Origin: an uncultured Chryseobacterium sp.
GTDB lineage: Bacteria > Bacteroidota > Bacteroidia > Flavobacteriales > Weeksellaceae
Reading direction: 5' to 3'
DNA length: 64,000 nucleotides
NCBI GenBank assembly: GCA_913778085.1
Contig: CAJYXJ010000015.1
Span: 53,690 to 117,689 of the forward strand
Shown here in pieces: positions 1-64,000 of the stretch; the stretch's first letter is position 1, and each line of letters opens with the position of its first letter. Position numbers and translations under genes: made by a program. The notes under the pieces were generated by a model, which was given only the letters and a program-made list of their open reading frames with translations, did not search any database and was not told the origin of the DNA.

Positions 1-223
1 AAGCAGCTGCACTGATCGGGTTCTGCTTCTGAATTTCTTTCGCTGTAAAAGTGGAAATCGCCGTACTGGATTCTATTTTGGGTTTTGGTCTCGAGTTACC
101 GGTAATTACTACTTGATCAATAGACTTGGTTCTCGTAAAATCCTGTGCAGTATCCTGAGCATAGGTGTTATTGAAATAAAGGGTCGCAATTCCGGCCAGC
201 AAAAAAATTGATTTGTTTTTCAT
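1..223 (-). CDS. TonB-dependent receptor, N-terminal part (cut by window edge)
   Basis: Only the first 74 codons are present; the gene runs off the left edge. They show a signal peptide (MKNKSIFLLAGIATLYF, then a TYAQ cleavage site), a TonB-box-like segment (IDQVVITGN) and the start of a plug domain (STFTAKEIQKQNPISAA). That order is typical of an outer-membrane TonB-dependent receptor. It starts 28 nt after the trehalase gene on the same strand, so it is probably the third gene of the trehalose operon and may import trehalose or a related sugar. The substrate is inferred from context only. Confidence 0.8.
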   Translation of the reverse strand, partial: MKNKSIFLLAGIATLYFNNTYAQDTAQDFTRTKSIDQVVITGNSRPKPKIESSTAISTFTAKEIQKQNPISAAA

Positions 224-251
224 ATTCAAAATGTTTTTATATAGTTTATTT

Positions 252-1730
252 TTAATTTTGTTTTAATTGAAGGTAAACCCCATTTGTCCACCCAAAACCG
301 TCCTGATTAGGATATTCTCCGCCTCCGGCAATAGTCTCGATGTCTAAAGCATTGTATTTTTCCATTAGTTTTCCGGTGTTTTTATAAACTCTTTCTACAT
401 TGGCGCACCAGTTATTTTTAATTTTTCCTGCCAGATCATCAAAGCCGTAATTCTTCATCGCTTTAAATCCGAGCCACTGATACGGCGCCCAAGCATTCGG
501 AAGATCCCATTGCTGACCTGAATTTTTTGTCGTCGTTACCAACCCGCCCTGATACAGAAATTTTTCTTCAATATTTTTAGCAACAGCCGCTGCCTGATTT
601 TCAGTGGCGATTTTCATGAATAAAGGATAAAGAGCAGCAATATGTTCAGACGGTGTTTTTGTGTTTTTTTGAATATGATAATCTTTGTACGTTCCGGAAT
701 TTTCTTCCCAGAAATACTGATCAACCATTTGTCTTCGCTTTGCTGCTTTTTTAGAATAATCAATTTCTTTTTCAGTCAATTTTTGAAGTGATGAAGATAT
801 TGCCAGTGTTTTTTCCAAATGCCATAAAAGGCAGTTCAGATCCACTTCGGCAAGATTCAAGGTTTCAATAGTCTGTATATGTTCTGCGTCTGCAAACCAT
901 CTGCTGGAGAAATCCCAACCCGATTCACAGGCACTCCTGATATTCCTGTAGAACTCCGTTCCTGCATTTTCACTATCGTTGATATCAATCAGGTAACTTT
1001 CTGGCCGCGGTTCGTTTTCCGCATCGTAATACCTGTTCAAAATATCTCCACCATCCGTTTTTACTACCCGTTTTACTGCCGAGCCGTTTTCCAGCTGCGC
1101 CGCTCCGTCCATCCAGAAAGCATATTCCTTTTCCAATGCATCATAATAGGTAACGTATACGGACTCATCACCCGTGGTTTCAAAAAGCAGATCCAGCATC
1201 AGCGAAAAATAAGGCGGCTGAGAGCGGGTAAGAAAATGCGTGCGGCTTCCGTTAGGTACAAAACCGTATTCCCGGATCAGGTAAGCACAGTTTTCAATAA
1301 TATTTTCCATCATTTTAAGCCGTCCGGAAACCTGCAGACCCAGCATAATGAAATAACTGTCCCAGTAAAAAAACTCGTTGAAGCGACCCCCGGGCACCAC
1401 ATAAGGCTCAGGAAGCCTGAGTAAAGTTCCCTTTTCTTCATATGAAGTCCTGGTAAGCTCATCCCAAAGCCTTTCGATATGATCTTCAATCGGTAAATGG
1501 TCTTCTTTCTGAAGGGAAACTTTGGCTCCCAGAAATTCAAAATTTGAAAGGATAAATTTTTTCAGGTTGAAATCCATCATCAGCTTTTCCCTGTGGTATT
1601 TCTCATTAATTTCGGGAACCGGAAACAGCGGAACCGCATCGGTCATCATTTTCTGGTCTTCAAAAATTTCAGATCTCTGGACCTCATCAAAAAGATCCTG
1701 AATTTCATGTATATATAACGGTTGGTTCAT
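252..1730 (-). CDS. treF: Trehalase, GH37 family
   Basis: Hydrolyses trehalose to two glucose molecules. Both family signatures are visible: PGGRFNEFFYWDSYF at residues 113-127 and QWDLPNAWAP at 407-416. The glycine-rich GGGEYPNQDGFGWTNG segment near residue 470 and a GWDFSSRW segment near residue 270 carry the expected catalytic Glu and Asp. There is no signal peptide, so the enzyme should be cytoplasmic, as in TreF rather than TreA. The length of 492 aa is normal for the cytoplasmic form. The start lies 2 nt from the stop of the upstream MFS gene, indicating tight operon coupling: transporter first, then hydrolase, then TonB receptor. Confidence 0.93.
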   Translation of the reverse strand: MNQPLYIHEIQDLFDEVQRSEIFEDQKMMTDAVPLFPVPEINEKYHREKLMMDFNLKKFILSNFEFLGAKVSLQKEDHLPIEDHIERLWDELTRTSYEEKGTLLRLPEPYVVPGGRFNEFFYWDSYFIMLGLQVSGRLKMMENIIENCAYLIREYGFVPNGSRTHFLTRSQPPYFSLMLDLLFETTGDESVYVTYYDALEKEYAFWMDGAAQLENGSAVKRVVKTDGGDILNRYYDAENEPRPESYLIDINDSENAGTEFYRNIRSACESGWDFSSRWFADAEHIQTIETLNLAEVDLNCLLWHLEKTLAISSSLQKLTEKEIDYSKKAAKRRQMVDQYFWEENSGTYKDYHIQKNTKTPSEHIAALYPLFMKIATENQAAAVAKNIEEKFLYQGGLVTTTKNSGQQWDLPNAWAPYQWLGFKAMKNYGFDDLAGKIKNNWCANVERVYKNTGKLMEKYNALDIETIAGGGEYPNQDGFGWTNGVYLQLKQN

Positions 1731-1732
1731 TT

Positions 1733-2962
1733 TTAATTTTTGGGTTGTATTTTTAATTTATTCATAAGCACAGCAGAAACAATGAGTAAGGAAAGCGGAA
1801 TCAGCGAAAGATAAAAGGCCTTTTGCCCGCTGAACTCCTGGAATACGAATCCGGTAATCACAGAGCCTATCGTTCCTCCTATAGCAGAGAAAACCACGAT
1901 CAGACCGGACATCGAGCTGTGCAGGTATTTAGGAACGGATGCCAGGATCACGGAGTTGATGCTCGGATAAATAGGAGCCAGCAAACCACCCATCAGCGGA
2001 AACAGGTATATGACCAGAGGCGCATTCAGCCAGGTAGTCCCTTCGCCTATATACAACTCATTCGTCAAAGGCAATACTAAAAGAATACTTACCCCAAATC
2101 CTACGATACAGAACGAAACCACATAGATCCAGCTGAATTTTTTTGAAAAAAATCCGGAAAGAAATCTTCCCAGCGCAAAAGCTCCTGCCAGCACCGCACC
2201 CGCCTGGATGCTCATCGAAGTCGGCATCTTTAAAATATCTTTATAAAAAGTCGGTGTCCAGGTCTGAAAGCTCTGCTCCACCAGCACAAACAGAAAGGCG
2301 CAAAGCAAAAAGAAGAGTACTTTTTTATACCTGAATAAACTTACACTGTTTCTCAAATCTCCGATAAGATCAGTTTTTTCACTTTTGGCATCACGTTCAT
2401 CCAGCTTTGAAAAGAACAGGAATATGAAAGACAAAGCGGAAAGCCCTCCCAAAACCCAATATACCCTCAGCCAGTGGGTCGATCCGGGATCACGGTCATC
2501 GGTAAACAGACTGAACATAATATTTCCCATCAAGACCCCGATCATGAAAAACCCTTCCAGATACCCCATAAAGCTGGAATGCTCCTTATCTGTAGAAGTC
2601 ACCAGCCCAATGGAAGTAAAGACAGAAATTTTGATCAGTGCGAAAGACACCCCTACCACAGCAAATAAAAGCTTAAAAAACCAGAAGGCATCGGCAAAAG
2701 GCATGATAAAGCACATACAGGTCACCATCAGCAGGGCTGCCAGCATGGAATTCCGTATTCCTATCTTCGGCAGGAAAGACGCCAGGATGAATGAGCAGAT
2801 GGCAATCGGCAGGTCTTTGAAACCTTCCAGCACACTTGCATGAGACTTGGTAATGCCGAAGTTCTGCTGCACCTGTAAAATCACGGTTCCTACTGAATTC
2901 AGCAGAATAGCAAAGACAAAATAGTTCAGAAATAAGACTGCCCTGATGTTGAAATTTTTCAT
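1733..2962 (-). CDS. MFS transporter, probably for trehalose or another sugar
   Basis: A 409-residue polytopic membrane protein with about twelve hydrophobic segments, ending in a short basic tail. The size and layout fit the major facilitator superfamily in the inner membrane. It is the first gene of a minus-strand operon and is followed 2 nt later by a cytoplasmic trehalase, so import of intact trehalose is the most economical role. That substrate is inferred from context; nothing in the protein proves it. A TATCTTAG sequence about 20 nt before the start could be a -7 box. An AraC regulator is transcribed divergently 123 bp away and may control it. Confidence 0.85.
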   Translation of the reverse strand: MKNFNIRAVLFLNYFVFAILLNSVGTVILQVQQNFGITKSHASVLEGFKDLPIAICSFILASFLPKIGIRNSMLAALLMVTCMCFIMPFADAFWFFKLLFAVVGVSFALIKISVFTSIGLVTSTDKEHSSFMGYLEGFFMIGVLMGNIMFSLFTDDRDPGSTHWLRVYWVLGGLSALSFIFLFFSKLDERDAKSEKTDLIGDLRNSVSLFRYKKVLFFLLCAFLFVLVEQSFQTWTPTFYKDILKMPTSMSIQAGAVLAGAFALGRFLSGFFSKKFSWIYVVSFCIVGFGVSILLVLPLTNELYIGEGTTWLNAPLVIYLFPLMGGLLAPIYPSINSVILASVPKYLHSSMSGLIVVFSAIGGTIGSVITGFVFQEFSGQKAFYLSLIPLSLLIVSAVLMNKLKIQPKN

Positions 2963-3032
2963 TTACGTACTTTCTTGCCGGCTAAGATAGAAGCATTTGC
3001 CTTAACGTTAATTTAACACAGTAAATCAATAT

Positions 3033-3063
3033 TTGAACAATATTAATATAATTATTATTTTAG
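3033..3063 (+). promoter_or_regulatory. Promoter of the AraC regulator gene
   Basis: TTG at 3033-3035 and TATTTTAG at 3056-3063 are separated by 20 bp. This fits the Bacteroidota sigma promoter (TTG, then TAnnTTTG) with one mismatch in the -7 box. It lies in the 123-bp divergent region shared with the trehalose operon, so both directions could be regulated together. Confidence 0.5.
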
Positions 3064-3085
3064 CGCCTTAAATAGCATTAAAATA

Positions 3086-3991
3086 ATGAAAGTTGCTTTT
3101 GAGAGAATTATCCCCGATGAAAGAAACTCCTTCCGCACGCTGCATAATACCGTACTGATTTCAGGCTTCAGGTGGGAGTACCATTACCATCCCGAAATCG
3201 AGCTGGTCTGCGTAGTTGCCGGAAGCGGAACCCGGCATGTAGGCTATCATAAAAGCAATTATACCAACGGAGACCTGGTTCTGATCGGCTCCAATATTCC
3301 GCATTCCGGATTCGGGTTGAATTCGATTGATCCGCATGAGGAAATTGTACTTCAGTTCAAAGAGGAAATCCTCCAGTTCCCGCCGGAGGAGGTAGAATCC
3401 AGATCTATCAAAGATCTTCTGGAACGTTCCAAATACGGAATCCTTTTTCACCAGAATATCAAAAACATCATGCTTCCGAAGCTGCAGCTGATGGTAGAAA
3501 CGGAAGGCTACAAAAGATACCTGATGCTGCTGGAAATCCTGTTTGAACTTTCACAGTGTACCGACTACGATCTTCTGAACAAAGAAATTATGCCCTACAC
3601 GATTATTTCTAAAAACAAGACCCGCCTCGAAAATATTTTCACTTTTGTCGAGCACCATTATGATCGGGAGATCAATATCGAAGAAGTAGCCGAACTGGCC
3701 AACCTCACCCTGCCCGCCTTCTGCAATTTTTTCAAGAAAGCAACAAAGATTACCTTTACGGAATTTGTAAACCGGTACCGCATCAACAAAGCATGCCTGA
3801 TGATGGCACAGGATAAAACGATTTCAGAATGCAGCTACAGCTGCGGGTTTAATAACGTTACCTATTTCAACCGGATGTTTAAAAAGTATACGGAAAAAAC
3901 CCCTTCAGAGTTTATGAAAAATTTTTCGCACAACAAGGTGAGTGTCGATTTAAATCCTGAAAAGAAAATAAAGCCCAACTCAGGCTTCTGA
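3086..3991 (+). CDS. AraC family transcriptional regulator
   Basis: A 301-residue regulator. The N-terminal half looks like a cupin ligand-binding domain (HYHPEIELVCVVAGSG, then GDLVLIGSNIPHSG near residues 65-80). The C-terminal part, about residues 190-290, is a double helix-turn-helix AraC domain, with IEEVAELANLTLPAFCNFFK and the conserved SYSCGFNNVTYFNRMFKK segment. It is divergent from the MFS-trehalase operon, which suggests it senses a sugar and controls that operon. There is no direct evidence for the ligand. Confidence 0.9.
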   Translation: MKVAFERIIPDERNSFRTLHNTVLISGFRWEYHYHPEIELVCVVAGSGTRHVGYHKSNYTNGDLVLIGSNIPHSGFGLNSIDPHEEIVLQFKEEILQFPPEEVESRSIKDLLERSKYGILFHQNIKNIMLPKLQLMVETEGYKRYLMLLEILFELSQCTDYDLLNKEIMPYTIISKNKTRLENIFTFVEHHYDREINIEEVAELANLTLPAFCNFFKKATKITFTEFVNRYRINKACLMMAQDKTISECSYSCGFNNVTYFNRMFKKYTEKTPSEFMKNFSHNKVSVDLNPEKKIKPNSGF

Positions 3992-4006
3992 TATGTTTTA
4001 AACAAT

Positions 4007-4159
4007 TGTGGATAACTCTAAGAAAGACTGTGATCATCCAGATATAAAAAACAGGAACAGGCATTATAAATTATCTAAAAATCAGATAATAAAACATTAA
4101 AAAAGTTGAAAATTTATTAATATTTATCCACAATCACAGGTGGATAAGTTTGTGGATAA
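4007..4159. other. DnaA-box cluster with AT-rich stretch; candidate oriC or DnaA-regulated site
   Basis: Three perfect DnaA boxes are visible: TGTGGATAA at 4007-4015, TTATCCACA at 4124-4132 and TGTGGATAA at 4151-4159. A one-mismatch copy, GGTGGATAA, is at 4139-4147. About 100 bp of very AT-rich sequence (4040-4123) lies between the first box and the other three and could be the unwinding element. The site sits between the end of the AraC gene and a convergent gene, in otherwise noncoding DNA. Large genes to the left are mostly on the minus strand and those to the right mostly on the plus strand, as expected around an origin. dnaA is not in the window. Confidence 0.6.
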
Positions 4160-4186
4160 GTTTTCAACAGCCGGTAATTCTGCATT

Positions 4187-4216
4187 AAAAAAGCTGCTCC
4201 AAAAAAGAACAGCTTT
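4187..4216 (-). terminator. Terminator of the thioredoxin-like gene
   Basis: AAGCTGCTC (4191-4199) pairs with GAACAGCTT (4207-4215) with one mismatch. Read on the minus strand the stem is followed by a run of T. It lies 27 nt after the stop of the minus-strand gene starting at 4796. Confidence 0.6.
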
Positions 4217-4241
4217 CTATATTTTAATGACAGGATTAAAA

Positions 4242-4796
4242 TTATTTCCATTTGATATTGCATCCCATGCTCGGTTTCTGGATTTCTTCCTGCGGCTCAC
4301 CCAATAAAAGATTTTCAAAAGCGATGATCAGGTCCTCTCCTGTTACTTCCTTGTGATTTCCGGGTCTGGAATCATCCATTTGCCCCCTGTAGATCAGATC
4401 CAGTTTCTCATCAAAGAAAAAGAAATCCGGTGTGCAAGCTGCATCATACGCTTTAGCAATGGCCTGGCTCTCATCATACAGATAAGGAAAATCAAAATTT
4501 CTTTCAATCTGGAACTCGATCATTTTTTCCGGAGCATCTGCCGGATATTTTTCTACGTCGTTGGCATTGATCGCAATAAATTCAATTCCCCTTTCGTTGT
4601 AATCTTCATAAAGCTCATTCAGCTTATCGATAACATGAAGTACAAACGGGCAATGGTTGCACATAAAGATGACCAAAGTCCCCTTTTCTCCTTTCAGATC
4701 ATCCAGTGACTGAATTTCGTTGCTTTTAGACGGGTTTGGCAGTTCAAAAAACGGTGCTTTTGTACCAAGATCGATCATATTTGAAGGCGTGTTCAT
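4242..4796 (-). CDS. Thioredoxin-fold redoxin (AhpC/TSA-like)
   Basis: A soluble protein of about 184 aa with a redoxin fold. The active-site region reads LVIFMCNHCPFV, giving a CNHC pair in the CxxC position. It also has a GTKAPFFELPNP start and a CTPDFFFFDEK segment typical of the peroxiredoxin/TlpA-like thioredoxin family. It probably reduces thiols or peroxides in the cytoplasm. A longer reading could begin at TTG 4817, but that TTG is part of a TATCTTTG -7 box (4815-4822), so the ATG at 4796 is the better start. It appears to be a single-gene unit with its own promoter and terminator. Confidence 0.85.
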   Translation of the reverse strand: MNTPSNMIDLGTKAPFFELPNPSKSNEIQSLDDLKGEKGTLVIFMCNHCPFVLHVIDKLNELYEDYNERGIEFIAINANDVEKYPADAPEKMIEFQIERNFDFPYLYDESQAIAKAYDAACTPDFFFFDEKLDLIYRGQMDDSRPGNHKEVTGEDLIIAFENLLLGEPQEEIQKPSMGCNIKWK

Positions 4797-4814
4797 AACT
4801 TTTTTATTTAAGCA

Positions 4815-4822
4815 CAAAGATA
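4815..4822 (-). promoter_or_regulatory. -7 promoter box of the thioredoxin-like gene
   Basis: TATCTTTG on the minus strand is an exact match to TAnnTTTG, 18 nt before the ATG. It overlaps an in-frame TTG and so rules out that upstream start. Confidence 0.7.
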
Positions 4823-4859
4823 AAAATTTCTTTGATTAAATGTAGGGAAGAAGGAAGCC

Positions 4860-5096
4860 GGATGCTGGAAGTTTATTCGGCAACATTACAAATAGTCATA
4901 CCTAATCGTTTGCTACCCCTGTCAGTAGGAAATCTATTTAAAAATCCTGACTTATAAAACTGACCTTTGGCTCCTATCCTAATAACCTACTGAAAATAAA
5001 TTAATAGGATTGAGTTCACATCAGATATGACCGTAACTGTTCAATTAATTTCTACAAAAGCTTAAAAACTAATGACTAACAAAACTTCCAGCATCC
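4860..5096. repeat. Intergenic element bounded by a perfect 15-bp inverted repeat
   Basis: GGATGCTGGAAGTTT at 4860-4874 is repeated in perfect inverted form at 5082-5096. The similarity extends imperfectly outward in GGAAG-type steps (4846-4859 and 5097-5115). The 207-bp interior has no convincing ORF. This looks like a small non-autonomous repeat (MITE- or REP-like). No target duplication is evident. Confidence 0.55.
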
Positions 5097-5142
5097 ATTC
5101 TCCCGACTTCCAGCCCATTTAAAAGTTAAACTTTAAATTTTA

Positions 5143-5188
5143 TTTGGAAGTTATAATCAAAAGTTTGTAGTTTTGCTAACACTGTTAG
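5143..5188 (+). promoter_or_regulatory. tetR promoter with overlapping operator
   Basis: TTTGG at 5143-5147 and TAGTTTTG at 5168-5175 are separated by 20 bp, an excellent Bacteroidota promoter. Directly after it, at 5176-5188, is CTAACACTGTTAG, a perfect CTAAC-N3-GTTAG palindrome over the transcription start. Three near-copies occur before the efflux genes. This placement implies that the TetR protein represses its own gene. Confidence 0.75.
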
Positions 5189-5201
5189 ACAAATAAAAAT
5201 C

Positions 5202-5798
5202 ATGGGTTTACATGAACGCCGTCAGAGAGAAAAAGAAAATATACGTACCAGTATTCTGGAGGCGGCATTTTCTCTGGCTAAAACCGAGGGTTGGGCTTCA
5301 CTTTCCATGAGAAAGATCGCCGATGCCATTGAATACAGCGCACCGGTAGTCTATGATCATTTCGAAAACAAGGAAGCCATCCTTTACGAAATTTCATTAA
5401 ACGGTTTTCATTGTCTGCACATCGAACTTTTGAAAGCTCAGCAGGCTCATGATATTCCTGAAGACAAACTAAAGGCGATTGTAGATGCTTACTGGAAGTT
5501 TGCTTTCAAGAACAAAGAATATTACCAGCTGATGTTCGGATTGGGAATGCAGTGCAGCGGAAAAGGAATGATGAAACAGGAATTTTCTTCTTTTCAGGAT
5601 ATGCTTTACGAAGGAACTTTGGAAATTATTAAGAAGAAAGGTTCAAATCCTGATAATGCCTGCCACTCATCTCATGCCTTATTTTCAGCAGTACACGGGC
5701 TGATCTCCATTATGATGATGCGTAATGATGATATCCCTTCTACCATGAATAAGACGACCCTGGACGAAACCGTTTCGGCATTTATTAAGTCTTTGTAA
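5202..5798 (+). CDS. TetR family repressor of the adjacent efflux operon
   Basis: A 198-residue regulator. The N-terminal helix-turn-helix lies at about residues 12-58 (SILEAAFSLAKTEGWASLSM, IADAIEYSAPVVYDHFENKE), the standard TetR DNA-binding domain. The rest is an all-helical ligand and dimer domain. The operator palindrome over its own promoter recurs three times in the 311-bp gap before the RND efflux genes. It therefore most likely represses both itself and the pump until an inducing compound binds. The inducer is unknown. Confidence 0.9.
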   Translation: MGLHERRQREKENIRTSILEAAFSLAKTEGWASLSMRKIADAIEYSAPVVYDHFENKEAILYEISLNGFHCLHIELLKAQQAHDIPEDKLKAIVDAYWKFAFKNKEYYQLMFGLGMQCSGKGMMKQEFSSFQDMLYEGTLEIIKKKGSNPDNACHSSHALFSAVHGLISIMMMRNDDIPSTMNKTTLDETVSAFIKSL

Positions 5799-5817
5799 AT
5801 TTTTTTTGAACTTAAAA

Positions 5818-6037
5818 TTAACACCGTTAGGATTATTAACACTTAATTATTTTACAAAAAAAGAAAAATGTATTAAAATTTCATCTCATTACTTAACACT
5901 GTTAGTAAAAATAACGCAATATATAATTTATTTAACATATTTCAAACAACATTAAAATTATTCCTTTATGAAAGCAGCTATCTGAAATTGCCTCTACTAA
6001 TTTTTTATATTTTTTAATTAAATATTAACACCGTTAG
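5818..6037 (+). promoter_or_regulatory. Three TetR-type operators upstream of the RND efflux genes
   Basis: TTAACACCGTTAG (5818-5830), TTAACACTGTTAG (5893-5905) and TTAACACCGTTAG (6025-6037) share the TAAC-N3-GTTA core with the operator at the tetR promoter. They fill an otherwise noncoding gap. A possible promoter (TTG at 5988-5990, TATATTTT at 6006-6013) lies just before the third copy. Repression, perhaps with looping between sites, is inferred. Confidence 0.7.
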
Positions 6038-6109
6038 GAAATATAACAGAATTTACATTAGGAAACGTCATTATTAAATCTAACATTTCATTAAAAATTT
6101 AAACTCAAC

Positions 6110-7270
6110 ATGAAAATATTTGGAAAAACGAGGATTATTGTACTGATCGCCAGTATTATCCTTCTACAAAACTGTACCCAGGCTGCAGAAAGTTCCAGTG
6201 GCGCTCCTCGTGCTCCCGAACTTCCCGTTTATACGGTAATCTCTTCTCCTGCTACTGTTTATCAGGAATTCCCTACAGCCCTGGAAGGAAAAAACAATGT
6301 GGAAATCCGCTCACAGGTCGATGGTTACCTGGATAAAATCTACGTGGAGGAAGGTGCTTACGTAAGAGCCGGGCAGCCTTTATTTAAAATCGATTCAAGA
6401 AGCTACGGCGAGCAGATGAACATGGCATCCGCCAATCTGCAAGCAGCCAATGCAAATATTCAGAAGGCCAAAGTAGAAGTTGACCGGCTGGAGCCTCTGG
6501 TTGCTGCAAAAGTAGTTTCAGATGTCCAATTAAGAACAGCCAAAGCAAATTATGCTGCCGCCGTAGCCGCCGCTTCACAGGCTAAGGCATCCGTGGGAAG
6601 CGCAAGGATTAATGTAGGATTTACGACCATTACCGCTCCGGTAAGCGGTTATATCGGAAGGATTCCGTACAAAAAAGGAAGCCTGATTTCGAGAACCGAC
6701 CCTAGTCCATTGACACTATTATCGGACATCAGCGAAATCTACGCGTATTTTTCTTTAAGTGAACTGGATTTTATCGCCTTCCAGAAGAAATATCCCGGCG
6801 CCACTTTAAATGAAAAACTGAAAAATATGCCGATGGTAGAACTGGTTATTGCAGACAACACCATCTATCCTCAAAAAGGAAAGATGAGCATCGTTGACGG
6901 ACAGTTCGATAAAACGACCGGAGCCATCAGCGTCCGTGCCGTATTCCCGAATGCCGGAGGAATCCTGAGGACCGGAAATACCGGAAGGGTTCGTATGCCG
7001 CAGTTATTCGGCAAAACGTTGGTTATTCCGCAGGAATCTACTTACGAAATTCAGGATAAAACCTATGTGTATGTACTGGGGAAAGATCATAAAGTAACCG
7101 GAAAACCTGTTAAAATTTCAGGAAAAACAGACAGTTACTACTTTATTTCCGAAGGAATTGCTGCCGGGGCTAAAATTGTATTTACCGGATTGGGGACTCT
7201 TAAAGATGGGGTTTCCATCAAACCGAAAGCGATTTCTTCCGACAGCCTTCTCAGAGCAAGACCTTTATAA
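6110..7270 (+). CDS. RND efflux periplasmic adaptor (membrane fusion) lipoprotein
   Basis: A 386-residue AcrA/MexA-type adaptor linking the inner-membrane RND pump to the outer-membrane channel. The N-terminus is a lipoprotein signal (IILLQNC). The lipoyl half-motifs are clear: VEIRSQVDGYLDKIYVEEGA with GQPLFKID, and later TITAPVSGYIGR. An alpha-hairpin rich in Ala and Asn lies between them, about residues 105-165, and the beta-barrel domain follows. It is first in the order adaptor, permease, outer-membrane factor, and is preceded by three TetR-type operators. Confidence 0.93.
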   Translation: MKIFGKTRIIVLIASIILLQNCTQAAESSSGAPRAPELPVYTVISSPATVYQEFPTALEGKNNVEIRSQVDGYLDKIYVEEGAYVRAGQPLFKIDSRSYGEQMNMASANLQAANANIQKAKVEVDRLEPLVAAKVVSDVQLRTAKANYAAAVAAASQAKASVGSARINVGFTTITAPVSGYIGRIPYKKGSLISRTDPSPLTLLSDISEIYAYFSLSELDFIAFQKKYPGATLNEKLKNMPMVELVIADNTIYPQKGKMSIVDGQFDKTTGAISVRAVFPNAGGILRTGNTGRVRMPQLFGKTLVIPQESTYEIQDKTYVYVLGKDHKVTGKPVKISGKTDSYYFISEGIAAGAKIVFTGLGTLKDGVSIKPKAISSDSLLRARPL

Positions 7271-7612
7271 ACGTTCAAACTTTTACTTTTTAACCACAAA
7301 AGTCACAAAAGCTTTTAGACACATGAGTCACATGAGATTTTAAGTTTATAATATTACGTATATCTTTAGAAAACAGAAGAATAAAAATCAAAGATTTTCA
7401 TGAGGTTATTCTGCTTTAAATTCTCAGTTTTTCATCTAGAAAGGATATGAACTGCATTATTTAAGTGCAATCATCTGTGTAGATCCGTGAAATCTGTGGG
7501 AAAAAATGCAACCACAAAAGCTTTAAACATTAGCGATTTATCTTAAACCCGACGAAATATTTCTGTGCCTTTTGTTGTGAAAACAAAAGTTCCATTAAAA
7601 AATAAACTTCTT
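7271..7612. other. 342-bp noncoding gap inside the efflux operon
   Basis: No gene is visible. The stretch holds degenerate repeated phrases, such as ACCACAAAAG twice (7293 and 7510 regions) and a GTGTAGATCCGTGAAATCTG segment near 7480. These look like dispersed intergenic repeat remnants. No good terminator was found, so read-through from the adaptor to the permease remains possible. Confidence 0.4.
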
Positions 7613-10600
7613 ATGTTAAAACAATTTATAGAAAGGCCGGTGCTTTCCACGGTCATTTCCATCATCCTCTTATTATTGGGCGCTTTATCGCTCTTTAATT
7701 TACCGATTGCCCTCTTTCCGGATATTGCGCCGCCAAGTGTTCAGGTAACTGCCTTTTATCCGGGTGCGAATGCGGAAGTGGTCGCCCGTTCGGTGGCTAC
7801 TCCGATTGAAGAAGCCGTAAATGGTGTGGAAAACATGACCTATATGACTTCCAACTCGAGTAACGACGGTACCATGACGCTGAGTGTATTCTTTAAGCAG
7901 GGTTCCGATCCGGATAATGCTGCTGTAAACGTTCAGAACCGGGTATCCAAAGCGATGAGCCAGCTTCCACAGGAAGTGGTGCAGGCGGGAATCTCCACGC
8001 AGAAAGTACAGAACAGTATGATTATGTTTATGGGATTAACCAGCAATAATTCTAAGGAATATGATGAACTATTTCTTCAGAATTATTTAAAGATCAACAT
8101 TATTCCTCAGATCCAGCGTATTCCGGGCGTGGCTCAGGCACAGGTTTTCGGAACAAGGGATTACTCCATGCGTCTCTGGCTGAAACCGGACCGTTTGGCA
8201 GCCAACAATCTTTCTCCGCAGGAAGTGCTGAATGCGGTAAAGGACCATAACCTGGAAGCAGCTCCTGGACGTCTCGGACAGGGAAGCAAGGAGACTTACG
8301 AGTATATCCTGAAATACAAAGGGAAATTAAATAAAAACGAAGACTACGAAAACATTGCCATCAAAGCCAACAGCGATGGCTCTTTCCTCCGGCTGAAGGA
8401 TGTGGCACGGGTAGAATTCGGATCTTATACCTACACCGCAGCCAACAGGGTTGACGGGAAACCGGTAGCCGGATTTGCCATTATGCAGACTGCCGGTTCC
8501 AACGCCAACGAGATTTTAACGGAAATTGAGAAACAGGTCGATCAGTTTAAAACAACCCTTCCTCAGGGCGTTGAGCCGATCATTATGTACAACTCCAAAG
8601 ATTTCCTGGATGCTTCTATTCATCAGGTAGTAGAAACGTTAGTGATTGCCTTTATCCTCGTATTTATTGTGGTGTATATTTTCCTTCAGGATTTCAGATC
8701 GACGCTGATTCCGGCCATCGCTGTTCCGGTTGCCATCATCGGGACCTTCTTTTTCCTGAATTTATTCGGGTTCAGCATCAATATGTTGACCTTATTCGCT
8801 TTAGTACTCGCCATCGGTATTGTGGTAGATGATGCGATTGTGGTAGTGGAAGCGGTTCACTCGAAAATGGAACACACGGGCATGCCGGTGGAACAGGCCA
8901 CGATGAATTCGATGAGCGAAATTTCCGGAGCCATTATTTCCATTACTTTGGTGATGTGCGCCGTGTTCATTCCGGTAGGTTTTATGCAGGGTCCTGCGGG
9001 TGTTTTCTACAGACAGTTTGCCTTTACCCTGGCGATTGCCATCCTGATTTCAGCTGTCAATGCTTTGACGTTGAGCCCAGCTTTATGTGCGCTGCTTCTC
9101 AATGATCCTCAGGGCGAACATGGAGAACACGGCAAAAAGACCGGTTTCGGGGCAAGATTCTTTAATGCTTTTAATACAAGCTTTAATAACCTAACTAAAA
9201 AATACATCTACAGTCTTAAGTTTTTAATTAAAAATAAATGGGTTGCCGTAGGAGGTTTGGTACTTCTCGTTGCCGCCAGTGTTTTCTTAATTAAAAAAGC
9301 ACCGTCCGGATTTATTCCTACCGAAGACCAGGGCTTCATTTTGTATGCCGTGAATACGCCTCCGGGAAGTTCCCTGGACAGAACGCACCGTGCTACCGAG
9401 CAGATCGACAAGATCATCAACGGTGAAAAGGCAAAGAATCACCTTTGGGTTTCCGATGGTCTGAATTTCATCAGCAATGCCAATGCGTCTCCGTATTCTG
9501 CCGGATTTATCAAACTGAAAGATCATGACCAGCGTGGCGCCGTAACCGATCCGGATCAGATTGCGGCGGGACTGACGGGAAAAGTTTCCCAGGTAAAAGA
9601 TGCCAGTGCCTTCTTTTTCAACTTTCCTACCGTTCAGGGATTCGGGAATGTTTCCGGCTTTGAGTTTATGCTCCAGGATAAGACCAACGGCTCGCTGGAA
9701 CAGTTGGGAACTACGACCCAGGCCTTTATCGGTGAACTGATGAAACGCCCGGAAATCGCTTTTGCTTTCACCACTTATGCTGCCGGAAATCCCCAGTTCA
9801 CGATTGAGGTTGATAATGATAAGGCAAATCAGTTAGGCGTTTCCATTACCGAACTCATGCAGACGATGCAGATTTATTACGGAAGCAGCTTTGTGTCGGA
9901 TTTCAACCGGTTCGGAAAATACTACCGGGTGATGGCACAGGCCGATATTCCTTACCGTACCGATGCCAATTCCCTGGAAGGAATTTATGTGAAGAATAAA
10001 TCGGGCGAAATGGTTCCCATAAAAACGCTGGTGACTTTAAAAAGAGCGTTCGGACCTGAAACGGTTACCCGAAACAACCTGTTCAATGCCGTTACCATCA
10101 ACGGAACACCGAAACCGGGGTACAGTACCGGAGATGCGATTAAAGCGGTAGAAGAAGTTGCCCAGAAATCACTGCCGAGAGGCTATGGCTACGAATGGAC
10201 GGGAATCACCCGCGAAGAAATTAAAACCAGCGGACAGACCGCCTTCATCTTTATGTTGAGTATCCTGTTTGTCTATTTCCTGTTGGCCGCACAGTATGAA
10301 AGCTATATCCTTCCGTTTGCGGTCATCCTGACAATTCCGACAGGGATTTTCGGGGTATTCGCCTTTACGGGACTGGCGGGAATCGATAATAATATTTATG
10401 TTCAGGTCGGCCTCATCATGCTGGTCGGATTGCTGGCCAAAAACGCGATCCTGATTGTGGAATTTGCCGTACAGCGAAGAAATGCAGGAAGAACGTTGCT
10501 GGAATCTGCGCTTCAGGCATCGAGATTACGTCTGCGGCCGATTTTAATGACCTCTTTCGCGTTTATTGTCGGGATGTTGCCGCTTGTTTTCACACAGGGT

Positions 10601-10795
10601 GCTTCCGCGAAAGGGAATCATTCCATCGGATTCAGTACGGTGGGAGGAATGCTGACAGGAGTTGTATTCGGGATCTTCATCATCCCGGTCATGTTTGTAA
10701 TCTTCCAGTACCTGCATGAGAAAATGCCGAGCAGAAAAAAGAAAAGAATCCAGAGACAAAAACTGGAAGCAGAACTTTTAGCAACTACGCATTAA
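7613..10795 (+). CDS. RND efflux permease, AcrB/HAE1 family
   Basis: A 1060-residue inner-membrane proton-driven drug exporter. It has the canonical N-terminus (MLKQFIERPVLSTVISIILL), two large periplasmic loops, and two sets of transmembrane helices near residues 330-530 and 860-1030. The fourth-helix proton-relay motif is present (LVLAIGIVVDDAIVVVE), with the Asp pair. The C-terminal half repeats the fold (MLVGLLAKNAILIVEFA). An upstream in-frame GTG at 7565 would add 16 atypical residues, so the ATG at 7613 is preferred. It acts with the adjacent adaptor and outer-membrane factor; the substrate is unknown. Confidence 0.95.
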   Translation: MLKQFIERPVLSTVISIILLLLGALSLFNLPIALFPDIAPPSVQVTAFYPGANAEVVARSVATPIEEAVNGVENMTYMTSNSSNDGTMTLSVFFKQGSDPDNAAVNVQNRVSKAMSQLPQEVVQAGISTQKVQNSMIMFMGLTSNNSKEYDELFLQNYLKINIIPQIQRIPGVAQAQVFGTRDYSMRLWLKPDRLAANNLSPQEVLNAVKDHNLEAAPGRLGQGSKETYEYILKYKGKLNKNEDYENIAIKANSDGSFLRLKDVARVEFGSYTYTAANRVDGKPVAGFAIMQTAGSNANEILTEIEKQVDQFKTTLPQGVEPIIMYNSKDFLDASIHQVVETLVIAFILVFIVVYIFLQDFRSTLIPAIAVPVAIIGTFFFLNLFGFSINMLTLFALVLAIGIVVDDAIVVVEAVHSKMEHTGMPVEQATMNSMSEISGAIISITLVMCAVFIPVGFMQGPAGVFYRQFAFTLAIAILISAVNALTLSPALCALLLNDPQGEHGEHGKKTGFGARFFNAFNTSFNNLTKKYIYSLKFLIKNKWVAVGGLVLLVAASVFLIKKAPSGFIPTEDQGFILYAVNTPPGSSLDRTHRATEQIDKIINGEKAKNHLWVSDGLNFISNANASPYSAGFIKLKDHDQRGAVTDPDQIAAGLTGKVSQVKDASAFFFNFPTVQGFGNVSGFEFMLQDKTNGSLEQLGTTTQAFIGELMKRPEIAFAFTTYAAGNPQFTIEVDNDKANQLGVSITELMQTMQIYYGSSFVSDFNRFGKYYRVMAQADIPYRTDANSLEGIYVKNKSGEMVPIKTLVTLKRAFGPETVTRNNLFNAVTINGTPKPGYSTGDAIKAVEEVAQKSLPRGYGYEWTGITREEIKTSGQTAFIFMLSILFVYFLLAAQYESYILPFAVILTIPTGIFGVFAFTGLAGIDNNIYVQVGLIMLVGLLAKNAILIVEFAVQRRNAGRTLLESALQASRLRLRPILMTSFAFIVGMLPLVFTQGASAKGNHSIGFSTVGGMLTGVVFGIFIIPVMFVIFQYLHEKMPSRKKKRIQRQKLEAELLATTH

Positions 10796-10801
10796 TTAAA
10801 T

Positions 10802-11038
10802 GAATACCAACCTTTGAGCGGTTTATATTTCATTTAAACCATTAAGATGCTGATTAAAAAGTTAAGAGTTATTGAGATGAGCTTCGTCTTGGTACAATGC
10901 CTAAAAATAAATCAGTTTTTTCTTAATAGCTAAGATTAAATAGCATCGATCAATAACATAAACTATAAACCTATATATAAAGCAAGCCGTGCTCCTACTA
11001 AAGACAGCCTGCAAAATAAACCCTCAAAGTTGGTATTC
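10802..11038. repeat. Intergenic element with near-perfect terminal inverted repeats
   Basis: GAATACCAACCTTTGAG at 10802-10818 is mirrored by CTCAAAGTTGGTATTC at 11023-11038, with a single-base difference. The interior (about 10836-10935: AAACCATTAAGATGCTGATT, then a GAGCTTCG segment) resembles, on the opposite strand, the repeat at about 14800-14960. The element separates the permease gene from the outer-membrane factor gene without a strong terminator. Confidence 0.5.
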
Positions 11039-11056
11039 ACTTAAAATTTTAAAACT

Positions 11057-12469
11057 ATGAAAAGAATAAAAAATATCATCATCACTTTTGGACTGGCTTT
11101 AGGTTCGGTTTCCTGTGTGTCGAAACTGGCTTATCAGGAACCGAAACCTGAACTGCCGGAAACCTTCCGGTACACCGCTACTGCTGATACGGCAAGTGTA
11201 GCCAATCTGGAATGGAAGCAGTTTTTCAGCGATCCTATTTTACAAAGCCTGATCGAAAAAGGAATTAACAACAATTACGACCTGCAGATTGCGCTGAAGC
11301 AGGTTGCCGCATCACAGGAAAAGCTGAAGCAGGCAAAATATCTTCAATATCCTGACATCGGTTTCGGCGTTTCCGCACAGATTTCAAAACCTTCCAAAAA
11401 CAGCATGAACGGGCAGAGCCTGAATTTGTTTTTAGGCCAGAATCATGTGGAAGATTATAATGCCGCGTTCAATTTATCCTGGGAAGCGGATATCTGGGGA
11501 AAAATTAAAAATCAACAGGAAGTTTCAAGAATGCAGTACCTGCAAACCTATGAAGCCACGAAGGCTATCCAGACCCAGGTTGTTGCAGCGATCGCCCAGG
11601 GCTATTACAATCTGCTGATGCTCGATAAGCAGCTCCAGATTGCAAAATCGAACCTGGAATTGAGCACCAATACCCTTTCCATCACGGAAAAGATGTGGCA
11701 GAGCGGCGATACGACTTCTTTAGGCGTGCAGCAGGCCACTGCCCAGAAGCAATCTACCGAGCTTCTAATTACCCAACTTGAGCAGAACATGGCCATCCAG
11801 GAAAATGCGTTGAGCATTCTGGTCGGTGAAAATCCGGGCAAGATCAGCCGGACAATTGAAATGTCCGAAACCTCTTTGCCACAGAATATTTCGGCAGGGC
11901 TTCCGGCAGCTATGGTAAGTCGGCGTCCGGATGTCCGCCAGCAGGAATTGGTTTTGCTGGAATCGAACGCTTTGGTGGGCATTGCACAGGCCAATATGTA
12001 TCCTGCCTTGCGGATTACGGCTAATGGGGGCGTAAATTCTTTTAAGATCGACAACTGGTTCCAGATTCCTGCTTCGCTTTTCGGTTCTGTTTTAGGAGGT
12101 CTTACTCAGCCTGTTTTCCAGAAAAGACAGCTGAAAACGGATCTGAACGTTGCTAAAATCCAACGTGAGAAAAACGTATTGGCCTTCCGCCAGTCTGTTT
12201 TAAATGCAGTCGGTGAAGTTTCAGATGCCCTGGTTTCCAACGAAAGCCTAAAGGTTCAGGAACAGAAAGCTGCCGAACAGGTGACTACTTTAAAAAACGG
12301 GATCAAAAGTGCCGAAATGCTGTACAAAGGCGGAATGGCAAATTATTTAGAAGTGATAACCGCCCAGGGAAATTCTCTGCAGGCTGAGCTGAATCTGGCG
12401 TCCGTCAAAAGACAAAGGCTAAGCAGCATTGTAGACCTGTACCGGGCGTTAGGAGGCGGTTGGAGGTAG
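11057..12469 (+). CDS. Outer-membrane efflux factor (TolC/OprM, NodT type lipoprotein)
   Basis: A 470-residue outer-membrane channel of the tripartite pump. The N-terminus is a lipoprotein signal (ALGSVSC), as in OprM-type factors. Two homologous halves follow, rich in long helices, with family segments FNLSWEADIWGK, RRPDVRQQE and AGLPAAMVS. The C-terminus carries the usual VKRQRLSSIVDLYRALGGGW ending. It is the third gene of the efflux set and is followed by a terminator. Confidence 0.93.
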   Translation: MKRIKNIIITFGLALGSVSCVSKLAYQEPKPELPETFRYTATADTASVANLEWKQFFSDPILQSLIEKGINNNYDLQIALKQVAASQEKLKQAKYLQYPDIGFGVSAQISKPSKNSMNGQSLNLFLGQNHVEDYNAAFNLSWEADIWGKIKNQQEVSRMQYLQTYEATKAIQTQVVAAIAQGYYNLLMLDKQLQIAKSNLELSTNTLSITEKMWQSGDTTSLGVQQATAQKQSTELLITQLEQNMAIQENALSILVGENPGKISRTIEMSETSLPQNISAGLPAAMVSRRPDVRQQELVLLESNALVGIAQANMYPALRITANGGVNSFKIDNWFQIPASLFGSVLGGLTQPVFQKRQLKTDLNVAKIQREKNVLAFRQSVLNAVGEVSDALVSNESLKVQEQKAAEQVTTLKNGIKSAEMLYKGGMANYLEVITAQGNSLQAELNLASVKRQRLSSIVDLYRALGGGWR

Positions 12470-12492
12470 TAAATTAAATTATATTTGTTTTG

Positions 12493-12520
12493 AATGCGGC
12501 CTTTCGGGGCTGCATTTTTT
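12493..12520 (+). terminator. Terminator of the efflux operon
   Basis: AATGCGGCC (12493-12501) pairs with GGGCTGCATT (12507-12516), allowing one wobble pair, and is followed by TTTTTT. It lies 24 nt after the outer-membrane factor stop codon. Confidence 0.75.
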
Positions 12521-12537
12521 TAATAATAAAAAAACAA

Positions 12538-12587
12538 GACAATATGTCACGGAATAGACAATGTGTCACTAATAATGACAATATGTC
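12538..12587. repeat. Three GACA-N3-TGTC palindromes at 19-20 bp spacing
   Basis: GACAATATGTC (12538-12548), GACAATGTGTC (12557-12567) and GACAATATGTC (12577-12587) are spaced by 19 and 20 bp, about two helix turns. They have the look of a tandem operator. They lie 170 bp before the next promoter, so their target is unclear. Confidence 0.5.
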
Positions 12588-12758
12588 GGTTAATAATTTA
12601 TAGGAATATTTTTTGTGCATAAAAACTTCAGTGCTAGCTGCACCAAAGTTATTTTTCAGCCTTTAGAATCACTGAATTTGATCATTTAAGTGTGCAAAGG
12701 TATAAATAATTATATCTGAAACAAATTTTGGTGCTATTTTAACATAATTTTAACATAT

Positions 12759-12766
12759 TAATTTTG
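12759..12766 (+). promoter_or_regulatory. -7 box of the DUF2188 gene
   Basis: TAATTTTG matches TAnnTTTG exactly and ends 5 nt before the ATG at 12772, implying a leaderless or nearly leaderless mRNA. Confidence 0.6.
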
Positions 12767-12771
12767 TACCG

Positions 12772-12993
12772 ATGAAAAAAAATGTACATGTTACTCCAAA
12801 AGGAGAAAATTGGCAAGTTAAAACTGCCAATAGTAGTAAAGCGTATAGAATAGTTGATACGCAAAAAGAAGCTATTCAAATAGCTAAGAATGTTGCCATA
12901 AATAATCAATCTGAATTATTAATACATAGGCAAAACGGACAAATAAGAGCAAAAGACTCTTATGGAAACGATACATTTCCACCTAAAGGTTAA
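12772..12993 (+). CDS. DUF2188 domain small protein
   Basis: A 73-residue protein that matches the DUF2188 pattern: HVTPKGENWQVK at the start, a middle KEAIQIAKNVA helix, and the LLIHRQNGQIRAKDSYGND ending. The function of the family is not established. It is very AT-rich compared with the efflux genes and miaA on either side, and sits 3 nt before a second AT-rich gene. The two probably form one transcription unit brought in by transfer. Confidence 0.75.
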   Translation: MKKNVHVTPKGENWQVKTANSSKAYRIVDTQKEAIQIAKNVAINNQSELLIHRQNGQIRAKDSYGNDTFPPKG

Positions 12994-12996
12994 TTT

Positions 12997-13674
12997 ATGA
13001 AGAAGTGTATTATATCAATAAATCAATATGCAGATTTTATAAAAGCTACAGATTCAAAAAAGCAGAGAATTATTAGACAACAAAAAAAACCTAATGTGTT
13101 TAGAATTGCTTATTATCAACTTGCAAAAGCAAGAATAAGAAAAACATTAAAGGACAATGGTTCTCTAAAGCATATAAATGACGCATTAGCAAACTTGTCT
13201 GCAAGAGTTCCTCAATCAAAAAGGCAATCTAGTGATAAGACTGTTTCAATTGAAGCATTGGAAAAATTTTTAATGATGAAAATTCCTAAAGTATTAAGAG
13301 ATAAAAATTTAGAATTTTTAAGTACGAAACAGTTTAAAAATGATATTGAGGTTAACGGAATTTCAATAATTATATCACCAGAAATTATTTTTAAAACAAT
13401 AATTGACGGGAATGAAGTGTTTGGAGGGATTAAACTTCATGTATCAAAATCAAACTATTTTGATATAGAACAACAACAAATTATTGCTTCTGGAATTTGC
13501 AATTTTTTAGAAAAAAATGTTGCGACTGGAAAACAAATTGTTTTGCCAGAATTTTGTATTTCTTTAGATATTTTTGGAAGTGGATTTATATCAAATTCAT
13601 CTGCAAAAAAAAATATTATCAATTCTTATAAAAAGGAATGTCTAGAAATCATCAAGATTTGGGACGCAGCCTAA
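12997..13674 (+). CDS. Unknown 225-aa protein, second gene of an AT-rich pair
   Basis: I do not recognise this protein. It begins MKKCIISINQYADF, has a basic N-terminal third (KKQRIIRQQKK, KARIRKTLK), and a mixed C-terminal domain with a GGIKLHVSKSNYF strand, a FDIEQQQIIASGICNFLEK helix and a CISLDIFGSGFI strand. The strand-helix-strand order with Lys, Glu and Asp loosely recalls PD-(D/E)XK nuclease folds, but that is a guess. No signal peptide or membrane segment is present, so it should be cytoplasmic. It follows the DUF2188 gene by 3 nt and ends at a strong terminator. Confidence 0.7.
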   Translation: MKKCIISINQYADFIKATDSKKQRIIRQQKKPNVFRIAYYQLAKARIRKTLKDNGSLKHINDALANLSARVPQSKRQSSDKTVSIEALEKFLMMKIPKVLRDKNLEFLSTKQFKNDIEVNGISIIISPEIIFKTIIDGNEVFGGIKLHVSKSNYFDIEQQQIIASGICNFLEKNVATGKQIVLPEFCISLDIFGSGFISNSSAKKNIINSYKKECLEIIKIWDAA

Positions 13675-13697
13675 ATTAATTTATAGTTAGCACTATG

Positions 13698-13731
13698 AAC
13701 TGAATTTCATTTTTATGAAATTCAGTTTTTT
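13698..13731 (+). terminator. Terminator of the DUF2188 gene pair
   Basis: AACTGAATTTCAT (13698-13710), loop TTTT, then ATGAAATTCAGTT (13715-13727) form a perfect 13-bp stem followed by T residues. Confidence 0.85.
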
Positions 13732-13797
13732 TATGTAATAAACTAATCACTACAATGTAATGTTAAACCTTGATTTATTTTCTAAATATAAATCTTC

Positions 13798-14712
13798 TCA
13801 AATTTTATCACTAATATATCCTACTAGCCGATCAAAATCCTCCTGCGAATATCCCAACGGCAGATAGTGAATATCATCCGCTTTCCGGTACCAGGTTAAT
13901 TGCCGCTTGGCGTATCTCCGGCTGTTTTTCTTGATTTCGGAAACTGCAAAATCCAGGTCCCATTCGCCATCAAAATATTTAAATAATTCTGAATAGCCTA
14001 CGGTGTTCAAAGCCGTCAGATGCTTAAATGATTCAAGGCTTCTGGCTTCCTCCAACAATCCGTTCTCCATCATCAGGTCTACCCTTCTGTTGATACGGTC
14101 ATATAGTTCTTCCCTCGGGGCTTCAATTCCGATGCGGAGGGTTTTAAAATCCCGGGAATCCTGGGATACGGCGATCTGCTCAGAATATTTTTTACCGGTC
14201 TGCCAGATGACATCAATGGCACGCAGCAGCCTTCGGTGGTTGTGAAAATCGACGACAGCAAAATATTCCGGGTCGAGTTCCTTCAACAGTTTCTGAAGTT
14301 TTTCAATGCCTTCATTATCAAAAATAGCCTGTAATTTCTTTTGGTTTTCTTCATTGGCTTCCGGCAGGTCGTTCAGTCCTTCGATCACTGCTTTTTCATA
14401 CATCATGCTTCCGCCCACCAAAATAACAATATCACGATCTTTAAAAAGTTCGTTAAGTTTTTTTAAGGCATCTTCTTCATATTGCCCGATGGAATAATAA
14501 TCTTCCACCGAAAGGTTACCTATAAAATGGTGCGGAGCCTCTGCCAGTTCTTCCGCTGATGGGGAAGCCGTTCCGATTTTGATTTCCCTGAAAAACTGCC
14601 TCGAATCGCAGGAAACAATTTCGGTACTGAAGTATTTAGCCAGATCGATGGCCAGTCGTGTTTTCCCGATTCCGGTAGGCCCTACCACAGAAATTAAATT
14701 TTTCCTTTTCAC
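13798..14712 (-). CDS. miaA: tRNA dimethylallyltransferase
   Basis: Adds a dimethylallyl group to A37 of tRNAs that read UNN codons. The P-loop GPTGIGKT is at residues 11-18, followed by the family segment EIVSCDSRQFFREIKIGTA and EAPHHFIG. Later segments ILVGGSMMYEKAVI and the C-terminal RRYAKRQLTWYRK are also typical. The length of 304 aa is normal. The start codon is GTG at 14712. A TAAATTTG promoter box ends only 4 nt before it, so the mRNA is probably leaderless. Confidence 0.95.
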   Translation of the reverse strand: MKRKNLISVVGPTGIGKTRLAIDLAKYFSTEIVSCDSRQFFREIKIGTASPSAEELAEAPHHFIGNLSVEDYYSIGQYEEDALKKLNELFKDRDIVILVGGSMMYEKAVIEGLNDLPEANEENQKKLQAIFDNEGIEKLQKLLKELDPEYFAVVDFHNHRRLLRAIDVIWQTGKKYSEQIAVSQDSRDFKTLRIGIEAPREELYDRINRRVDLMMENGLLEEARSLESFKHLTALNTVGYSELFKYFDGEWDLDFAVSEIKKNSRRYAKRQLTWYRKADDIHYLPLGYSQEDFDRLVGYISDKI

Positions 14713-14716
14713 AGGG

Positions 14717-14724
14717 CAAATTTA
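14717..14724 (-). promoter_or_regulatory. -7 promoter box of miaA
   Basis: TAAATTTG on the minus strand matches the consensus exactly, with 4 nt between it and the GTG start codon. Confidence 0.65.
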
Positions 14725-14799
14725 CGAAAATGAGATTATTTCAATATACTGCAAAAAAGCAAAGGACTTTCGTTGTTTAGCTATTTAAAAGTTTACAGA

Positions 14800-14960
14800 A
14801 TAATCCTAAAACCTTTTGCCATTAAACCGTTAAGAAATGAAGGGGTTAAATTTTGTTAGAAAAAATCAAATAGGTTTTTTAATTACTACGCTTGAAGCAA
14901 AGCTCAGCTTCATATTTCTTGACGCCTTCATCAGAATCTTATGGTTTAAATGTAGATAAG
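14800..14960 (-). repeat. Dispersed intergenic repeat copy
   Basis: Read on the minus strand, this stretch begins AAACCATAAGATTCTGATGA and contains TATGAAGCTGAGCTTTGCTT. The copy at about 10836-10935 reads AAACCATTAAGATGCTGATT, then TATTGAGATGAGCTTCG on the plus strand. The shared order of short blocks suggests one degenerate repeat family. No ORF is present. Confidence 0.4.
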
Positions 14961-15022
14961 TATTATTTCCGGCCTTAAGTTTCCGGCAAATGCACATTAG
15001 CAAAACTATAGAGTTAAATGTT

Positions 15023-15030
15023 TATCTTTG
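15023..15030 (+). promoter_or_regulatory. -7 promoter box of the yicC-gmk unit
   Basis: TATCTTTG is an exact TAnnTTTG match 17 nt before the ATG of the YicC gene. Confidence 0.65.
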
Positions 15031-15047
15031 TACTACAATAAAAAACT

Positions 15048-15905
15048 ATGATTTTATCAATGACCGGCTTTGGTAGAGCCGAAGGTGTTTTTGAAGGAAA
15101 AAAGATCACGATCGATATCAAATCGCTGAACAGTAAAAGCTTCGATTTGAATATCAAAATTCCGCTCCGCTACAAAGAAAAGGAATTCGAGATCCGAAAG
15201 ATTCTTAACGACCGGATTATCCGCGGAAAGGTAGACTGCTACCTCAACCTGGAGAACCTGGAAGAGTCTACCGATGTAAAAATCAACAAAAGCCTTATTG
15301 ATTCCTATATCAGCGAACTTAAAAGTGTAGCTTCCGACGGTCCTGATTTCGAGTACCTGAAAATGGCCGTACGTTTTCCTGATGCGATCACCTCAAGACC
15401 TGATGAACTGTCTGAAGGCGAATGGGAAGCCCTGGCAAAAATCGTACATGCGGCGGTTGACCGTTTTGAAGAATTCAGAAAAACGGAAGGCAATATCCTG
15501 CATGAAGAGCTGCAAAGAAACCTTCAGAACATTGAAAAAAATCTTGCCGAAGTGATTCCTTTTGAGGAAGAACGGATTGTTGCCGTTAAAGAGCGTTACC
15601 AGAAGTCACTGAAAGAATTTGAAAACGTAGACGAAACCCGGTTCTACCAGGAAATGGCGTACTTCACGGAAAAACTGGATATTTCGGAAGAGAAGGTAAG
15701 GCTTTCTCAACACCTGAAATATTATAAAGAAGTTATGGACAACGAAGATTTCAACGGGAAAAAACTAGGATTCATTTCCCAGGAAATCGGCCGTGAGATC
15801 AATACTTTAGGTTCAAAAGCCAATCATGCTGCCATCCAGAAACTGGTGGTGATGATGAAAGATGATCTGGAAAAAATTAAAGAACAGACGTTAAACGTTC
15901 TCTAA
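15048..15905 (+). CDS. YicC family endoribonuclease
   Basis: A 285-residue cytoplasmic protein of the YicC/YloC family. The conserved N-terminus MILSMTGFGRAEG is followed by ITIDIKSLNSKSFDL. The conserved C-terminus contains LGFISQEIGREINTLGSKA, then an acidic DDLEKIKEQTLNVL ending. Family members cut RNA in stress-related RNA turnover. It is followed by gmk after 87 bp on the same strand, a common pairing in bacteria. Confidence 0.92.
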   Translation: MILSMTGFGRAEGVFEGKKITIDIKSLNSKSFDLNIKIPLRYKEKEFEIRKILNDRIIRGKVDCYLNLENLEESTDVKINKSLIDSYISELKSVASDGPDFEYLKMAVRFPDAITSRPDELSEGEWEALAKIVHAAVDRFEEFRKTEGNILHEELQRNLQNIEKNLAEVIPFEEERIVAVKERYQKSLKEFENVDETRFYQEMAYFTEKLDISEEKVRLSQHLKYYKEVMDNEDFNGKKLGFISQEIGREINTLGSKANHAAIQKLVVMMKDDLEKIKEQTLNVL

Positions 15906-15992
15906 TTTAAAGTGCTTTGTTTAAAATTCGAGGCTATAAGCTTTGAAAACAGATGATCTTTAAATAGCAGACTTAACTTTAAATCAAAGACT

Positions 15993-16559
15993 TTGAACAC
16001 TAAAGTAATCATATTTTCCGCACCGTCGGGAAGCGGGAAAACAACATTGGTAAAACACGCTCTGGAAGTATTTAGCGAACTGCAGTTCTCGATTTCCTGT
16101 ACGACCAGGCAGCCGAGAGGCAGTGAGGTGCATGCGGTGGATTACCATTTTTTAACACCGGATGAATTCAGGCAGAAAATTTCGGAAGATGCCTTCGTGG
16201 AGTTTGAAGAAGTATATACCGATAAATATTACGGAACCCTGAAATCCGAAGTGGAAAAGATCTGGAACCAGGGAAAAGTGGTGATCTTTGATGTAGACGT
16301 AAAAGGCGGGATCTCTTTAAAAAAATATTTTGGATCGCAGGCGTTATCTATTTTTATCGAACCGCCTTCCATTGAAGAACTGGAACGGAGATTGATCTCC
16401 AGAGGAACCGATGATGCGGAAACGATTAAAATACGCGTTGCCAAGGCAGAAGAAGAAATGTCTTACGCCGGAGAGTTTGATAAAATCGTGATCAATTCCG
16501 ATTTAAACGAAGCAAAAAAAGAAATAGAAAGTTTAATACAACATTTCATCGGAAGCTAA
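15993..16559 (+). CDS. gmk: Guanylate kinase
   Basis: Phosphorylates GMP to GDP with ATP. The P-loop APSGSGKTTL lies at residues 10-19, followed by the GMP-binding segments SCTTRQPRGSE and YYGTLKSEVEKIW, and a FDVDVKGG motif. The length of 188 aa is normal for the family. The start codon is TTG at 15993; no in-frame ATG lies close by and the reading gives the expected N-terminus, so TTG is accepted. It is probably cotranscribed with the YicC gene. Confidence 0.93.
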   Translation: MNTKVIIFSAPSGSGKTTLVKHALEVFSELQFSISCTTRQPRGSEVHAVDYHFLTPDEFRQKISEDAFVEFEEVYTDKYYGTLKSEVEKIWNQGKVVIFDVDVKGGISLKKYFGSQALSIFIEPPSIEELERRLISRGTDDAETIKIRVAKAEEEMSYAGEFDKIVINSDLNEAKKEIESLIQHFIGS

Positions 16560-16609
16560 GGTTTAATTTTGACTTATGATTTCCGATAAACCAAAACATT
16601 AAGGTGGAT

Positions 16610-17629
16610 ATGAGTACCGAAACATTAGAAAAAGCTAAATCTGCAATTCCGGTAAGGGGATTTTTAGATATCAAAGACCTGATTATCCCTGAAGGCGAGG
16701 AACTCGTAAAAGCGATTCTAAAGCTGAAAGAAGAAAAGAATGCAGTGATTTTAGCGCATTATTACCAACCCGGAGAAATCCAGGATATTGCCGATTTCCT
16801 TGGCGATTCCCTTCAGCTGGCAAGACAGGCGAAAGATACCGATGCCGATATGATTGTATTCTGCGGAGTGCATTTCATGGCCGAAGCGGCAAAAATTTTA
16901 AATCCGACCAAAAAGGTAGTTCTTCCCGATACGATGGCAGGATGTTCCTTGGCAGACGGATGTTCAGGAGAAGGCCTGCGAAAAATGCGCGAGCAGCATC
17001 CGAATGCCTTGGTTGCCACTTACATCAACTGTAATGCGGAAACAAAGGCTGAAAGCGATATTATCGTTACCAGCTCCAATGCGGAAACCGTAATCGAAGC
17101 CCTGCCGAAAGACCGTCCGATTATTTTCGCTCCGGATAAAAACCTGGGAAGATACCTTTCTCAGAAAACCGGCCGCGATATGATTCTCTGGGATGGCAGC
17201 TGCATCGTTCATGAAGCTTTTTCCATGGAAAGAATTGCCAAACAGCTGGCCGATAATCCGGATGCCAAATTAATTGCCCACCCGGAAAGTGAAGAAGCGG
17301 TTCTGAAGCTGGCTCATTTCATTGGCTCCACTTCTGCTCTCTTAAATTTTGTGGAACAGGACGACTGCCAGAAATTCATCATCGCTACGGAAGAAGGCAT
17401 TCTGCACGAAATGAAGAAACGTGCTCCTCATAAAGAACTGATCCCGGCACTGGTTTTTGACGAAACCTGCAATTGCTCAGAATGTTTCTACATGAAACGT
17501 AATACGATGGAAAAGCTTTATCTGTGTATGAAGTATGAGCTTCCGGAAATCCTGATGGATGAAGAATTAAGATTAAAAGCTTTAAAGCCAATTGAAGCGA
17601 TGCTTGATCTTTCAAAGAGTATAAAATAA
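16610..17629 (+). CDS. nadA: Quinolinate synthase A
   Basis: Condenses iminoaspartate with dihydroxyacetone phosphate to quinolinate in NAD synthesis. It is a 4Fe-4S enzyme of 339 aa. Family segments include ILAHYYQPGEIQDIADFLGD, VFCGVHFMAEAAKIL, YINCNAETKA and a Cys-rich CNCSECFYM near residue 290. A GTG 6 nt upstream is also in frame, but the ATG at 16610 is a simpler start. A TAATTTTG box at 16564-16571 may be its promoter. A strong terminator follows, shared with the convergent peptide genes. Confidence 0.93.
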   Translation: MSTETLEKAKSAIPVRGFLDIKDLIIPEGEELVKAILKLKEEKNAVILAHYYQPGEIQDIADFLGDSLQLARQAKDTDADMIVFCGVHFMAEAAKILNPTKKVVLPDTMAGCSLADGCSGEGLRKMREQHPNALVATYINCNAETKAESDIIVTSSNAETVIEALPKDRPIIFAPDKNLGRYLSQKTGRDMILWDGSCIVHEAFSMERIAKQLADNPDAKLIAHPESEEAVLKLAHFIGSTSALLNFVEQDDCQKFIIATEEGILHEMKKRAPHKELIPALVFDETCNCSECFYMKRNTMEKLYLCMKYELPEILMDEELRLKALKPIEAMLDLSKSIK

Positions 17630-17632
17630 AAG

Positions 17633-17668
17633 AAAGCACTGTCTGTAGGCAGTGCTTTTTTATTTTCA
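17633..17668. terminator. Bidirectional terminator between nadA and the small-peptide genes
   Basis: AAAGCACTGTC (17633-17643) pairs with GGCAGTGCTTT (17648-17658) with one mismatch. Runs of T follow on the plus strand, and A residues precede it, so it can serve both convergent units. Confidence 0.75.
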
Positions 17669-17669
17669 A

Positions 17670-17852
17670 TTATTGTTCATAACAATCCGCGCTTACATCT
17701 ACGCACCTCTGACAATCTTGAGAAAGTGCAAAGTACTGCGCGCAGGTGTTGGAATATTCGGGTCCTGTTCCGTAATTATTGTTGACAGGACATCCTGCAC
17801 AGTTTAAGGAACCTTTAATGGACTTCAATGCTGATCTGGTTAATTTTTTCAT
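17670..17852 (-). CDS. Bacteriocin-like leader peptide, six-Cys core (third of three)
   Basis: A 60-residue peptide. Residues 1-15 form a leader MKKLTRSALKSIKGS, which fits the short Lys-rich leaders ending in a Gly-containing step that are seen on bacteriocin-like peptides in Chryseobacterium. The remaining core has six cysteines (C-x2-CP, one single, C-x2-C, one single). The core closely resembles that of the peptide at 18075-18272: both show CxGCP, a C-x2-Y segment, a C-x2-CV-x-VS run and a final Cys. It lies 11 nt after the previous gene. Likely exported and possibly disulfide-bonded; activity is unknown. Confidence 0.75.
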   Translation of the reverse strand: MKKLTRSALKSIKGSLNCAGCPVNNNYGTGPEYSNTCAQYFALSQDCQRCVDVSADCYEQ

Positions 17853-17863
17853 ACGAATGTGTA

Positions 17864-18046
17864 TTATAAAGGATTACTCGGACATTCCAGAGGCTTATAA
17901 AAATACAGGCAAACTTTGCGCCCTTTGAAGTCGGTACATGCTGCACATCCGGCCGGTGCACAGTCTAAATCTGTAGAACATTCATCTCCGGCACTTCCTT
18001 TTATTGTGCTTAGATCCCTTCTGTTTAGTTTCTTTAGATTTTTCAT
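17864..18046 (-). CDS. Bacteriocin-like leader peptide, six-Cys core (second of three)
   Basis: A 60-residue peptide. The leader MKNLKKLNRRDLSTIKGS is close to that of the first peptide, but the core differs: DECSTDLDC, then AGCAACTDFKGRKVC and a final ECP. It also has six cysteines. The gene lies 28 nt after the first peptide gene and 11 nt before the third, so the three should be cotranscribed. No maturation enzyme or peptidase-type ABC exporter is encoded nearby. Function unknown. Confidence 0.75.
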   Translation of the reverse strand: MKNLKKLNRRDLSTIKGSAGDECSTDLDCAPAGCAACTDFKGRKVCLYFYKPLECPSNPL

Positions 18047-18074
18047 ATTTTTTAGTTTAAAAATTTATCAATTA

Positions 18075-18272
18075 TTAAGAATTGAAGCATTCAGAACTTA
18101 CCAATACACATGATTTACACCGGCTCGGCAATACGTTATAATCTTCACAGGAATAGTTATAACCGTTGGATGCTCCTCCCGGACCATATCCTCCTGTCGG
18201 ACATCCGGTGCAGCTGAGCGCTCCATTAATCTGATAAAGATCCTTTCTTGTTAATTTTTTCAGGTTTTTCAT
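18075..18272 (-). CDS. Bacteriocin-like leader peptide, six-Cys core (first of three)
   Basis: A 65-residue peptide. The leader MKNLKKLTRKDLYQINGA is followed by LSCTGCPTGGYGPGG and a Cys-rich tail (YSCEDY, RCKSCV, ECFNS), six cysteines in total. It is the promoter-proximal gene of the three-gene set; a TATATTTA box lies 27 nt upstream. Its core aligns with the third peptide rather than with its immediate neighbour. Probably a secreted peptide; bacteriocin activity is suggested only by the leader family. Confidence 0.75.
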   Translation of the reverse strand: MKNLKKLTRKDLYQINGALSCTGCPTGGYGPGGASNGYNYSCEDYNVLPSRCKSCVLVSSECFNS

Positions 18273-18299
18273 AGATGATTAATTTTTAATTTGATGTTT

Positions 18300-18307
18300 T
18301 AAATATA
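18300..18307 (-). promoter_or_regulatory. Putative -7 box of the peptide operon
   Basis: TATATTTA on the minus strand differs from TAnnTTTG only in the last base, and lies 27 nt before the first peptide start codon. Confidence 0.45.
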
Positions 18308-18464
18308 GTATTTTTTCATATAACTTCTACGCATGACTGAGAATATTTCTTATTGATGTGAAAAATTATATCTAGTACAATATTTCTCTGAGTAAGATAT
18401 CGGCTATTGAAATGATAATCATTGAAATTTAGTTTTAAAAAGATGTGAATAATCTAAAATTCTC

Positions 18465-18494
18465 TTGCTTTTCTAAAGATAATTAGTACATTTG
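18465..18494 (+). promoter_or_regulatory. Threonine operon promoter
   Basis: TTG (18465-18467) and TACATTTG (18487-18494) are separated by 19 bp, an excellent match to the Bacteroidota consensus. Transcription should start about 4-7 nt later, just before the leader-peptide ATG at 18506. Confidence 0.75.
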
Positions 18495-18505
18495 TTTCAG
18501 TTACG

Positions 18506-18610
18506 ATGAATTTTTTAAGAAACATATCTGATCTTTCAGCTCGAAATTTTTCAATTTCGGAGGTTTCTTTTGTTTCTACTATTACAACAACTACTACTAT
18601 TACCCCATAA
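18506..18610 (+). CDS. Threonine operon leader peptide (thrL-like)
   Basis: A 34-codon ORF beginning MNFLRNISDLS and ending in STITTTTTITP. Codons 25-33 hold seven Thr and two Ile. The pattern matches the Thr/Ile-rich leader peptide that controls the threonine operon by attenuation in enterobacteria, and thrA-thrB-thrC lie directly downstream. The promoter places its ATG about 11 nt after the -7 box. Ribosome stalling at these codons when charged Thr- or Ile-tRNA is scarce would let transcription continue. It is too short to be found by length-based gene calling. Confidence 0.85.
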   Translation: MNFLRNISDLSARNFSISEVSFVSTITTTTTITP

Positions 18611-18677
18611 GGGGGTCTATTTTCACATATTATTCATAGGCGTGTACTCTTTTCTGAAAGAGTAAATTTCATTTTTT
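18602..18677 (+). terminator. Attenuator of the thr operon
   Basis: TACTCTTT (18645-18652), loop TCTG, then AAAGAGTA (18657-18664) form a perfect 8-bp stem, with TTTTTT at 18672-18677. Just upstream, ACCCC (18602-18606) and GGGGT (18612-18616) flank the leader stop codon and can pair. GGGGGT (18611-18616) can also pair with ACTCTT of the terminator arm using G-U pairs, and TCTTTCAG (18532-18539) is complementary to CTGAAAGA (18654-18661). These would be rival structures; which one forms in the cell is inferred. Confidence 0.65.
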
Positions 18678-18699
18678 CTATAACTTAAAACAATTCACA

Positions 18700-21150
18700 A
18701 TGAAAGTTTTAAAATTTGGAGGCACCTCCGTTGCCAATGCTCAAAATATACGGCAGGTCGAAAACATTATAAAAAAAGCATCTGCAGAAAGTAAAGTAGT
18801 GGTAGTCGTTTCAGCACTTCACGGGGTAACCGACCAATTGATCAATGCAGCAGAATCTGCCGCTGATCAAAAAGAGTCTTATCCGGAAATCCTGAGAGAG
18901 CTCGAAAACAAACATCTGAATCTTGTAAAAGAACTCATTCCGATTCTGGCGCAAAGCGCGTGGCTAAGTTTTGTCAAAAAGCATTTCAATGATATTGAAG
19001 AGATCTGCAACGGGATTTTCGTTTTGGGAGAATTTACCGCAAAAACGAAAGACAGGATCACTTCATACGGAGAATTTCTTTCTTCCCGAATCATTCATGC
19101 AAAGCTTCAATCCGAAGGTTTGGATGCTTCGTGGATAAATTCTGCCGAGCAAATCATCACCGACAGTAATTTTACTCATGCAAAAGTAAATTTTGAACGT
19201 ACGGAGGAAAATATCAGAAAATATTTCGCGGAAAACCATAACCGGATTACCATTGCTCCGGGTTTTATCGCCAAAGACGAAGACGGAAATCGTACAACGC
19301 TCGGGCGGGGCGGCTCCGACTATACCGCATCCATCATTGCTGCCGCAATGGATGCAGAAGAACTTGAAATCTGGACGGATGTGAGCGGCATGATGACGGC
19401 AGATCCCAGGTTGGTAGCCGCAGCAAAACCCATTCCTGAAATCTCGTATGCCGAAGCAATGGAACTTTCCCATTTTGGGGCAAAAGTTTTATATCCGCCG
19501 ACCATTCAGCCGGTCATGGCAAAAAATATTGATTTACGAATCAGGAATACGTTTGATCCTGAAGCGTATGGAACCTTAATTTCCTATCAGCCGAAGATAT
19601 CAGGCAATGAAAACCAGGAAATTGCAGTGGGAATTTCAAACATGAATGATATTGCGCTGCTCACCCTTGAAGGAAGCGGGATGATCGGGATTCCGGGATT
19701 TTCCGCAAAATTATTCCAGTGTCTCAATCATGAAAAGATCAGTGTGATTCTGATTACCCAAAGTTCGTCGGAGCATTCCATCACCGTAGCCATTAATGAA
19801 AAAGATGTTCCCGTTGCGAACAGAGCAATCAATACCTCCTTTGAAGATGATCTGAAATTAAAAAGGGTTGAACCTGTAAAAATTGAAACCGGTCTCGGCA
19901 TCGTTGCTCTGGTAGGAGACAACATGAAAAGCAGAAGCGGCGTAAGCGCAAAAATGTTTGGCTGCCTCGGGAACAACGGTATCAATATCCGGGCGATTGC
20001 ACAGGGCTCTTCGGAAAAAAACATCAGCATCGTTATTTCACAGGAAGATATCCGGAAAGCAGTTAACATCCTTCATGAAGAAGTTTTTGAATCTGAGATC
20101 AAGCAGGTTCATGTTTACATCTGCGGAACCGGGAATGTAGGTACAAAATTAATCCGCCAGATCTATGATCAGAACGAATACCTGAAGGAAAACCTTTTGG
20201 TCAATATAAGAATCGCAGGGCTCTGCAACAGCCGGAAAATGCTTTTTTCCGATAAAGGAATTTCTGAAGATGACTTTTTAAAGCTTAATGAAAACGGGAA
20301 CGAATTTTGTGAGGAAAATTTTGCTGATGAAATTATTTCCAGAAACCTGAGAAATTCCGTTTTCGTAGATGTAACGGCAAGCCCGGAAGTTCCTCCTGTC
20401 TACGAAAAACTCTTAAAACGCAGTGTGAATATCGTAGCCTGCAATAAAATTGCGGCCTCTTCAGACTTCGCGAATTATAAAAATTTAAAAAATACAGCCC
20501 GGAACCACAACTGCCGGTTTTTCTTTGAAACCAATGTCGGAGCCGGGCTTCCGATCATCGGAACCATTAACGACCTTATCAGAAGCGGTGACCGGATCAA
20601 TTCTATTCAGGCTGTGTTGAGCGGAACATTGAATTTCGTATTCAATCATTATGATGGCAGCAAGCCTTTCTCAGAAGTGGTGGCACAAGCCCAGCAGGAA
20701 GGGTACACCGAGCCGGACCCAAGGCTTGATCTGGCAGGAACGGATGTTGCCCGGAAAATACTGATCCTGGCAAGAGAAGCAGGCTATCCGCTTGAGTTCG
20801 ATACCATTGAAAATGAAGGCTTCCTGCCTGAAGAATGCATGAAAGGAAGTGTAAAAGATTTTTACAAGGCACTTTTCAAATATGAAGATCACTTTAGAAA
20901 TCTGCTCGAAAATGCGAAAAGCGACGGAAAGATCTTAAAATACGTTGCCGAATTTAAAGAGGGAGAGGCAAAAATAGGATTGCAACACGTGGCTCCGGAA
21001 AGCGATCTTTTTCATCTGTACGGTAAAGACAACATCGTGATCTTTAAGACGCTAAGATATGCTGAACAGCCTTTGGTGGTGAAAGGCGCAGGAGCCGGCG
21101 CAGAAGTTACGGCCAGTGGTATTTTTGCTGATATTGTACGTTCCGTTTAA
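18700..21150 (+). CDS. thrA: Bifunctional aspartate kinase / homoserine dehydrogenase
   Basis: Catalyses two steps of threonine and methionine synthesis: phosphorylation of aspartate and reduction of aspartate semialdehyde to homoserine. The kinase domain begins with KFGGTSVANA (residues 4-13) and includes TLGRGGSDYTAS. Two ACT regulatory domains follow (about residues 310-460). The dehydrogenase domain starts with an NAD(P) motif CGTGNVG near residue 475 and has the family segment FFETNVGAGLPIIGT. The length of 816 aa is standard. It is first in the operon, downstream of the leader peptide and attenuator. Confidence 0.96.
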   Translation: MKVLKFGGTSVANAQNIRQVENIIKKASAESKVVVVVSALHGVTDQLINAAESAADQKESYPEILRELENKHLNLVKELIPILAQSAWLSFVKKHFNDIEEICNGIFVLGEFTAKTKDRITSYGEFLSSRIIHAKLQSEGLDASWINSAEQIITDSNFTHAKVNFERTEENIRKYFAENHNRITIAPGFIAKDEDGNRTTLGRGGSDYTASIIAAAMDAEELEIWTDVSGMMTADPRLVAAAKPIPEISYAEAMELSHFGAKVLYPPTIQPVMAKNIDLRIRNTFDPEAYGTLISYQPKISGNENQEIAVGISNMNDIALLTLEGSGMIGIPGFSAKLFQCLNHEKISVILITQSSSEHSITVAINEKDVPVANRAINTSFEDDLKLKRVEPVKIETGLGIVALVGDNMKSRSGVSAKMFGCLGNNGINIRAIAQGSSEKNISIVISQEDIRKAVNILHEEVFESEIKQVHVYICGTGNVGTKLIRQIYDQNEYLKENLLVNIRIAGLCNSRKMLFSDKGISEDDFLKLNENGNEFCEENFADEIISRNLRNSVFVDVTASPEVPPVYEKLLKRSVNIVACNKIAASSDFANYKNLKNTARNHNCRFFFETNVGAGLPIIGTINDLIRSGDRINSIQAVLSGTLNFVFNHYDGSKPFSEVVAQAQQEGYTEPDPRLDLAGTDVARKILILAREAGYPLEFDTIENEGFLPEECMKGSVKDFYKALFKYEDHFRNLLENAKSDGKILKYVAEFKEGEAKIGLQHVAPESDLFHLYGKDNIVIFKTLRYAEQPLVVKGAGAGAEVTASGIFADIVRSV

Positions 21151-21160
21151 AATGTTACCT

Positions 21161-22081
21161 ATGAAAAATGTAAGATTAAAAGTACCGGCCACCGTGGCCA
21201 ATCTGGTTTGCGGATTTGATATCCTGGGAATGGCCATCCACGAACCTTATGATGAAATGGAACTGAAGCTGCTTGAAACGCCGGAAGTGATTATCCGGCA
21301 TACCGACGGTTTCGGACTGCCGGAAGAGCCATCCGGAAATGTAGCCGGCGTTGTCCTAATGAAGATCATGGAACACCTGAACCTCAAAAATGGGTTTGAG
21401 GTAATCATCAATAAAAGAATAAAACCGGGAAGCGGGCTTGGGTCTAGTGCTGCCAGTGCTGCAGGAGCTGCCGTAGGAGCCAATGAGCTTCTGGGAAATG
21501 TCTTCACCAGGGAAGAGCTCGTTTATTTTGCCATGTTTGGTGAAGAGCTCGCATCCGGTGTGAAGCATGCGGATAATATTGCGCCGTGTATTTATGGCGG
21601 AATCACGTTGGTTAAATCCTCGGACCCGGTAGATATTATTCCGCTGAATGCCCCGGATTTATTCGTAACGGCCGTACATCCGCAGATTGAGGTAAAAACA
21701 TCAGACGCAAGACAGATTCTGAAGAATAAGATTCTCCTGAAAGATGCGATAGAACAATGGGGAAATATTGCCGGACTGGTCGCCGGAATTCAGAAAAACG
21801 ATTTCGGACTGATCGGCAGAAGCCTGAAAGATGTAATCATCGAACCCGTCAGAAGCATTCTCATTCCGAAATTTAATGAAATAAAAGAAAAAAGCATGGA
21901 AGCAGGAGCCTTGGGCGGAGGCATTTCAGGCTCAGGACCTTCCCTGTTCATGCTGTCTGAAACTGAAAAGATTTCGAAGGACATTGCAGAAATAATGAAG
22001 ACCGTTTACGATGAGACCGGAATCGACAGCCTGGTCTATGTTTCAAAAATAAACCCGTCAGGAATTACCATCATTGATTAA
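21161..22081 (+). CDS. thrB: Homoserine kinase
   Basis: Phosphorylates homoserine. It belongs to the GHMP kinase family, with the phosphate-binding loop PGSGLGSSAASAAG at about residues 89-102, the N-terminal VKVPATVANL-type segment (here LKVPATVANLVCGFD) and a C-terminal GGGISGSGPSLF motif. In-frame ATGs exist at 21152 and earlier, but the one at 21161 gives the normal family N-terminus. The gene follows thrA by 10 nt. Length 306 aa. Confidence 0.95.
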   Translation: MKNVRLKVPATVANLVCGFDILGMAIHEPYDEMELKLLETPEVIIRHTDGFGLPEEPSGNVAGVVLMKIMEHLNLKNGFEVIINKRIKPGSGLGSSAASAAGAAVGANELLGNVFTREELVYFAMFGEELASGVKHADNIAPCIYGGITLVKSSDPVDIIPLNAPDLFVTAVHPQIEVKTSDARQILKNKILLKDAIEQWGNIAGLVAGIQKNDFGLIGRSLKDVIIEPVRSILIPKFNEIKEKSMEAGALGGGISGSGPSLFMLSETEKISKDIAEIMKTVYDETGIDSLVYVSKINPSGITIID

Positions 22082-22092
22082 AACCGAACAGA

Positions 22093-23406
22093 ATGAATTA
22101 CTATAATTTAAAAGATAAAAAAGAAACCGTTGATTTCCGTACCGCAACCGTGAAAGGCCAGGGAAAAGAGAAAGGCTTGTTTTTCCCTGAATCTATTCCA
22201 CCGTTAGACCGGCAGCTGGTCGAAAACCTGCACCAGCTTTCCGATGAAGAAATTGCCTTCCAATGCATGAAAGACTTTGCAGGAGATGAAATTCCGGCGG
22301 ACATTTTAAAAGCAATTGTCTCAGAAACCGTCAGCTTTGAAATTCCTTTGAAAAAAATTAATGAACATATCTATTCCCTGGAGCTTTTTCACGGGCCAAC
22401 GTTAGCCTTTAAAGACATCGGTGCAAGATTCATGAGCGGCTGCCTGTCTTACTTTCTAAAAGATCAGGATAAGAAGGTTACGGTTTTGGTAGCCACTTCA
22501 GGAGATACCGGAGGCGCAGTGGCACATGGGTTCTATAAAACACCGGGAATAAATGTCGTGATTTTGTACCCGAAAAACAAAGTAAGCCCGGTTCAGGAAA
22601 AACAGCTCACGGCGCTTGGTGAAAATATTTCTGCACTGGAAATCAAGGGCAGCTTCGACGACTGTCAAAATCTGGTAAAACAGGCCTTTTCGGATCAGGA
22701 AATTACTTCAAATGTATTTCTGACCTCGGCCAATTCCATTAATGTGGCGAGGTGGCTTCCCCAGCAAATTTACTATTTGCTCGCATTGAAACAGTGGCAG
22801 AAGACAGAAAAGGAGCCGCCTGTGATCTGTGTTCCCAGCGGAAATTTCGGGAATATCTGCGCCGGGATCCTTGCACATATAAGAGGTTTGCCTGCCGAAC
22901 ATTTTATCGCAGCCTGCAATAAAAACGACAGTATTCCAAGGTATTTAGAAACCCGAGAATTGGTTCAGAAAGAAACGGTACCAACCCTTTCCAATGCAAT
23001 GGACGTGGGAAATCCGAGTAACTTTGTAAGGGTCTCCCAACTTTTTGAAAACCGGTTTGAAAAAATAAAAGGTGCCGTTTCAGGGTATTCTGTTGATGAC
23101 GAAAAAACTTTGGAGACCATAAAAGAAGTCTACGAAAAATACCATTACCTGCTGGAACCGCACAGTGCAGTCGCCTATACTGCCCTGGAACAATATTTAG
23201 AAGAAAATCCGGGCAGAAAAGGTTTTATCCTGGGAACAGCCCATCCTGTGAAATTTCCTGAAGCCATCGAAAAAGCAGTAAAGATAAAAACCGACCTCCC
23301 GGAATCTCTGGAAGAATTAATGAAAAAAGACAAAAAAAGTATTGAAATGCAACCTGATTTTGAAGAATTAAAACGATTTTTGCTTAATAAAACGAAAGAA
23401 GAATGA
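22093..23406 (+). CDS. thrC: Threonine synthase
   Basis: PLP enzyme that converts phosphohomoserine to threonine. The PLP lysine is in GPTLAFKDIGARFM, about residue 107. A VATSGDTGGAVAHGF motif binds the cofactor phosphate, and VPSGNFGNICAG follows in the middle. The length of 437 aa fits the long form. It lies 11 nt after thrB and overlaps folB by 4 nt, so all are cotranscribed. Confidence 0.96.
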   Translation: MNYYNLKDKKETVDFRTATVKGQGKEKGLFFPESIPPLDRQLVENLHQLSDEEIAFQCMKDFAGDEIPADILKAIVSETVSFEIPLKKINEHIYSLELFHGPTLAFKDIGARFMSGCLSYFLKDQDKKVTVLVATSGDTGGAVAHGFYKTPGINVVILYPKNKVSPVQEKQLTALGENISALEIKGSFDDCQNLVKQAFSDQEITSNVFLTSANSINVARWLPQQIYYLLALKQWQKTEKEPPVICVPSGNFGNICAGILAHIRGLPAEHFIAACNKNDSIPRYLETRELVQKETVPTLSNAMDVGNPSNFVRVSQLFENRFEKIKGAVSGYSVDDEKTLETIKEVYEKYHYLLEPHSAVAYTALEQYLEENPGRKGFILGTAHPVKFPEAIEKAVKIKTDLPESLEELMKKDKKSIEMQPDFEELKRFLLNKTKEE

Positions 23407-23771
23407 GCAAGATTTATCTTGAAGATATAAAAATATATGCCTATCACGGGGTTTTGCCGGAAGAGAATATTATCGGCACCTATTATATTCTGAATACGGA
23501 ACTTCATACAGACTTATGGAAAGCCGCCGAATCTGATGACCTGAATGATACCATCAGCTATGCGGACATCAATGATATTATTCATGACGAAATGAAGACG
23601 AAATCCAAACTGCTGGAACATGTGGCGGGAAGAATTATTGCTGCTCTGCACAAAAAATTTCCGCAGATCGATTATATCAAATTAAAGATCACCAAAACCG
23701 CTCCTCCGATGAAAGGCGAAATGCGTGGGGCGAGCATCGAACTGGAACAGAGTTTTAAACCTCAAAATTAA
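23403..23771 (+). CDS. folB: Dihydroneopterin aldolase
   Basis: A 122-residue folate-pathway enzyme that splits dihydroneopterin. Recognised from IYLEDIKIYAYHGVLPEE at the start, TISYADINDI in the middle and LLEHVAGRII followed by KITKTAPPMKG. Its ATG overlaps the thrC stop (ATGA), indicating translational coupling, so folate and threonine genes share one transcript. The complex is normally an octamer in the cytoplasm. Confidence 0.92.
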   Translation: MSKIYLEDIKIYAYHGVLPEENIIGTYYILNTELHTDLWKAAESDDLNDTISYADINDIIHDEMKTKSKLLEHVAGRIIAALHKKFPQIDYIKLKITKTAPPMKGEMRGASIELEQSFKPQN

Positions 23772-23807
23772 GCTTTCTCCCGTTTAATTTATTTAAAATT
23801 ATCCCTT

Positions 23808-25172
23808 GTGAAAATCATCAAGTTACTTCTTCTGATCCTTTTTATCAATGCATCGGCACAGACCGTCGCTGATAATACGATGGTGCATTACAATTTCCCG
23901 AAAGTAAAATCGAGCATTACGATGCCTGTAACAATTCCTTTAGCGGAAATCAGCAATCTGATCAATGCTTCAGTGAAAGATCTTATTTATCAGGATGATT
24001 CGTATACCGATAACAACAATGACCAGTTTAAGGTAAAAGTCTGGAAAACCCGACCGATCCGTCTTGTCGGTGGAACCAGCCAGAACCTCCTGATTGAGGT
24101 CCCGTTAAAAATATGGGCAGAAAAGGGCATTGGCACATTAGGCATTTACACCTACCAGAATACGGAGTTTGAAACGGTAATGTCTTTCAGTACAACGATT
24201 AATTTCCAAAATAACTGGACCGTAAAGACCACTACCGAACCCAATGGATTCCGATGGGTGGTAAAGCCTGTCCTTGACTTCGGCAGGATCAAGATTCCGA
24301 TTACCGGTCTGGTGGAAAAAAGCCTGATCGAGCAGCAGCAGAAATTCAGCAAAACAATCGACCAGCAGCTGGCCACTCAGCTTAATTTCCAGCAATATGC
24401 AATATTGGCCTGGAATACGTTTTCAAATCCGTTCAACATTTCGGAGGAATACAATACCTGGTTGAAGGTTACGCCAATTAAAGTAAATATCACGCCGTTG
24501 AAATTTTACGGCAATCAGATCAATACCGATCTGGGAATTGACGTCTATTCCGAAACCTTTACCGGAAACAAGCCTTCCTCTACCCCGCTTGTAAAAACGG
24601 CTGCTGATTTTAATTTCGTTCCTGCTTTAACCGATAAATTCCTGCTTCAGACAACGGCAAATATTCCATTTTCAGAAGCAACGGAAATTGCACGGAACAT
24701 GTTTTTAAATAAAGAATACGACCTCAGAGATTCTTCCGTAAAAATCAAAGACATCAAAGTGTACGGCGTAGAGGACAGAGTAATGATCGAAGCGGAAACG
24801 GAAGGCTATGTAAAAGGGAAAGCTTTTATTTCCGGAATTCCCGTTTATGATGAGGCCAATAAGAAAATCGTGCTGTCGAATACCAAATTCAATCTGAAGA
24901 CCGCCAATTTCCTGCAAAAAACGGCAACCCTGCTTTTCAAAGGCCGTATTGTAAAGATGATCGAAGAAGAATACGGAATCCCGACACAGGAACTGGAGAA
25001 CAGCTCGAAAAAAAGTATTGAAGAAGCTTTTAATAAAGAATATTACAAAGGATTAAAAATGACCGGAAAAGTCTTTACCCTGAAACCCGGCCAGATCCTG
25101 ATGAACCCGTACGGTATTACCGCTGTTATTGATACGAACGCGACTCTGCGATTGATTTTAAACGGAATATAA
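23808..25172 (+). CDS. DUF4403 family secreted protein
   Basis: A 454-residue protein with an N-terminal signal sequence (KIIKLLLLILFINASAQ). The body matches the DUF4403 family of unknown function in Bacteroidota, which carries tubular lipid-binding-like repeats; I assign it from the overall pattern (ITMPVTIPLAEISNLINA, then alternating strands, ending LRLILNGI). The start codon is GTG at 23808, with no better ATG nearby. It lies 36 nt after folB and may be the last gene of the threonine transcript. Probably in the periplasm or on the outer membrane. Confidence 0.7.
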   Translation: MKIIKLLLLILFINASAQTVADNTMVHYNFPKVKSSITMPVTIPLAEISNLINASVKDLIYQDDSYTDNNNDQFKVKVWKTRPIRLVGGTSQNLLIEVPLKIWAEKGIGTLGIYTYQNTEFETVMSFSTTINFQNNWTVKTTTEPNGFRWVVKPVLDFGRIKIPITGLVEKSLIEQQQKFSKTIDQQLATQLNFQQYAILAWNTFSNPFNISEEYNTWLKVTPIKVNITPLKFYGNQINTDLGIDVYSETFTGNKPSSTPLVKTAADFNFVPALTDKFLLQTTANIPFSEATEIARNMFLNKEYDLRDSSVKIKDIKVYGVEDRVMIEAETEGYVKGKAFISGIPVYDEANKKIVLSNTKFNLKTANFLQKTATLLFKGRIVKMIEEEYGIPTQELENSSKKSIEEAFNKEYYKGLKMTGKVFTLKPGQILMNPYGITAVIDTNATLRLILNGI

Positions 25173-25252
25173 AATAATTAAAAATTATAAAGCTGAAAGA
25201 CAGGCAAAAAGCGATATAGAAAGCATCGGCACGAAATAATTTGCTTAAAAAT

Positions 25253-25283
25253 TTTTGTTGAAACCTAAATTTTAGTATATTTG
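25253..25283 (+). promoter_or_regulatory. Promoter of tRNA-Cys
   Basis: TTTTG (25253-25257) and TATATTTG (25276-25283) are separated by 18 bp, and the tRNA begins 20 nt after the box. Confidence 0.7.
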
Positions 25284-25303
25284 CACACCTCAAAATGGTA
25301 AAT

Positions 25304-25374
25304 GGTACTTTGGCCGAGCGGCTAGGCAGTGGTCTGCAACACCATCTACAGCGGTTCGAATCCGCTAGGTACCT
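25304..25374 (+). tRNA. tRNA-Cys (GCA)
   Basis: A 71-nt cloverleaf: acceptor GGTACTT pairs with AGGTACC (one G-U), the anticodon loop reads CTGCAAC with anticodon GCA, and the T loop is GGTTCGAATCC. CCA is not encoded. It begins an accessory zone, and tRNA genes are common integration targets, though no duplicated 3' end was found downstream. Confidence 0.95.
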
Positions 25375-25378
25375 CAGA

Positions 25379-25426
25379 GCTTCTTTATACAGTATTGAAT
25401 TTCAATAAGTTATAAAGAAGCGTTTT
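25379..25426 (+). terminator. Terminator after tRNA-Cys
   Basis: GCTTCTTTATA (25379-25389) pairs perfectly with TATAAAGAAGC (25411-25421), with a second pairing (TATTGAA/TTCAATA) inside, followed by TTTTT. Confidence 0.85.
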
Positions 25427-25734
25427 TATTTTGTGTCTACAATAAAGAAATTAAATCTTATAAATTATAAATCCATTTTAAAATTATTAGAGTCATCTAA
25501 CTTTTATTTTGATATTTATTTTATTATCTACACTTTACAAATTAGAATGATATTGAAATGAAATTTTATCTACAATGGACATCAAGGGGAAATGCGGTAG
25601 CGTGTTTTACCGGAAGATACTAAAGAAGCTATTAAAGTTTTAGATAAACTGGTTAAAAATATTCAGGAATTCAAGGATAAGAACAGAGACGTTTGATTAT
25701 TTTTTGTATATTCGGACAACTAAAAATCAATATA
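25427..25734. other. Stretch with one short gene remnant
   Basis: No intact gene. An open frame at 25601-25696 reads VLPEDTKEAIKVLDKLV, then NIQEFKDKNRDV and a stop, which looks like the C-terminal end of a lost protein. In a different frame, codons from 25558 give MKFYLQWTSRGNAVAC. Together these suggest a decayed gene, family not recognised. A promoter-like TATATTCG lies at 25707-25714, next to the following pseudogene. Confidence 0.35.
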
Positions 25735-25877
25735 ATGGAATATAAAATCTTACACCACCATACATATGTTGGATTATCTGGTGATGTTGTTATCATTTAA
25801 GACAGGGTTGGAAATTATATGGTAACTTAGTAGTTGCTAACGAGCAATTTTACCAATCCGTTACAAAAGAAAGGTAA
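25735..25877 (+). pseudogene. Frameshifted DUF1737-like small gene
   Basis: The first frame gives MEYKILHHHTYVGLSGDVV, then a stop. A frame change of one base gives QGWKLYGNLVVANEQFYQSV, then TKER and a stop. Joined, these match the DUF1737 pattern (xYKIL at the start, GWxxxG in the middle, YQ-x-x at the end). A single-base indel near 25795-25805 explains it. The gene has a promoter motif (TATATTCG) and a decayed hairpin (25882-25910) like its neighbours. Confidence 0.55.
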
Positions 25878-25966
25878 AAAACTTCCTACCTAAAAAGCGG
25901 GATATTTTTTGCATAAAGATTTGATTGCTTTTGTGAGTGCAAAGATTATTCCGCATTAAGAATTCC

Positions 25967-25999
25967 TCTAATTTTAATTACATTTTATTTGTATATTGC
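25967..25999 (+). promoter_or_regulatory. Cassette promoter, copy 1
   Basis: TCTAATTTT, then 24 nt ending in TTTGTATATTGC. The same arrangement, with TGTAATTTG and exactly 24 nt, lies before the P63C gene and the 118-aa gene. TATATTnG probably serves as the -7 box. Confidence 0.5.
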
Positions 26000-26018
26000 C
26001 GACACAAAAAAATTAATT

Positions 26019-26267
26019 ATGCCAAAAAATGAAAACGGTGATTACACATGCATCAATCACCCAGATGTTAATTTAGGAAACAAAACGTTTGTTTCTTTTA
26101 ATCAAATGGTTTATAATCCTGCTAGCGGTCAAGTCGCTCACGTTGGAAATGCAGTATTTCCCGCTAAAATTCAATTTTGCCCACAATGTGGTTATATTGA
26201 AATGTATACGATTAAAGCTGAGGAAGATTTTCCAAACTTTACTGGAGAAATTAGAGTACAGCCATAA
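26019..26267 (+). CDS. Small unknown protein with Cys pairs, cassette gene
   Basis: An 82-residue protein from the ATG at 26019; a TTG at 25989 is in frame but lies inside the promoter. It starts MPKNENGDYTCINHPDVN and has a later FCPQCGYIEMY. The CxxH-like and CxxC pairs could bind zinc, as in a small zinc ribbon. I do not recognise a family. It has its own promoter and terminator and lies between phage-like remnants. Confidence 0.6.
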   Translation: MPKNENGDYTCINHPDVNLGNKTFVSFNQMVYNPASGQVAHVGNAVFPAKIQFCPQCGYIEMYTIKAEEDFPNFTGEIRVQP

Positions 26268-26283
26268 AAGTGAAATTACTAAA

Positions 26284-26318
26284 AAGGGTACTGCGTTTTA
26301 AGGTACCCTTCTATTATT
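26284..26318 (+). terminator. Terminator of the 82-aa gene
   Basis: AAGGGTAC (26284-26291) pairs with GTACCCTT (26303-26310). The T-rich tail is weak (CTATTATTT). Confidence 0.6.
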
Positions 26319-26335
26319 TAAAAGTGCCGAAATAT

Positions 26336-26765
26336 TTACGAAAAAAGTAAATGTGCTTCTGCTTTCAGGCGCCGAACCAGCCCATTGAGCTTCACACCCT
26401 GAGCGGTAATGTGTTTCGTGACAAACCAATTCCGGATGGCTTCTCCCGAGGCCCAGTCGTTCACGAGCTTGAAAAGCCCGTCCGATTCTTCGGTATTGTA
26501 CATATAAGATACAAATGCGTCGAATTGGTTTTGCGTGATTAGCATCGCCACCTTACGGGCAACGATTCTTTCGTAAACGCCCAGATCCTGCCGTAATGCT
26601 TCTTCCGCTTCCTGTTCTGTATGGATTGAAGCTCTCTTTTCGGCAATAAGTCGATTTCCTGCCCCTTTAGAAAGTTTTCTTTGTCGTCCCGCATTGCTCG
26701 TCCGTATCCTTCAGTCCAGATATTTCCATTATTAGAGAAAATATCTCAAGTACGACAGCGAAGTC
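26336..26765 (-). pseudogene. Decayed phage-type lysozyme (GH24-like)
   Basis: Read on the minus strand, one frame gives NIWTEGYGRAMRDDKENFLK and ends near LLPKREL. A shifted frame continues KRASIHTEQEAEEALRQDL, then LITQNQFDAFVSYMYNT, and ends RRLKAEAHLLFS. Together these follow the order of a GH24 endolysin (the GYG segment, the TEEQA-like helix, then TQNQFDALVSF). The frameshift lies near 26640, and the N-terminal catalytic-Glu segment is missing. An intact 71-codon ORF at 26336-26551 is only the C-terminal fragment. It marks a phage remnant. Confidence 0.65.
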
Positions 26766-26815
26766 AGGGATGGAACACATCCTTATTCCTATGGTCAATT
26801 TTGTGAGGCTATTTG
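26736..26815 (+). pseudogene. Short transposase-like remnant
   Basis: About 26 codons read KYLKYDSEVRDGTHPYSYGQ, then FCEAI and a stop. The DGTHPYSYGQFC segment recalls the IS21 IstA pattern (a Y-x-Y-x-QFC step). It is too short to be sure and overlaps the 5' end of the lysozyme remnant on the other strand. Confidence 0.25.
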
Positions 26816-26879
26816 AGAGTAAAAAACAAATAGTGGTAGGAAAAACACGGTAGATAAAAATAGAAAATTAATTTTAAAA

Positions 26880-26908
26880 TCCCCACCTAATAAGTGGGGA
26901 TGTTTTTT
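26880..26908 (+). terminator. Terminator before the P63C gene
   Basis: TCCCCAC (26880-26886) pairs with GTGGGGA (26894-26900), followed by TGTTTTTT. The loop sequence CCTAATAAG resembles the CCTAAAAGG loops of the terminators at 25882 and 28333, suggesting a shared cassette end. The gene it once served appears lost. Confidence 0.65.
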
Positions 26909-26940
26909 AACCAAATCCCCATCCATAATTTGCGGCTTTA

Positions 26941-26973
26941 TGTAATTTGCAATTGTTTTTATCTGTATATTAG
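26941..26973 (+). promoter_or_regulatory. Cassette promoter, copy 2 (P63C gene)
   Basis: TGTAATTTG (26941-26949) followed by 24 nt ending in CTGTATATTAG. The spacing is identical to that before the 118-aa gene. Confidence 0.55.
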
Positions 26974-26991
26974 TAAAAATTAATAATAACC

Positions 26992-27900
26992 ATGAAAAAA
27001 ACAGAAAAGCTTTTTGCTACCCACAATTCTGACAAAACACCTTTAATAATTGGAGATGTAGAAATACCCGCTTACGTTCTTAACAACGGTATGAGAGTTT
27101 TTTCTCAAAACGGTATTCAAAAAGCAATAGGATACACTGGAACGTCGGGCGACTGGCTCCCTAATTTTATTAATAGAAAATATTTACAAACAGAAAAAAG
27201 TGCTGGACTTTTAGACATAATTTCAAAGCGTGTAGAGTTTAATCGTTTAGGATCAGGAGGCTCTGTATCAACAACATATGGATATGACGCGACCATATTA
27301 ATTGATCTTTGTGATGCTATTATTGAAGCAAAAAATGCTGGAACATTAACGGATCGAAATTTAATTTATGCTGAAAGAGCAGAAATAATAATCAGATCTG
27401 TGGCAAAAGTAGGTATAGTCGCACTTGTTGACGAAGCTACAGGTTATCAATATGATAGAGAAAAGGATGCCCTTCAAATTATATTGAAGGCATATATTAA
27501 TAAAGAACTATTAAAGTGGCAAAAAATGTTTCCCGATTTATTCTATTATGAAATTTTTAGATTAAAAAAATGGGATTTTACTGTATCTGGAATAAACAAA
27601 CGACCTGGTGTAATAGGAAAATGGACCAATAAGTTAATATATCAGCAATTGCCACCAGGTGTTTTAGAAGAATTAAAATCTAAAACACCTAAAAGTCAAG
27701 AAGGTAATTACACTGCAAGATTTTTTCAAAGCTTAACACCAGATATAGGCCACCCGCAACTCACTGCGCAAATCTATAAAGTTATCGGGATTATGGAAAT
27801 ATCATCAAATTGGGAAGAATTTACAAATCATTTTAATAAAAGCGTTAATAGATCAAACGGACAAATGGAAATTGATTTTGATAATACAGATTCTGAATAA
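26992..27900 (+). CDS. P63C domain protein, phage-related
   Basis: A 302-residue protein. The P63C domain is recognisable at about residues 150-230: EATGYQYDREKDALQIIL, then KWQKMFPDLFYYEIFRLKKW. P63C domains occur in phage and mobile-element proteins; the function is not firmly known. The N-terminal part (LNNGMRVFSQNGIQKAIGYT) resembles other such proteins. The gene is AT-rich, has its own promoter (26941-26973), and lies in a zone of phage remnants. The sequence around its start, TAATAACCATGAAAA (26984-26998), is exactly complementary to the conserved part of two predicted small RNAs at 29034 and 29472. Confidence 0.8.
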   Translation: MKKTEKLFATHNSDKTPLIIGDVEIPAYVLNNGMRVFSQNGIQKAIGYTGTSGDWLPNFINRKYLQTEKSAGLLDIISKRVEFNRLGSGGSVSTTYGYDATILIDLCDAIIEAKNAGTLTDRNLIYAERAEIIIRSVAKVGIVALVDEATGYQYDREKDALQIILKAYINKELLKWQKMFPDLFYYEIFRLKKWDFTVSGINKRPGVIGKWTNKLIYQQLPPGVLEELKSKTPKSQEGNYTARFFQSLTPDIGHPQLTAQIYKVIGIMEISSNWEEFTNHFNKSVNRSNGQMEIDFDNTDSE

Positions 27901-27933
27901 CAGTAAAATTCCTAGAGATATTTAGCGCCTTTC

Positions 27934-27966
27934 TGTAATTTGAAATCTGTATTATTTGTATATTGG
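27934..27966 (+). promoter_or_regulatory. Cassette promoter, copy 3 (118-aa gene)
   Basis: TGTAATTTG (27934-27942) followed by 24 nt ending in TTTGTATATTGG. It overlaps an in-frame TTG, which is therefore not the start codon. Confidence 0.55.
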
Positions 27967-27986
27967 TGAAACAAAAAAATAGACCT

Positions 27987-28343
27987 ATGAAAGCAGAATC
28001 ACTAATTAAATTATTAAATGAGTATCGGCTGCAAAAAGAAGCGATGTCTCTACGTCATTTAGAACATATAAAAGATCTAAAAGAGAAAGATGAATATGAG
28101 GCTCGATTTCATTCCGCAAAGTATAGAATACTTATAAATGCTATCAATGAAGACTTTATAAATGCCGCCGCAGAAAAAACAGGAGTTGATTTAGATTTTG
28201 TACACATTGGTCCTGATGGTGTTGAAAAATCTCTTAGAGAGGTTCTTATTAAAGAATCATTACCGATCTTAGATCAAATGGTGCTTAATAATTTTGACAA
28301 TGATTTTGAAGAATTATTTAAAAATAAAAAACTCCCCACCTAA
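27987..28343 (+). CDS. Unknown 118-aa helical protein, cassette gene
   Basis: Starts at ATG 27987 (MKAESLIKLLNEYRLQKEAM). The first 60 residues look helical and charged (LRHLEHIKDLKEKDEYEARF), followed by INAINEDFINAAAEKTG and a mixed tail. No family recognised and no signal or membrane segment. Its last codons (LPT and stop) are formed by the terminator stem itself, so the gene end and the hairpin overlap. It is close behind the P63C gene but has a separate promoter. Confidence 0.6.
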   Translation: MKAESLIKLLNEYRLQKEAMSLRHLEHIKDLKEKDEYEARFHSAKYRILINAINEDFINAAAEKTGVDLDFVHIGPDGVEKSLREVLIKESLPILDQMVLNNFDNDFEELFKNKKLPT

Positions 28344-28361
28344 AAGGCGGGGATATTTTTT
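28333..28361 (+). terminator. Terminator of the 118-aa gene
   Basis: TCCCCACC (28333-28340) pairs with GGCGGGGA (28346-28353), with one bulge or mismatch, followed by TATTTTTT and GCATAAAG. The same ATATTTTTTGCATAAAG tail follows the decayed hairpin at 25882-25918. Confidence 0.75.
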
Positions 28362-28389
28362 GCATAAAGTTTCTAGAGATTGATGGTTT

Positions 28390-28585
28390 TTAATATGGTG
28401 AAAATTTGTCTAAAATTTTTAGATCATTATTAAATTTGATTAATAATTCAGAGTTCTTTCTTGTTCCATAATCATTTGCTCCACTATAATCGATATATGT
28501 TGACCTAAAAGATTCATTTGAGTTTTTAGCCGTTATATCACAAGGACTACATAAAACAGGCGAAAAGCGAGATAAAAAAAATCCC
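28390..28585 (-). pseudogene. C-terminal fragment of an unknown protein
   Basis: On the minus strand an open frame runs FSPVLCSPCDITAKNSNESF, then RSTYIDYSGANDYGTRKNSE and ends LDKFSPY with a stop. There is no start codon, and the frame enters a terminator hairpin at 28582. It looks like the last 60 or so residues of a truncated gene. I do not recognise the family. Confidence 0.45.
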
Positions 28586-28678
28586 CGGCCGGAGCCAGGG
28601 AAGTAATTTGAAAGATATAGTGGTGATTAAATATCTGTATACGTTCAAAGAACGTACCAATCATTTAAATTTCGTGCT
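28574..28678 (-). ncRNA. Predicted small RNA unit 1
   Basis: Read on the minus strand: a TATTTTTATA box at 28684-28693, about 100 nt without an ORF, an internal perfect hairpin (TACGTTC/GAACGTA at 28640-28656), then TCCCTGGC-loop-GCCGGGGA (28582-28601) and a run of T. No TATGA-N6-TCATA box lies at the expected place. The boundaries are estimates. Confidence 0.4.
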
Positions 28679-28742
28679 GTAAATATAAAAATACCTTTTC
28701 ACGACATCTTTTTTTTGAAGGCAAATATTTTCTGTTTATAAA

Positions 28743-28805
28743 TCAGACATTTCCTTTCAGCATCTTATATGCAGCTTTTGAAAAACCTCCCATCCATTGA
28801 CTGAG
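28743..28805 (-). pseudogene. Short protein remnant
   Basis: An open frame of about 20 codons on the minus strand reads ILSQWMGGFSKAAYKMLKGN, then V and a stop. It has no start codon and continues into the T run of a terminator. It seems to be the C-terminal end of a small lost protein. Confidence 0.3.
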
Positions 28806-28811
28806 TATTAC

Positions 28812-28871
28812 AAAAAAACTTCCCGGAATACGGGAAGCTTAAAAAACTGTTTAAAAACGAATGGAAATTAA
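28812..28871 (-). ncRNA. Predicted small RNA unit 2 (with TATGA-N6-TCATA box)
   Basis: On the minus strand, TAGTTTTATA (28875-28884) serves as the -7 box. About 60 nt follow, without an ORF, ending in CTTCCCG-loop-CGGGAAG (28819-28837) and seven T residues (28812-28818). The inverted repeat at 28907-28922 lies exactly 22 bp upstream of the box. The 5' end is an estimate. Confidence 0.55.
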
Positions 28872-28906
28872 TCCTATAAAACTACTTTAAAATTTTTTAT
28901 AGTGCC

Positions 28907-28922
28907 TATGACCGAAATCATA
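28907..28922 (-). promoter_or_regulatory. TATGA-N6-TCATA box, copy a
   Basis: TATGACCGAAATCATA: a 5-bp inverted repeat with a 6-bp spacer, perfect in both arms. A gap of 22 bp separates it from the -7 box at 28875-28884. Probable activator site for unit 2. Confidence 0.6.
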
Positions 28923-28978
28923 AAAAAACCTCTCATGATGAGAGGCAAACTTACTGAGAATAAATATTGTGTTATTGC
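28922..28978 (-). ncRNA. Predicted small RNA unit 3 (with TATGA-N6-TCATA box)
   Basis: On the minus strand, TATTTTTACA (28982-28991) is the -7 box. About 55 nt follow, ending in CCTCTCATCATGAGAGG (28929-28945), a near-perfect palindrome, and seven T. The box copy b (29014-29029) lies 22 bp upstream. No ORF of note. Confidence 0.55.
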
Positions 28979-29013
28979 TTCTGTAAAAATATAAATCATT
29001 ACACAGAGATGTT

Positions 29014-29029
29014 TATGACCGAAATCACA
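29014..29029 (-). promoter_or_regulatory. TATGA-N6-TCATA box, copy b
   Basis: TATGACCGAAATCACA: one mismatch in the second arm, and the same spacer (CCGAAA) as copy a. It is 22 bp from the -7 box at 28982-28991. Confidence 0.55.
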
Positions 29030-29033
29030 ACCG

Positions 29034-29102
29034 AAAAAAATCCCCATATTTCTATGAGGATAAAAACTAATAACCATGAAAACTCAATAAACATGAGAAT
29101 CG
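29034..29102 (-). ncRNA. Predicted small RNA unit 4 (CATGGTTATTAG family)
   Basis: On the minus strand, TATATTTG (29106-29113) is a consensus -7 box. The transcript contains TTGAGTTTTCATGGTTATTA (29062-29087 region), then an ATCCTCATA-loop-TATGGGGAT hairpin (29040-29061) and seven T. A 26-nt block, 29062-29087, is identical to 29502-29527 in unit 5. Its 15-nt core is complementary to the translation start of the P63C gene. Confidence 0.6.
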
Positions 29103-29180
29103 GGGCAAATATATTTATTTTATTTATTAAAATTTATGATTAGAATCGTCTAAACATTCTATTTTTCACACAATATTGAT

Positions 29181-29188
29181 TAAATTTG
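29181..29188 (+). promoter_or_regulatory. -7 box of the 75-aa gene
   Basis: TAAATTTG matches the consensus exactly; it overlaps an in-frame TTG at 29186 and rules out that start. Confidence 0.6.
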
Positions 29189-29206
29189 CGCAAACTATTA
29201 AACGCC

Positions 29207-29434
29207 ATGACATTCAGCGAAGCAATAAAACAGAAAAAAAATATTTTGAAAGACACGAGTGAGTTTACGAAAACCCTATACGACTATGTTATCATTCCTG
29301 CACTGGAAGAAGAAGGCAGGAAGTATATGGAAGATTTCAGAAAGTCACCTTCCCAGTTTTTTGATGAGAGCTGCAAACCCTACAGCAGCAATGATCGATT
29401 TAAAGTATTTCTTTTCCCTAAAAACCAAAACTGA
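29207..29434 (+). CDS. Unknown 75-aa small protein
   Basis: Starts at ATG 29207 (MTFSEAIKQKKNILKDTSEF). Mostly helical and charged in the first half (YDYVIIPALEEEGRKYMEDF), then a short tail ending VFLFPKNQN. No signal or membrane segment. I do not recognise the family. It is a lone gene with its own promoter, set between predicted small RNA units on the other strand. Confidence 0.55.
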   Translation: MTFSEAIKQKKNILKDTSEFTKTLYDYVIIPALEEEGRKYMEDFRKSPSQFFDESCKPYSSNDRFKVFLFPKNQN

Positions 29435-29471
29435 AAACGCAAACATATTAGTATCAGACAGTTTTGTCCAC

Positions 29472-29541
29472 AAAAAAATCCCCGTATTGCTACAGGGATT
29501 AAAAAACTAATAACCATGAAAACTCAAATTAAACATGAGTG
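29472..29541 (-). ncRNA. Predicted small RNA unit 5 (CATGGTTATTAG family)
   Basis: On the minus strand, TACATTTG (29546-29553) is a consensus -7 box. The 26-nt block at 29502-29527 is identical to that of unit 4, and is followed by an ATCCCTGTA-loop-TACGGGGAT hairpin (29478-29499) and seven T (29472-29478). Sequences outside these parts differ from unit 4, so the block and hairpin are the conserved core. Confidence 0.6.
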
Positions 29542-29751
29542 ACTGCAAATGTATGAAATGTTCACCTTAAATGCACCTATTAGTCATATATTTTTTTTCT
29601 ATTAACATAACTTTACCATAGATTAAAAATACTTTAATATATGATAAGTATAGAGATGATTCAGTACGACAGGTATTTAGGATATTTATATTGATTTTTA
29701 GATACTGGAACTGTTAACGGATAAATTAAACGATCATTTAAAAAATGTTAA

Positions 29752-29787
29752 AAGAAATAAGCTCTCATTTCTGAGAGCTTATTTCTT
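29752..29787 (-). terminator. Terminator of the 1256-aa T9SS protein gene
   Basis: AAGAAATAAGCTCTCA (29752-29767) and TGAGAGCTTATTTCTT (29772-29787) form a perfect 16-bp stem with a 4-nt loop, 19 nt after the gene stop codon. Confidence 0.85.
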
Positions 29788-29805
29788 TATTGTTACCAGT
29801 AAAAT

Positions 29806-32800
29806 TTATTCTTTAATAAATTTCTTTTGGATGGTACCTTTAACATCGTCAATATCGATTACATAAATTCCGTTAATTAATGCATGGACATCAATCTTGT
29901 TATTCAGGATAATTCCTGAAGATATCATTTGGCCTGTAGCACTATAAATCTTATAGTTTGCTCGCGGGCTGATATTCTTAACGTTCAATACTGTTTTTAC
30001 CGGGTTAGGGTAAATCAGGATATCGGTCTGGTTTACTGAATTAGGCACAGGAAGCTTGGAAATTCTTACCGTGTAATCCTCTACTTCACCGTTTGCGAAA
30101 TTTGTACAGTTTACAGGAATCGCATCTTTTGACATGGCTACTCTCATTACTACATATTTATAGTCTGTCAGGCTGATGAAAGCATCTGCAGGCACGGCAA
30201 ATGTTCCGCTTACCGTCTGATCATTATTCGGTCCGGAAACAAGGATCCGTTCGTTAATATCGAAGTACCCGTTTCTGTTGAAGTCGATCCACACGGCAAC
30301 TCCCGCATTGGATGAGGTAGTTTTATCAATACTGATCTTGTTATCCACAGATCCCTGAATCAGCTGGATAAAGTTGTTGGTTACACCGGTATAATCGGTA
30401 TAATTCGATGCAACTGACGTATTCGTCATTACCGGTTTGCCGTTAGGAGTAACGGTAACTTTCGAGATATAATTCGCACTTGCCGTCGTAGCATGCATCT
30501 GACAGTATACAATGGTTGGTGTTGTAAACAGATACGGAAGCGTATAATTGCCCGGCGTTCCGCTGCATACATTAGCTACCTGCATTTCGTACTGAGTCAA
30601 TTCCAACAGGCCGGTTAAGGTAATGGTGTTGGTATTTGAAGTTACCGTCGTCCAGCTTGGAATCCCTACTTTTCTGTATCGCAGGATATAAGTTGCACCC
30701 GGGAACGGAGCCCATGTTACCTGTGCTGTTGTTGTGGTGATATTTGTAATCGTTAATCCCGGAGGCGCAATTTCACATGTTCTCTCCGTAGTAAATACTT
30801 TAGGATTAGACCAAGGGTTCAGCGTATTCTCATTATCACACATATTGGCGATCTGCACCTCATAGGAAGTGAACACATTCAATCCTCCAAGGGTGTAGGT
30901 ATTGGCAGGAGCAAGTGGTAAAGGAATATTGGCACTCCATCCTCCGGTACCGCTTCCTACGATTCTGTATCGTAAGAAATAATGCGAGCTTACCGCCAGC
31001 GGCGACCATGTAATCAGTGCCGACGTTGTCGTAATATTACTGATCGTTACGTTGGGAGGAGTAGGATCACATCTTGTGGTAAATGTGCTGTGAGAAAAGA
31101 CTCCTGTATTCGTATTACAAACCGCAGCTACTTCCACTTCGTACTGGGTAGCCGAAGAAAGATTATTCAGCGTAGTGGTATTGGTGGTTGCAGGATAAGG
31201 TGCCGCTGCAACATTTACCTGCTGCCATCCGGAAGCCGGAGAAGTAATCGGTCTGTATCTTACAATATAAGTTGCTCCACCGATGTCCTGGTTCCAGGTT
31301 AATACAATCGAGTTATGTGTAGGCGTGCCCAGCGTTACCGTAGGAGTTGCATTATTACAGATTCGTAAATTGATATTATCAATAGCTGCAGGAGGCTGTG
31401 TACCGCCGGAAGAGTCGTTTCTCCATTCAAATACAAGACGCATGGTCGTTCCTGCAAAACTTGAAATATTCAGCGTAGGGTTAAGGAAGTTTTGCCATGT
31501 AGACTGCTGGTTATAGTTATTACCAATCTGAATTCTTCCTGTGCCTGCTGTAATCTGTGTTCCGGAAACAGGCATAAAGTTTGCCGGTACCAGCCATACT
31601 CTAAGGTAATCCCAGGCTGATTCCCCAACTGCTTTCCAGTCGAATGAGAACGTAGCCGTAGTAGTTCCTGCCGGTACGGCGATATCTCGGTAAGCATGCA
31701 CAACGCTTGATGATGAAATATTATATCCGTTAGTAACTCCATTATCATTGGAAATATAAAGTGAGTTTCCGGTATTCCCGGTAGCACTTCCATAAGTCCA
31801 TTTGTTTACCTGAGTTCCGTTGGTATATCCCAAATCGCTTCCGGTAGTAAAAGGCTGGATATAAGGAATAGTAGCCGGGATCTGTGTCGTCGTAAACACA
31901 GGAGCCGCTACCCAGAAACTTCTGTCCAAACCGGCACATACGGAACGAATCCATAGATAATACGTTGTATTAGGCGTTAAAAGTGTCAGGTTCAGAGTCG
32001 TCCCTGCAGATGTACCTGTAGGTACGGTAGCTGAGGTAGGTGCTGTATTTACTGTAGAAAGATAGTATTGATATCCTCCAACCGGAGCCGGCGTAGGGCC
32101 CGTCCAGGTAACCGTTGCTGTAGTACTTGCTACTGCACTTACCGTAATGTTGGTCGGAACCTGACATGTAGGAATACTCAGGTTGATGTTATCAATAGCT
32201 GCGGCAGGCTGTGTGCCTAATATACCATCGTTTCTCCATTCGAAAACAAGACGTACCTGCTGACCTGCAAAACTGCTGAGATTTACTCCCGTATTGAAAT
32301 AATTCTGCCAGGTAGTTTGCTGGTTAAAATCGCCACCAAGCTGGATTCTTCCTCCTCCTGTCGTAATCTGGGTTCCGGCAACCGGTGTATAAGACATCGG
32401 TACAAGCCACACCCTTAAGTAATCCCACCCGGATTCTCCAAAGCCTTTCCAGTCAAAGGATAAGGTAGCGTTGGTAGATCCAGAAGGAACAATGATATCC
32501 CTGAAAGCATGAACCACACTTGAAGCTGAAGTGTTATAACCATTGGTAACGCCGTTATCGTTGGTAATGTACAGTGAGTTTGCAGGATTTCCCGTCACTG
32601 CACCGTAGAACCATACATTCGGCTGCCCCAAGCTTGTCAGCTGAAGATCGTTACCTGTAGAGAAGTTCTGCACATAAGGTATTGTGGTAGGTATCTGCGT
32701 TGTTGAGAAACTCTGGCCCGCAATCCATACACTTTTATTGGTAGCACTACATACGGAACGTACCCACCAGTAATAAGTGGTCGTCGGAGCCAACGCTACC

Positions 32801-33576
32801 GTAACACTTGTTCCGGCGTTGGCTACCCCTGCTGTGGCAGCTGTAGGGGCTGTCGAGCTTGTACTTATGTAATACTCATACCCGTTGGCAGGCGCAGAAG
32901 AAGGAGCCGTCCATGATAAAGCCGCACTGTTGGTAGTGATGCTCCCTACTGATGTTGCAGTAGGCGGGAAACAACTCGGTACGCTCATATTGATGTTATC
33001 AATAGCGATTGGCGGCTGTGTTCCGAAGAGATCGTCATTTCTCCACTCAAACACCAGACGCATTGTGGTTCCGGCAAAAGAACTGATGTTCAAACTGATC
33101 GTGCTGTACGTCTGCCAGGCAGACTGGCCGGTAAATTCAGTTCCGATCTGGATCCTTCCCCCTCCGGCAGTGATCTGTGTTCCCGTTGTAGGTGTGAAAG
33201 TCGCAGGGACCATCCATACTCTAAGGTAATCCCATCCGGTTTCCCCTACTCCTTTCCAATCGAATGAAAAATTGGCCACCGAAGCTCCCGTCGGAATGGT
33301 AATATCCCGGTATGCCTGTACAACACTGGTATCACTGGTTGAATAAGCATTGGTAGTTCCGTTTGTGTTTGAAATGTAAAGCGAGCTGCCTGTATTTCCC
33401 GTTACAGCACCGTAAAACCACTTATTGGTCTGGGTTCCGTTGAGCAACGTAAAATCATTAGCCGTATTAAAATTCTGCGAATACGGCAGCGGCGCAGCCT
33501 GCCCATAGGCATCTGGAATAGCGCCCAGATTTAACAAACACAGAAGAAGTACTAAAAAAGTAGAAATTTTCTTCAT
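29806..33576 (-). CDS. Large secreted multidomain protein with T9SS C-terminal sorting domain
   Basis: A 1256-residue protein with a signal peptide (KISTFLVLLLCLLNLGAIPD). Three similar modules of about 170 residues begin near 30, 300 and 575. Each has PYxQxFxTxxDxxxxN, WFYGAVTGN, SLYISN, FSFDWKGxGExxWDYLRVW and LVFEWRND, consistent with choice-of-anchor J (MAM-like) domains. Fibronectin type III-like domains separate and follow them. Near residue 1160 is ANGEVEDYTV, a domain seen before T9SS tails, and the last 75 residues (ILIYPNPVKTVLNV onward) are a type A sorting domain. It should be exported by T9SS and is probably an adhesin or surface protein. Confidence 0.9.
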   Translation of the reverse strand: MKKISTFLVLLLCLLNLGAIPDAYGQAAPLPYSQNFNTANDFTLLNGTQTNKWFYGAVTGNTGSSLYISNTNGTTNAYSTSDTSVVQAYRDITIPTGASVANFSFDWKGVGETGWDYLRVWMVPATFTPTTGTQITAGGGRIQIGTEFTGQSAWQTYSTISLNISSFAGTTMRLVFEWRNDDLFGTQPPIAIDNINMSVPSCFPPTATSVGSITTNSAALSWTAPSSAPANGYEYYISTSSTAPTAATAGVANAGTSVTVALAPTTTYYWWVRSVCSATNKSVWIAGQSFSTTQIPTTIPYVQNFSTGNDLQLTSLGQPNVWFYGAVTGNPANSLYITNDNGVTNGYNTSASSVVHAFRDIIVPSGSTNATLSFDWKGFGESGWDYLRVWLVPMSYTPVAGTQITTGGGRIQLGGDFNQQTTWQNYFNTGVNLSSFAGQQVRLVFEWRNDGILGTQPAAAIDNINLSIPTCQVPTNITVSAVASTTATVTWTGPTPAPVGGYQYYLSTVNTAPTSATVPTGTSAGTTLNLTLLTPNTTYYLWIRSVCAGLDRSFWVAAPVFTTTQIPATIPYIQPFTTGSDLGYTNGTQVNKWTYGSATGNTGNSLYISNDNGVTNGYNISSSSVVHAYRDIAVPAGTTTATFSFDWKAVGESAWDYLRVWLVPANFMPVSGTQITAGTGRIQIGNNYNQQSTWQNFLNPTLNISSFAGTTMRLVFEWRNDSSGGTQPPAAIDNINLRICNNATPTVTLGTPTHNSIVLTWNQDIGGATYIVRYRPITSPASGWQQVNVAAAPYPATTNTTTLNNLSSATQYEVEVAAVCNTNTGVFSHSTFTTRCDPTPPNVTISNITTTSALITWSPLAVSSHYFLRYRIVGSGTGGWSANIPLPLAPANTYTLGGLNVFTSYEVQIANMCDNENTLNPWSNPKVFTTERTCEIAPPGLTITNITTTTAQVTWAPFPGATYILRYRKVGIPSWTTVTSNTNTITLTGLLELTQYEMQVANVCSGTPGNYTLPYLFTTPTIVYCQMHATTASANYISKVTVTPNGKPVMTNTSVASNYTDYTGVTNNFIQLIQGSVDNKISIDKTTSSNAGVAVWIDFNRNGYFDINERILVSGPNNDQTVSGTFAVPADAFISLTDYKYVVMRVAMSKDAIPVNCTNFANGEVEDYTVRISKLPVPNSVNQTDILIYPNPVKTVLNVKNISPRANYKIYSATGQMISSGIILNNKIDVHALINGIYVIDIDDVKGTIQKKFIKE

Positions 33577-33820
33577 AAGTTATCATTTAATATTAATCCT
33601 TGCAAATCTAATCTGTTTTTTAATAATTTACAGTATAAATCGTTATAATTTTTAAAGAAATTACACCGAAAACACTTATTTATAAAGTAAACGTTCAATC
33701 ATTTGCTTTTATTGCTTCATTAATAGCGTAAATAAGTAAGCGGTCATGAGATCCAGTCTAAAAACAGCATTAACCGGATTAAAAACATCCCCTCTTATTT
33801 AGAACATTTGACATTTAAAA

Positions 33821-33906
33821 AAAAATAAGGTCTCCTTTTTGTAAAGGAGACCAAAAAAAACACAAATGATGAAAAAAATTTTATTGAATCAATTATTATT
33901 AATCCA
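33821..33906 (-). ncRNA. Predicted small RNA unit 6 (with TATGA-N6-TCATA box)
   Basis: On the minus strand, TATTTTTACA (33910-33919) is the -7 box, identical to that of unit 3. The transcript contains the block ATTTTTTTCATCATTTGTGT (33856-33879 region), then a perfect 10-bp stem GGTCTCCTTT/AAAGGAGACC (33829-33852) and a T-rich tail. Its 24-nt block recurs at 35511-35534 beside another terminator. Box copy c lies 22 bp upstream. Confidence 0.6.
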
Positions 33907-33941
33907 TGATGTAAAAATAAGATTGCTTTACAACATATGAT

Positions 33942-33957
33942 TATGACTGAAATCATA
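33942..33957 (-). promoter_or_regulatory. TATGA-N6-TCATA box, copy c
   Basis: TATGACTGAAATCATA: perfect arms, 22 bp from the -7 box of unit 6 (33910-33919). This is 5 kb from copies a and b, with the same spacing. Confidence 0.6.
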
Positions 33958-34158
33958 ACAGTGTTTTTTTTATAAAAAAATTAGAATTTTTTTTAATATA
34001 AAATTAAGGTTGATCTGAATAATTTAATTACAAAACTCCATTTAACGGGTATAAAATCAATTTATTTTTAGGAATAAAATATAGAATTAATTCTATTAAA
34101 ATATATAATTTTTAAAAATAAATTGATTTAGGTCATGTTATTTAAATATTAGGTTAAG

Positions 34159-34166
34159 TACTTTTG
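34159..34166 (+). promoter_or_regulatory. -7 box of the glycosyltransferase gene
   Basis: TACTTTTG, an exact consensus match, 6 nt before the first ATG at 34173. Confidence 0.6.
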
Positions 34167-34172
34167 CGCCTG

Positions 34173-35016
34173 ATGATAAATCAAATGAAAGTGAATAAGA
34201 TATCTTTACTGGTTGCAAATTACAACAATGGAAGATATTTCAAAGATTGCTATGATTCCATTGTTTCACAGACTTACGAAAATTGGGAAGTAATTATTGT
34301 AGATGACGCCTCAACTGATAATTCCGTGGATATTATTAAAAAGCTTATTGCAGGATAGCCGTTTTAAGTTTTACCAGAACAAAACGAACAAAGGATGCGG
34401 CTATACCAAAAGAAAATGCCTGGATCTTTCCACTGGTGAGTACTGTGCTTTTATAGATCCCGACGATGCGCTTTTCAGCGATGCCGTTGAGTGTCTGCTT
34501 GACGAATTATGTAAAAGCAGTAAGGTTATTGCCGCTTATTCCAAGTTAGTTTTCTGTGATGAAAACCTTAATCCACAGGAAATTTTCTCAAAAATAAGAC
34601 AGATTCACAATAACAAATATTTCTTTAATATCCCTATTCAGATCCAGCCCTTTTTTGCTTTTAAAAGAAATGCGTATATGAAAACATCCGGAATTAATCC
34701 CATTCTTAAAAATGCCGTAGACCAAGATCTTTATCTTAAGCTTTTGGAAATCGGAGATGCAAAATTTGTAGACAAAGTTTCTTATAAGTACCGGCTCCAT
34801 TCCAATGGAATATCCCAGCACGGTGCCAAACAGAGCGCAAAGGAATCTTTTGCCCGCGTGATCCACGAAACCATGCGTAGAAGAAACATTACCGTCATTA
34901 ATGGAAATCCGGTTCCTGTAATTTATACAAATGCCAAAGACATTTATAACCTTCTTAATTATCAGACGAAAATTCCCTACAGGCTGATGAATAAGATAAG
35001 AATGGTCTTCCAATAG
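34173..35016 (+). pseudogene. Family 2 glycosyltransferase, frameshifted
   Basis: The N-terminal frame (34173-34358) holds the GT2 start ISLLVANYNNGRYFKDCYDS, then VIIVDDASTDNS, and stops after DIIKKLIAG. The second frame, open from before 34340 to 35016, continues LLQDSRFKFYQNKTNKGCGY, the GEYCAFIDPDDALF donor-site DxD region, and NAVDQDLYLKLLEIGDA. A one-base change in or near the A-run at 34336-34341 would join them. So the gene is either inactivated or has a sequencing error. An intact version would transfer sugars to a surface glycan. Confidence 0.75.
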
Positions 35017-35054
35017 TCCCACACGGATTTTCGCCTCAATTAAAAACAAATAAA

Positions 35055-35084
35055 CTCCTCAAAAATTTTGAGGAGCTTTTTAAA
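35055..35084 (+). terminator. Terminator after the glycosyltransferase
   Basis: CTCCTCAAAA (35055-35064) pairs with TTTTGAGGAG (35066-35075), then CTTTTT. It may also help end the convergent lipoprotein gene. Confidence 0.75.
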
Positions 35085-35109
35085 AGGTATATGGGTTGGA
35101 AAAAGTGTT

Positions 35110-35388
35110 TTATCTTGCAGAATCGGTTCTGGTTCCTCCGTTTGAGCCATTGGTCTGGTTCGGGGTAGTACTTCTCTGATTATTCTGGGTATTACCCTGA
35201 TTCATCGTGCTGTCAGCAGCAGCACCCGTAGAATCCGAAGACATGGCGCCGGCTCCTGAAGTATCAGACATTGTCCCTGATGTACTGGCAGAATCCGCCA
35301 TCGTATTGTTTTCATTTTGTGTTTCCTGCTTCTTGCAGCTCACTGCAAAAAGGCTCAATCCCAGCATTAATAGCATTACTTTTTTCAT
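35110..35388 (-). CDS. Small low-complexity lipoprotein
   Basis: A 92-residue protein. The signal MKKVMLLMLGLSLFAVSC ends in a lipobox Cys, followed by KKQET and a tail made almost wholly of Ser, Thr, Asn, Gly, Ala and Asp (for example DSASTSGTMSDTSGAGAMSS). Such tails are disordered. It should be anchored in the envelope; the function is unknown. Its promoter has a consensus TAATTTTG and, 21 bp upstream, the same TATGA-N6-TCATA box found before three predicted small RNA units, which suggests common regulation. Confidence 0.75.
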   Translation of the reverse strand: MKKVMLLMLGLSLFAVSCKKQETQNENNTMADSASTSGTMSDTSGAGAMSSDSTGAAADSTMNQGNTQNNQRSTTPNQTNGSNGGTRTDSAR

Positions 35389-35417
35389 ATAATAATTTTT
35401 GATGTTTAATATTGAAT

Positions 35418-35425
35418 CAAAATTA
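35418..35425 (-). promoter_or_regulatory. -7 box of the lipoprotein gene
   Basis: TAATTTTG on the minus strand, an exact consensus match, about 30 nt before the start codon. Confidence 0.65.
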
Positions 35426-35446
35426 TGCTTAAAAAAACGGGATTTC

Positions 35447-35462
35447 TATGAGCCTGATCATA
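35447..35462 (-). promoter_or_regulatory. TATGA-N6-TCATA box, copy d
   Basis: TATGAGCCTGATCATA, with the repeat extending to CTATGA/TCATAG. A gap of 21 bp separates it from the -7 box of the lipoprotein gene. It is the only copy before a clear protein-coding gene. Confidence 0.6.
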
Positions 35463-35482
35463 GTCAGAAAAAAATATTTAAA

Positions 35483-35534
35483 TAAAATAGCCTCCTTTGC
35501 AGGAGGCCGTAAAAACACAAATGATGAAAAAAAT
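35483..35534 (-). terminator. Terminator with conserved 24-nt block
   Basis: GCCTCCT-TTGC-AGGAGGC (35490-35507) with a T-rich tail on the minus strand. The adjoining block 35511-35534 is identical to 33856-33879 in small RNA unit 6. It ends the transcript that carries the 45-aa ORF at 35579-35716, or is itself part of a small RNA. Confidence 0.6.
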
Positions 35535-35578
35535 CTATTCAGAGTGCACTGAACAGAACTTGTACGCAGCTTATACTG

Positions 35579-35716
35579 CTATATCTTATTAATCTTACAA
35601 TTTCTTCCAGTGCGGAAATTATTGTATTCTAAAAGCTGATCTGTAATTTCTCTTCCGTAAAAGTGAGAAAGTCCAAAGATAACAAGCATTAATGAAATAA
35701 GCAAAATAGTAAGCAT
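35579..35716 (-). CDS. Possible 45-aa single-span membrane peptide
   Basis: An ORF of 46 codons starting MLTILLISLMLVIFGLSHFY and continuing GREITDQLLEYNNF to RNCKINKI and a stop. The first 18 residues form a plausible membrane helix. A GATACTTTGG sequence upstream may be a promoter. A terminator follows 70 nt later. No family recognised; too short for certainty. Confidence 0.35.
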   Translation of the reverse strand: MLTILLISLMLVIFGLSHFYGREITDQLLEYNNFRTGRNCKINKI

Positions 35717-35990
35717 TAAAATTGAAGAAAAATTAAAACTTTCCAAAGTATCCGTTTTATTGCTATGAATTCAGTAAGAATTTACAGTAGGATTAAATCA
35801 AATTTTGGATAATTAATACATTTAATTATCAGCAAATTAATTTTTTATTATGGTAGAAAAATATCTATCTTAATATCCTAATTTATAATAGGATAAAGGA
35901 TTTTATCACTTTACTATATTTTCTCTTGCATAATGCGGCAACTATATGAATATAAGAGACCTCACCATTTCCGATGAGATCTTGTATCCC

Positions 35991-36425
35991 TTATTCTTCC
36001 CACGCAATCGGAATATAAATGGTGACAAATCCATCCGCATCCACCTGCGCGTCCGACACCTCCGACGTTACGGAGCCGTATCCTGCCCAGCCGCCCTGGC
36101 CCTGCATGGCGGTAAAGGTATAATTTCCGGCGGGAAGGTCTTCGTAATAAGCAGGCAGTGTCTGGAACCCGCCTCCATAGTAGGTATCATAAGATTGTCC
36201 GGTAACGGTATTGGTAGCTGTAAAGCTTCCTACATCATAATTTCCTGAGAGGGTTTTGCTACCGTTCTGCCCTACAAGACCGTAGCGAATTTTATACGTC
36301 TTGGCTTTTTTAGGTTCTTTTGCGATCTCGTTTTTAGAACAAAAATCATTTTCATGGCGGGAAAAAGAACTTCCTACTACGACTACACCTGCCATCAGCA
36401 GGATTTTTACCATTGAATTTTTCAT
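35991..36425 (-). CDS. Small secreted protein of unknown function
   Basis: About 144 residues from the ATG at 36425. N-terminal signal MVKILLMAGVVVVGSSFS. The mature part is beta-rich, with TYKIRYGLVGQNGSK, a Gly/Tyr-rich QSYDTYYGGGFQTLPAYYED segment and LPAGNYTFTAMQGQGGW. It has no T9SS tail. Likely periplasmic or surface-exposed. A TTG at 36449 lies in the -7 box (36447-36454), so the ATG is the true start. Confidence 0.65.
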   Translation of the reverse strand: MKNSMVKILLMAGVVVVGSSFSRHENDFCSKNEIAKEPKKAKTYKIRYGLVGQNGSKTLSGNYDVGSFTATNTVTGQSYDTYYGGGFQTLPAYYEDLPAGNYTFTAMQGQGGWAGYGSVTSEVSDAQVDADGFVTIYIPIAWEE

Positions 36426-36446
36426 AATACTGTAATTTAGGTAAAG

Positions 36447-36474
36447 CAAAAATACTTAATTCATTTTAATTCAA
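36447..36474 (-). promoter_or_regulatory. Promoter of the secreted-protein gene
   Basis: On the minus strand, TTG (36472-36474), 17 bp, then TATTTTTG (36447-36454). Confidence 0.65.
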
Positions 36475-36697
36475 CAGATGGAGAAAATTAATAAAAGGTT
36501 ATATTTTCAGCTGAGACGAGTGATGGCCGACGAAGCTTTATAGATGCCGGTTCTCATTCATCTGCCGTGTCCGTACTCTGGAAATATTAATACTTTTTCA
36601 CCTTTTTTAACATTGGTTAACGAACTTTGGCTTCAAAATTGAAAATAGTATAAGATCAAAGTCAGGTTGACTTAACATCCTTATAAAAATTTGAATT

Positions 36698-37237
36698 ATG
36701 AGAAATATAGTGTTAACAGGATTGATGTCGGTTGTATTACTGACGGCCTGTAAAAAAGATGACCAGATCGCTGAACAACAATCACTGGAACAACAGAAAA
36801 TGGAGTTCCAGATGAGACAGTTGGAAATAGAAAAACAAAAATTAGCTATCGAGAAAGAGAAGATGGCTTATGAAGCACAGAAAAAGGCAGACAGTATTGC
36901 TGAAATGCAGAAAGCTAAAACAGCAGCTGCAGCCAGTGCCAGACCTCAGGTAATCAGAGAAACCCGTACCATATACAGAGACAGACCTAGTTCAAGCTCA
37001 AATAGCGGCACTTATGCAAATAATGGTACTTCCCAGACCACAGCCAAGAAAAAAGGGATGAGTGAAGCGGCAAAAGGGACCATTATAGGTGCTGTAGGTG
37101 GTGCTGCATTAGGCGCAATTGTAAATAAGAAAAGTCCTGGTGCCGGTGCTGCAATCGGTGGGGTAATCGGTGGTGCTACCGGTTATACATTGGGTAGAGC
37201 ACAGGATAGAAAAAGCGGAAGGGTTCAGCCCAGATAA
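36698..37237 (+). CDS. Coiled-coil and glycine-zipper lipoprotein
   Basis: A 179-residue protein. The signal MRNIVLTGLMSVVLLTAC ends in a lipobox. Residues 25-75 form a highly charged coiled coil (EQQKMEFQMRQLEIEKQKLA). A Ser/Asn-rich linker follows, and residues 125-165 are a glycine zipper (GTIIGAVGGAALGAIV, AGAAIGGVIGGATGYTLG) that could insert in or line a membrane. This architecture resembles the YMGG-like or OmpA-associated glycine-zipper proteins. Probably an envelope-stability protein; not assigned further. Confidence 0.7.
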   Translation: MRNIVLTGLMSVVLLTACKKDDQIAEQQSLEQQKMEFQMRQLEIEKQKLAIEKEKMAYEAQKKADSIAEMQKAKTAAAASARPQVIRETRTIYRDRPSSSSNSGTYANNGTSQTTAKKKGMSEAAKGTIIGAVGGAALGAIVNKKSPGAGAAIGGVIGGATGYTLGRAQDRKSGRVQPR

Positions 37238-37259
37238 TAATAATTTCACCATTACATAG

Positions 37260-37291
37260 AAAGATTGCTTATTTTTAGGCAATCTTTTTTT
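37260..37291 (+). terminator. Terminator of the glycine-zipper lipoprotein gene
   Basis: AAAGATTGC (37260-37268) pairs with GCAATCTTT (37279-37287), followed by T. It overlaps the in-frame TTG at 37265, supporting the ATG at 37292 as the start of the next gene. Confidence 0.8.
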
Positions 37292-38932
37292 ATGATATTA
37301 ATCTTCCTTTCGACAATCCTTCTGATTCCCGTTTTGACAGGATGGGGAAAAATTACGGAATATTTTTCGGGAGAGATGCTAACCGGAATTTCAGGTAAAA
37401 TCTTTTCCGGAATTTTTGGAATCAGTATCCTCTGGACGGTTTTTTCCTTCTTTATCCCCTTAAATCTATATGTTGAAGTTCCAACACTTATCGTTGGACT
37501 TTTATTTTTTATTAAGGATAGACTCTATGTGGAACTCTTCAGGTTTTTAAGAAAGGAAAATTTACTCATCGGATTCATTACAAGCATCATTCTCTTCGGC
37601 GGTTCTTTTTATCCTTATATATTGGATCACTTCGGGTATTATTTTCCTACTATAAAATGGCTGCGGGAATTCGGCCTGGTACAGGGAATATCCAATCTCG
37701 ACCTTACCTTGGGTCAGATGTCCGTCTGGCATATTTTTCAGGCGGGATTTTCCAATTTTTCAGATCCGTTTTTAAGAATCAATACTATTTTGCTAATTGG
37801 ATATACCTTATATATTATAGAATACAAAAGCTGGATTCAATTATGTTTTATTCCGGTCTTGCTGCTGTTTTCCCAATCTCCCAGCCCGGATTTACCCGTT
37901 ATTATTTTTTCATTGATTATTTTAAATGAAATCCTGAATAAAAATACAAACCCTTCCCTGTTGTTCACCTGTTCGGTGTTTGTATTTGCCATTAAGCCGA
38001 CGATGATCTGGCTGCCGCTTCTGGCGTTCCTCTACCTGGTTTTTACGGTAAAATCTAAGCTTACCAATCTTGTTCCGGGAATCCTGATATCACTCCTGTT
38101 TTTCACTAAGAATCTCTGGAATTTCGGCTATCCGGTATTTCCCTTAGCGTTAGGAGATTTAAATGTAGGCTGGAAACCTAATCCGGAAGTCCTGAAAATT
38201 TCTTCACAGTTTGCTGTGCAGAAGACATATGATATGCAATACTCTTATCAGGAAATACAGAGATTTTCAACAGTTGATCTTATTAAAAACTGGCTTTTTT
38301 TGGAGGGGATAAAATCAAAAATAAACATCCTTTTTATTCTGAGCTTAATCATTTTTATTATTTTCAGCAGGATCAGAAAAAACAGGATCATCAGCTTAAT
38401 CTGTATTTCTGTCTTAATTAAGAGCATCCTCGTGCTTTTATTTTCTGCGCAGTACCGGTTTTTTGTTGATGTTTTCTTTGTGATCTTTTTTGTGATTTTT
38501 ACAGACTACTTTAACAGGAAAAAATCAATTGCCGTATTCTCTGTACTGAGCATTATTTTCATCGGATGTATGACGTTGCCAGGCATTCTCCAGATCTATC
38601 TTCCCAGTTTCAGACCTGGAAATTTTATGGGAACATTTGAGATGAAACAGCTTTACCGGCCTTCAGCTTATCATTATAACCGTTATAAAACCTATAAAAT
38701 CGGCAACTTAACATTTAATGTCTCCGAAAAATACCCGTACAATTTTGATACGGAGCTGCCTGCCATATCCGAAAGCTATATTTTCGACGATGTAAAAGCC
38801 GGAATCTTTCCCCAGATGGCCGATCCGAAAAATATGAAAAAAGGATTTATCTGGAAAAAACTGACGCCTAAAGAAAAAATACAGGCACAGGATATCATCA
38901 ATTCCATCAACCGTTCTTATAAACAAAACTAA
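37292..38932 (+). CDS. Polytopic membrane protein (LIC_10190-like)
   Basis: A 546-residue membrane protein with about 12-14 hydrophobic segments, starting MILIFLSTILLIPVLTGWGK. It resembles large inner-membrane proteins of the GT-C glycosyltransferase kind: many helices, a first periplasmic loop (YILDHFGYYFPTIKWLREFG) and a soluble C-terminal tail of about 100 residues. The label LIC_10190 family is a recollection of similar Bacteroidota proteins, not a checked assignment. It might transfer a sugar onto a lipid-linked or surface glycan. Confidence 0.55.
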   Translation: MILIFLSTILLIPVLTGWGKITEYFSGEMLTGISGKIFSGIFGISILWTVFSFFIPLNLYVEVPTLIVGLLFFIKDRLYVELFRFLRKENLLIGFITSIILFGGSFYPYILDHFGYYFPTIKWLREFGLVQGISNLDLTLGQMSVWHIFQAGFSNFSDPFLRINTILLIGYTLYIIEYKSWIQLCFIPVLLLFSQSPSPDLPVIIFSLIILNEILNKNTNPSLLFTCSVFVFAIKPTMIWLPLLAFLYLVFTVKSKLTNLVPGILISLLFFTKNLWNFGYPVFPLALGDLNVGWKPNPEVLKISSQFAVQKTYDMQYSYQEIQRFSTVDLIKNWLFLEGIKSKINILFILSLIIFIIFSRIRKNRIISLICISVLIKSILVLLFSAQYRFFVDVFFVIFFVIFTDYFNRKKSIAVFSVLSIIFIGCMTLPGILQIYLPSFRPGNFMGTFEMKQLYRPSAYHYNRYKTYKIGNLTFNVSEKYPYNFDTELPAISESYIFDDVKAGIFPQMADPKNMKKGFIWKKLTPKEKIQAQDIINSINRSYKQN

Positions 38933-38965
38933 ATTCCGGGGCACGTTCATCTGGATAAAAAGCCT

Positions 38966-38973
38966 TAAATTTG
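38966..38973 (+). promoter_or_regulatory. -7 box of aroC
   Basis: TAAATTTG, exact, with only 4 nt to the ATG at 38978, implying a leaderless mRNA. Confidence 0.6.
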
Positions 38974-38977
38974 TATC

Positions 38978-40048
38978 ATGTTAAATACTCTAGGTAATCT
39001 TCTCAGCCTTACGACATTCGGGGAAAGCCACGGTCTGGCGTACGGCGGGATCATCAATAATTTTCCGGCAGGTCTTACAGTGAACCTTGATAAAATCCAA
39101 TATGAACTGGATCGCAGGAAGCCCGGACAATCAGCCATCGTTACCCAACGCAAAGAAAGCGATACCGTAAAATTCCTTTCGGGAATTTTCAATGGTAAAA
39201 CAACGGGAACTCCAATCGGCTTCCTCATCGAAAATGAAAATCAGAAATCAAAGGATTACGATCATATCGCCAATTCCTACCGTCCCAGCCACGCCGATTT
39301 TACCTACGACCAGAAATACGGATTGAGGGATTACCGCGGCGGCGGGAAATCTTCGGCCCGGGAAACCATCAACTGGGTGGTAGCCGGAGCACTGGCCAGA
39401 CAGCTTCTTTCGGATATTGAGATCAATGCCTATGTATCTTCGGTAGGCGATATTTTCTGCGAAAAACCTTACCAGGCACTTGACTTTTCCCAAACGGAAA
39501 GCAATGAAGTACGCTGTCCTGATGCGGAAACAGCTGAAAAAATGATCGAAAGGATTAAAGAGATTAAAAAAGAAGGCAACACCATCGGCGGAACCATCAC
39601 CTGTGTTATCAAAAACGTTCCGGTGGGAATCGGTGAACCGGTTTTCTCCAAACTTCAGGCAGAACTTGGTAAAGCCATGCTCAATATCAATGCCGCGAAA
39701 GGCTTTGAGTACGGAAGCGGATTCTGCGGTGCAAAAATGACCGGAAAGGAGCACAACGATCTTTTTAACGAAGATTTTACGACAAAATCCAATCTTTCAG
39801 GAGGCATCCAGGGCGGAATTTCCAACGGAATGGATATTTACTTCCGGGTTGCTTTTAAACCCGTAGCCACTATTTTAAGGCCTCAGGAAAGTGTGGACAA
39901 AGACGGAAATCCTGTAATCGTAGAAGGAAAAGGCCGCCATGACCCTTGTGTTCTTCCCAGAGCCGTACCAGTGGTGGAAAGCCTCGCTGCTTTTGTGCTG
40001 GCCGATTTATTTCTTATCAACAAAACAAGAAACATCAATAATTTTTAA
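38978..40048 (+). CDS. aroC: Chorismate synthase
   Basis: The last step of the shikimate pathway: turns EPSP into chorismate with reduced FMN. The N-terminus [19 protein letters not shown] is typical, as are [31 protein letters not shown] and the C-terminal [20 protein letters not shown]. Length 356 aa. A TAAATTTG box ends 4 nt before the ATG. Confidence 0.96.
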
Positions 40049-40066
40049 CATAAAATATTTTTAGTA

Positions 40067-40630
40067 ATGGAAAATTACTGGGATAAATCCATCCCTTTTG
40101 AAGAATATGTTCAAATCGGAAGACAGCGACTGGAAAACCCAGCCAGCCAACAGGAGACTGATTATAAACATTATTACGAACTCGGGCTTCAGCGAATAGA
40201 CAGAACCTTAAAAAAATATACTGCCGATGAAGAACAGCTGAAAGAGCTTGCTTCTAAGAATTTCGACGGAAAAATCTTAATTATCTCCGAGGTTTGGTGC
40301 GGTGATGCCAGCGCAACCGTTCCGGCCCTGGTTAAATTTTTCGAAGGAAAAAATGAAGTCAGGATCTTCCTGCGGGACAGCGATAAAAGCCTGATCAATC
40401 AATTTCTTACCAACGGCACCGAGTCTATCCCGAAAGTCATTATCCTGAATAGCGATTTCAGCGTAAAAAACTCCTGGGGCCCGCGTCCTGAATACGGAAG
40501 ACAGCTGCTGGCTAAATTCAAGACGGATCCGGATACCTATACGAGAGATCAGTTTTATAATGATCTCCAACTCTATTATGCTAAAAACAGGGGGAAAGAT
40601 GCGGTTCAGGAAATCCTGGAATTGCTTTAG
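40067..40630 (+). CDS. Thioredoxin-family protein with a degenerate active site
   Basis: A 187-residue soluble protein. The thioredoxin fold is seen in DGKILIISEVWCGDASATVP, where CGDA replaces the usual CxxC, so it has one Cys. The cis-Pro loop is in GTESIPKVIILNSD. It may act in thiol chemistry other than disulfide exchange, or as a chaperone. It follows aroC by 18 nt and may be cotranscribed. It has no signal peptide. Confidence 0.75.
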   Translation: MENYWDKSIPFEEYVQIGRQRLENPASQQETDYKHYYELGLQRIDRTLKKYTADEEQLKELASKNFDGKILIISEVWCGDASATVPALVKFFEGKNEVRIFLRDSDKSLINQFLTNGTESIPKVIILNSDFSVKNSWGPRPEYGRQLLAKFKTDPDTYTRDQFYNDLQLYYAKNRGKDAVQEILELL

Positions 40631-40694
40631 CTTTTTAACATCCTGATCTGTGACCTGAAAAGCTTATATTCAAACAAAATTTAGCAAAGTAAAA

Positions 40695-41234
40695 ATGAAA
40701 AAAAACATCATTTATTTTATACTTATTGGCCTGATCGCGGTTATCGCCTTTGTACCGGGCGTAAAAGAAAAGCTTCAGGATACCTTTTTCCCGATAGCGG
40801 CCATTGAAAATGCCGTCCATATCGATGATGCAGATTACGATATCGATCTCCAGGGGATCAATGTTCCGAGTACCAACCTTAAAACATTTAAAGGAAAAGC
40901 CGTATTCCTTAACTTCTGGGGAACCTGGTGTCCGCCATGCCGTAAAGAATGGCCATCCATCCAGAAACTTTACGATACGCGAAAAGACCATGTGAGTTTT
41001 GTCCTGATCGCCATGAACGACCAGGAAGATGCGGTAAGAAAATTTTTAAAGGAAAACAATTACAACGTGCCCGTATATATTGCACAGAGCCCGATCTCAG
41101 AAAAGATTCTTCCGAAAGTCTTTCCTACAACCTATCTGCTGGATAAAGACGGCAGGATCCTCATTAAGGAAGATGCCTCAAGAGACTGGAATACAGAATC
41201 TACGCATCAGTTTATCGATAATATTATTAAATAA
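40695..41234 (+). CDS. TlpA-like thiol-disulfide oxidoreductase, membrane-anchored
   Basis: A 179-residue protein with an N-terminal hydrophobic anchor (IIYFILIGLIAVIAFVPGV). The thioredoxin domain contains the redox motif WGTWCPPCRKEWP near residue 75 (CPPC), then VLIAMNDQEDAVRKF and VFPTTYLLDKDG with the cis-Pro. It should face the periplasm and reduce or isomerise disulfides, for example in cytochrome c assembly. Confidence 0.88.
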   Translation: MKKNIIYFILIGLIAVIAFVPGVKEKLQDTFFPIAAIENAVHIDDADYDIDLQGINVPSTNLKTFKGKAVFLNFWGTWCPPCRKEWPSIQKLYDTRKDHVSFVLIAMNDQEDAVRKFLKENNYNVPVYIAQSPISEKILPKVFPTTYLLDKDGRILIKEDASRDWNTESTHQFIDNIIK

Positions 41235-41315
41235 CTTTAACTAAAATTTACATTTCATTGGTACAGAATTTGTGAAATATACAGGGTTAAAAAATTATTT
41301 AAAGCTGAACGCAAA

Positions 41316-41663
41316 ATGAAGTATTCCAAATTAAACCTGGCCAAAGAAGCCATCCGCCATAAAGGTTTCGTACAGAAAATTCCTGATATTTTCAGAATGG
41401 TGAAAATGTGGAGAAGAGGAGAATATCCGATGCGGTCGTTCGATATCATCCTGCCTCTATTGGGACTTCTGTATGTGATCTCCCCTATTGATCTGCTGCC
41501 GGAAGTAGCAGTTCCGGTAATCGGTGTATTGGATGATCTTGCGGTGCTGTCTCTGGCGATTCCGAAACTGATCCGGGAAGTGGATAAATTCCTGCTTTGG
41601 GAGGCAGATCGGAAATATAACACTGGCGGTGCAAAAATCATCGATGCAGAAATTGTTGAATAA
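41316..41663 (+). CDS. YkvA family protein (DUF1232)
   Basis: A 115-residue protein with a DUF1232/YkvA domain: LLGLLYVISPIDLLPEVAVP is the hallmark, with the PIDLLPE step. One or two hydrophobic stretches suggest membrane association. The function of the family is not established. A terminator follows, and it lies 81 nt after the TlpA-like gene. Confidence 0.85.
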   Translation: MKYSKLNLAKEAIRHKGFVQKIPDIFRMVKMWRRGEYPMRSFDIILPLLGLLYVISPIDLLPEVAVPVIGVLDDLAVLSLAIPKLIREVDKFLLWEADRKYNTGGAKIIDAEIVE

Positions 41664-41669
41664 GTAATA

Positions 41670-41696
41670 AACCATCTTTAAAGGGATGGTTTTTTC
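41670..41696 (+). terminator. Terminator of the YkvA-type gene
   Basis: AACCATC (41670-41676) pairs with GATGGTT (41685-41691), followed by TTTT. Confidence 0.75.
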
Positions 41697-41805
41697 ATAC
41701 CCATATTCAGCTATTACATGAAATAGATTATTCTAAATTACAAATTGACCATTGACTTGCGAAGCAAAATTGATTATTCACTTTCAACCTTTCATCTCAA
41801 ATCCT

Positions 41806-41813
41806 TAAATTTG
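41806..41813 (+). promoter_or_regulatory. -7 box of the UMP synthase gene
   Basis: TAAATTTG, exact, 20 nt before the ATG. Confidence 0.6.
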
Positions 41814-41833
41814 CAAACATCTAATAAAAAATA

Positions 41834-43213
41834 ATGGAAAGTAAAAAAGAATTCTTTTTAGAATGCTACAAACTGGGCATCATCAAATTCGGAAGGTTTA
41901 CCCTAAAAAGCGGTATCGAAAGCCCTTTTTACGTGGACTTAAGACCACTGGCATCAGATCCTAAGATTTTAAAAAATCTTGCCAATTACCTGTTGGATAT
42001 GCTTCCACTGGATAATTTCGATCTGATCTGCGGCGTTCCTTATGCTGCACTTCCGATGGCTACGGCGATGTCTCTCCAAAGTTATATTCCGTTAATTATT
42101 AAAAGAAAAGAAGCCAAAAACTACGGAACCAAAAAGCTGATCGAAGGCATATACCAGAAAGGCCAGAACTGCCTGTTGGTAGAAGACGTGATTACTTCCG
42201 GAAAATCCCTGATCGAAACCATCGCTGAAGTTGAGCAGGAGGACATCAAAGTAGCGGATATCGTGGTTGTTCTTGATCGTGAACAAGGTGGAAAACAGCT
42301 TCTGGAAAGCAAAGGATACCGGGTGCATACCCTTTTCAATATTTCGGAAGTATGCTCGATTCTTAAAGAAAACGGGGAATTATCGGATGATGAAGTAACG
42401 AGAATTCAGGATTTCTTAAAAGGAAATCATATCCAGTTTGAAGAAAAATCAAGGCTTTCCTATCAGGAGAAATTCGGGCAAGCCCAGCATTCCGTTTCAA
42501 GAAAGCTTCTGGAAACCGCATTGGCTAAAGAATCAAACCTGATTGCTTCTGCCGACGTTACGACCACCCAGGAACTGTTGGATCTTGCTGAAAAAGTAGG
42601 TCCACATGTGATCGCTTTAAAAACGCACATCGATATCATCTCCGATTTTGAATACGAAAAAACCATCACGCCTTTAAAAGCATTGGCGGCAAAACACAAT
42701 TTCCTTTTGATGGAAGACCGCAAATTTGCAGACATCGGAAATACGCAGGAACTTCAGTTCACCAGCGGTGTTTTCAAAATTACCGAATGGGCTGATTTTG
42801 TGACTTCGCAGGTCATCGGAGGATTTGAATCGCTGGACTGCTTCAGAAACGTTGGTGTTGTGGCCATTATCGGCATGTCTTCCAAAGGTGCTTTAACGAC
42901 GACTGCATATCGCGAAGAAGCATTAAAGGTAGCTTCTTCACACCCGAATGTAATCGGAGGAGTTTCCCAGAATCCGCTTCCTGAAGAAATGTTACTTTTC
43001 ACGCCGGGCGTCAACCTGGCTGATTCCGGAGATGGAAAAGGCCAGCAGTACAATACCCCGGAACATGTATTTAAAACCCTTCATACCGATTTCATTATCG
43101 TAGGAAGAGGGATTTACAAAGCTGAAAATCCGGAAACAGCAGCAATGACGTATAAAACTGAAGGTTGGAACGCTTATTTAAACTCACTGGAAAAAAAAGC
43201 CATTCAGAATTAA
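41834..43213 (+). CDS. Fused orotate phosphoribosyltransferase and OMP decarboxylase (UMP synthase)
   Basis: Catalyses the last two steps of UMP synthesis in one protein of 459 aa. Residues 1-200 are orotate phosphoribosyltransferase, with the PRPP motif LLVEDVITSGKSLIE near residue 115. Residues 215-459 are OMP decarboxylase, with ALKTHIDII and the catalytic EDRKFADIGNT (the Asp-x-Lys set), and a C-terminal FIIVGRGIYKAENP. Separate pyrE and pyrF genes are more usual in bacteria; the order matches the eukaryotic UMPS. It starts at the first ATG after a clear promoter. Confidence 0.92.
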   Translation: MESKKEFFLECYKLGIIKFGRFTLKSGIESPFYVDLRPLASDPKILKNLANYLLDMLPLDNFDLICGVPYAALPMATAMSLQSYIPLIIKRKEAKNYGTKKLIEGIYQKGQNCLLVEDVITSGKSLIETIAEVEQEDIKVADIVVVLDREQGGKQLLESKGYRVHTLFNISEVCSILKENGELSDDEVTRIQDFLKGNHIQFEEKSRLSYQEKFGQAQHSVSRKLLETALAKESNLIASADVTTTQELLDLAEKVGPHVIALKTHIDIISDFEYEKTITPLKALAAKHNFLLMEDRKFADIGNTQELQFTSGVFKITEWADFVTSQVIGGFESLDCFRNVGVVAIIGMSSKGALTTTAYREEALKVASSHPNVIGGVSQNPLPEEMLLFTPGVNLADSGDGKGQQYNTPEHVFKTLHTDFIIVGRGIYKAENPETAAMTYKTEGWNAYLNSLEKKAIQN

Positions 43214-43242
43214 AATCTTTACGGAATTAATACAAAATAAGT

Positions 43243-43250
43243 TATATTTG
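43243..43250 (+). promoter_or_regulatory. -7 box of the barrel-tailed M1-like gene
   Basis: TATATTTG, exact, 17 nt before the TTG start at 43268. Confidence 0.6.
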
Positions 43251-43267
43251 ATACTTTATCACAGTAA

Positions 43268-46084
43268 TTGAAAAGGATCAGTATTTGTCTTATTTTGTTT
43301 TTGGGTGTTGCAGAAGTTTCTGCGCAGAAAGATAGTATTTACATACAGGCCAAACTGTCTCAGGACAGGAAGATGCTGGATGTGAAGGAAGAAATCATGT
43401 ATTACAATCATTCTGAGAAAGACTTGGACACCATCAGGCTTTTAAACTGGGTCGCAGCCTATAACAGGCGCAATACGGCTTTGGTATACCGCAAACTGGA
43501 AGACCGGAATACAGATCTGCACTTTGCCAAACAGAACCAGCTCGGTAAACTGCTGCAATTACAGGTTAGAAGCGTGGATGAAGAAATTCCCGTAAGCAAC
43601 ACTTCAGACGAAAATCTTTTTCTTCCCTTAAAAGAAATTTTAAAACCCGGGGAAAAAATAAAACTGCAGCTGCAATATCAGATCCAGCTTCCCGATAGCA
43701 GGTTTACAGGATATGGAGTTTCTGCTGTTCATACAGCCTTAAAATATTTCTTTATTGTTCCGGATCGTTTTGATCCGGACAATATTTCTTCCAGGAAGTA
43801 TCATGACATCGAAGAATCGGTAAGCTTTAACACTTTCTGGACGGTAAACTTTGATCTTCCGGTGAATTATTTCGTGGAAAGTAATCTCAGGCAGACCCAG
43901 AGCCATTCATTCAGCGGATACCTGGATACTGATCCGGAATTCCTGATTTCTCCTAATGAATATCCTTCAATTACCGTCAATACGGACGACATCCGTACCG
44001 AGGTTACATTCGGATATAATCTGAGCCTTGAAGAAAGACAGAACCTGGAATTTTATCTTCCTCTGCATTTAAAATTTATAAAAGAAAGAATCGGCACCAT
44101 TCCTGAAAGGATTTTTATTTCCGGAAAGTTCAGGAATAAGGAGGATTTTTTCGGTAACAATGATATTGTTTTCTGGAAATACCGTTTCAGGCTATTTACT
44201 GCGGCGGAAAATGCGGATATGGATTATTTCGGGATCATTTCCAAAAAGATCCTTGATGAAAGCATCATTACGGATAAACAGAATTTCCACTGGTTCAAGA
44301 ACGGACTGAAATCGTATCTTGAAATCCAGTATCTGAAGAAATTCTATTCCGAAACCAAGCTCCTGGGAATGTTGAACGACACTAAAATTTTCGGAATCAA
44401 GCCTCTGAAACTGTTCCATGCTTCGGATGTGAAACTCATTGAGCGTTACGGCCTGGCCTATCAATATATCATGTCCCAGAATCTGGATCAGAAGATCGAT
44501 GAAAGATTCGCTGCCCTGAGCAATTTCAACGATATGGCCATCAGCAGCTTTGAGACGGGTACCTTGTTTAATTATTCTGCGGATAAAATGGGCTATCAGA
44601 ATTTTGAAAGCCTGGTTCAGGATTTTATTGTCCGGAATAACGATAAGCAGGTGGATCCCAGAGATTTTTTGAAGGAGCTGGCCGAAAAAGATAAGAGAAC
44701 TTCTTATCTGTCTGAATTTATCCAGCACAAAAACAGAGTGAATTTCACTCTGAAAAGATTCAGAAAAGACGGTGACTCGCTGGACATTAAAATTCAGAAA
44801 AATACATTAGCCAATATCCCGGTAAAACTTCAGACGACCTCAGAAGAAGGCCGGGTCAAAGAATATTGGGTGGAAACGGAGGAGAATCAGAAGATAAAAA
44901 CCATTTCGATTCCTGCTGTAGATATTTACAAAATCACCCTGAACGACGATTATATTTTTCCTGAATCCAACTATAGGGACAACTACCTGTATGCCAAAGG
45001 ATTGTTTTCCAATACCAAAAAAATAAAGCTTAAACTTATAAAAGATATTCCGAATCCTGAATTCAATGAGATTTACATCAATCCCCGGGTACGGTTCAGC
45101 AACACCTACGACAAGTTCCTGATCGGGCTTAATTTTAAAAACCAGTCTTTCTTCGACCAGAAGTTTTTATACTCCCTGACCCCTACTTATAGTACGGGAA
45201 CCGGAAAATTAACCGGCTCAGGAGCCATCGCTTATTCTTTCCTCCCTGCTGAGAGCCTTATCCGAAGCTTAACATTCGGTGTTTCGGGATCTTACTTCCA
45301 TTATGACTATGATCTCGCCTACCGGAAGGCTTCCATTTACTCTAATTTAAATTTTATGAAAAACCCACGCAGTACGGTGAGCAGCAGCCTTGGGATTTCT
45401 TATAATTATTTTGAGAGGGATCTGAGCCAGCTGATGATCGCCAACAACGACTATGACCGCTACAATTTGTGGAGCGCCGGCTACGGATATAACGACAGCC
45501 AGAGTATTCATGAGAAAAGCCTCGGTGTAAGTACCCAATGGATGAATGATTTCCACAAAGTAACGGCAGAAGGCTTCTATCGCTGGGAATTTGCACCGAG
45601 ACAAAAGCTGAGTGTCCGTTTATTTGCCGGATATTTCATTAGAAACAATGCCCGCAACAACACTTTCAACTTCGGGATTTCCAGGGTTTCGGATTACTCC
45701 TTCTCTTATAACCTCTTAGGACAGAGTGCCACCGGAGGAATTTTATCACAGCAGTTCATTCTGGCGGATGGCGGTTTTAAATCATTTATTCCGGGAACGG
45801 TGAACAAGTGGATTACTTCCGTAAACGTAGATACCAGTGTCTGGAAAATTTTTCATGTGTATGCGGATGCAGGCGTTTACGACAATAAGAACCAGCCGAC
45901 GAAATTTATCTGGGACAGCGGCGTAAAAGTAAGGATCATTCCGGATTTTCTTGAAGTCTACCTTCCCGTACAGTCTTCTCTTGGGTTTGAACCTGCGTTC
46001 AAAGATTACGGAAAAAGGATAAGATATACGCTGATTCTTAACTTGAGCTCCATTATCAATGCGGCCAGAAGAGGCTGGTATTAA
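43268..46084 (+). CDS. M1-like protein with C-terminal beta-barrel, no visible zinc motif
   Basis: A 938-residue protein with a signal peptide (KRISICLILFLGVAEVSAQ) and TTG start. Its first part resembles the N-terminal beta domain of M1/gluzincin peptidases (EEIMYYNHSEKDLDTIRLLNW), and the middle holds HWFKNGLKSYLEI, in the place of the usual WxxEGxxxY helix. No HExxH is present, so the peptidase should be inactive. The last 300 residues are alternating amphipathic strands ending in aromatic RRGWY, as in outer-membrane barrels. Probably an outer-membrane protein with a dead peptidase domain facing outside or into the periplasm. Confidence 0.65.
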   Translation: MKRISICLILFLGVAEVSAQKDSIYIQAKLSQDRKMLDVKEEIMYYNHSEKDLDTIRLLNWVAAYNRRNTALVYRKLEDRNTDLHFAKQNQLGKLLQLQVRSVDEEIPVSNTSDENLFLPLKEILKPGEKIKLQLQYQIQLPDSRFTGYGVSAVHTALKYFFIVPDRFDPDNISSRKYHDIEESVSFNTFWTVNFDLPVNYFVESNLRQTQSHSFSGYLDTDPEFLISPNEYPSITVNTDDIRTEVTFGYNLSLEERQNLEFYLPLHLKFIKERIGTIPERIFISGKFRNKEDFFGNNDIVFWKYRFRLFTAAENADMDYFGIISKKILDESIITDKQNFHWFKNGLKSYLEIQYLKKFYSETKLLGMLNDTKIFGIKPLKLFHASDVKLIERYGLAYQYIMSQNLDQKIDERFAALSNFNDMAISSFETGTLFNYSADKMGYQNFESLVQDFIVRNNDKQVDPRDFLKELAEKDKRTSYLSEFIQHKNRVNFTLKRFRKDGDSLDIKIQKNTLANIPVKLQTTSEEGRVKEYWVETEENQKIKTISIPAVDIYKITLNDDYIFPESNYRDNYLYAKGLFSNTKKIKLKLIKDIPNPEFNEIYINPRVRFSNTYDKFLIGLNFKNQSFFDQKFLYSLTPTYSTGTGKLTGSGAIAYSFLPAESLIRSLTFGVSGSYFHYDYDLAYRKASIYSNLNFMKNPRSTVSSSLGISYNYFERDLSQLMIANNDYDRYNLWSAGYGYNDSQSIHEKSLGVSTQWMNDFHKVTAEGFYRWEFAPRQKLSVRLFAGYFIRNNARNNTFNFGISRVSDYSFSYNLLGQSATGGILSQQFILADGGFKSFIPGTVNKWITSVNVDTSVWKIFHVYADAGVYDNKNQPTKFIWDSGVKVRIIPDFLEVYLPVQSSLGFEPAFKDYGKRIRYTLILNLSSIINAARRGWY

Positions 46085-46182
46085 TGATATTTCATTTAAG
46101 GCGAATTAAAAGAAATTCAATTCATTTTTTAGCTTAAAATATAATAACATCCAGCTTCCAGGCTATTCATTAATTCACGTAT

Positions 46183-47040
46183 TTAATCTTTTACGATCTG
46201 CTGAGATACCGGTGAATTGTTGATCATTCCCGTTACGGTGTATTTCCCTTTCGGCAGTTCGATCAGGTTCATTCCATAAGATGTTTTTGTAGGAGAATGC
46301 ATGACTACCTGTCCGTATTCGTCATATATTTTTACATTCTGTATTTCGCTGCTGAAAACAATTTCTTTATTTTCCTTCAGAAAAGGATTGACGATAAAGT
46401 TGAATTTCGAATAATCCGGATCGGCAGGCGTAATGGCAATGGCCGTGTTTCCGGCAGACGAATTCATAGGAGATGCGGGAGCGGTAACAAATTCCACATT
46501 ATTGGTTCCGGTATTTCCCACTACCCTCTTGAATGCCGTGTTTGCCGCAGAAGCAAAAACAGGAACGGCATTCATTGTTCCATATGAGACAAAATCAAGA
46601 ACGGCTCCGTTTTTAGGATCCTGAAGCTGCATATTCCCGTTTACGAGCGCGATCTTTCCTGCTCTGTTGTTGAAATCGATGCCACCCGAAGAATTTTGTG
46701 CCCCATCGAAATAAACCACTTCATCCGCTATAAAATCAGGAGCGGGAAGATCTACCCTTCCGGCAACATTGACACCTTCCTGAATCAGGTAACTTTGTCC
46801 CGGATTAAGGGTAATATTGGGCAGAATATGATATTGCGTAAAATTTCCGTCAGCAGGACCGTATTGAATCGTGGTATTATTTAAAGAAGCGGATTCAGAA
46901 CCTATGTTTTTAAGCATAATATAGTCGTGGCTTAATGCGAGGTTTGGGCTTCCACCGCCTCCATATATTTCACTGATTACAATTTGTGCTTTGGTACATA
47001 CGAGAGAAACAATTCCGATAAGGGTAAAAATTTTTTTCAT
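46183..47040 (-). CDS. Secreted lamin-tail-like protein with T9SS-type C-terminal domain
   Basis: A 285-residue protein with signal peptide MKKIFTLIGIVSLVCTKAQ. Residues 20-170 look like a lamin-tail domain (IVISEIYGGGGSPNLALSHD, YIMLKNIGS, LNPGQSYLIQE). The last 75 residues (IVNPFLKENKEIVF, VKIYDEYGQVV, then LPKGKYTVTGMINN) align with the sorting tail of the 314-aa protein next to it. It should be exported by the T9SS. It is separated from that gene by 156 bp. Confidence 0.8.
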   Translation of the reverse strand: MKKIFTLIGIVSLVCTKAQIVISEIYGGGGSPNLALSHDYIMLKNIGSESASLNNTTIQYGPADGNFTQYHILPNITLNPGQSYLIQEGVNVAGRVDLPAPDFIADEVVYFDGAQNSSGGIDFNNRAGKIALVNGNMQLQDPKNGAVLDFVSYGTMNAVPVFASAANTAFKRVVGNTGTNNVEFVTAPASPMNSSAGNTAIAITPADPDYSKFNFIVNPFLKENKEIVFSSEIQNVKIYDEYGQVVMHSPTKTSYGMNLIELPKGKYTVTGMINNSPVSQQIVKD

Positions 47041-47140
47041 GATGATTTTATTTGTGGCTGCTTTGAAAAATTACAAAAACGATACCACCCGAATGAAAAT
47101 CACATATTAAAATTTGCTTAAATACTTATAAATGAACAAT

Positions 47141-47170
47141 AAAAAATCTCCGTTTCTTTGAAACGGAGAT
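47141..47170 (-). terminator. Terminator of the 314-aa T9SS protein gene
   Basis: ATCTCCGTTTC (47146-47156) pairs with GAAACGGAGAT (47160-47170); on the minus strand it is followed by TTTTTT. Confidence 0.85.
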
Positions 47171-47196
47171 CAATATTTTTATAAACAACTAATTTC

Positions 47197-48141
47197 TTAG
47201 TCCTTTAAAATTTTCTGGGAAACCGGTTTGTTGTTTACCGTACCTGTTACGATATAGTTTCCTTTTGCCAGTTCAGCAACGCTTACTGCTTCATTCTCTT
47301 TTACGGAAGCGGTTTTTACCAACTGCCCGCTCATGGTATATACTTTTACATCTTTTGCTTCAGCTCCGAAAGTAATTTCATTGTTTTTTACAAAAGTGTT
47401 TCTGATGAAGTTTCCTTTAGTTGCAGAAAGATCGGAAACGGCAAGGGTTGAAGTAGGATAAGTTCTTACCACTAAGTTATCAATAGTAACGTTCCCTGTA
47501 GTACTGCTTCCAGAACCTCCTTGTCTGATAGCTACTGAAGCCAGTGATGTAGGCAATGAACCTGTTCCTGTAGAGTTGGATAAAAGAGGCTGGGAATTAA
47601 TTTGCAGGGTAGCTGAATTTGAAGGAGTAGAGGTTGTATTATCCACAATATAAGTAACGGTAATATTTGCTGCCGTACCATAAGGAATTTCTGTTCCATA
47701 AGTAGGGGTTGTTGTACCTCCGGTTGCATTTAAGACCCCTAACGTGTATCCTGTAGCACTTCCTTTTATATATAATCTTCCGAAAAATGCAGTTACGTTA
47801 GCTCCTGCGGTAGAAGCAACCATTAAAAAGTAGTCTCCGGTAGTAGAAAGATTTGTACTATTAAGAACATTAATCGTAGCAGAATAATCTACTTTATTAA
47901 GAGCTCCTGCTGTGATAGTGTAAGGTGTGGAAAATGCAAGATTAACATCTTCCGTATTACCCGCTACTAAATTGGCAACAGATCCGTTAGCGGTAAGCTG
48001 TCCGGCTGTACCACTATGAGATACCCATCCGTTTGACGATAATGCTCCGTTGTAATTAAAATTATCGGATGCTACCGTTGTTTGAGCTACAAAACTAGAC
48101 ACAACAGCCACCGTAGCAATAAGGGAATAAAACTTCTTCAT
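47197..48141 (-). CDS. Secreted protein with T9SS C-terminal sorting domain
   Basis: A 314-residue protein. Signal peptide MKKFYSLIATVAVVSSFVAQ. Residues 20-230 are a beta-rich, Ser/Thr/Asn/Ala-rich jelly-roll-like domain (TVASDNFNYNGALSSNGWVS, TVTYIVDNTTSTPSNSATL, IDNLVVRTYP). The end (NTFVKNNEITFGAEAKDVKV, LAKGNYIVTGTVNNKPVSQK) is a sorting domain similar to that of the neighbouring gene. Extracellular or cell-surface; function unknown. Confidence 0.8.
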   Translation of the reverse strand: MKKFYSLIATVAVVSSFVAQTTVASDNFNYNGALSSNGWVSHSGTAGQLTANGSVANLVAGNTEDVNLAFSTPYTITAGALNKVDYSATINVLNSTNLSTTGDYFLMVASTAGANVTAFFGRLYIKGSATGYTLGVLNATGGTTTPTYGTEIPYGTAANITVTYIVDNTTSTPSNSATLQINSQPLLSNSTGTGSLPTSLASVAIRQGGSGSSTTGNVTIDNLVVRTYPTSTLAVSDLSATKGNFIRNTFVKNNEITFGAEAKDVKVYTMSGQLVKTASVKENEAVSVAELAKGNYIVTGTVNNKPVSQKILKD

Positions 48142-48291
48142 GATTTAAAAATTTAATTATTAATAATTTACATGACAAAATTAAACCAAATTTTCAAAAT
48201 AAGACAATAATAAGGTTAATTTTTTGTTAATGATAGTAATATCCTCTGCGTAAAGTATTTTTAAGTATTTTTACCAACTATTTTCAAAGGC

Positions 48292-51200
48292 TTGCGAAAT
48301 TATATTCTGATATTCGTGTTGTTTTTTATGGGCTTACATTCAGGTAACGCCCAGGTATTCACATGGAAAAACCCGAATATCCCGCAGGACAGCATTAAAC
48401 AGGACAGCCTGAAGCGGGACAGTATTCTTGCCGCAAGATTTGAACAGGATATCTTCGCCAAAGACACGCTGGATTTCGTAAAGACCAACAACCGGATCAT
48501 CGTTGACGAAGGGGTACTGGCCAAAAACGACAAGAAGAGATTTTTAGGAGAGCTTAATTCAAAGGGGTCCATTATCCGGGGAATTACCTTCGGAAACAAC
48601 CAGGGGCAGTCTGTGCAGAGCTCAATGGATTTGCAGATTTCCGGCAGGCTTTCCAAAGATGTAACCATTCTTGCGAGTATTTCCGACCATAATCTGCCGA
48701 TCCAGGCTGACGGTTATACCCAGACCCTGGAAGAATTCGACAAGATCTACATGCAGCTTAATATAAAGGATAAATCCATCCTGAGAGCAGGACACCTAGA
48801 CCTGGTGGAAGCCAAGAATTATTTTGCCAAATACCAGCGGCGAAGCATGGGCCTTGAGTTCCAGACGGAATTCGGAAAAGAAAATAAAACCTTTGTGGAT
48901 GTTTCGATGGGCGTAGCGCGAAGTGAATTTCACAGGATCCGTTTTCAGGGGGTGGAAGGCAACCAGGGGCCTTACCGTCTCACAGGGAAAAACGGCGAGC
49001 AGTTCATCACCCTGATCTCAGGCTCCGAACAGGTTTTTATCGATGGGATTTTAATGAAAAGAGGAGAAAACCAGGATTATGTGATTAATTACAATACCGG
49101 AGAGGTTACTTTTACCAGCTTCCGGCCGATTTTCCAGCAGAATTTCATTACCATTTCCTACAATTATGCCAACAGGAACTACTCCCGGTATCTGTTCACC
49201 GGAAAGCTTGAACATAAGAGGGAAAAACTAAAGGTCGGCCTGAACTGGTTCATGGAAAATGACAATAAAAATGCTCCCTTATCCCTGAATCTCTCCCAGG
49301 AAGACCAGGAAATCCTGGCAGCGGCAGGAAACGATCCGAACCTGATGTACGCTCCTTCCGGAGTAGTCGCAGAGTATGATGTGAACAAAATCCTGTACCG
49401 GCTGGTTCAGGACCCTAGCGGCAAGCATTATGAATTTTCCACGGATGCCACACAAACGCTTTACACCGTTTCTTACACTTATTTCGGAGCCAATCTCGGA
49501 GATTATAAAATTACCCAGACTACCAATAACGGGCGTGTTTTTCAATATGTCGGGCCGAATATGGGGGATTACCGCGCCGTGCGGAAACTTCCTTCCCCGC
49601 AAAAATCGCAGGTTTACTCCTTCAATTCCGAATATCTGCTGAAAGATGGAAAAATAGGTGCCGATATTTCATTAAGCAATTACGACGTCAATTTATTTTC
49701 ATCTAAAGATTCCGATCAGAACATCGGCTATGCATGGAGGGTTTTCGGGAACAAAACATTTACTAAAAACAATTGGAAAGGAACCCCGAATTTTGAATAC
49801 CAGTATATCGACCGGCAGTTCCATATCCTGGACCGGATCAATGATGTGGAATTTTCCCGGGATTTCAATCTTGCCCAGGAATTCAGCGGACGAACACAGA
49901 ACCGGTTTATTTTCAGCTTTTTAAATAAATGGAATAATAAATCGACCCTGAATTACAGGATCAATTACCTTGATGAGCAGGATACGTATAAAGGGATTAA
50001 AAATGACCTTGATTTTGGATGGATCAAAGGGAAATTTTTCACCAAAGGAAATCTTTCGTACCTGAATACGAATGCCGTTCTCCAGGATACCAAATTCATC
50101 AGAGGCGGTGTTTCTACGGAATTTACCGGTAAGAAGGGAAGCTGGGCAATGGGCGGAAGCATGGAGCACAACGAAAAGAAATACAACGATACCGGCCTGA
50201 TGGATGTTACCAGCTTCAGCTGGAAAGAAGTGTTCGTACAGAAGAAAGTCGGCGACAGCGCCAGAACCAAATTGCTGGCCAAAGTCTACATGAGGGATAA
50301 CGACTCGGTGCGGGACAACAGGCTGCAGAGCATGAACAATATCCTGGGCTTTATGGCCGAGAGCCAGATCATCAAAACGGAAAAAACAACACTGAATGCC
50401 TTGCTCCATTACAGAAAATTCTTCTACCAAAACCAGGATGTTGATGTATCAAGAAATAATGATTTCGTGGTCGGAAATATCCTGTACAACCAGCAGCTTT
50501 TCAGAAACGGGATGCGCCTCCAGGCTTTTTATGAGCTTGGAAACGGGCAGGAAGCCCAAAGGGAGTTCCAGTACATCAAGGTTACGGACGGTCAGGGTAT
50601 TTACAAATGGACGGATTACAACGGCGACGGCGTACAGCAGCTCGACGAGTTTGAAATTGCCGAATATTCGGATCTGGCGCAATACATCCGGATCTACACC
50701 AATTCCGTACGGTATATCCCCTCCAATAAGAATAAAATTCAGCTGGCTTTGTTTGTGAACCCGTCCATCGTCTTTAATTCTGAAAATAAATTCCTGAAAC
50801 GCTGGAACTTCAACATTTCCCTGAATTCACAAAACTCATTCTATAAAAAGGACAAAGTCCTCGTATTGAATCCTTTTGAAAAAAATGAAGACCAGATCCT
50901 GAAAAACCAGAATATTCTGGCTTCCGTACAGTTCAGCCCGACCGATAAATCCGGCTGGAACGGGAATTACCGATTTATCTCGAATGACAACCTCATCAAT
51001 GCCAATTTCAGCAATGAGGAGCGGGAACAGACTTCCCATTTCCTGAATATCGGGTATTGGTTCAACAAAGAATTCAGGATCGACTGGGAAAATTCCGTTC
51101 ATGACCTTAAGAACTCATCCCAGCTGTTTGCGACAAGGGATTACCGTCTAAATAATTTTGAGACCAAACCAAAAGCTACTTATAAATTTACGGATGCCAT

Positions 51201-51540
51201 TCAGGCTGAACTTTCTTCAGCATTCCGCCAGAAGCAGCGCGTGGACGGGGAAGAATTACTGAAAGCCTTCGATGTTACGGGAACCATCCAGTGGGAACGA
51301 AGAAAAACGTCTATCAGAGGAAACTTTTCCTTCATCAATAATGATTTTACAGGCAACAATTTCACTATTGTCGGCAACCAGATGCTGGACGGATTAAAGC
51401 CTGGGAAAAACCAGGTCTGGAGCGTATTTATCCAGCAGGCCATCAATTCTTTCCTTCAATTAAACCTGAATTATGAAGGCAGGAATTCCGGAGACCGCAC
51501 CATTCATATCGGTAGTATGCAGGTGAAAGCAAGTTTTTAG
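48292..51540 (+). CDS. Large outer-membrane protein related to SprA
   Basis: A 1082-residue protein, TTG start, signal peptide RNYILIFVLFFMGLHSGNAQ. An early segment RGITFGNNQGQSVQSSMDLQ, then LASISDHNLPIQADGYTQTL, closely follows the pattern of SprA, the T9SS outer-membrane translocon. Most of the rest is alternating strands (about residues 250-1080) ending in VKASF with a terminal Phe, as in barrel proteins. It has a DYNGDGVQQLDEFEIAEY segment, also found in SprA-like proteins. It is half the size of SprA, so it is a relative rather than SprA itself. It lies among three T9SS cargo genes. Confidence 0.7.
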   Translation: MRNYILIFVLFFMGLHSGNAQVFTWKNPNIPQDSIKQDSLKRDSILAARFEQDIFAKDTLDFVKTNNRIIVDEGVLAKNDKKRFLGELNSKGSIIRGITFGNNQGQSVQSSMDLQISGRLSKDVTILASISDHNLPIQADGYTQTLEEFDKIYMQLNIKDKSILRAGHLDLVEAKNYFAKYQRRSMGLEFQTEFGKENKTFVDVSMGVARSEFHRIRFQGVEGNQGPYRLTGKNGEQFITLISGSEQVFIDGILMKRGENQDYVINYNTGEVTFTSFRPIFQQNFITISYNYANRNYSRYLFTGKLEHKREKLKVGLNWFMENDNKNAPLSLNLSQEDQEILAAAGNDPNLMYAPSGVVAEYDVNKILYRLVQDPSGKHYEFSTDATQTLYTVSYTYFGANLGDYKITQTTNNGRVFQYVGPNMGDYRAVRKLPSPQKSQVYSFNSEYLLKDGKIGADISLSNYDVNLFSSKDSDQNIGYAWRVFGNKTFTKNNWKGTPNFEYQYIDRQFHILDRINDVEFSRDFNLAQEFSGRTQNRFIFSFLNKWNNKSTLNYRINYLDEQDTYKGIKNDLDFGWIKGKFFTKGNLSYLNTNAVLQDTKFIRGGVSTEFTGKKGSWAMGGSMEHNEKKYNDTGLMDVTSFSWKEVFVQKKVGDSARTKLLAKVYMRDNDSVRDNRLQSMNNILGFMAESQIIKTEKTTLNALLHYRKFFYQNQDVDVSRNNDFVVGNILYNQQLFRNGMRLQAFYELGNGQEAQREFQYIKVTDGQGIYKWTDYNGDGVQQLDEFEIAEYSDLAQYIRIYTNSVRYIPSNKNKIQLALFVNPSIVFNSENKFLKRWNFNISLNSQNSFYKKDKVLVLNPFEKNEDQILKNQNILASVQFSPTDKSGWNGNYRFISNDNLINANFSNEEREQTSHFLNIGYWFNKEFRIDWENSVHDLKNSSQLFATRDYRLNNFETKPKATYKFTDAIQAELSSAFRQKQRVDGEELLKAFDVTGTIQWERRKTSIRGNFSFINNDFTGNNFTIVGNQMLDGLKPGKNQVWSVFIQQAINSFLQLNLNYEGRNSGDRTIHIGSMQVKASF

Positions 51541-51807
51541 AGAGTTTAAAGTTCCGTTGATCCTTGTATGATCAACATTTGAAAACAGAAGTTTAAATTA
51601 TTTTTAAATACCGGATCCGGTTTTAAGCTTTTAAATGATAAAGTCTCCTGCAGGGGTGCAGGAAGCTTTCCCGCTTCCGGAAAAGCTTGTCGCAGGGGTG
51701 CAACATACTTTCCCGGTTACCCGAAAAGCCGTTGCTAGGGTGCGACAAACTTTCGGACGCACCCGAAAGCCTGCTGCAGGCTGCAGGAAGCTTTCGGATA
51801 AAAACGG
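51541..51807. other. Intergenic stretch with a 42-bp tandem repeat and an overlapping small ORF
   Basis: No recognised gene. The stretch includes the tandem repeat at 51650-51797. A 58-codon open frame starts at ATG 51635 and stops at 51811; it is open because 42 is a multiple of three. Its product would be 14-residue units (AGVQEAFPLPEKLV, AGVQHTFPVTRKAV, ARVRQTFGRTRKPA). No promoter or clear function supports it as a real gene. Confidence 0.35.
51650..51797. repeat. 42-bp tandem repeat, three full units and a partial one
   Basis: Units begin at 51650, 51692, 51734 and 51776, each opening with GC(A/T)GGGGTGC or a close variant, and carry CTTTC near position 17-21 and GAAA(A)G near 31-36. 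Those two blocks can pair, so each unit could fold as a small hairpin. Units have diverged by substitution only, with no indels across 126 bp. Confidence 0.7.
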
Positions 51808-52059
51808 CTAACCGTGGTTCCGGGATTGGCTTTTCCAGTATTCTACCTGCTCCTTAAGTTCCTTTATGCGTTCTTCGTATTGTTCAATAAGCTTTTCCGG
51901 CAGGTTATTGATAATGTATCCATTATTACCACCTTTATTATCTGTATTAGTAATATTTATACACTCATCAGGCAATAAATCGGTAAAGCCTTTATCTAAG
52001 AATTTTGCAATTTTGTCTATGGTCGATATCAGAAATGTTTCGATTGCAGTATGTTTTCT
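51808..52059 (-). pseudogene. C-terminal remnant of an HTH regulator
   Basis: On the minus strand an open frame reads ISTIDKIAKFLDKGFTDLLP, then INITNTDNKGGNNGYIINN and PEKLIEQYEERIKELKEQVE to SRNHG and a stop. The first part fits the end of an XRE-type helix-turn-helix domain (the xSxxTxxKIAxxL-x-x-xxxDLL pattern), and the rest is a coiled coil, as in small Bacteroidota regulators. A stop codon at 52060-52062 cuts the frame upstream, so the DNA-binding half is missing. Confidence 0.5.
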
Positions 52060-52119
52060 TTATGAAATTATAGAGCAGACTGCATATGATAATGTCAGCT
52101 CTGTTAATGATAGAAAACC

Positions 52120-52142
52120 AAAAAGCCCCGGAAATTCCGGGG
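52120..52142 (-). terminator. Terminator of the 590-aa T9SS protein gene
   Basis: CCCCGGAA (52126-52133) and TTCCGGGG (52135-52142); on the minus strand it is followed by CTTTTT. Confidence 0.7.
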
Positions 52143-52166
52143 TTCTGCTTAATTTCTTTTCATCGT

Positions 52167-53939
52167 TTATTTTTTCATCACTTTAATGGACTGAGATCCT
52201 TTTTCCGTATTTACCTTTAAGACATAAATTCCGGAAGGAAGTGCTCTCATATCCACAGATCCTTTTTCGGCATTGATATTTTCATTGGCCAGTTTCTGTC
52301 CGGCAGCACTGTAAACTTCCACATTGTTGATTTTCGTATCATTGCTGATGTTGATAAAGTCAACAACCGGATTCGGGTAATAATTCAGTTTAGTCTTAGC
52401 TGCTACATCCTGAGTTGCCAAGACAATACTGATAAATTCATAACTTCCCAGATCAGGGGTAATGGCATTCCGTGTAATGCCATCGGCATCTACCGTCACA
52501 TCGGCTACGAAAGTACCTTTGTTATCCAATGCCGCATTTCCTGAGGCTGCCAGGTGAAAATCGGTAGCAGATACAAATACCGGAGAAACGTTCAGTGAGT
52601 TCACATTCCCTCCGAAGCCTAACTGCAATTCTCCCAAAGTAGTTCTTGCGATGGCCCCTATATAGCCCAGTGCAGTACCTGATGAAAAATAATTGTTATA
52701 ATTCATATTAGAAAATACCGTATCGGCAGTACCGGCATAGATGGCATAACGGTCTCCCGTCTGGGTCTGCTTATTTACAAATATATTATTTCTAAGATCA
52801 ATAGCTCCCACAGCAGTAACACCACTTGTTACATTGAATGCGGAAGGTCTTCCGGCAACTGTCTGGTTAGCATCCATGACCACGGTGTTGTAATAAATTC
52901 TATACCCGCCTCCGGAAACTATAATAATTCCGTTACCATTATCAGAAGCTCCTCCGCCTAAAGCATATCCATATCCGGATACACCGTTGATCGTATTATT
53001 ATACACCAGCATATTTGATGCAGTTCCCGTGCAGCTTAAATATAGCCCGGCAGCACCGTAACCTGCGGTATTGGTATTGGAGACATCCGATATTTTATTA
53101 TTAAAAATCAAACCGTTTGTTGCAGCTGCTCCGACCAAAATTCCGGCTGCGGTGGCTGTAGAACCGAGGGTAACTCCCGCAATAACGTTTCCGCTGATCT
53201 CAAAATTTTTGGCATTCTGTACGGCAAGTCCCCGATATCCCATTTTATCCGTGGCCACTGCAGATCCTATAACATTATTTTTAATCATGAATCCCGTATC
53301 CGTATTGGTGGCATTTCCGATAGCAAAGATGGCATTCTGAGCTTTGTTAAAGGAATTATTTATACTGCTGAAATTATTATTGGAAACTTCAGCGGCGGCC
53401 CCCAGTGTGGATCCGGACACAATAATTCCGACGATTGTACCGGAAGAATTGGCTCCGTAGATATTGGTGTTTTTAAAAGTGGCATTCAAAGCCCCATCCG
53501 TGGCGGTACTTGCTACCCAGATAATAACCGGACTTCCCCCTGTAGTATACGTATTGGTAATGGTTAGGTTTCGGGAAGAAGAACCGTTATTACTTCCATC
53601 AATGGTTACATTATCGGCTCCGTTAAGTTTTATGGTGGCCACCGTATCCGCACTTGAAATAGTAGCATTTACTCCGGCAGCCGGTTTAATGAGTACGGAT
53701 GCGTAATTACTGTTACCCGAGCCGTTTCCATTCAGAACGGCAGAGGCAGTTTCTGTTGTATTCCCTGTTACGTTAATCGTGATCGCTCCCTGGTGTAAGC
53801 CTCCATTAATAGCATCGAATGCTGCTTTTAATGTAGTATATGTTCCTATCGCAGTACCGGCAGTTGCGGTAAGGCTGATCTGGGCATTAGTACCTACGGA
53901 TGCAGCTGCTGTTATTAAACAAAATAGAATTTTTCTCAT
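52167..53939 (-). CDS. Secreted beta-helix protein with T9SS C-terminal sorting domain
   Basis: A 590-residue protein. Signal peptide MRKILFCLITAAASVGTNAQ. Residues 20-480 are rich in Asn, Gly, Thr and short repeated strands (ITINVTGNTTETASAVLNGN, NNVIGSAVATDKMGYRGLAV, FEISGNVIAGVTLGSTAT), the look of a right-handed beta-helix as in pectate-lyase-like proteins. The tail (KLNYYPNPVVDFINI, VYSAAGQKLANEN, LPSGIYVLKVNTEKGSQSI) is a type A T9SS domain. Extracellular; the substrate is unknown. Confidence 0.85.
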   Translation of the reverse strand: MRKILFCLITAAASVGTNAQISLTATAGTAIGTYTTLKAAFDAINGGLHQGAITINVTGNTTETASAVLNGNGSGNSNYASVLIKPAAGVNATISSADTVATIKLNGADNVTIDGSNNGSSSRNLTITNTYTTGGSPVIIWVASTATDGALNATFKNTNIYGANSSGTIVGIIVSGSTLGAAAEVSNNNFSSINNSFNKAQNAIFAIGNATNTDTGFMIKNNVIGSAVATDKMGYRGLAVQNAKNFEISGNVIAGVTLGSTATAAGILVGAAATNGLIFNNKISDVSNTNTAGYGAAGLYLSCTGTASNMLVYNNTINGVSGYGYALGGGASDNGNGIIIVSGGGYRIYYNTVVMDANQTVAGRPSAFNVTSGVTAVGAIDLRNNIFVNKQTQTGDRYAIYAGTADTVFSNMNYNNYFSSGTALGYIGAIARTTLGELQLGFGGNVNSLNVSPVFVSATDFHLAASGNAALDNKGTFVADVTVDADGITRNAITPDLGSYEFISIVLATQDVAAKTKLNYYPNPVVDFINISNDTKINNVEVYSAAGQKLANENINAEKGSVDMRALPSGIYVLKVNTEKGSQSIKVMKK

Positions 53940-54117
53940 AATATAAATAGTATTTGGTTCTATAAATATAGTTAAAATAAAGTAAAATATTCATATTTAA
54001 TTAAATTTTTAAATAAAAAATACAACTAAAATTAGTTTTTAATTAAAAAAATTCATATTTAATAATTAGATTTATTTGGCATAAAGGCTTTATTAAAGGC
54101 GCTCTGCACAATCATTA

Positions 54118-54133
54118 TAATTTTGTAAATTTG
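54118..54133 (+). promoter_or_regulatory. Two overlapping -7 boxes of dusB
   Basis: TAATTTTG (54118-54125) and TAAATTTG (54126-54133). The second ends 4 nt before the ATG at 54138, so a transcript from it would be leaderless. Confidence 0.6.
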
Positions 54134-54137
54134 CACC

Positions 54138-55136
54138 ATGATAAAAATTGGCAACATAGAACTGCCGGAATTTCCGCTTCTACTGGCACCGATGGAGGAT
54201 GTAAGTGATCCGCCGTTCAGAAGATTATGCAAAATGCACGGCGCAGACCTGATGTATTCTGAATTTATTTCTTCGGAAGGATTGATCCGCGATGCTATAA
54301 AAAGCCGGAAAAAGCTGGACATTTTTGACTATGAAAGACCTGTCGGGATCCAGATTTTCGGAGGGGATGAAGAAGCCATGGCCATGTCGGCAAGGATTGT
54401 GGAAACGGTAAATCCGGATCTGGTGGATATTAATTTCGGCTGCCCTGTGAAAAAGGTAGTCTGTAAAGGGGCAGGCGCAGGTGTTTTGAAAGACATTGAT
54501 TTAATGGTGCGCCTTACCAAAGCGGTGGTAAGCTCGACAAGCCTGCCGGTAACCGTAAAAACACGTCTTGGATGGGACAGCAATTCCATCAATATCGATG
54601 AAGTGGCCGAACGTCTGCAGGAGACGGGAATCAAAGCATTAACGATCCACGCAAGAACACGCGCCCAGATGTATAAAGGAGAAGCGGACTGGGAACATAT
54701 CTCCAGAATCAAGCAAAACCCAAATATCGAAATTCCTATTTTCGGAAACGGCGATATCGATTCTCCGGAAAAAGCCCTGGAATACAAGCAGAAATACGCC
54801 TGCGACGGAATTATGATCGGCCGGGCGGCAATCGGATACCCATGGATCTTCAACGAGATCAAGCATTTCTTTAAAACAGGAGAACATTTGCCGGCTCCTG
54901 CTATTGAAGACAGGCTCCTGGCGGTCCGTCAGCATGCCGAATGGAGCGCGGAATGGAAAGGGGAAAGGCTTGGACTGGTAGAAATGAGACAGCATTACAG
55001 CAATTACTTCCGCGGAGTTCCTCATTTTAAAGATTTCAGGAAAAAGTTCCTTGAGGTGTTCACATTAGAAGAAATGGATGCCCTGATTAAGGAAACACAG
55101 GAATTCTACACACAATATTTAGCCCAGCAGGCATAA
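54138..55136 (+). CDS. dusB: tRNA-dihydrouridine synthase B
   Basis: Reduces uridine to dihydrouridine in tRNA with FMN and NADPH. TIM-barrel segments are clear: LLAPMEDVSDPPFRRLC, then DINFGCPVKKVVCKGAGAG with the catalytic Cys, ALTIHARTRAQMYKG, IFGNGDIDSPEKAL and GIMIGRAAIGYPWIF. Length 332 aa. A terminator follows 6 nt after the stop codon. Confidence 0.93.
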   Translation: MIKIGNIELPEFPLLLAPMEDVSDPPFRRLCKMHGADLMYSEFISSEGLIRDAIKSRKKLDIFDYERPVGIQIFGGDEEAMAMSARIVETVNPDLVDINFGCPVKKVVCKGAGAGVLKDIDLMVRLTKAVVSSTSLPVTVKTRLGWDSNSINIDEVAERLQETGIKALTIHARTRAQMYKGEADWEHISRIKQNPNIEIPIFGNGDIDSPEKALEYKQKYACDGIMIGRAAIGYPWIFNEIKHFFKTGEHLPAPAIEDRLLAVRQHAEWSAEWKGERLGLVEMRQHYSNYFRGVPHFKDFRKKFLEVFTLEEMDALIKETQEFYTQYLAQQA

Positions 55137-55142
55137 GATAAA

Positions 55143-55169
55143 AACCATCAATTCGATTGATGGTTTTTT
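55143..55169 (+). terminator. Terminator of dusB
   Basis: AACCATCAAT (55143-55152) pairs perfectly with ATTGATGGTT (55156-55165), followed by TTTT. Confidence 0.85.
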
Positions 55170-55191
55170 GTTTATTACCTGTATTGTATGT

Positions 55192-55935
55192 TTAATATCC
55201 TTCTTTTGAAGACTGATTTTTAAGTAAGGCCAGCGCAGAGGAAGTTCCGATTCTTTTTACACCCACGTTAATCATCTTTTCGGCGTCTTCAGGAGTTCTT
55301 ACACCTCCTGCTGCTTTTACCGGGAGTTTACCGGCATTGTCCAGCATAATTCGTATTCCTTCAAAAGTAGCTCCATTGGGCTTTCCGTTTTCCGTTTCAT
55401 AAAAACCCGTTGAGGATTTTACAAAAATTTGGGACAGTTGATTTTCTTTAAAATTTTCTTCTGCCCAACCGGAAATATGCTTGGTGATATCAGCAATCTG
55501 TTCATCTGTTAAGGCAGCAATTTCGATGATCCATTTTACGATTTTGCGATGCTGAAGGCACAAAGCGGTACATTGTACAAATTCTTTCTTTACGGCATTA
55601 ATATCGCCATTGAGGTATTTTTTATAATTGATCACAAAATCCAGCTCATCCGCTCCGTCAGCAATGGCTTTTTCAGCTTCCGCCATTTTCTCCTCTACGG
55701 AAGAGGTCCCCTCGTGAAAACCGATAACCGTTCCTACTACCACATCCGAATTTCTGTCGGCTATATATTTTTTAACGGCAGATACATAATCCGGACGGAT
55801 CATCACGGCAAAAATTCCATTGTCTATAGCTTCCTGGGCCAGTTCTATATTTTTCCGTAAAGTTTCTTCTTCCGAAAGCCCCGACTGTGCAGGAGTTTTC
55901 AGATAGGTTGAATCCAAATATTGAGCGATGTTCAT
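55192..55935 (-). CDS. deoC: Deoxyribose-phosphate aldolase
   Basis: Splits deoxyribose 5-phosphate to glyceraldehyde 3-phosphate and acetaldehyde. Recognised by AVMIRPDYVSAVKKYIA, VVVGTVIGFHEGTSS, ADELDFVINYKKYLNGD, the Schiff-base region QIFVKSSTGF and LPVKAAGGVRTPEDAEKM, with the second Lys. Length 247 aa. It lies 6 nt after an Lrp-type regulator on the same strand, so the two form one unit. Confidence 0.93.
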   Translation of the reverse strand: MNIAQYLDSTYLKTPAQSGLSEEETLRKNIELAQEAIDNGIFAVMIRPDYVSAVKKYIADRNSDVVVGTVIGFHEGTSSVEEKMAEAEKAIADGADELDFVINYKKYLNGDINAVKKEFVQCTALCLQHRKIVKWIIEIAALTDEQIADITKHISGWAEENFKENQLSQIFVKSSTGFYETENGKPNGATFEGIRIMLDNAGKLPVKAAGGVRTPEDAEKMINVGVKRIGTSSALALLKNQSSKEGY

Positions 55936-55941
55936 AATTTG

Positions 55942-56412
55942 TTATACTTTCAGTTGTCTGTAAATACCCTGTTCCAAAGATATGAAAGTTTCTGTTCTTA
56001 TTACGCCTTTCAGCTGCTGAAGCTTGCTGAGAATCTGCATCAGGTGGTCGTTGTCTTTGCAGATTACTTTCAGGAATATGGTGTAGTTTCCCGTAGTGTA
56101 GTGCGCTTCCACCACTTCATTAATATCTTTCAGCGCTTTTACCATATCCGGATAATGACTTGGCAGATCCAGAAATACGCCAATGTACGAAATAACTTTA
56201 TACCCGATCTTTTTGGGATTTAAAAATGATATTGATGTTTCAATAACCCCTGCCTGTTCAAGCTTCTTGATTCTCTGATGGACTGCCGTTGTTGAAATTC
56301 CAACACTTTTCGAAATATTTGACAATGAAGATTTGGCGTTATCCATCAGCATATAAATGATTTCTTTATCGATAGAATCCAGCTGATAGCTTGTGTTCTT
56401 TGAGTTTTTCAT
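55942..56412 (-). CDS. Lrp/AsnC family regulator
   Basis: A 156-residue regulator. The N-terminal HTH is at about residues 10-60 (LDSIDKEIIYMLMDNAKSSL, SNISKSVGISTTAVHQRIKK), and the C-terminal RAM effector domain follows (VISYIGVFLDLPSHYPDMVK, AHYTTGNYTIFLKVI). It probably senses an amino acid or related small molecule. It lies 6 nt before deoC and 26 nt after the nuclease/phosphatase gene on the same strand. Confidence 0.9.
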   Translation of the reverse strand: MKNSKNTSYQLDSIDKEIIYMLMDNAKSSLSNISKSVGISTTAVHQRIKKLEQAGVIETSISFLNPKKIGYKVISYIGVFLDLPSHYPDMVKALKDINEVVEAHYTTGNYTIFLKVICKDNDHLMQILSKLQQLKGVIRTETFISLEQGIYRQLKV

Positions 56413-56438
56413 TCTTTCTTTATTTATGTTTTTTTATT

Positions 56439-57383
56439 TTAATTATCAATTTTAAGCCTTACAAAAACCGGGAAATGGTCGCTGTATCCTCCAAGGTATC
56501 GGGTTCCGGCGTATGTTCTGAAAGGACGCCCACCGGTCTTTTTGTCACGGCTCTTCATTTTTTCATGGCTGAACACTTCCGCACTCTGAAACATCAGCTT
56601 ATTTTCTTCACCAAAGAACGATCCAGAAAGTATGATCTGATCAAAAAGCAATCCGGATTTATAATGAAAAGCAGAATAATTTCTTGCGGAAAACAGCTCC
56701 TGAAAAGGATTTTCCATCATCTTCGCCTGTTTGTCATCACAGAGAAGATTTATTAAATTTTCATCATCCGGGTTTTCATTAAAATCACCACATACAATCA
56801 CACGTTCCTGAGTATGACTTACCATATTCAGAATCCGCGTACGGATTTCGTTCATAATAAAATCTCTTTTCGGTTTGTTAACATCTTTTTCACGTTTTGA
56901 GGGGAGGTGAGCGACAAAAACATTTACAATTTCTCCTTTATATTTTACTTTTGAATATAGTACATCTCTAGTTGTATCGTAGTTTTCCTGGTTTTCATTG
57001 GTTGTTTCAAAAAAGAACGTAATGGCTTCCGAATCCACCACCTCTATTTTATTTTTATCGTATAATAATGCCACATCTACCTTTCTTTCGTCCATAGAAT
57101 CGTAATGTACAATACCATATCGGGTATTAAAAGGGTTAAGTTCCACAAGGTCTTCCAGTACTTTTTTTCCTGATACCTCACAAAGGCCGATCATGAAAGG
57201 CACTATTCCGTTTTCTTCTTTTATAAGCTGAAAAACATGTGCTATTCTGGAAAGCTTAGTCTTATATTTTCGTTCGTCCCAATTTCTCAGCCCTGATAAT
57301 GTAGGATCCAGCTTGTGAACCGGTTTAGGGTCGGGCAAAAATAAATTTTCAACGTTATAAAAACTGAATAGCTCCATCAGCAT
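56439..57383 (-). CDS. Endonuclease/exonuclease/phosphatase family protein
   Basis: A 314-residue metal-dependent phosphodiesterase. Typical segments: FSFYNVENLFLPDPKPVHK, FMIGLCEVSGKKVLEDLVE with the metal-binding Glu, VFVAHLPSKREKD, VIVCGDFNENPDDENL and the final YSDHFPVFVRLK with the catalytic Asp-His. The first ATG is at 57383; the one at 57377 (MELFSFYN) is equally good. No clear signal peptide. Its substrate is unknown (DNA, lipid or phosphate ester). Possibly the first gene of the unit with lrp and deoC. Confidence 0.85.
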   Translation of the reverse strand: MLMELFSFYNVENLFLPDPKPVHKLDPTLSGLRNWDERKYKTKLSRIAHVFQLIKEENGIVPFMIGLCEVSGKKVLEDLVELNPFNTRYGIVHYDSMDERKVDVALLYDKNKIEVVDSEAITFFFETTNENQENYDTTRDVLYSKVKYKGEIVNVFVAHLPSKREKDVNKPKRDFIMNEIRTRILNMVSHTQERVIVCGDFNENPDDENLINLLCDDKQAKMMENPFQELFSARNYSAFHYKSGLLFDQIILSGSFFGEENKLMFQSAEVFSHEKMKSRDKKTGGRPFRTYAGTRYLGGYSDHFPVFVRLKIDN

Positions 57384-57635
57384 GCTTTTCGGAATTTTTC
57401 ACTGACATTTTTAATCGAAAGTGTAAATTTATTATTTTATTTAATATATAATGAATTATTCGCTTAAAATCTTATACTAATTTACCTTATAAATATAGCA
57501 AATTATATGAATTTTAAAGCAATCAGATAATTTTATTTGGAATTATTAAAAACTGAAATAAAAATACTTAACGCTGTTTCTCGTATTGCAGAACCATCTG
57601 ATCAAAGAAGATCGGCCCATTAAATTCTTTAGCTT

Positions 57636-58307
57636 TTACAAAAGATCCGGACGTTTTTCCTTGGTGATTCTTACGGCTTCGTCATGACGCCACTCCTCTA
57701 TTCTGGCAAAATTTCCACTGAGGAGAATTTTAGGAACTTCAAGGCCTTTATACACTTCAGGCCGTGTGTAGATGGGTGGTGATAATAAATCATCCTGGAA
57801 ACTGTCGGTAAGGGCACTTTGCTCATCATTCAGCACTCCCGGAAGCAGGCGGATCACAGAATCTGCCAGGACGCAGGCTGCCAGCTCACCACCTGTCAGT
57901 ACATAATCGCCGATAGAAATCTCTTTGGTAATGTGCAGATCTCTTACCCGCTGATCGATTCCTTTGTAATGTCCGCATAAAAAGATCAGGTTCTGCCTGA
58001 TCGATAAGGTATTGGCTATTTTCTGGTTGAGCGTAATGCCGTCAGGTGTAAGATAGATGACCTCATCATATTCTCTCTCGGATTTCAGTGCGGAGATACA
58101 TTTGTCAAGAGGTTCCACCATCATCACCATTCCGGCTCCGCCACCGTAAGGCTCATCATCGATCTGACGGTGCTTATTGATTGCCCAGTCTCTCAGATGA
58201 TGAAAATGTACTTCTGCCAGTCCTTTATCCATGGCTCTTTTTAAAATGGAAGTTTTGAACGGACTTTCCATCAGCTCGGGAAGTACGCTTATAATATCAA
58301 TTCTCAT
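57636..58307 (-). CDS. trmD: tRNA (guanine-N1)-methyltransferase
   Basis: Methylates G37 of tRNA using SAM. Recognised by [60 protein letters not shown] and [20 protein letters not shown], the knotted SPOUT region. Length 223 aa. It overlaps the NDH-2 gene by 4 nt, so the two are cotranscribed. Confidence 0.95.
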
Positions 58308-59566
58308 TGCAATGTTTCGTTTTTCTTATTCGGCGAAATGATTAATCTTAGGGAAGAATCTTTGTTGAAGTAGCTCCACATCCAGTTAAAAAATACAGCC
58401 AGCTTATTTCTTACACTTAAAATCAGCATCAAATGTAAGAACATCCAGAAAAACCAGGCCAAAAATCCCTGGAATTTGATGAACGGAAGGTCTACTACCG
58501 CCCGGTGTTTTCCGATGGTTGCCAGAGAACCTTTATCCTCATACTCATATTGCTCCCATTGGCTTGTATTCTTCTTCAAAAGGTTTTTACCTAAATTTTT
58601 CGCCTGATGAATGGCAACATTTGCTACCTGGGGATGCCCCTGAGGATATTTCGGGGTTTCCATATAGGCAATATCCCCGATCGCAAAAATATTGTCATAG
58701 CCTTTTATCTTGTTATACCGGTCGGTAATATACCGGTTTTTAATCAGATTTTCTGCAGGAAAACCGCTGATCACATTCCCCGTTACCCCGGCTGCCCAGA
58801 TCACGCTGTTGGATGGGATGGTTTTCCCGCTTTTCATGTATACTTTATCGCCGTCGTATTCTGTTACATATTCCTGGCTCAAAAAGGTAACGCCCAGGTC
58901 TTTTAGATATTCTTCGGATTTATTCTGGGCTTCCTGGCTCATCACGGCTAAGGGTTTTTCCGTAGAACTCACTAAGATGATCTGAAGATGGTCAAAATTC
59001 ATGTAAGGGTAATCCCTCGGGAGAATCTCTTTCTTCATTTCGGCAAATGCGCCGGCCAGTTCCACGCCGGTCGGTCCGCTTCCGACGATCACGATATTCC
59101 AGTTTCCGTCGTCACTCCGGCTTTTTTCCAGGATCAGCTTTTCAAAAGTCATCAGGATATGGTTTCTGATGCCGATGGCCTCCTGGGTATTCTTCATCCC
59201 GAAAGCTTTGCCTTCAAGGTCTTTATTGCCGAAGAAATTCGTTTTGCAGCCGGTAGCGATCACCAGCTTATCATAACTGAACTCCGCTTCATCGGTAATT
59301 ACTTTATTATTTGCTGTATCGATTTCTTTTACTTCCGTCAGGCGGAATTGAGTATTTCTGGAACGCTGGAAAATTTTTCTGAAAGGAAAGGAAATATTGG
59401 AAGGCTCGATCCTCCCGCACGCTACCTGGTAAAAAAGAGGCTGGAACATGTGATGATTTACCCGGTCTAAAACAATTACTTTCTTGTTTTTATTGTTTAA
59501 TGTTTTTGCAAGCTGCAGCCCCGCAAAACCACCCCCGATGATGATGATCTTTTCGCGTGTTTCCAT
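58304..59566 (-). CDS. Type II NADH dehydrogenase (NDH-2)
   Basis: A 420-residue membrane-associated FAD oxidoreductase that passes electrons from NADH to quinone. The N-terminal FAD motif is [17 protein letters not shown], a second dinucleotide motif is [18 protein letters not shown], and [12 protein letters not shown] lies near residue 300. A hydrophobic helix pair near the C-terminus ([16 protein letters not shown]) anchors it. The in-frame TTG at 59575 lies in the -7 box TAAATTTG (59573-59580), so the ATG at 59566 is the start; the mRNA leader would be very short. Confidence 0.92.
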
Positions 59567-59572
59567 AGTAGA

Positions 59573-59580
59573 CAAATTTA
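59573..59580 (-). promoter_or_regulatory. -7 box of the NDH-2/trmD unit
   Basis: TAAATTTG on the minus strand, exact, 6 nt before the ATG at 59566. Confidence 0.6.
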
Positions 59581-59614
59581 CTGATTTTATTTAGCATTTA
59601 GAAGTGAAAAAAGT

Positions 59615-59622
59615 TAGTTTTG
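59615..59622 (+). promoter_or_regulatory. -7 box of the GH25 gene
   Basis: TAGTTTTG, exact, 10 nt before the ATG at 59633 and divergent to the NDH-2 promoter. Confidence 0.6.
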
Positions 59623-59632
59623 CAAGAACTTT

Positions 59633-60496
59633 ATGTCACCGAAGAAGTACAGCAAAAAAACCGCCAAAAAGATTCACACCAATCGCCGGAAGAATTACTT
59701 TTTCCGTCGCCGAATCCTGCTGGTGATCCTCATTATTGCATTGGCCGGCACGGGCCTGTACCTGAAACAGTCGATCAGTTATTACTACGCTTTGTACTTT
59801 AATAAATTCATCCATAAAAAGCTCCACAACAGCGAAACCGAGACGCTGAGGATCCAGAAAATCCTTTCCGACAATCTCGATAAAACTTACGGATTTGATA
59901 TCTCGCACTATCAAAACAAAGAAGATATCCAATGGGATAGCCTGACGATCGGTAACAAAACCATTCCTCTTGAATTTGTGGTCATGCGTGCGACTATGGG
60001 AAACCGGAATGCCGATAAACACTTTGACGATTTCTGGGCACAGGCCAAAAAGCAGAACATGATCCGCGGAGCCTATCATTTTTACAGGGCGGATGAAGAC
60101 CCGGTGATCCAGGCCAATAATTTCCTTGAAAATGTAAAGCTCGAAAGCGGAGACCTGCCGCCGATTCTGGATATTGAGAAAATCCCGAAGCGGAAAACCA
60201 ATAAAAAGCTGCTCGAAGATTTAAAAATCTGGTGCCGAATCGTAGAGGAAACCTATGGTGAAAAACCTATTATTTATACCTATTACCATTATTATAAGGA
60301 TTTCCTAAAGGGTGAATTTGATGATTATCCACTTTGGCTGGCCAACTATAATGATGTTCCGGCACCATCGCCCGATGGAAGATGGGATTTCTGGCAGTTT
60401 ACCGAAAATGGGATCGTACATGGCATCAATACCAAAGTAGATCTGGATATCTACAATGGTAGTTCATGGTCTTTGAAAAGCCTTACCCTGGATTAA
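59633..60496 (+). CDS. GH25 family lysozyme (membrane-anchored)
   Basis: A 287-residue protein. The basic N-terminus and one membrane helix (RILLVILIIALAGTGLYL, near residues 23-40) anchor it, leaving the enzyme domain in the periplasm. The GH25 domain starts with YGFDISHYQN, with the catalytic Asp, and has FVVMRATMG, GAYHFYRADEDPVIQA, LPPILDIEK with the second acid residue, and WDFWQFTENGIVHGI. It should cut peptidoglycan, perhaps in wall turnover. It converges with the GNAT-like gene and overlaps it by 4 nt. Confidence 0.88.
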   Translation: MSPKKYSKKTAKKIHTNRRKNYFFRRRILLVILIIALAGTGLYLKQSISYYYALYFNKFIHKKLHNSETETLRIQKILSDNLDKTYGFDISHYQNKEDIQWDSLTIGNKTIPLEFVVMRATMGNRNADKHFDDFWAQAKKQNMIRGAYHFYRADEDPVIQANNFLENVKLESGDLPPILDIEKIPKRKTNKKLLEDLKIWCRIVEETYGEKPIIYTYYHYYKDFLKGEFDDYPLWLANYNDVPAPSPDGRWDFWQFTENGIVHGINTKVDLDIYNGSSWSLKSLTLD

Positions 60497-61659
60497 TCTG
60501 CTTTTTCCGTTTGCGAATGATCTGAACCGGTCTTAAAAGGATTTCTCTGAATCCACTCCGTTTTGGGAGAAAGGAAGGGAAAAATATTTTTCATAAACGG
60601 ATTGATGAAGGAATAAGTATGCCTGATCAATCCGAAAATTTCAACCGGTTCTGCACCAATAGTCGATTTGATTTCCAATGCTGTCCTCCCGAAAATTACT
60701 CTTTTAAACTGATGGTCAATGGCAAATCCGGCCATATCCAGTAGCATATTCAGGTAAATCTGCTTTTCTTTCTGGATTTCCTTGTCGTAGCCTAAAAAAT
60801 AGGTATCCACATCCGTATTGTTAAGAACCAAAGTATAAAAACCGATCAGTTCCTCTTCCAAAAAATAGCCGAAAACTTTAAAATTGGATCCTAAATGTTC
60901 TTTCATACTTTCAAAATGGTTTTCTTCCAGAAAAAAAGTATTGAAAGGTGCGTTTTCAGCTACATTCTGGTACAGCCCATTTATCTTTATCCGGTATCGG
61001 ATGATTTCTTCGAGATTTAATTCCCGCTTTTCGATACCCGCCAGTTTTTTCCGCGCAGCCTTTGCCCTGGTTCTGTATTTGGTGGAGAAATCATTGAGGT
61101 AATCTTCAAAAACCTTCCAGCTTTCACGTACTGTAAGGATCATTGTAGGCTGAACAGAAAATTTAAAATAGTTCTGATGTCTGCCATCCTGGAAAAATGA
61201 AAAAAATTCAGACCGGTAATCCTTGTAAATAATGAGTGAGGTTTTCCTGATTTCTTTCTGCATTTTATACACCGCTTTATCAAGCAGTGAGACCATATTC
61301 TCCGTAATGATCTTTTTCGGGTCGAAATAAAATCCGTTCTGCCCTGTCAGCATATTATTGCCTAAAATCATGACATCCCTGCTGAATTGTCTCGCCGCAA
61401 AATTCCTGATGCTGCACCAGACCTCATCTTTCTGGAAAGTCTTATGCCGGATGAAATCCAGGTACTGGAATAACGCGCCGCCGATCAAATGTTCATCTTC
61501 AAAAAATCCCACAAAATAACAGGTCATGTTCTTAGGTTTTGAAGTTTCAAGAACACGGAAATACGCTGCGGAAAGCATGATGTTATGATTTCCGATCACC
61601 GTATCCCAATTTTGGGGAAGGCCGGAAACCGAAGTGTAAATTTTTAAATAGTATGACAT
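60493..61659 (-). CDS. GNAT/FemAB-like acyltransferase
   Basis: A 388-residue soluble protein with a double acyltransferase-like fold. A central KYRTRAKAARKKLAGIEKRE segment, ELIGFYTLVLNNTDVDTYFL, and the CoA-type VIFGRTALEIKSTIGAEPVE segment recall the BioF2-like GNAT family. No signal peptide. Such enzymes add amino acids or acyl groups to cell-wall or other targets; the substrate here is unknown. It ends 4 nt into the opposite lysozyme gene. Confidence 0.65.
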   Translation of the reverse strand: MSYYLKIYTSVSGLPQNWDTVIGNHNIMLSAAYFRVLETSKPKNMTCYFVGFFEDEHLIGGALFQYLDFIRHKTFQKDEVWCSIRNFAARQFSRDVMILGNNMLTGQNGFYFDPKKIITENMVSLLDKAVYKMQKEIRKTSLIIYKDYRSEFFSFFQDGRHQNYFKFSVQPTMILTVRESWKVFEDYLNDFSTKYRTRAKAARKKLAGIEKRELNLEEIIRYRIKINGLYQNVAENAPFNTFFLEENHFESMKEHLGSNFKVFGYFLEEELIGFYTLVLNNTDVDTYFLGYDKEIQKEKQIYLNMLLDMAGFAIDHQFKRVIFGRTALEIKSTIGAEPVEIFGLIRHTYSFINPFMKNIFPFLSPKTEWIQRNPFKTGSDHSQTEKAD

Positions 61660-61815
61660 AAAAGGCTGCGCAAAAGTAGCTTTATCTTTTAAACCGTTAA
61701 AATTAATTTTTAGCCATCAGTCGAAAATATCAGATATACATTGATCAATCACTTGCCCTTCATCAGAAATTAATCCGGTGAAGATGACGGCGGCCGTTTT
61801 CTTATTACATTTTCG

Positions 61816-61823
61816 TACTTTTG
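61816..61823 (+). promoter_or_regulatory. -7 box of the ABC-F gene
   Basis: TACTTTTG, exact, 39 nt before the ATG at 61863. Confidence 0.55.
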
Positions 61824-61862
61824 CCGCTCAGTTGAAGTTATAAACCAAACCATCAGTTTCCC

Positions 61863-63761
61863 ATGAATTACGTTTCCGTTGAAAACCTTACCAAATCTTA
61901 CGGCATCAAAGTTTTGTTTGAAAATATTACCTGTCATGTGAATGAAGGTGATAAAATTGCCATTGTTGCCAAAAACGGAAGCGGGAAATCTACCCTGCTG
62001 AAAATACTGATGGGTAAAGAGATTGCCGACAGCGGAACGGTAAACATCAACAAAGACATTCAGGTGGTTCTCTTTGATCAGGAGATCGATTTTGATCCGG
62101 GTCTTACCATTGATGAATTTATGATGACGCTTGATTCGGCACCGATCATGGCCCTGAAAAATTACCATAAATCCCTTCATTCCACCGATAACGATTTTAT
62201 TGAAAAAGCATTGCTGGATATGGAAGCCCATAAAGCCTGGGACTTGGAAAACGAAATGAAGCAGATCCTTTCCCAGCTTAAGATTACGGATCTTGAAGCA
62301 AAAATGGGTACTCTTTCGGGAGGACAGATCAAAAGAGTTGCTTTGGCTAAACTGCTTACGGAAACCCGTGCCGAGCACCGTCATACCCTGCTGATCATGG
62401 ATGAGCCGACCAACCACCTCGACGTGGAAATGGTGGAATGGCTGGAAAATTATTTAAGCAAAGCAAAAATCACCCTGCTGCTGGTAACCCACGACCGGTA
62501 TTTCCTCGATAGTGTCTGCGATACGATCTGGGAAATGGAAGACGGAAACCTTTACATGCACAACGGTTCTTATGCCACCTACCTGGAAAATAAAATGATC
62601 CGCGAAGACAACCTCAACGCCACCATCGATAAAGCCAACAATCTCTACCGAAAGGAGCTGGAGTGGATGCGAAGACAGCCGAAAGCCAGAACTACGAAAT
62701 CCAAATCGAGAATCGATGCTTTCTACGATACGGAAAAAGTAGCCAAAACCGACACGCGAAAACAAGCCCTGGAACTGGATTTTGAAATGAAAAGACTGGG
62801 AAGTAAAATCCTTGAACTTCACCATATCGATAAAAGTTTCGGAAGCAAGGTTCTGCTGAAGGATTTCAGCTACCAGTTTCAGCGCGGCGAAAAAGTAGGG
62901 ATCGTCGGAAAAAACGGAGCCGGAAAATCTACTTTGCTGAATATTATCCAGGGATTGGAAAAAGCCGACAAAGGGGAAATCGAAACCGGAGAAACCATCC
63001 ATTTCGGATATTTTTCGCAAAAAGGACTTACGTATAAAGAAGACGAAAGAGTCATTGATTTTATTAAAGAAGTGGCGGAATATTATCCCTTAGCCAATGG
63101 GAAAAGTCTTTCGGCATCGCAGTTTTTAAGACTGTTTTTATTTGACGACCAGACCCAGTACTCCCCTATTTCCAAACTTTCCGGAGGAGAAAAAAGAAGG
63201 CTGCACCTGATGTACATCCTGTATCAGAATCCAAACTTCCTGATTTTCGATGAACCTACGAATGACCTGGATCTTCCGACTTTAACAGTGATGGAAAATT
63301 TCCTGCAGCAGTTCCAGGGTTCACTGATCATTGTTTCCCACGACCGTTATTTCATGGACCGGATCGTGGATCACATCCTGGCTTTTGAAGGCGAAGGAAA
63401 GATCCGGGATTTTACCGGCAATTTCTCCGAATACCGCGAAGCAAAAAGCAAGGAAGAGGCACTGGAAAAATCGGCTGCGGCAAAAACGGAACCTGTAAAA
63501 GAAACGGTTCAGCCTTCAAATAATCAGAACAGTTCCAAAAAGAAAAGGCTATCCTTCAAGGAACAGCGCGAACTGGAGACCATTGAAAAAGAAATGCCCG
63601 AACTGGAAGAGCAACGGGCAAAAATCATGGATCAGCTTAATAATGAAAGCGATTACGAAAAAATTTCAAAGCTTTCCGCAGACCTGGAAACAATTTCAGG
63701 CAAACTGGAAGACCATGAAATGCGCTGGCTGGAGCTTCAGGAAATGCTGGGAGAAGCTTAA
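61863..63761 (+). CDS. ABC-F family ATPase (Uup/EttA type)
   Basis: A 632-residue cytoplasmic protein with two ABC modules and no membrane segments. Module 1: Walker A KNGSGKSTLLK, signature LSGGQIKRVALAKLL, Walker B LLIMDEPTNHLD. Module 2: GKNGAGKSTLLNI, LSGGEKRRLHLMY, FLIFDEPTNDLD. The linker between the modules includes RRQPKARTTKSKSRIDAF, as in ABC-F proteins, and the last 90 residues are a coiled coil (PELEEQRAKIMDQL), as in Uup. It acts on ribosomes rather than as a transporter. Confidence 0.93.
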   Translation: MNYVSVENLTKSYGIKVLFENITCHVNEGDKIAIVAKNGSGKSTLLKILMGKEIADSGTVNINKDIQVVLFDQEIDFDPGLTIDEFMMTLDSAPIMALKNYHKSLHSTDNDFIEKALLDMEAHKAWDLENEMKQILSQLKITDLEAKMGTLSGGQIKRVALAKLLTETRAEHRHTLLIMDEPTNHLDVEMVEWLENYLSKAKITLLLVTHDRYFLDSVCDTIWEMEDGNLYMHNGSYATYLENKMIREDNLNATIDKANNLYRKELEWMRRQPKARTTKSKSRIDAFYDTEKVAKTDTRKQALELDFEMKRLGSKILELHHIDKSFGSKVLLKDFSYQFQRGEKVGIVGKNGAGKSTLLNIIQGLEKADKGEIETGETIHFGYFSQKGLTYKEDERVIDFIKEVAEYYPLANGKSLSASQFLRLFLFDDQTQYSPISKLSGGEKRRLHLMYILYQNPNFLIFDEPTNDLDLPTLTVMENFLQQFQGSLIIVSHDRYFMDRIVDHILAFEGEGKIRDFTGNFSEYREAKSKEEALEKSAAAKTEPVKETVQPSNNQNSSKKKRLSFKEQRELETIEKEMPELEEQRAKIMDQLNNESDYEKISKLSADLETISGKLEDHEMRWLELQEMLGEA

Positions 63762-63887
63762 TGAGTTTGAGGGTGATAGGGTTGGAGTGTTTAAGTGTGG
63801 ATGTGTGAAAGCGTGGAGCGTGGGAATTTTAGAGACTAAAATATTGATCCCCACCTCTATACTCAAAAAACTCAGAAGCTGTTTGAA

Positions 63888-64000
63888 TTAAATTCTATTG
63901 ACTAGTCTTCTGATGTTTGCGATGACAATAAAGGCATTTGCATTTTCAGTTTTCCTTTCATAATCTTTGGAACACCTTCTGTTATTGAGTGTCCAGGCAA
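63888..64000 (-). CDS. Transposase C-terminus (IS5-like), cut by window edge
   Basis: The final 37 codons of a minus-strand gene reading WTLNNRRCSKDYERKTENAN, then AFIVIANIRRLVNRI and a stop. The RRCSKDYER-x-x-ENA-x-AFIxIAxIRR pattern is typical of the end of IS5-type transposases. The element extends past the window, so its terminal repeats cannot be checked. Confidence 0.75.
   Translation of the reverse strand, partial: AWTLNNRRCSKDYERKTENANAFIVIANIRRLVNRI

Follow-up and report, generated by a model that had tools for sequence, protein, structure and literature searches.

A TATGA-N6-TCATA box at a fixed distance from -7 boxes in Chryseobacterium: a probable class II operator of Crp/Fnr-type regulators upstream of predicted small RNAs and a lipoprotein gene

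Features of the locus

The window analysed here, meaning the whole stretch of 64,000 nt of DNA from contig CAJYXJ010000015.1 of an uncultured Chryseobacterium sp., carries on its minus strand a palindromic box, TATGA-N6-TCATA, 21–22 bp upstream of the -7 boxes of three short terminator-ended units (alpha, beta and gamma) and of a lipoprotein gene. A box at this distance is termed a class II box. The features are as follows.

28811..28872, minus strand: unit beta, predicted noncoding RNA of ~60 nt; core AATTTCCATTCGTTTTTAAACAG, intrinsic terminator stem 28819-28837
28877..28884, minus strand: -7 box of unit beta, TAGTTTTA
28907..28922, minus strand: operator 1, exact TATGA-N6-TCATA, 22 bp upstream of the unit beta -7 box
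28922..28979, minus strand: unit alpha, predicted noncoding RNA of ~58 nt; core CTCAGTAAGTTTGCCTC, terminator stem 28929-28945
28984..28991, minus strand: -7 box of unit alpha, TATTTTTA
29014..29029, minus strand: operator 2, TGTGA-N6-TCATA, 22 bp upstream of the unit alpha -7 box
29033..29101, minus strand: predicted family B RNA; 5' hairpin, single-stranded TTTTCATGGTTATTAGTTTTT, terminator stem 29040-29061
29135..29150, minus strand: operator 5, degenerate, two mismatches, 21 bp upstream of TATATTTG
29472..29541, minus strand: second predicted family B RNA copy, no class II box at up to two mismatches
33817..33907, minus strand: unit gamma, predicted noncoding RNA of ~91 nt, family A; terminator stem 33829-33852
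33912..33919, minus strand: -7 box of unit gamma, TATTTTTA
33942..33957, minus strand: operator 3, exact, 22 bp upstream of the unit gamma -7 box
35110..35388, minus strand: small lipoprotein of 92 aa, MKKVMLLMLGLSLFAVSC-KKQET.., no Pfam or NCBIfam family
35418..35425, minus strand: -7 box of the lipoprotein gene, TAATTTTG, read with operator 4
35447..35462, minus strand: operator 4, exact, 21 bp upstream of TAATTTTG
35480..35540, minus strand: further predicted 3' RNA module of family A, terminator included; its end lies just 5' of operator 4, and it lacks its own class II box

When the window was read again, four boxes were indeed found on the minus strand 21–22 bp upstream of a TAnnTTT -7 box, as claimed in an earlier sequence-only reading. 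That reading gave the box itself as present at four places; it is exact at three, and operator 2 has one mismatch (TATGACCGAAATCACA); here TATATTT, 20 bp away, could be read as the -7 box instead. A fifth site, operator 5, had been overlooked; its proximal TCATA half is retained in five of six aligned rows, the sixth (G048) being a poor alignment.

The -7 box of Flavobacterium psychrophilum is reported to span -12 to -5 (PMC9723704), and this span together with a spacer of 21–22 bp places the centre of the palindrome at -41.5 or -42.5. Counted from starts predicted by this rule, at about 28872 (beta), 28979 (alpha), 33907 (gamma) and 35413 (lipoprotein gene), the palindrome is at the class II Crp/Fnr position. 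Among E. coli FNR-activated promoters with a known start, the site is reported at -41.5 ± 4 in 19 of 23 cases, and at -42.5 in the small RNA gene fnrS (PMC3688515).

Occurrence of the box in the window, the genome and the genus

The box alone, with at most one mismatch, gives four matches in the window compared with a shuffled mean of 2.82, and at least four were reached in 33 of 100 shuffles; box-only enrichment was rejected as not significant. The combination of box, 21–22 bp spacer and TAnnTTT gives three exact sites, one with one mismatch and one with two, all of them among the operators listed above, compared with means in the shuffled window of 0.0, 0.03 and 0.47, respectively. Four such sites at up to one mismatch arose in none of 200 window shuffles. 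The geometry is beyond chance, and the earlier judgement that a constant distance at four sites is improbable as a coincidence holds.

The genome of the organism contains 25 exact boxes, compared with four of the reversed pattern. Of the 50 box-directions, 13, belonging to 12 of the 25 boxes, have a TAnnTTT at 20–23 bp, versus none in the reversed control, which has only four boxes, and the background rate of TAnnTTT is 1.4% in the window and own-genome loci and 3.3% in intergenic stretches. Thirteen of the 25 boxes are outside the class II position, several boxes lie inside ORFs, and one (locus L090) is flanked on either side by a -7-like match. Extending the search for the box followed by a -7 box to relatives, a check proposed with the sequence-only reading, revealed clear enrichment: 637 occurrences in 119 genus genomes compared with 40 of the reversed pattern, with a spacer of 21 or 22 bp in 121 of the 150 sites listed out of the 637 and at most seven sites at any other spacing.

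The final G of the -7 consensus is missing at alpha, beta and gamma, which had been thought to be expected of such promoters. This is not a general rule, and the absent G was rejected as a mark of them, as the last base is G in 110 and A in 37 of 149 distinct class II sites in the fetched loci; the final A is nevertheless retained in every row when alpha, beta and gamma are aligned across genomes. The box ends in RTCATA at alpha, beta and gamma and in CTCATA at the family A copies in L073 and L077. The idea of a regulon holds in its activator-type, fixed-distance layout, which is common to the terminator-ended units and the lipoprotein gene, is kept in relatives and is strongly enriched over controls, but the regulon does not consist mainly of tiny RNAs: of 143 fetched sites, 82 are followed by an ORF and 32 by a known RNA core or by a terminator that precedes any ORF, with neither downstream of the other 29. 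This sample is biased by the choice of loci, many of which were picked for carrying a box, a lipoprotein or regulator gene, or an RNA core, and proportions among fetched loci (149 and 143 sites, and the cores below) are not genome-wide rates.

Predicted small RNA units and the lipoprotein gene

The core of unit beta is found in six genomes and is followed by a terminator, with no ORF and with a start placed by the -12 to -5 rule; its fold z-score is -3.33 for a stretch slightly longer than the unit. In the alignment of these six genomes, which are six of the 11 with alpha, invariant positions number 9/10 in the half-sites of operator 1 (4/5 and 5/5), 2/22 in the spacer, 7/8 in the -7 box and 39/69 downstream. 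The remaining five alpha genomes lack the beta box or carry it with three mismatches, and their beta cores show one to nine mismatches; unit beta is decayed in five of 11 relatives, and box decay accompanies core decay. For alpha, the terminator T-run of which extends into operator 1, the corresponding values across 11 genomes are 8/10, 1/22, 6/8 and 32/64. Neither alpha nor beta contains an ORF of note, and beyond the beta terminator lies a convergent gene. Unit gamma consists of a 5' hairpin, the single-stranded TTTTTTTCATCATTTGTGTTTTTTTT and the terminator stem, with a fold z-score of -2.56 and, before the terminator, only a two-codon ATG frame. In the six fetched stretches in which gamma was found, its half-sites are invariant at 10/10 positions, the spacer at 3/22, the -7 box at 7/8 and the region from the end of the -7 box onward at 82/87.

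In the own genome, a class II box (up to two mismatches) accompanies two of eight family A cores, one of the eight being a gene start, and one of four family B cores. The single-stranded cores of both families are exact complements of A-rich start-like sequences, for example ACACAAAUGAUGAAAAAA and ACUAAUAACCAUGAAAA. One gene start (L047) matches the family A seed; among 22 further genomes that have a homologue, one (G056) keeps the match at 18/19 and the rest at no more than 15/19, and the homologue (E at most 1e-10) is absent from six relatives carrying alpha or gamma. At gathering score, Rfam 15 gave a single tRNA in the window, and at a relaxed threshold the matches in 28700-29700 and 33700-34100 were far below the gathering scores. 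Beta core matches in L116, L119 and L120 look by eye like coding sequence and were not taken as RNA copies. Covariation in the terminators is weak, with a single two-sided change in alpha, another in beta, and values as high in 85 and 78 of 500 shuffles, and it was set aside as evidence, the variation being too small to weigh. A promoter of their own, a terminator and no conserved ORF, the features of trans-acting small RNAs, are all predicted from sequence.

The lipoprotein has no family match in Pfam and NCBIfam at E at most 0.001, and was matched in 52 of 149 genus genomes (E at most 1e-3). A class II box is present at 24 of the 30 lipoprotein loci examined, the own locus included, these 30 having been fetched from 55 listed matches. 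The loci lacking it are the five weakest fetched (L157-L161), and a further locus (L154) has an exact box with no -7 match.

Candidate regulators

A group of Crp/Fnr proteins, defined by alignment, recognition helix and profile search, has ten copies in the own genome, with near-identical recognition helices of the form xVETxIR. Both members scanned against Pfam (L007 and L005) exceed the cut-offs for PF00027 and PF13545, and none of four members scanned reaches the NCBIfam cut-off. The best sequence matches of solved structure are to CRP, one cNMP-domain-only match aside. Alignment with E. coli CRP indicates that Glu181 and Arg185 of CRP are kept (E174 and R178 in first-row numbering, invariant in 10/10), that the Arg180 position is mostly Val, and that the cAMP contacts Arg82 and Ser83 are not kept, with Tyr in 10/10 and Pro in 6/10 at those columns. 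An FNR-type N-terminal cysteine cluster is absent, as the first 30 residues contain no Cys in nine proteins and one in the tenth. ETx[VI]R occurs at 78 of 79 group loci in named genomes, the exception (L226) being a broken frame read; these 79 are the best-scoring loci listed, and the full reach of the group may exceed them.

Group copy number (E at most 1e-25) correlates with box count (rho 0.56, p 3e-11, shared ancestry being ignored) compared with rho 0.03 for the reversed control pattern. None of six genomes without the group at this threshold has a 21–22 bp site with TAnnTTTG, and such a site is present in eight of 14 genomes with one or two copies and absent from six. With a looser spacing of 10–38 bp, the group-free genomes average 1.5 matches versus 0.67 for the control; G006, which belongs to this set, has a match with a spacer of 20 bp.

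Class II boxes are aimed at four of the ten group genes in the own genome, three exactly and one with one mismatch, and another is aimed at a lipoprotein gene just before a fifth. In the named genomes, a class II box (up to one mismatch) lies within 350 bp upstream, in either direction, at 19 of 79 group loci compared with none for the reversed control; boxes are aimed at the group gene in seven and away from it in 15, some facing both ways, and 59 loci have no exact box within 350 bp. With only seven boxes so aimed, autoregulation is not general. The supposition of one transcription factor lacks support as worded: the genome has ten related proteins with near-identical helices, some of whose own genes carry the box.

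Discussion

The box most probably serves a Crp/Fnr-superfamily activator as its operator, bound at the class II position, with one or more members of the ten-copy group as the regulators. Direct support covers the sites, their geometry, their conservation and their co-occurrence with the group. A dimer bound at -41.5 or -42.5 could touch RNA polymerase at a promoter of the housekeeping-sigma, Bacteroidetes type, and a helix that keeps Glu181 and Arg185 but mostly has Val, as FNR does, at the Arg180 position fits the box, in which the inner TGA of the CRP half-site TGTGA is kept and A stands for its first G. The active regulator would turn on the noncoding RNAs alpha, beta and gamma and a family B unit, together with the small lipoprotein, some regulator genes and other genes, and the RNAs would pair with mRNA start regions; binding, activation, the choice of paralog, the signal and this pairing are what we infer. 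A wider scheme private to Chryseobacterium, in which many paralogous activators with one operator converge on an anti-start-codon small RNA layer of families A and B, is tentative and rather doubtful; if true, anti-start-codon RNAs would be a form of mRNA silencing suited to a phylum without Shine–Dalgarno sequences.

That the palindrome is bound by a Crp/Fnr protein outside the group, or by an unrelated palindrome binder correlated with it, is unlikely. The own genome does hold 25 cNMP-binding and 16 HTH_Crp_2 matches, which outnumber the ten members, the correlation between group and box is not binding and is inflated by relatedness, and few boxes in named genomes are aimed at group genes; yet first-look candidates for such proteins are present in the group-free genomes, which lack the 21–22 bp site, and both the boxes aimed at four own-genome group genes and the fit of the helix to the half-site point to the group. 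The symmetry of the palindrome, the -7-like matches on either side of the L090 box and the group-gene boxes serving both directions would suit repression, or an operator that works toward either side, but a repressor would not need the spacer that prevails among the listed sites, and we hold this to be very improbable.

Chance alignment of AT-rich palindromes with -7-like sequences, to which the unremarkable frequency of the box alone in the window might point, is practically negligible given the shuffles with full geometry, the enrichment and spacer peak across the genus, and half-sites that are kept while the spacer drifts. More weight, although still well on the unlikely side, attaches to the view that the short units are attenuated leaders, 3' ends of longer transcripts or tiny coding genes rather than trans-acting RNAs. 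At 35480-35540 and in L043, for instance, a family A core forms the 3' end behind other sequence, and some frames of the family B copies would give short peptides; against this stand the lack of a notable ORF in alpha and beta, the convergent gene after beta, the two-codon frame of gamma, the invariance spanning the entire gamma RNA and the 2 nt length difference between family B copies, which shifts the frame.

To our knowledge, regulatory sites and small-RNA circuits in flavobacteria are poorly known, and no description of a TATGA-N6-TCATA regulon was found in the open-licence literature, in keeping with the earlier statement that it was unreported. This study defines an operator and its position, proposes a group of candidate regulators and names small-RNA outputs, and the many related activators with near-identical recognition helices bear on how duplicated regulators stay distinct. 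The E. coli CRP site is TGTGA-N6-TCACA, from which the box here differs by one base per half; the E. coli FNR box, TTGAT-N4-ATCAA, is unlike it. In the recognition helix of E. coli FNR, Val precedes Glu. The main base contacts reported for FNR are Glu209, Ser212 and Arg213 (PMC4505428), and the group helix likewise has Glu and Arg. Glu181 and Arg185, contacts of E. coli CRP (PMC12531629), are shared by the group, in which, unlike in CRP, Arg180 is replaced and the cAMP contacts are lost in all ten proteins.

Bacteroides GibS is reported to pair over start codons through a long single-stranded seed in a phylum without Shine–Dalgarno sequences (PMC7366714; PMC6847099), and the RNAs here similarly have long single-stranded presumed seeds. 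Unlike in GibS, these are flanked by a 5' hairpin and the terminator. The main text of the GibS paper nowhere contains the word crp (PMC7366714). The F. psychrophilum small RNA Rfp18 and its promoter motifs have the same -7 box and are likewise flavobacterial, and the main text of that paper contains no word starting with crp, fnr or palindrom (PMC9723704). Unlike E. coli FNR and FnrS, the system here has no N-terminal cysteine cluster, has ten paralogs and a Bacteroidetes -7 box, and its RNAs match no Rfam family; as in FNR/FnrS (PMC3688515), a putative Crp/Fnr-type dimer site stands at the same position before a predicted small RNA gene.

Boxes and spacing in the window

The palindrome TATGA-N6-TCATA (the box) was located by direct reading and by a mismatch-tolerant motif search. 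At up to two mismatches, the window contains five sites in total at which the box lies 21–22 bp before a -7 box of the TAnnTTT type (a class II box), all within 28.9–35.5 kb and four of them listed by the sequence-only reading:

28907-28922, (-), box of predicted short noncoding RNA unit beta, 22 bp before TAGTTTTA
29014-29029, (-), box of predicted RNA unit alpha, 22 bp before TATTTTTA
33942-33957, (-), box of predicted RNA unit gamma, 22 bp before TATTTTTA
35447-35462, (-), box of the lipoprotein gene 35110..35388, 21 bp before TAATTTTG
29135-29150, (-), fifth box, two mismatches, 21 bp before TATATTTG

All four listed boxes are present at the claimed 21–22 bp, the second (29014-29029) with one mismatch. 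Of six aligned rows of the fifth, five retain the proximal TCATA half; the remaining row, from genome G048, aligns poorly. The box on its own is not convincing, since 33 of 100 window shuffles also give four matches at up to one mismatch when the geometry is disregarded. With the geometry included, the shuffled window gives on average 0.0 exact sites, 0.03 with one mismatch and 0.47 with two.

The DNA between the RNA units encodes a 1256-aa protein (29806-33576, -) with fibronectin type III, MAM-like and GEVED domains and a Por secretion tail. A family 2 glycosyltransferase (34164-35016, +) is split between two ORFs, 34164-34358 and 34303-35016, which overlap and differ in frame, and is therefore probably frameshifted in this assembly.

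Fixed distance across genomes

In the genome itself (4.63 Mb in 82 contigs) the exact box occurs 25 times, compared with four for the reversed pattern used as a control, and TAnnTTT follows at 20–23 bp in 13 of 50 box-directions, compared with none for the control and a background rate of 1.4–3.3%. In 119 genomes of the genus, the box followed by TAnnTTTG at 10–38 bp gave 637 sites, against 40 for the reversed pattern; among the 150 listed of these 637, the spacer is 21 bp in 78 and 22 bp in 43, the next most frequent being 31 bp (n = 7). In 15 genomes from other families of the same order the counts, 13 against 3, are too small to support a conclusion. The proposal that the constant distance is not due to chance is thus borne out, both by the window shuffles and by the search of the genome and its relatives that had been suggested as a check. 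About one helical turn further upstream there is a second, smaller cluster of spacers, at 28–33 bp (22 of the 150 listed sites); two sequences in it, at 31 and 33 bp, occur repeatedly.

According to PMC9723704, the housekeeping -7 box TAnnTTTG of Flavobacterium psychrophilum spans -12 to -5. On this numbering, the centre of the 16-bp palindrome is predicted at -41.5 for a 21 bp spacer and at -42.5 for 22 bp, which is the class II position.

Predicted RNA units and other putative targets

Gamma, aligned in six genomes, is invariant throughout both half-sites, at 3/22 spacer positions, at 7/8 positions of the -7 box and at 82/87 positions downstream. Alpha (11 genomes; 8/10, 1/22, 6/8 and 32/64) and beta (six genomes; 9/10, 2/22, 7/8 and 39/69) show the same pattern, more loosely. 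In five further alpha-carrying genomes box and core of beta have decayed jointly: the core shows one to nine mismatches, and the box either is missing or carries three. Each unit ends in a predicted terminator, and none gave a notable ORF in the ORF check or a match in Rfam. In the predicted fold of gamma, a stretch that is mostly single-stranded and contains CATCATTTGTG separates a 5' hairpin from the terminator; a unit of family B follows the same plan with CATGGTTATTA in the single-stranded stretch.

The genome has cores of family A, to which gamma belongs, at nine places (one coincides with the start of a gene of lipoprotein type) and cores of family B at four. Among all fetched loci, a sample biased towards boxes, a class II box (up to two mismatches) lies upstream of 20/42 distinct family A cores (control 0) and 3/27 family B cores (control 1); in the genome alone, the figures are 2/8 and 1/4. 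Family A cores with terminators also recur as 3' modules, some of which follow other sequences and lack a class II box (35480-35540; locus L043).

No known family was found for the product of the lipoprotein gene (35110..35388). It has matches in 52 of 149 genomes, and the box stands at 21–22 bp in 24 of 30 fetched loci (own included). Other class II sites in the sample precede genes of the regulator group described below, other small lipoproteins and further ORFs, including a protein with KGG stress repeats and an iron-sulfur protein interpreted as a subunit of succinate dehydrogenase/fumarate reductase.

Candidate regulators

The genome gives 25 cNMP-binding matches and 16 HTH_Crp_2 matches, 14 of them above the cut-off. 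From alignment, recognition helix and profile score, a group of ten related Crp/Fnr proteins was defined as candidate box binders, with a recognition helix of the type GLRVETVIR; the best 79 named-genome loci for this group are from Chryseobacterium and Epilithonimonas.

Over the 119 genomes, box sites become more numerous as the count of group members (E ≤ 1e-25) rises (rho 0.56, p 3e-11, with ancestry uncorrected), and control sites do not (rho 0.03). The mean box count is 1.5 without a member (control 0.67), 1.9 with one or two, 4.9 with three or four and about 7 with five or more. None of the six genomes without a member has a 21–22 bp site, and one of them, G006, has a match at 20 bp; with one or two members (n = 14), such a site is present in eight and absent in six.

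Of the ten group genes in the genome, four have a class II box directed at them (exact at loci L005, L007 and L014; one mismatch at L015), and another such box points to a small lipoprotein gene immediately before a fifth:

L006 870 (own contig C20 at 112131), (-), small lipoprotein gene before a group regulator gene, class II box

Named genomes, too, have small lipoprotein genes behind class II boxes in the neighbourhood of group genes (L185, L186 and L190). In the 350 bp upstream of the best 79 named-genome loci, an exact box occurs at 20 and is missing at 59; a class II box (up to one mismatch) lies within this distance in 19 (reversed control 0), and class II boxes point towards the group gene in only seven and away in 15. 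Autoregulation would therefore be confined to some of the members.

Among the fetched loci of the lipoprotein of 35110..35388, every exact class II box (n = 18) ends in CTCATA, whereas own-genome boxes toward group genes end in RTCATA; the paralogs may therefore differ in their targets. Boxes of alpha, beta and gamma end in RTCATA, and those of family A copies elsewhere have both endings.

Proposed mechanism and comparison with known systems

We propose that, upon a signal, one or several group proteins would bind the palindrome as a dimer, which from its class II position would recruit RNA polymerase to these promoters. The RNAs might then pair with A-rich start regions, a step proposed because the phylum lacks Shine–Dalgarno sequences (PMC6847099) and GibS of Bacteroides pairs across start codons by a long seed (PMC7366714). 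The sole own-genome gene start matching the family A seed, L047, matches at 18/19 positions in one relative; the other relatives that have a homologue retain at most 15/19, and in six relatives carrying alpha or gamma the homologue is absent (E ≤ 1e-10). This search of own-genome starts, and then of L047 homologues, yielded no conserved target, and mRNA pairing is therefore put forward as a proposal.

In the literature searched, mostly open-licence papers, no description of the box, the group or such RNAs was found. In each half, the box departs at one base from the CRP site TGTGA-N6-TCACA. Arg180 of CRP contacts the outer G of the half-site, and that base is A in the box. One group alignment included E. 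coli CRP, in what we take to be its reference sequence. Among the base-contact positions of CRP (Arg180, Glu181 and Arg185; PMC12531629), all ten group proteins keep the Glu at 181 and the Arg at 185, and another residue, in most cases Val, takes the place of Arg180. The main contacts of FNR are given as Glu209, Ser212 and Arg213 (PMC4505428), and FNR resembles the group helix in the Glu and the Arg. In E. coli, the FNR site lies at -41.5 ± 4 in 19 of 23 FNR-activated promoters whose start is known, and at -42.5 in front of the small RNA gene fnrS (PMC3688515), the position predicted here for spacers of 22 bp. The type of mechanism is already known; its operator, multiplied regulator group and RNA outputs seem to make up a new form of it.
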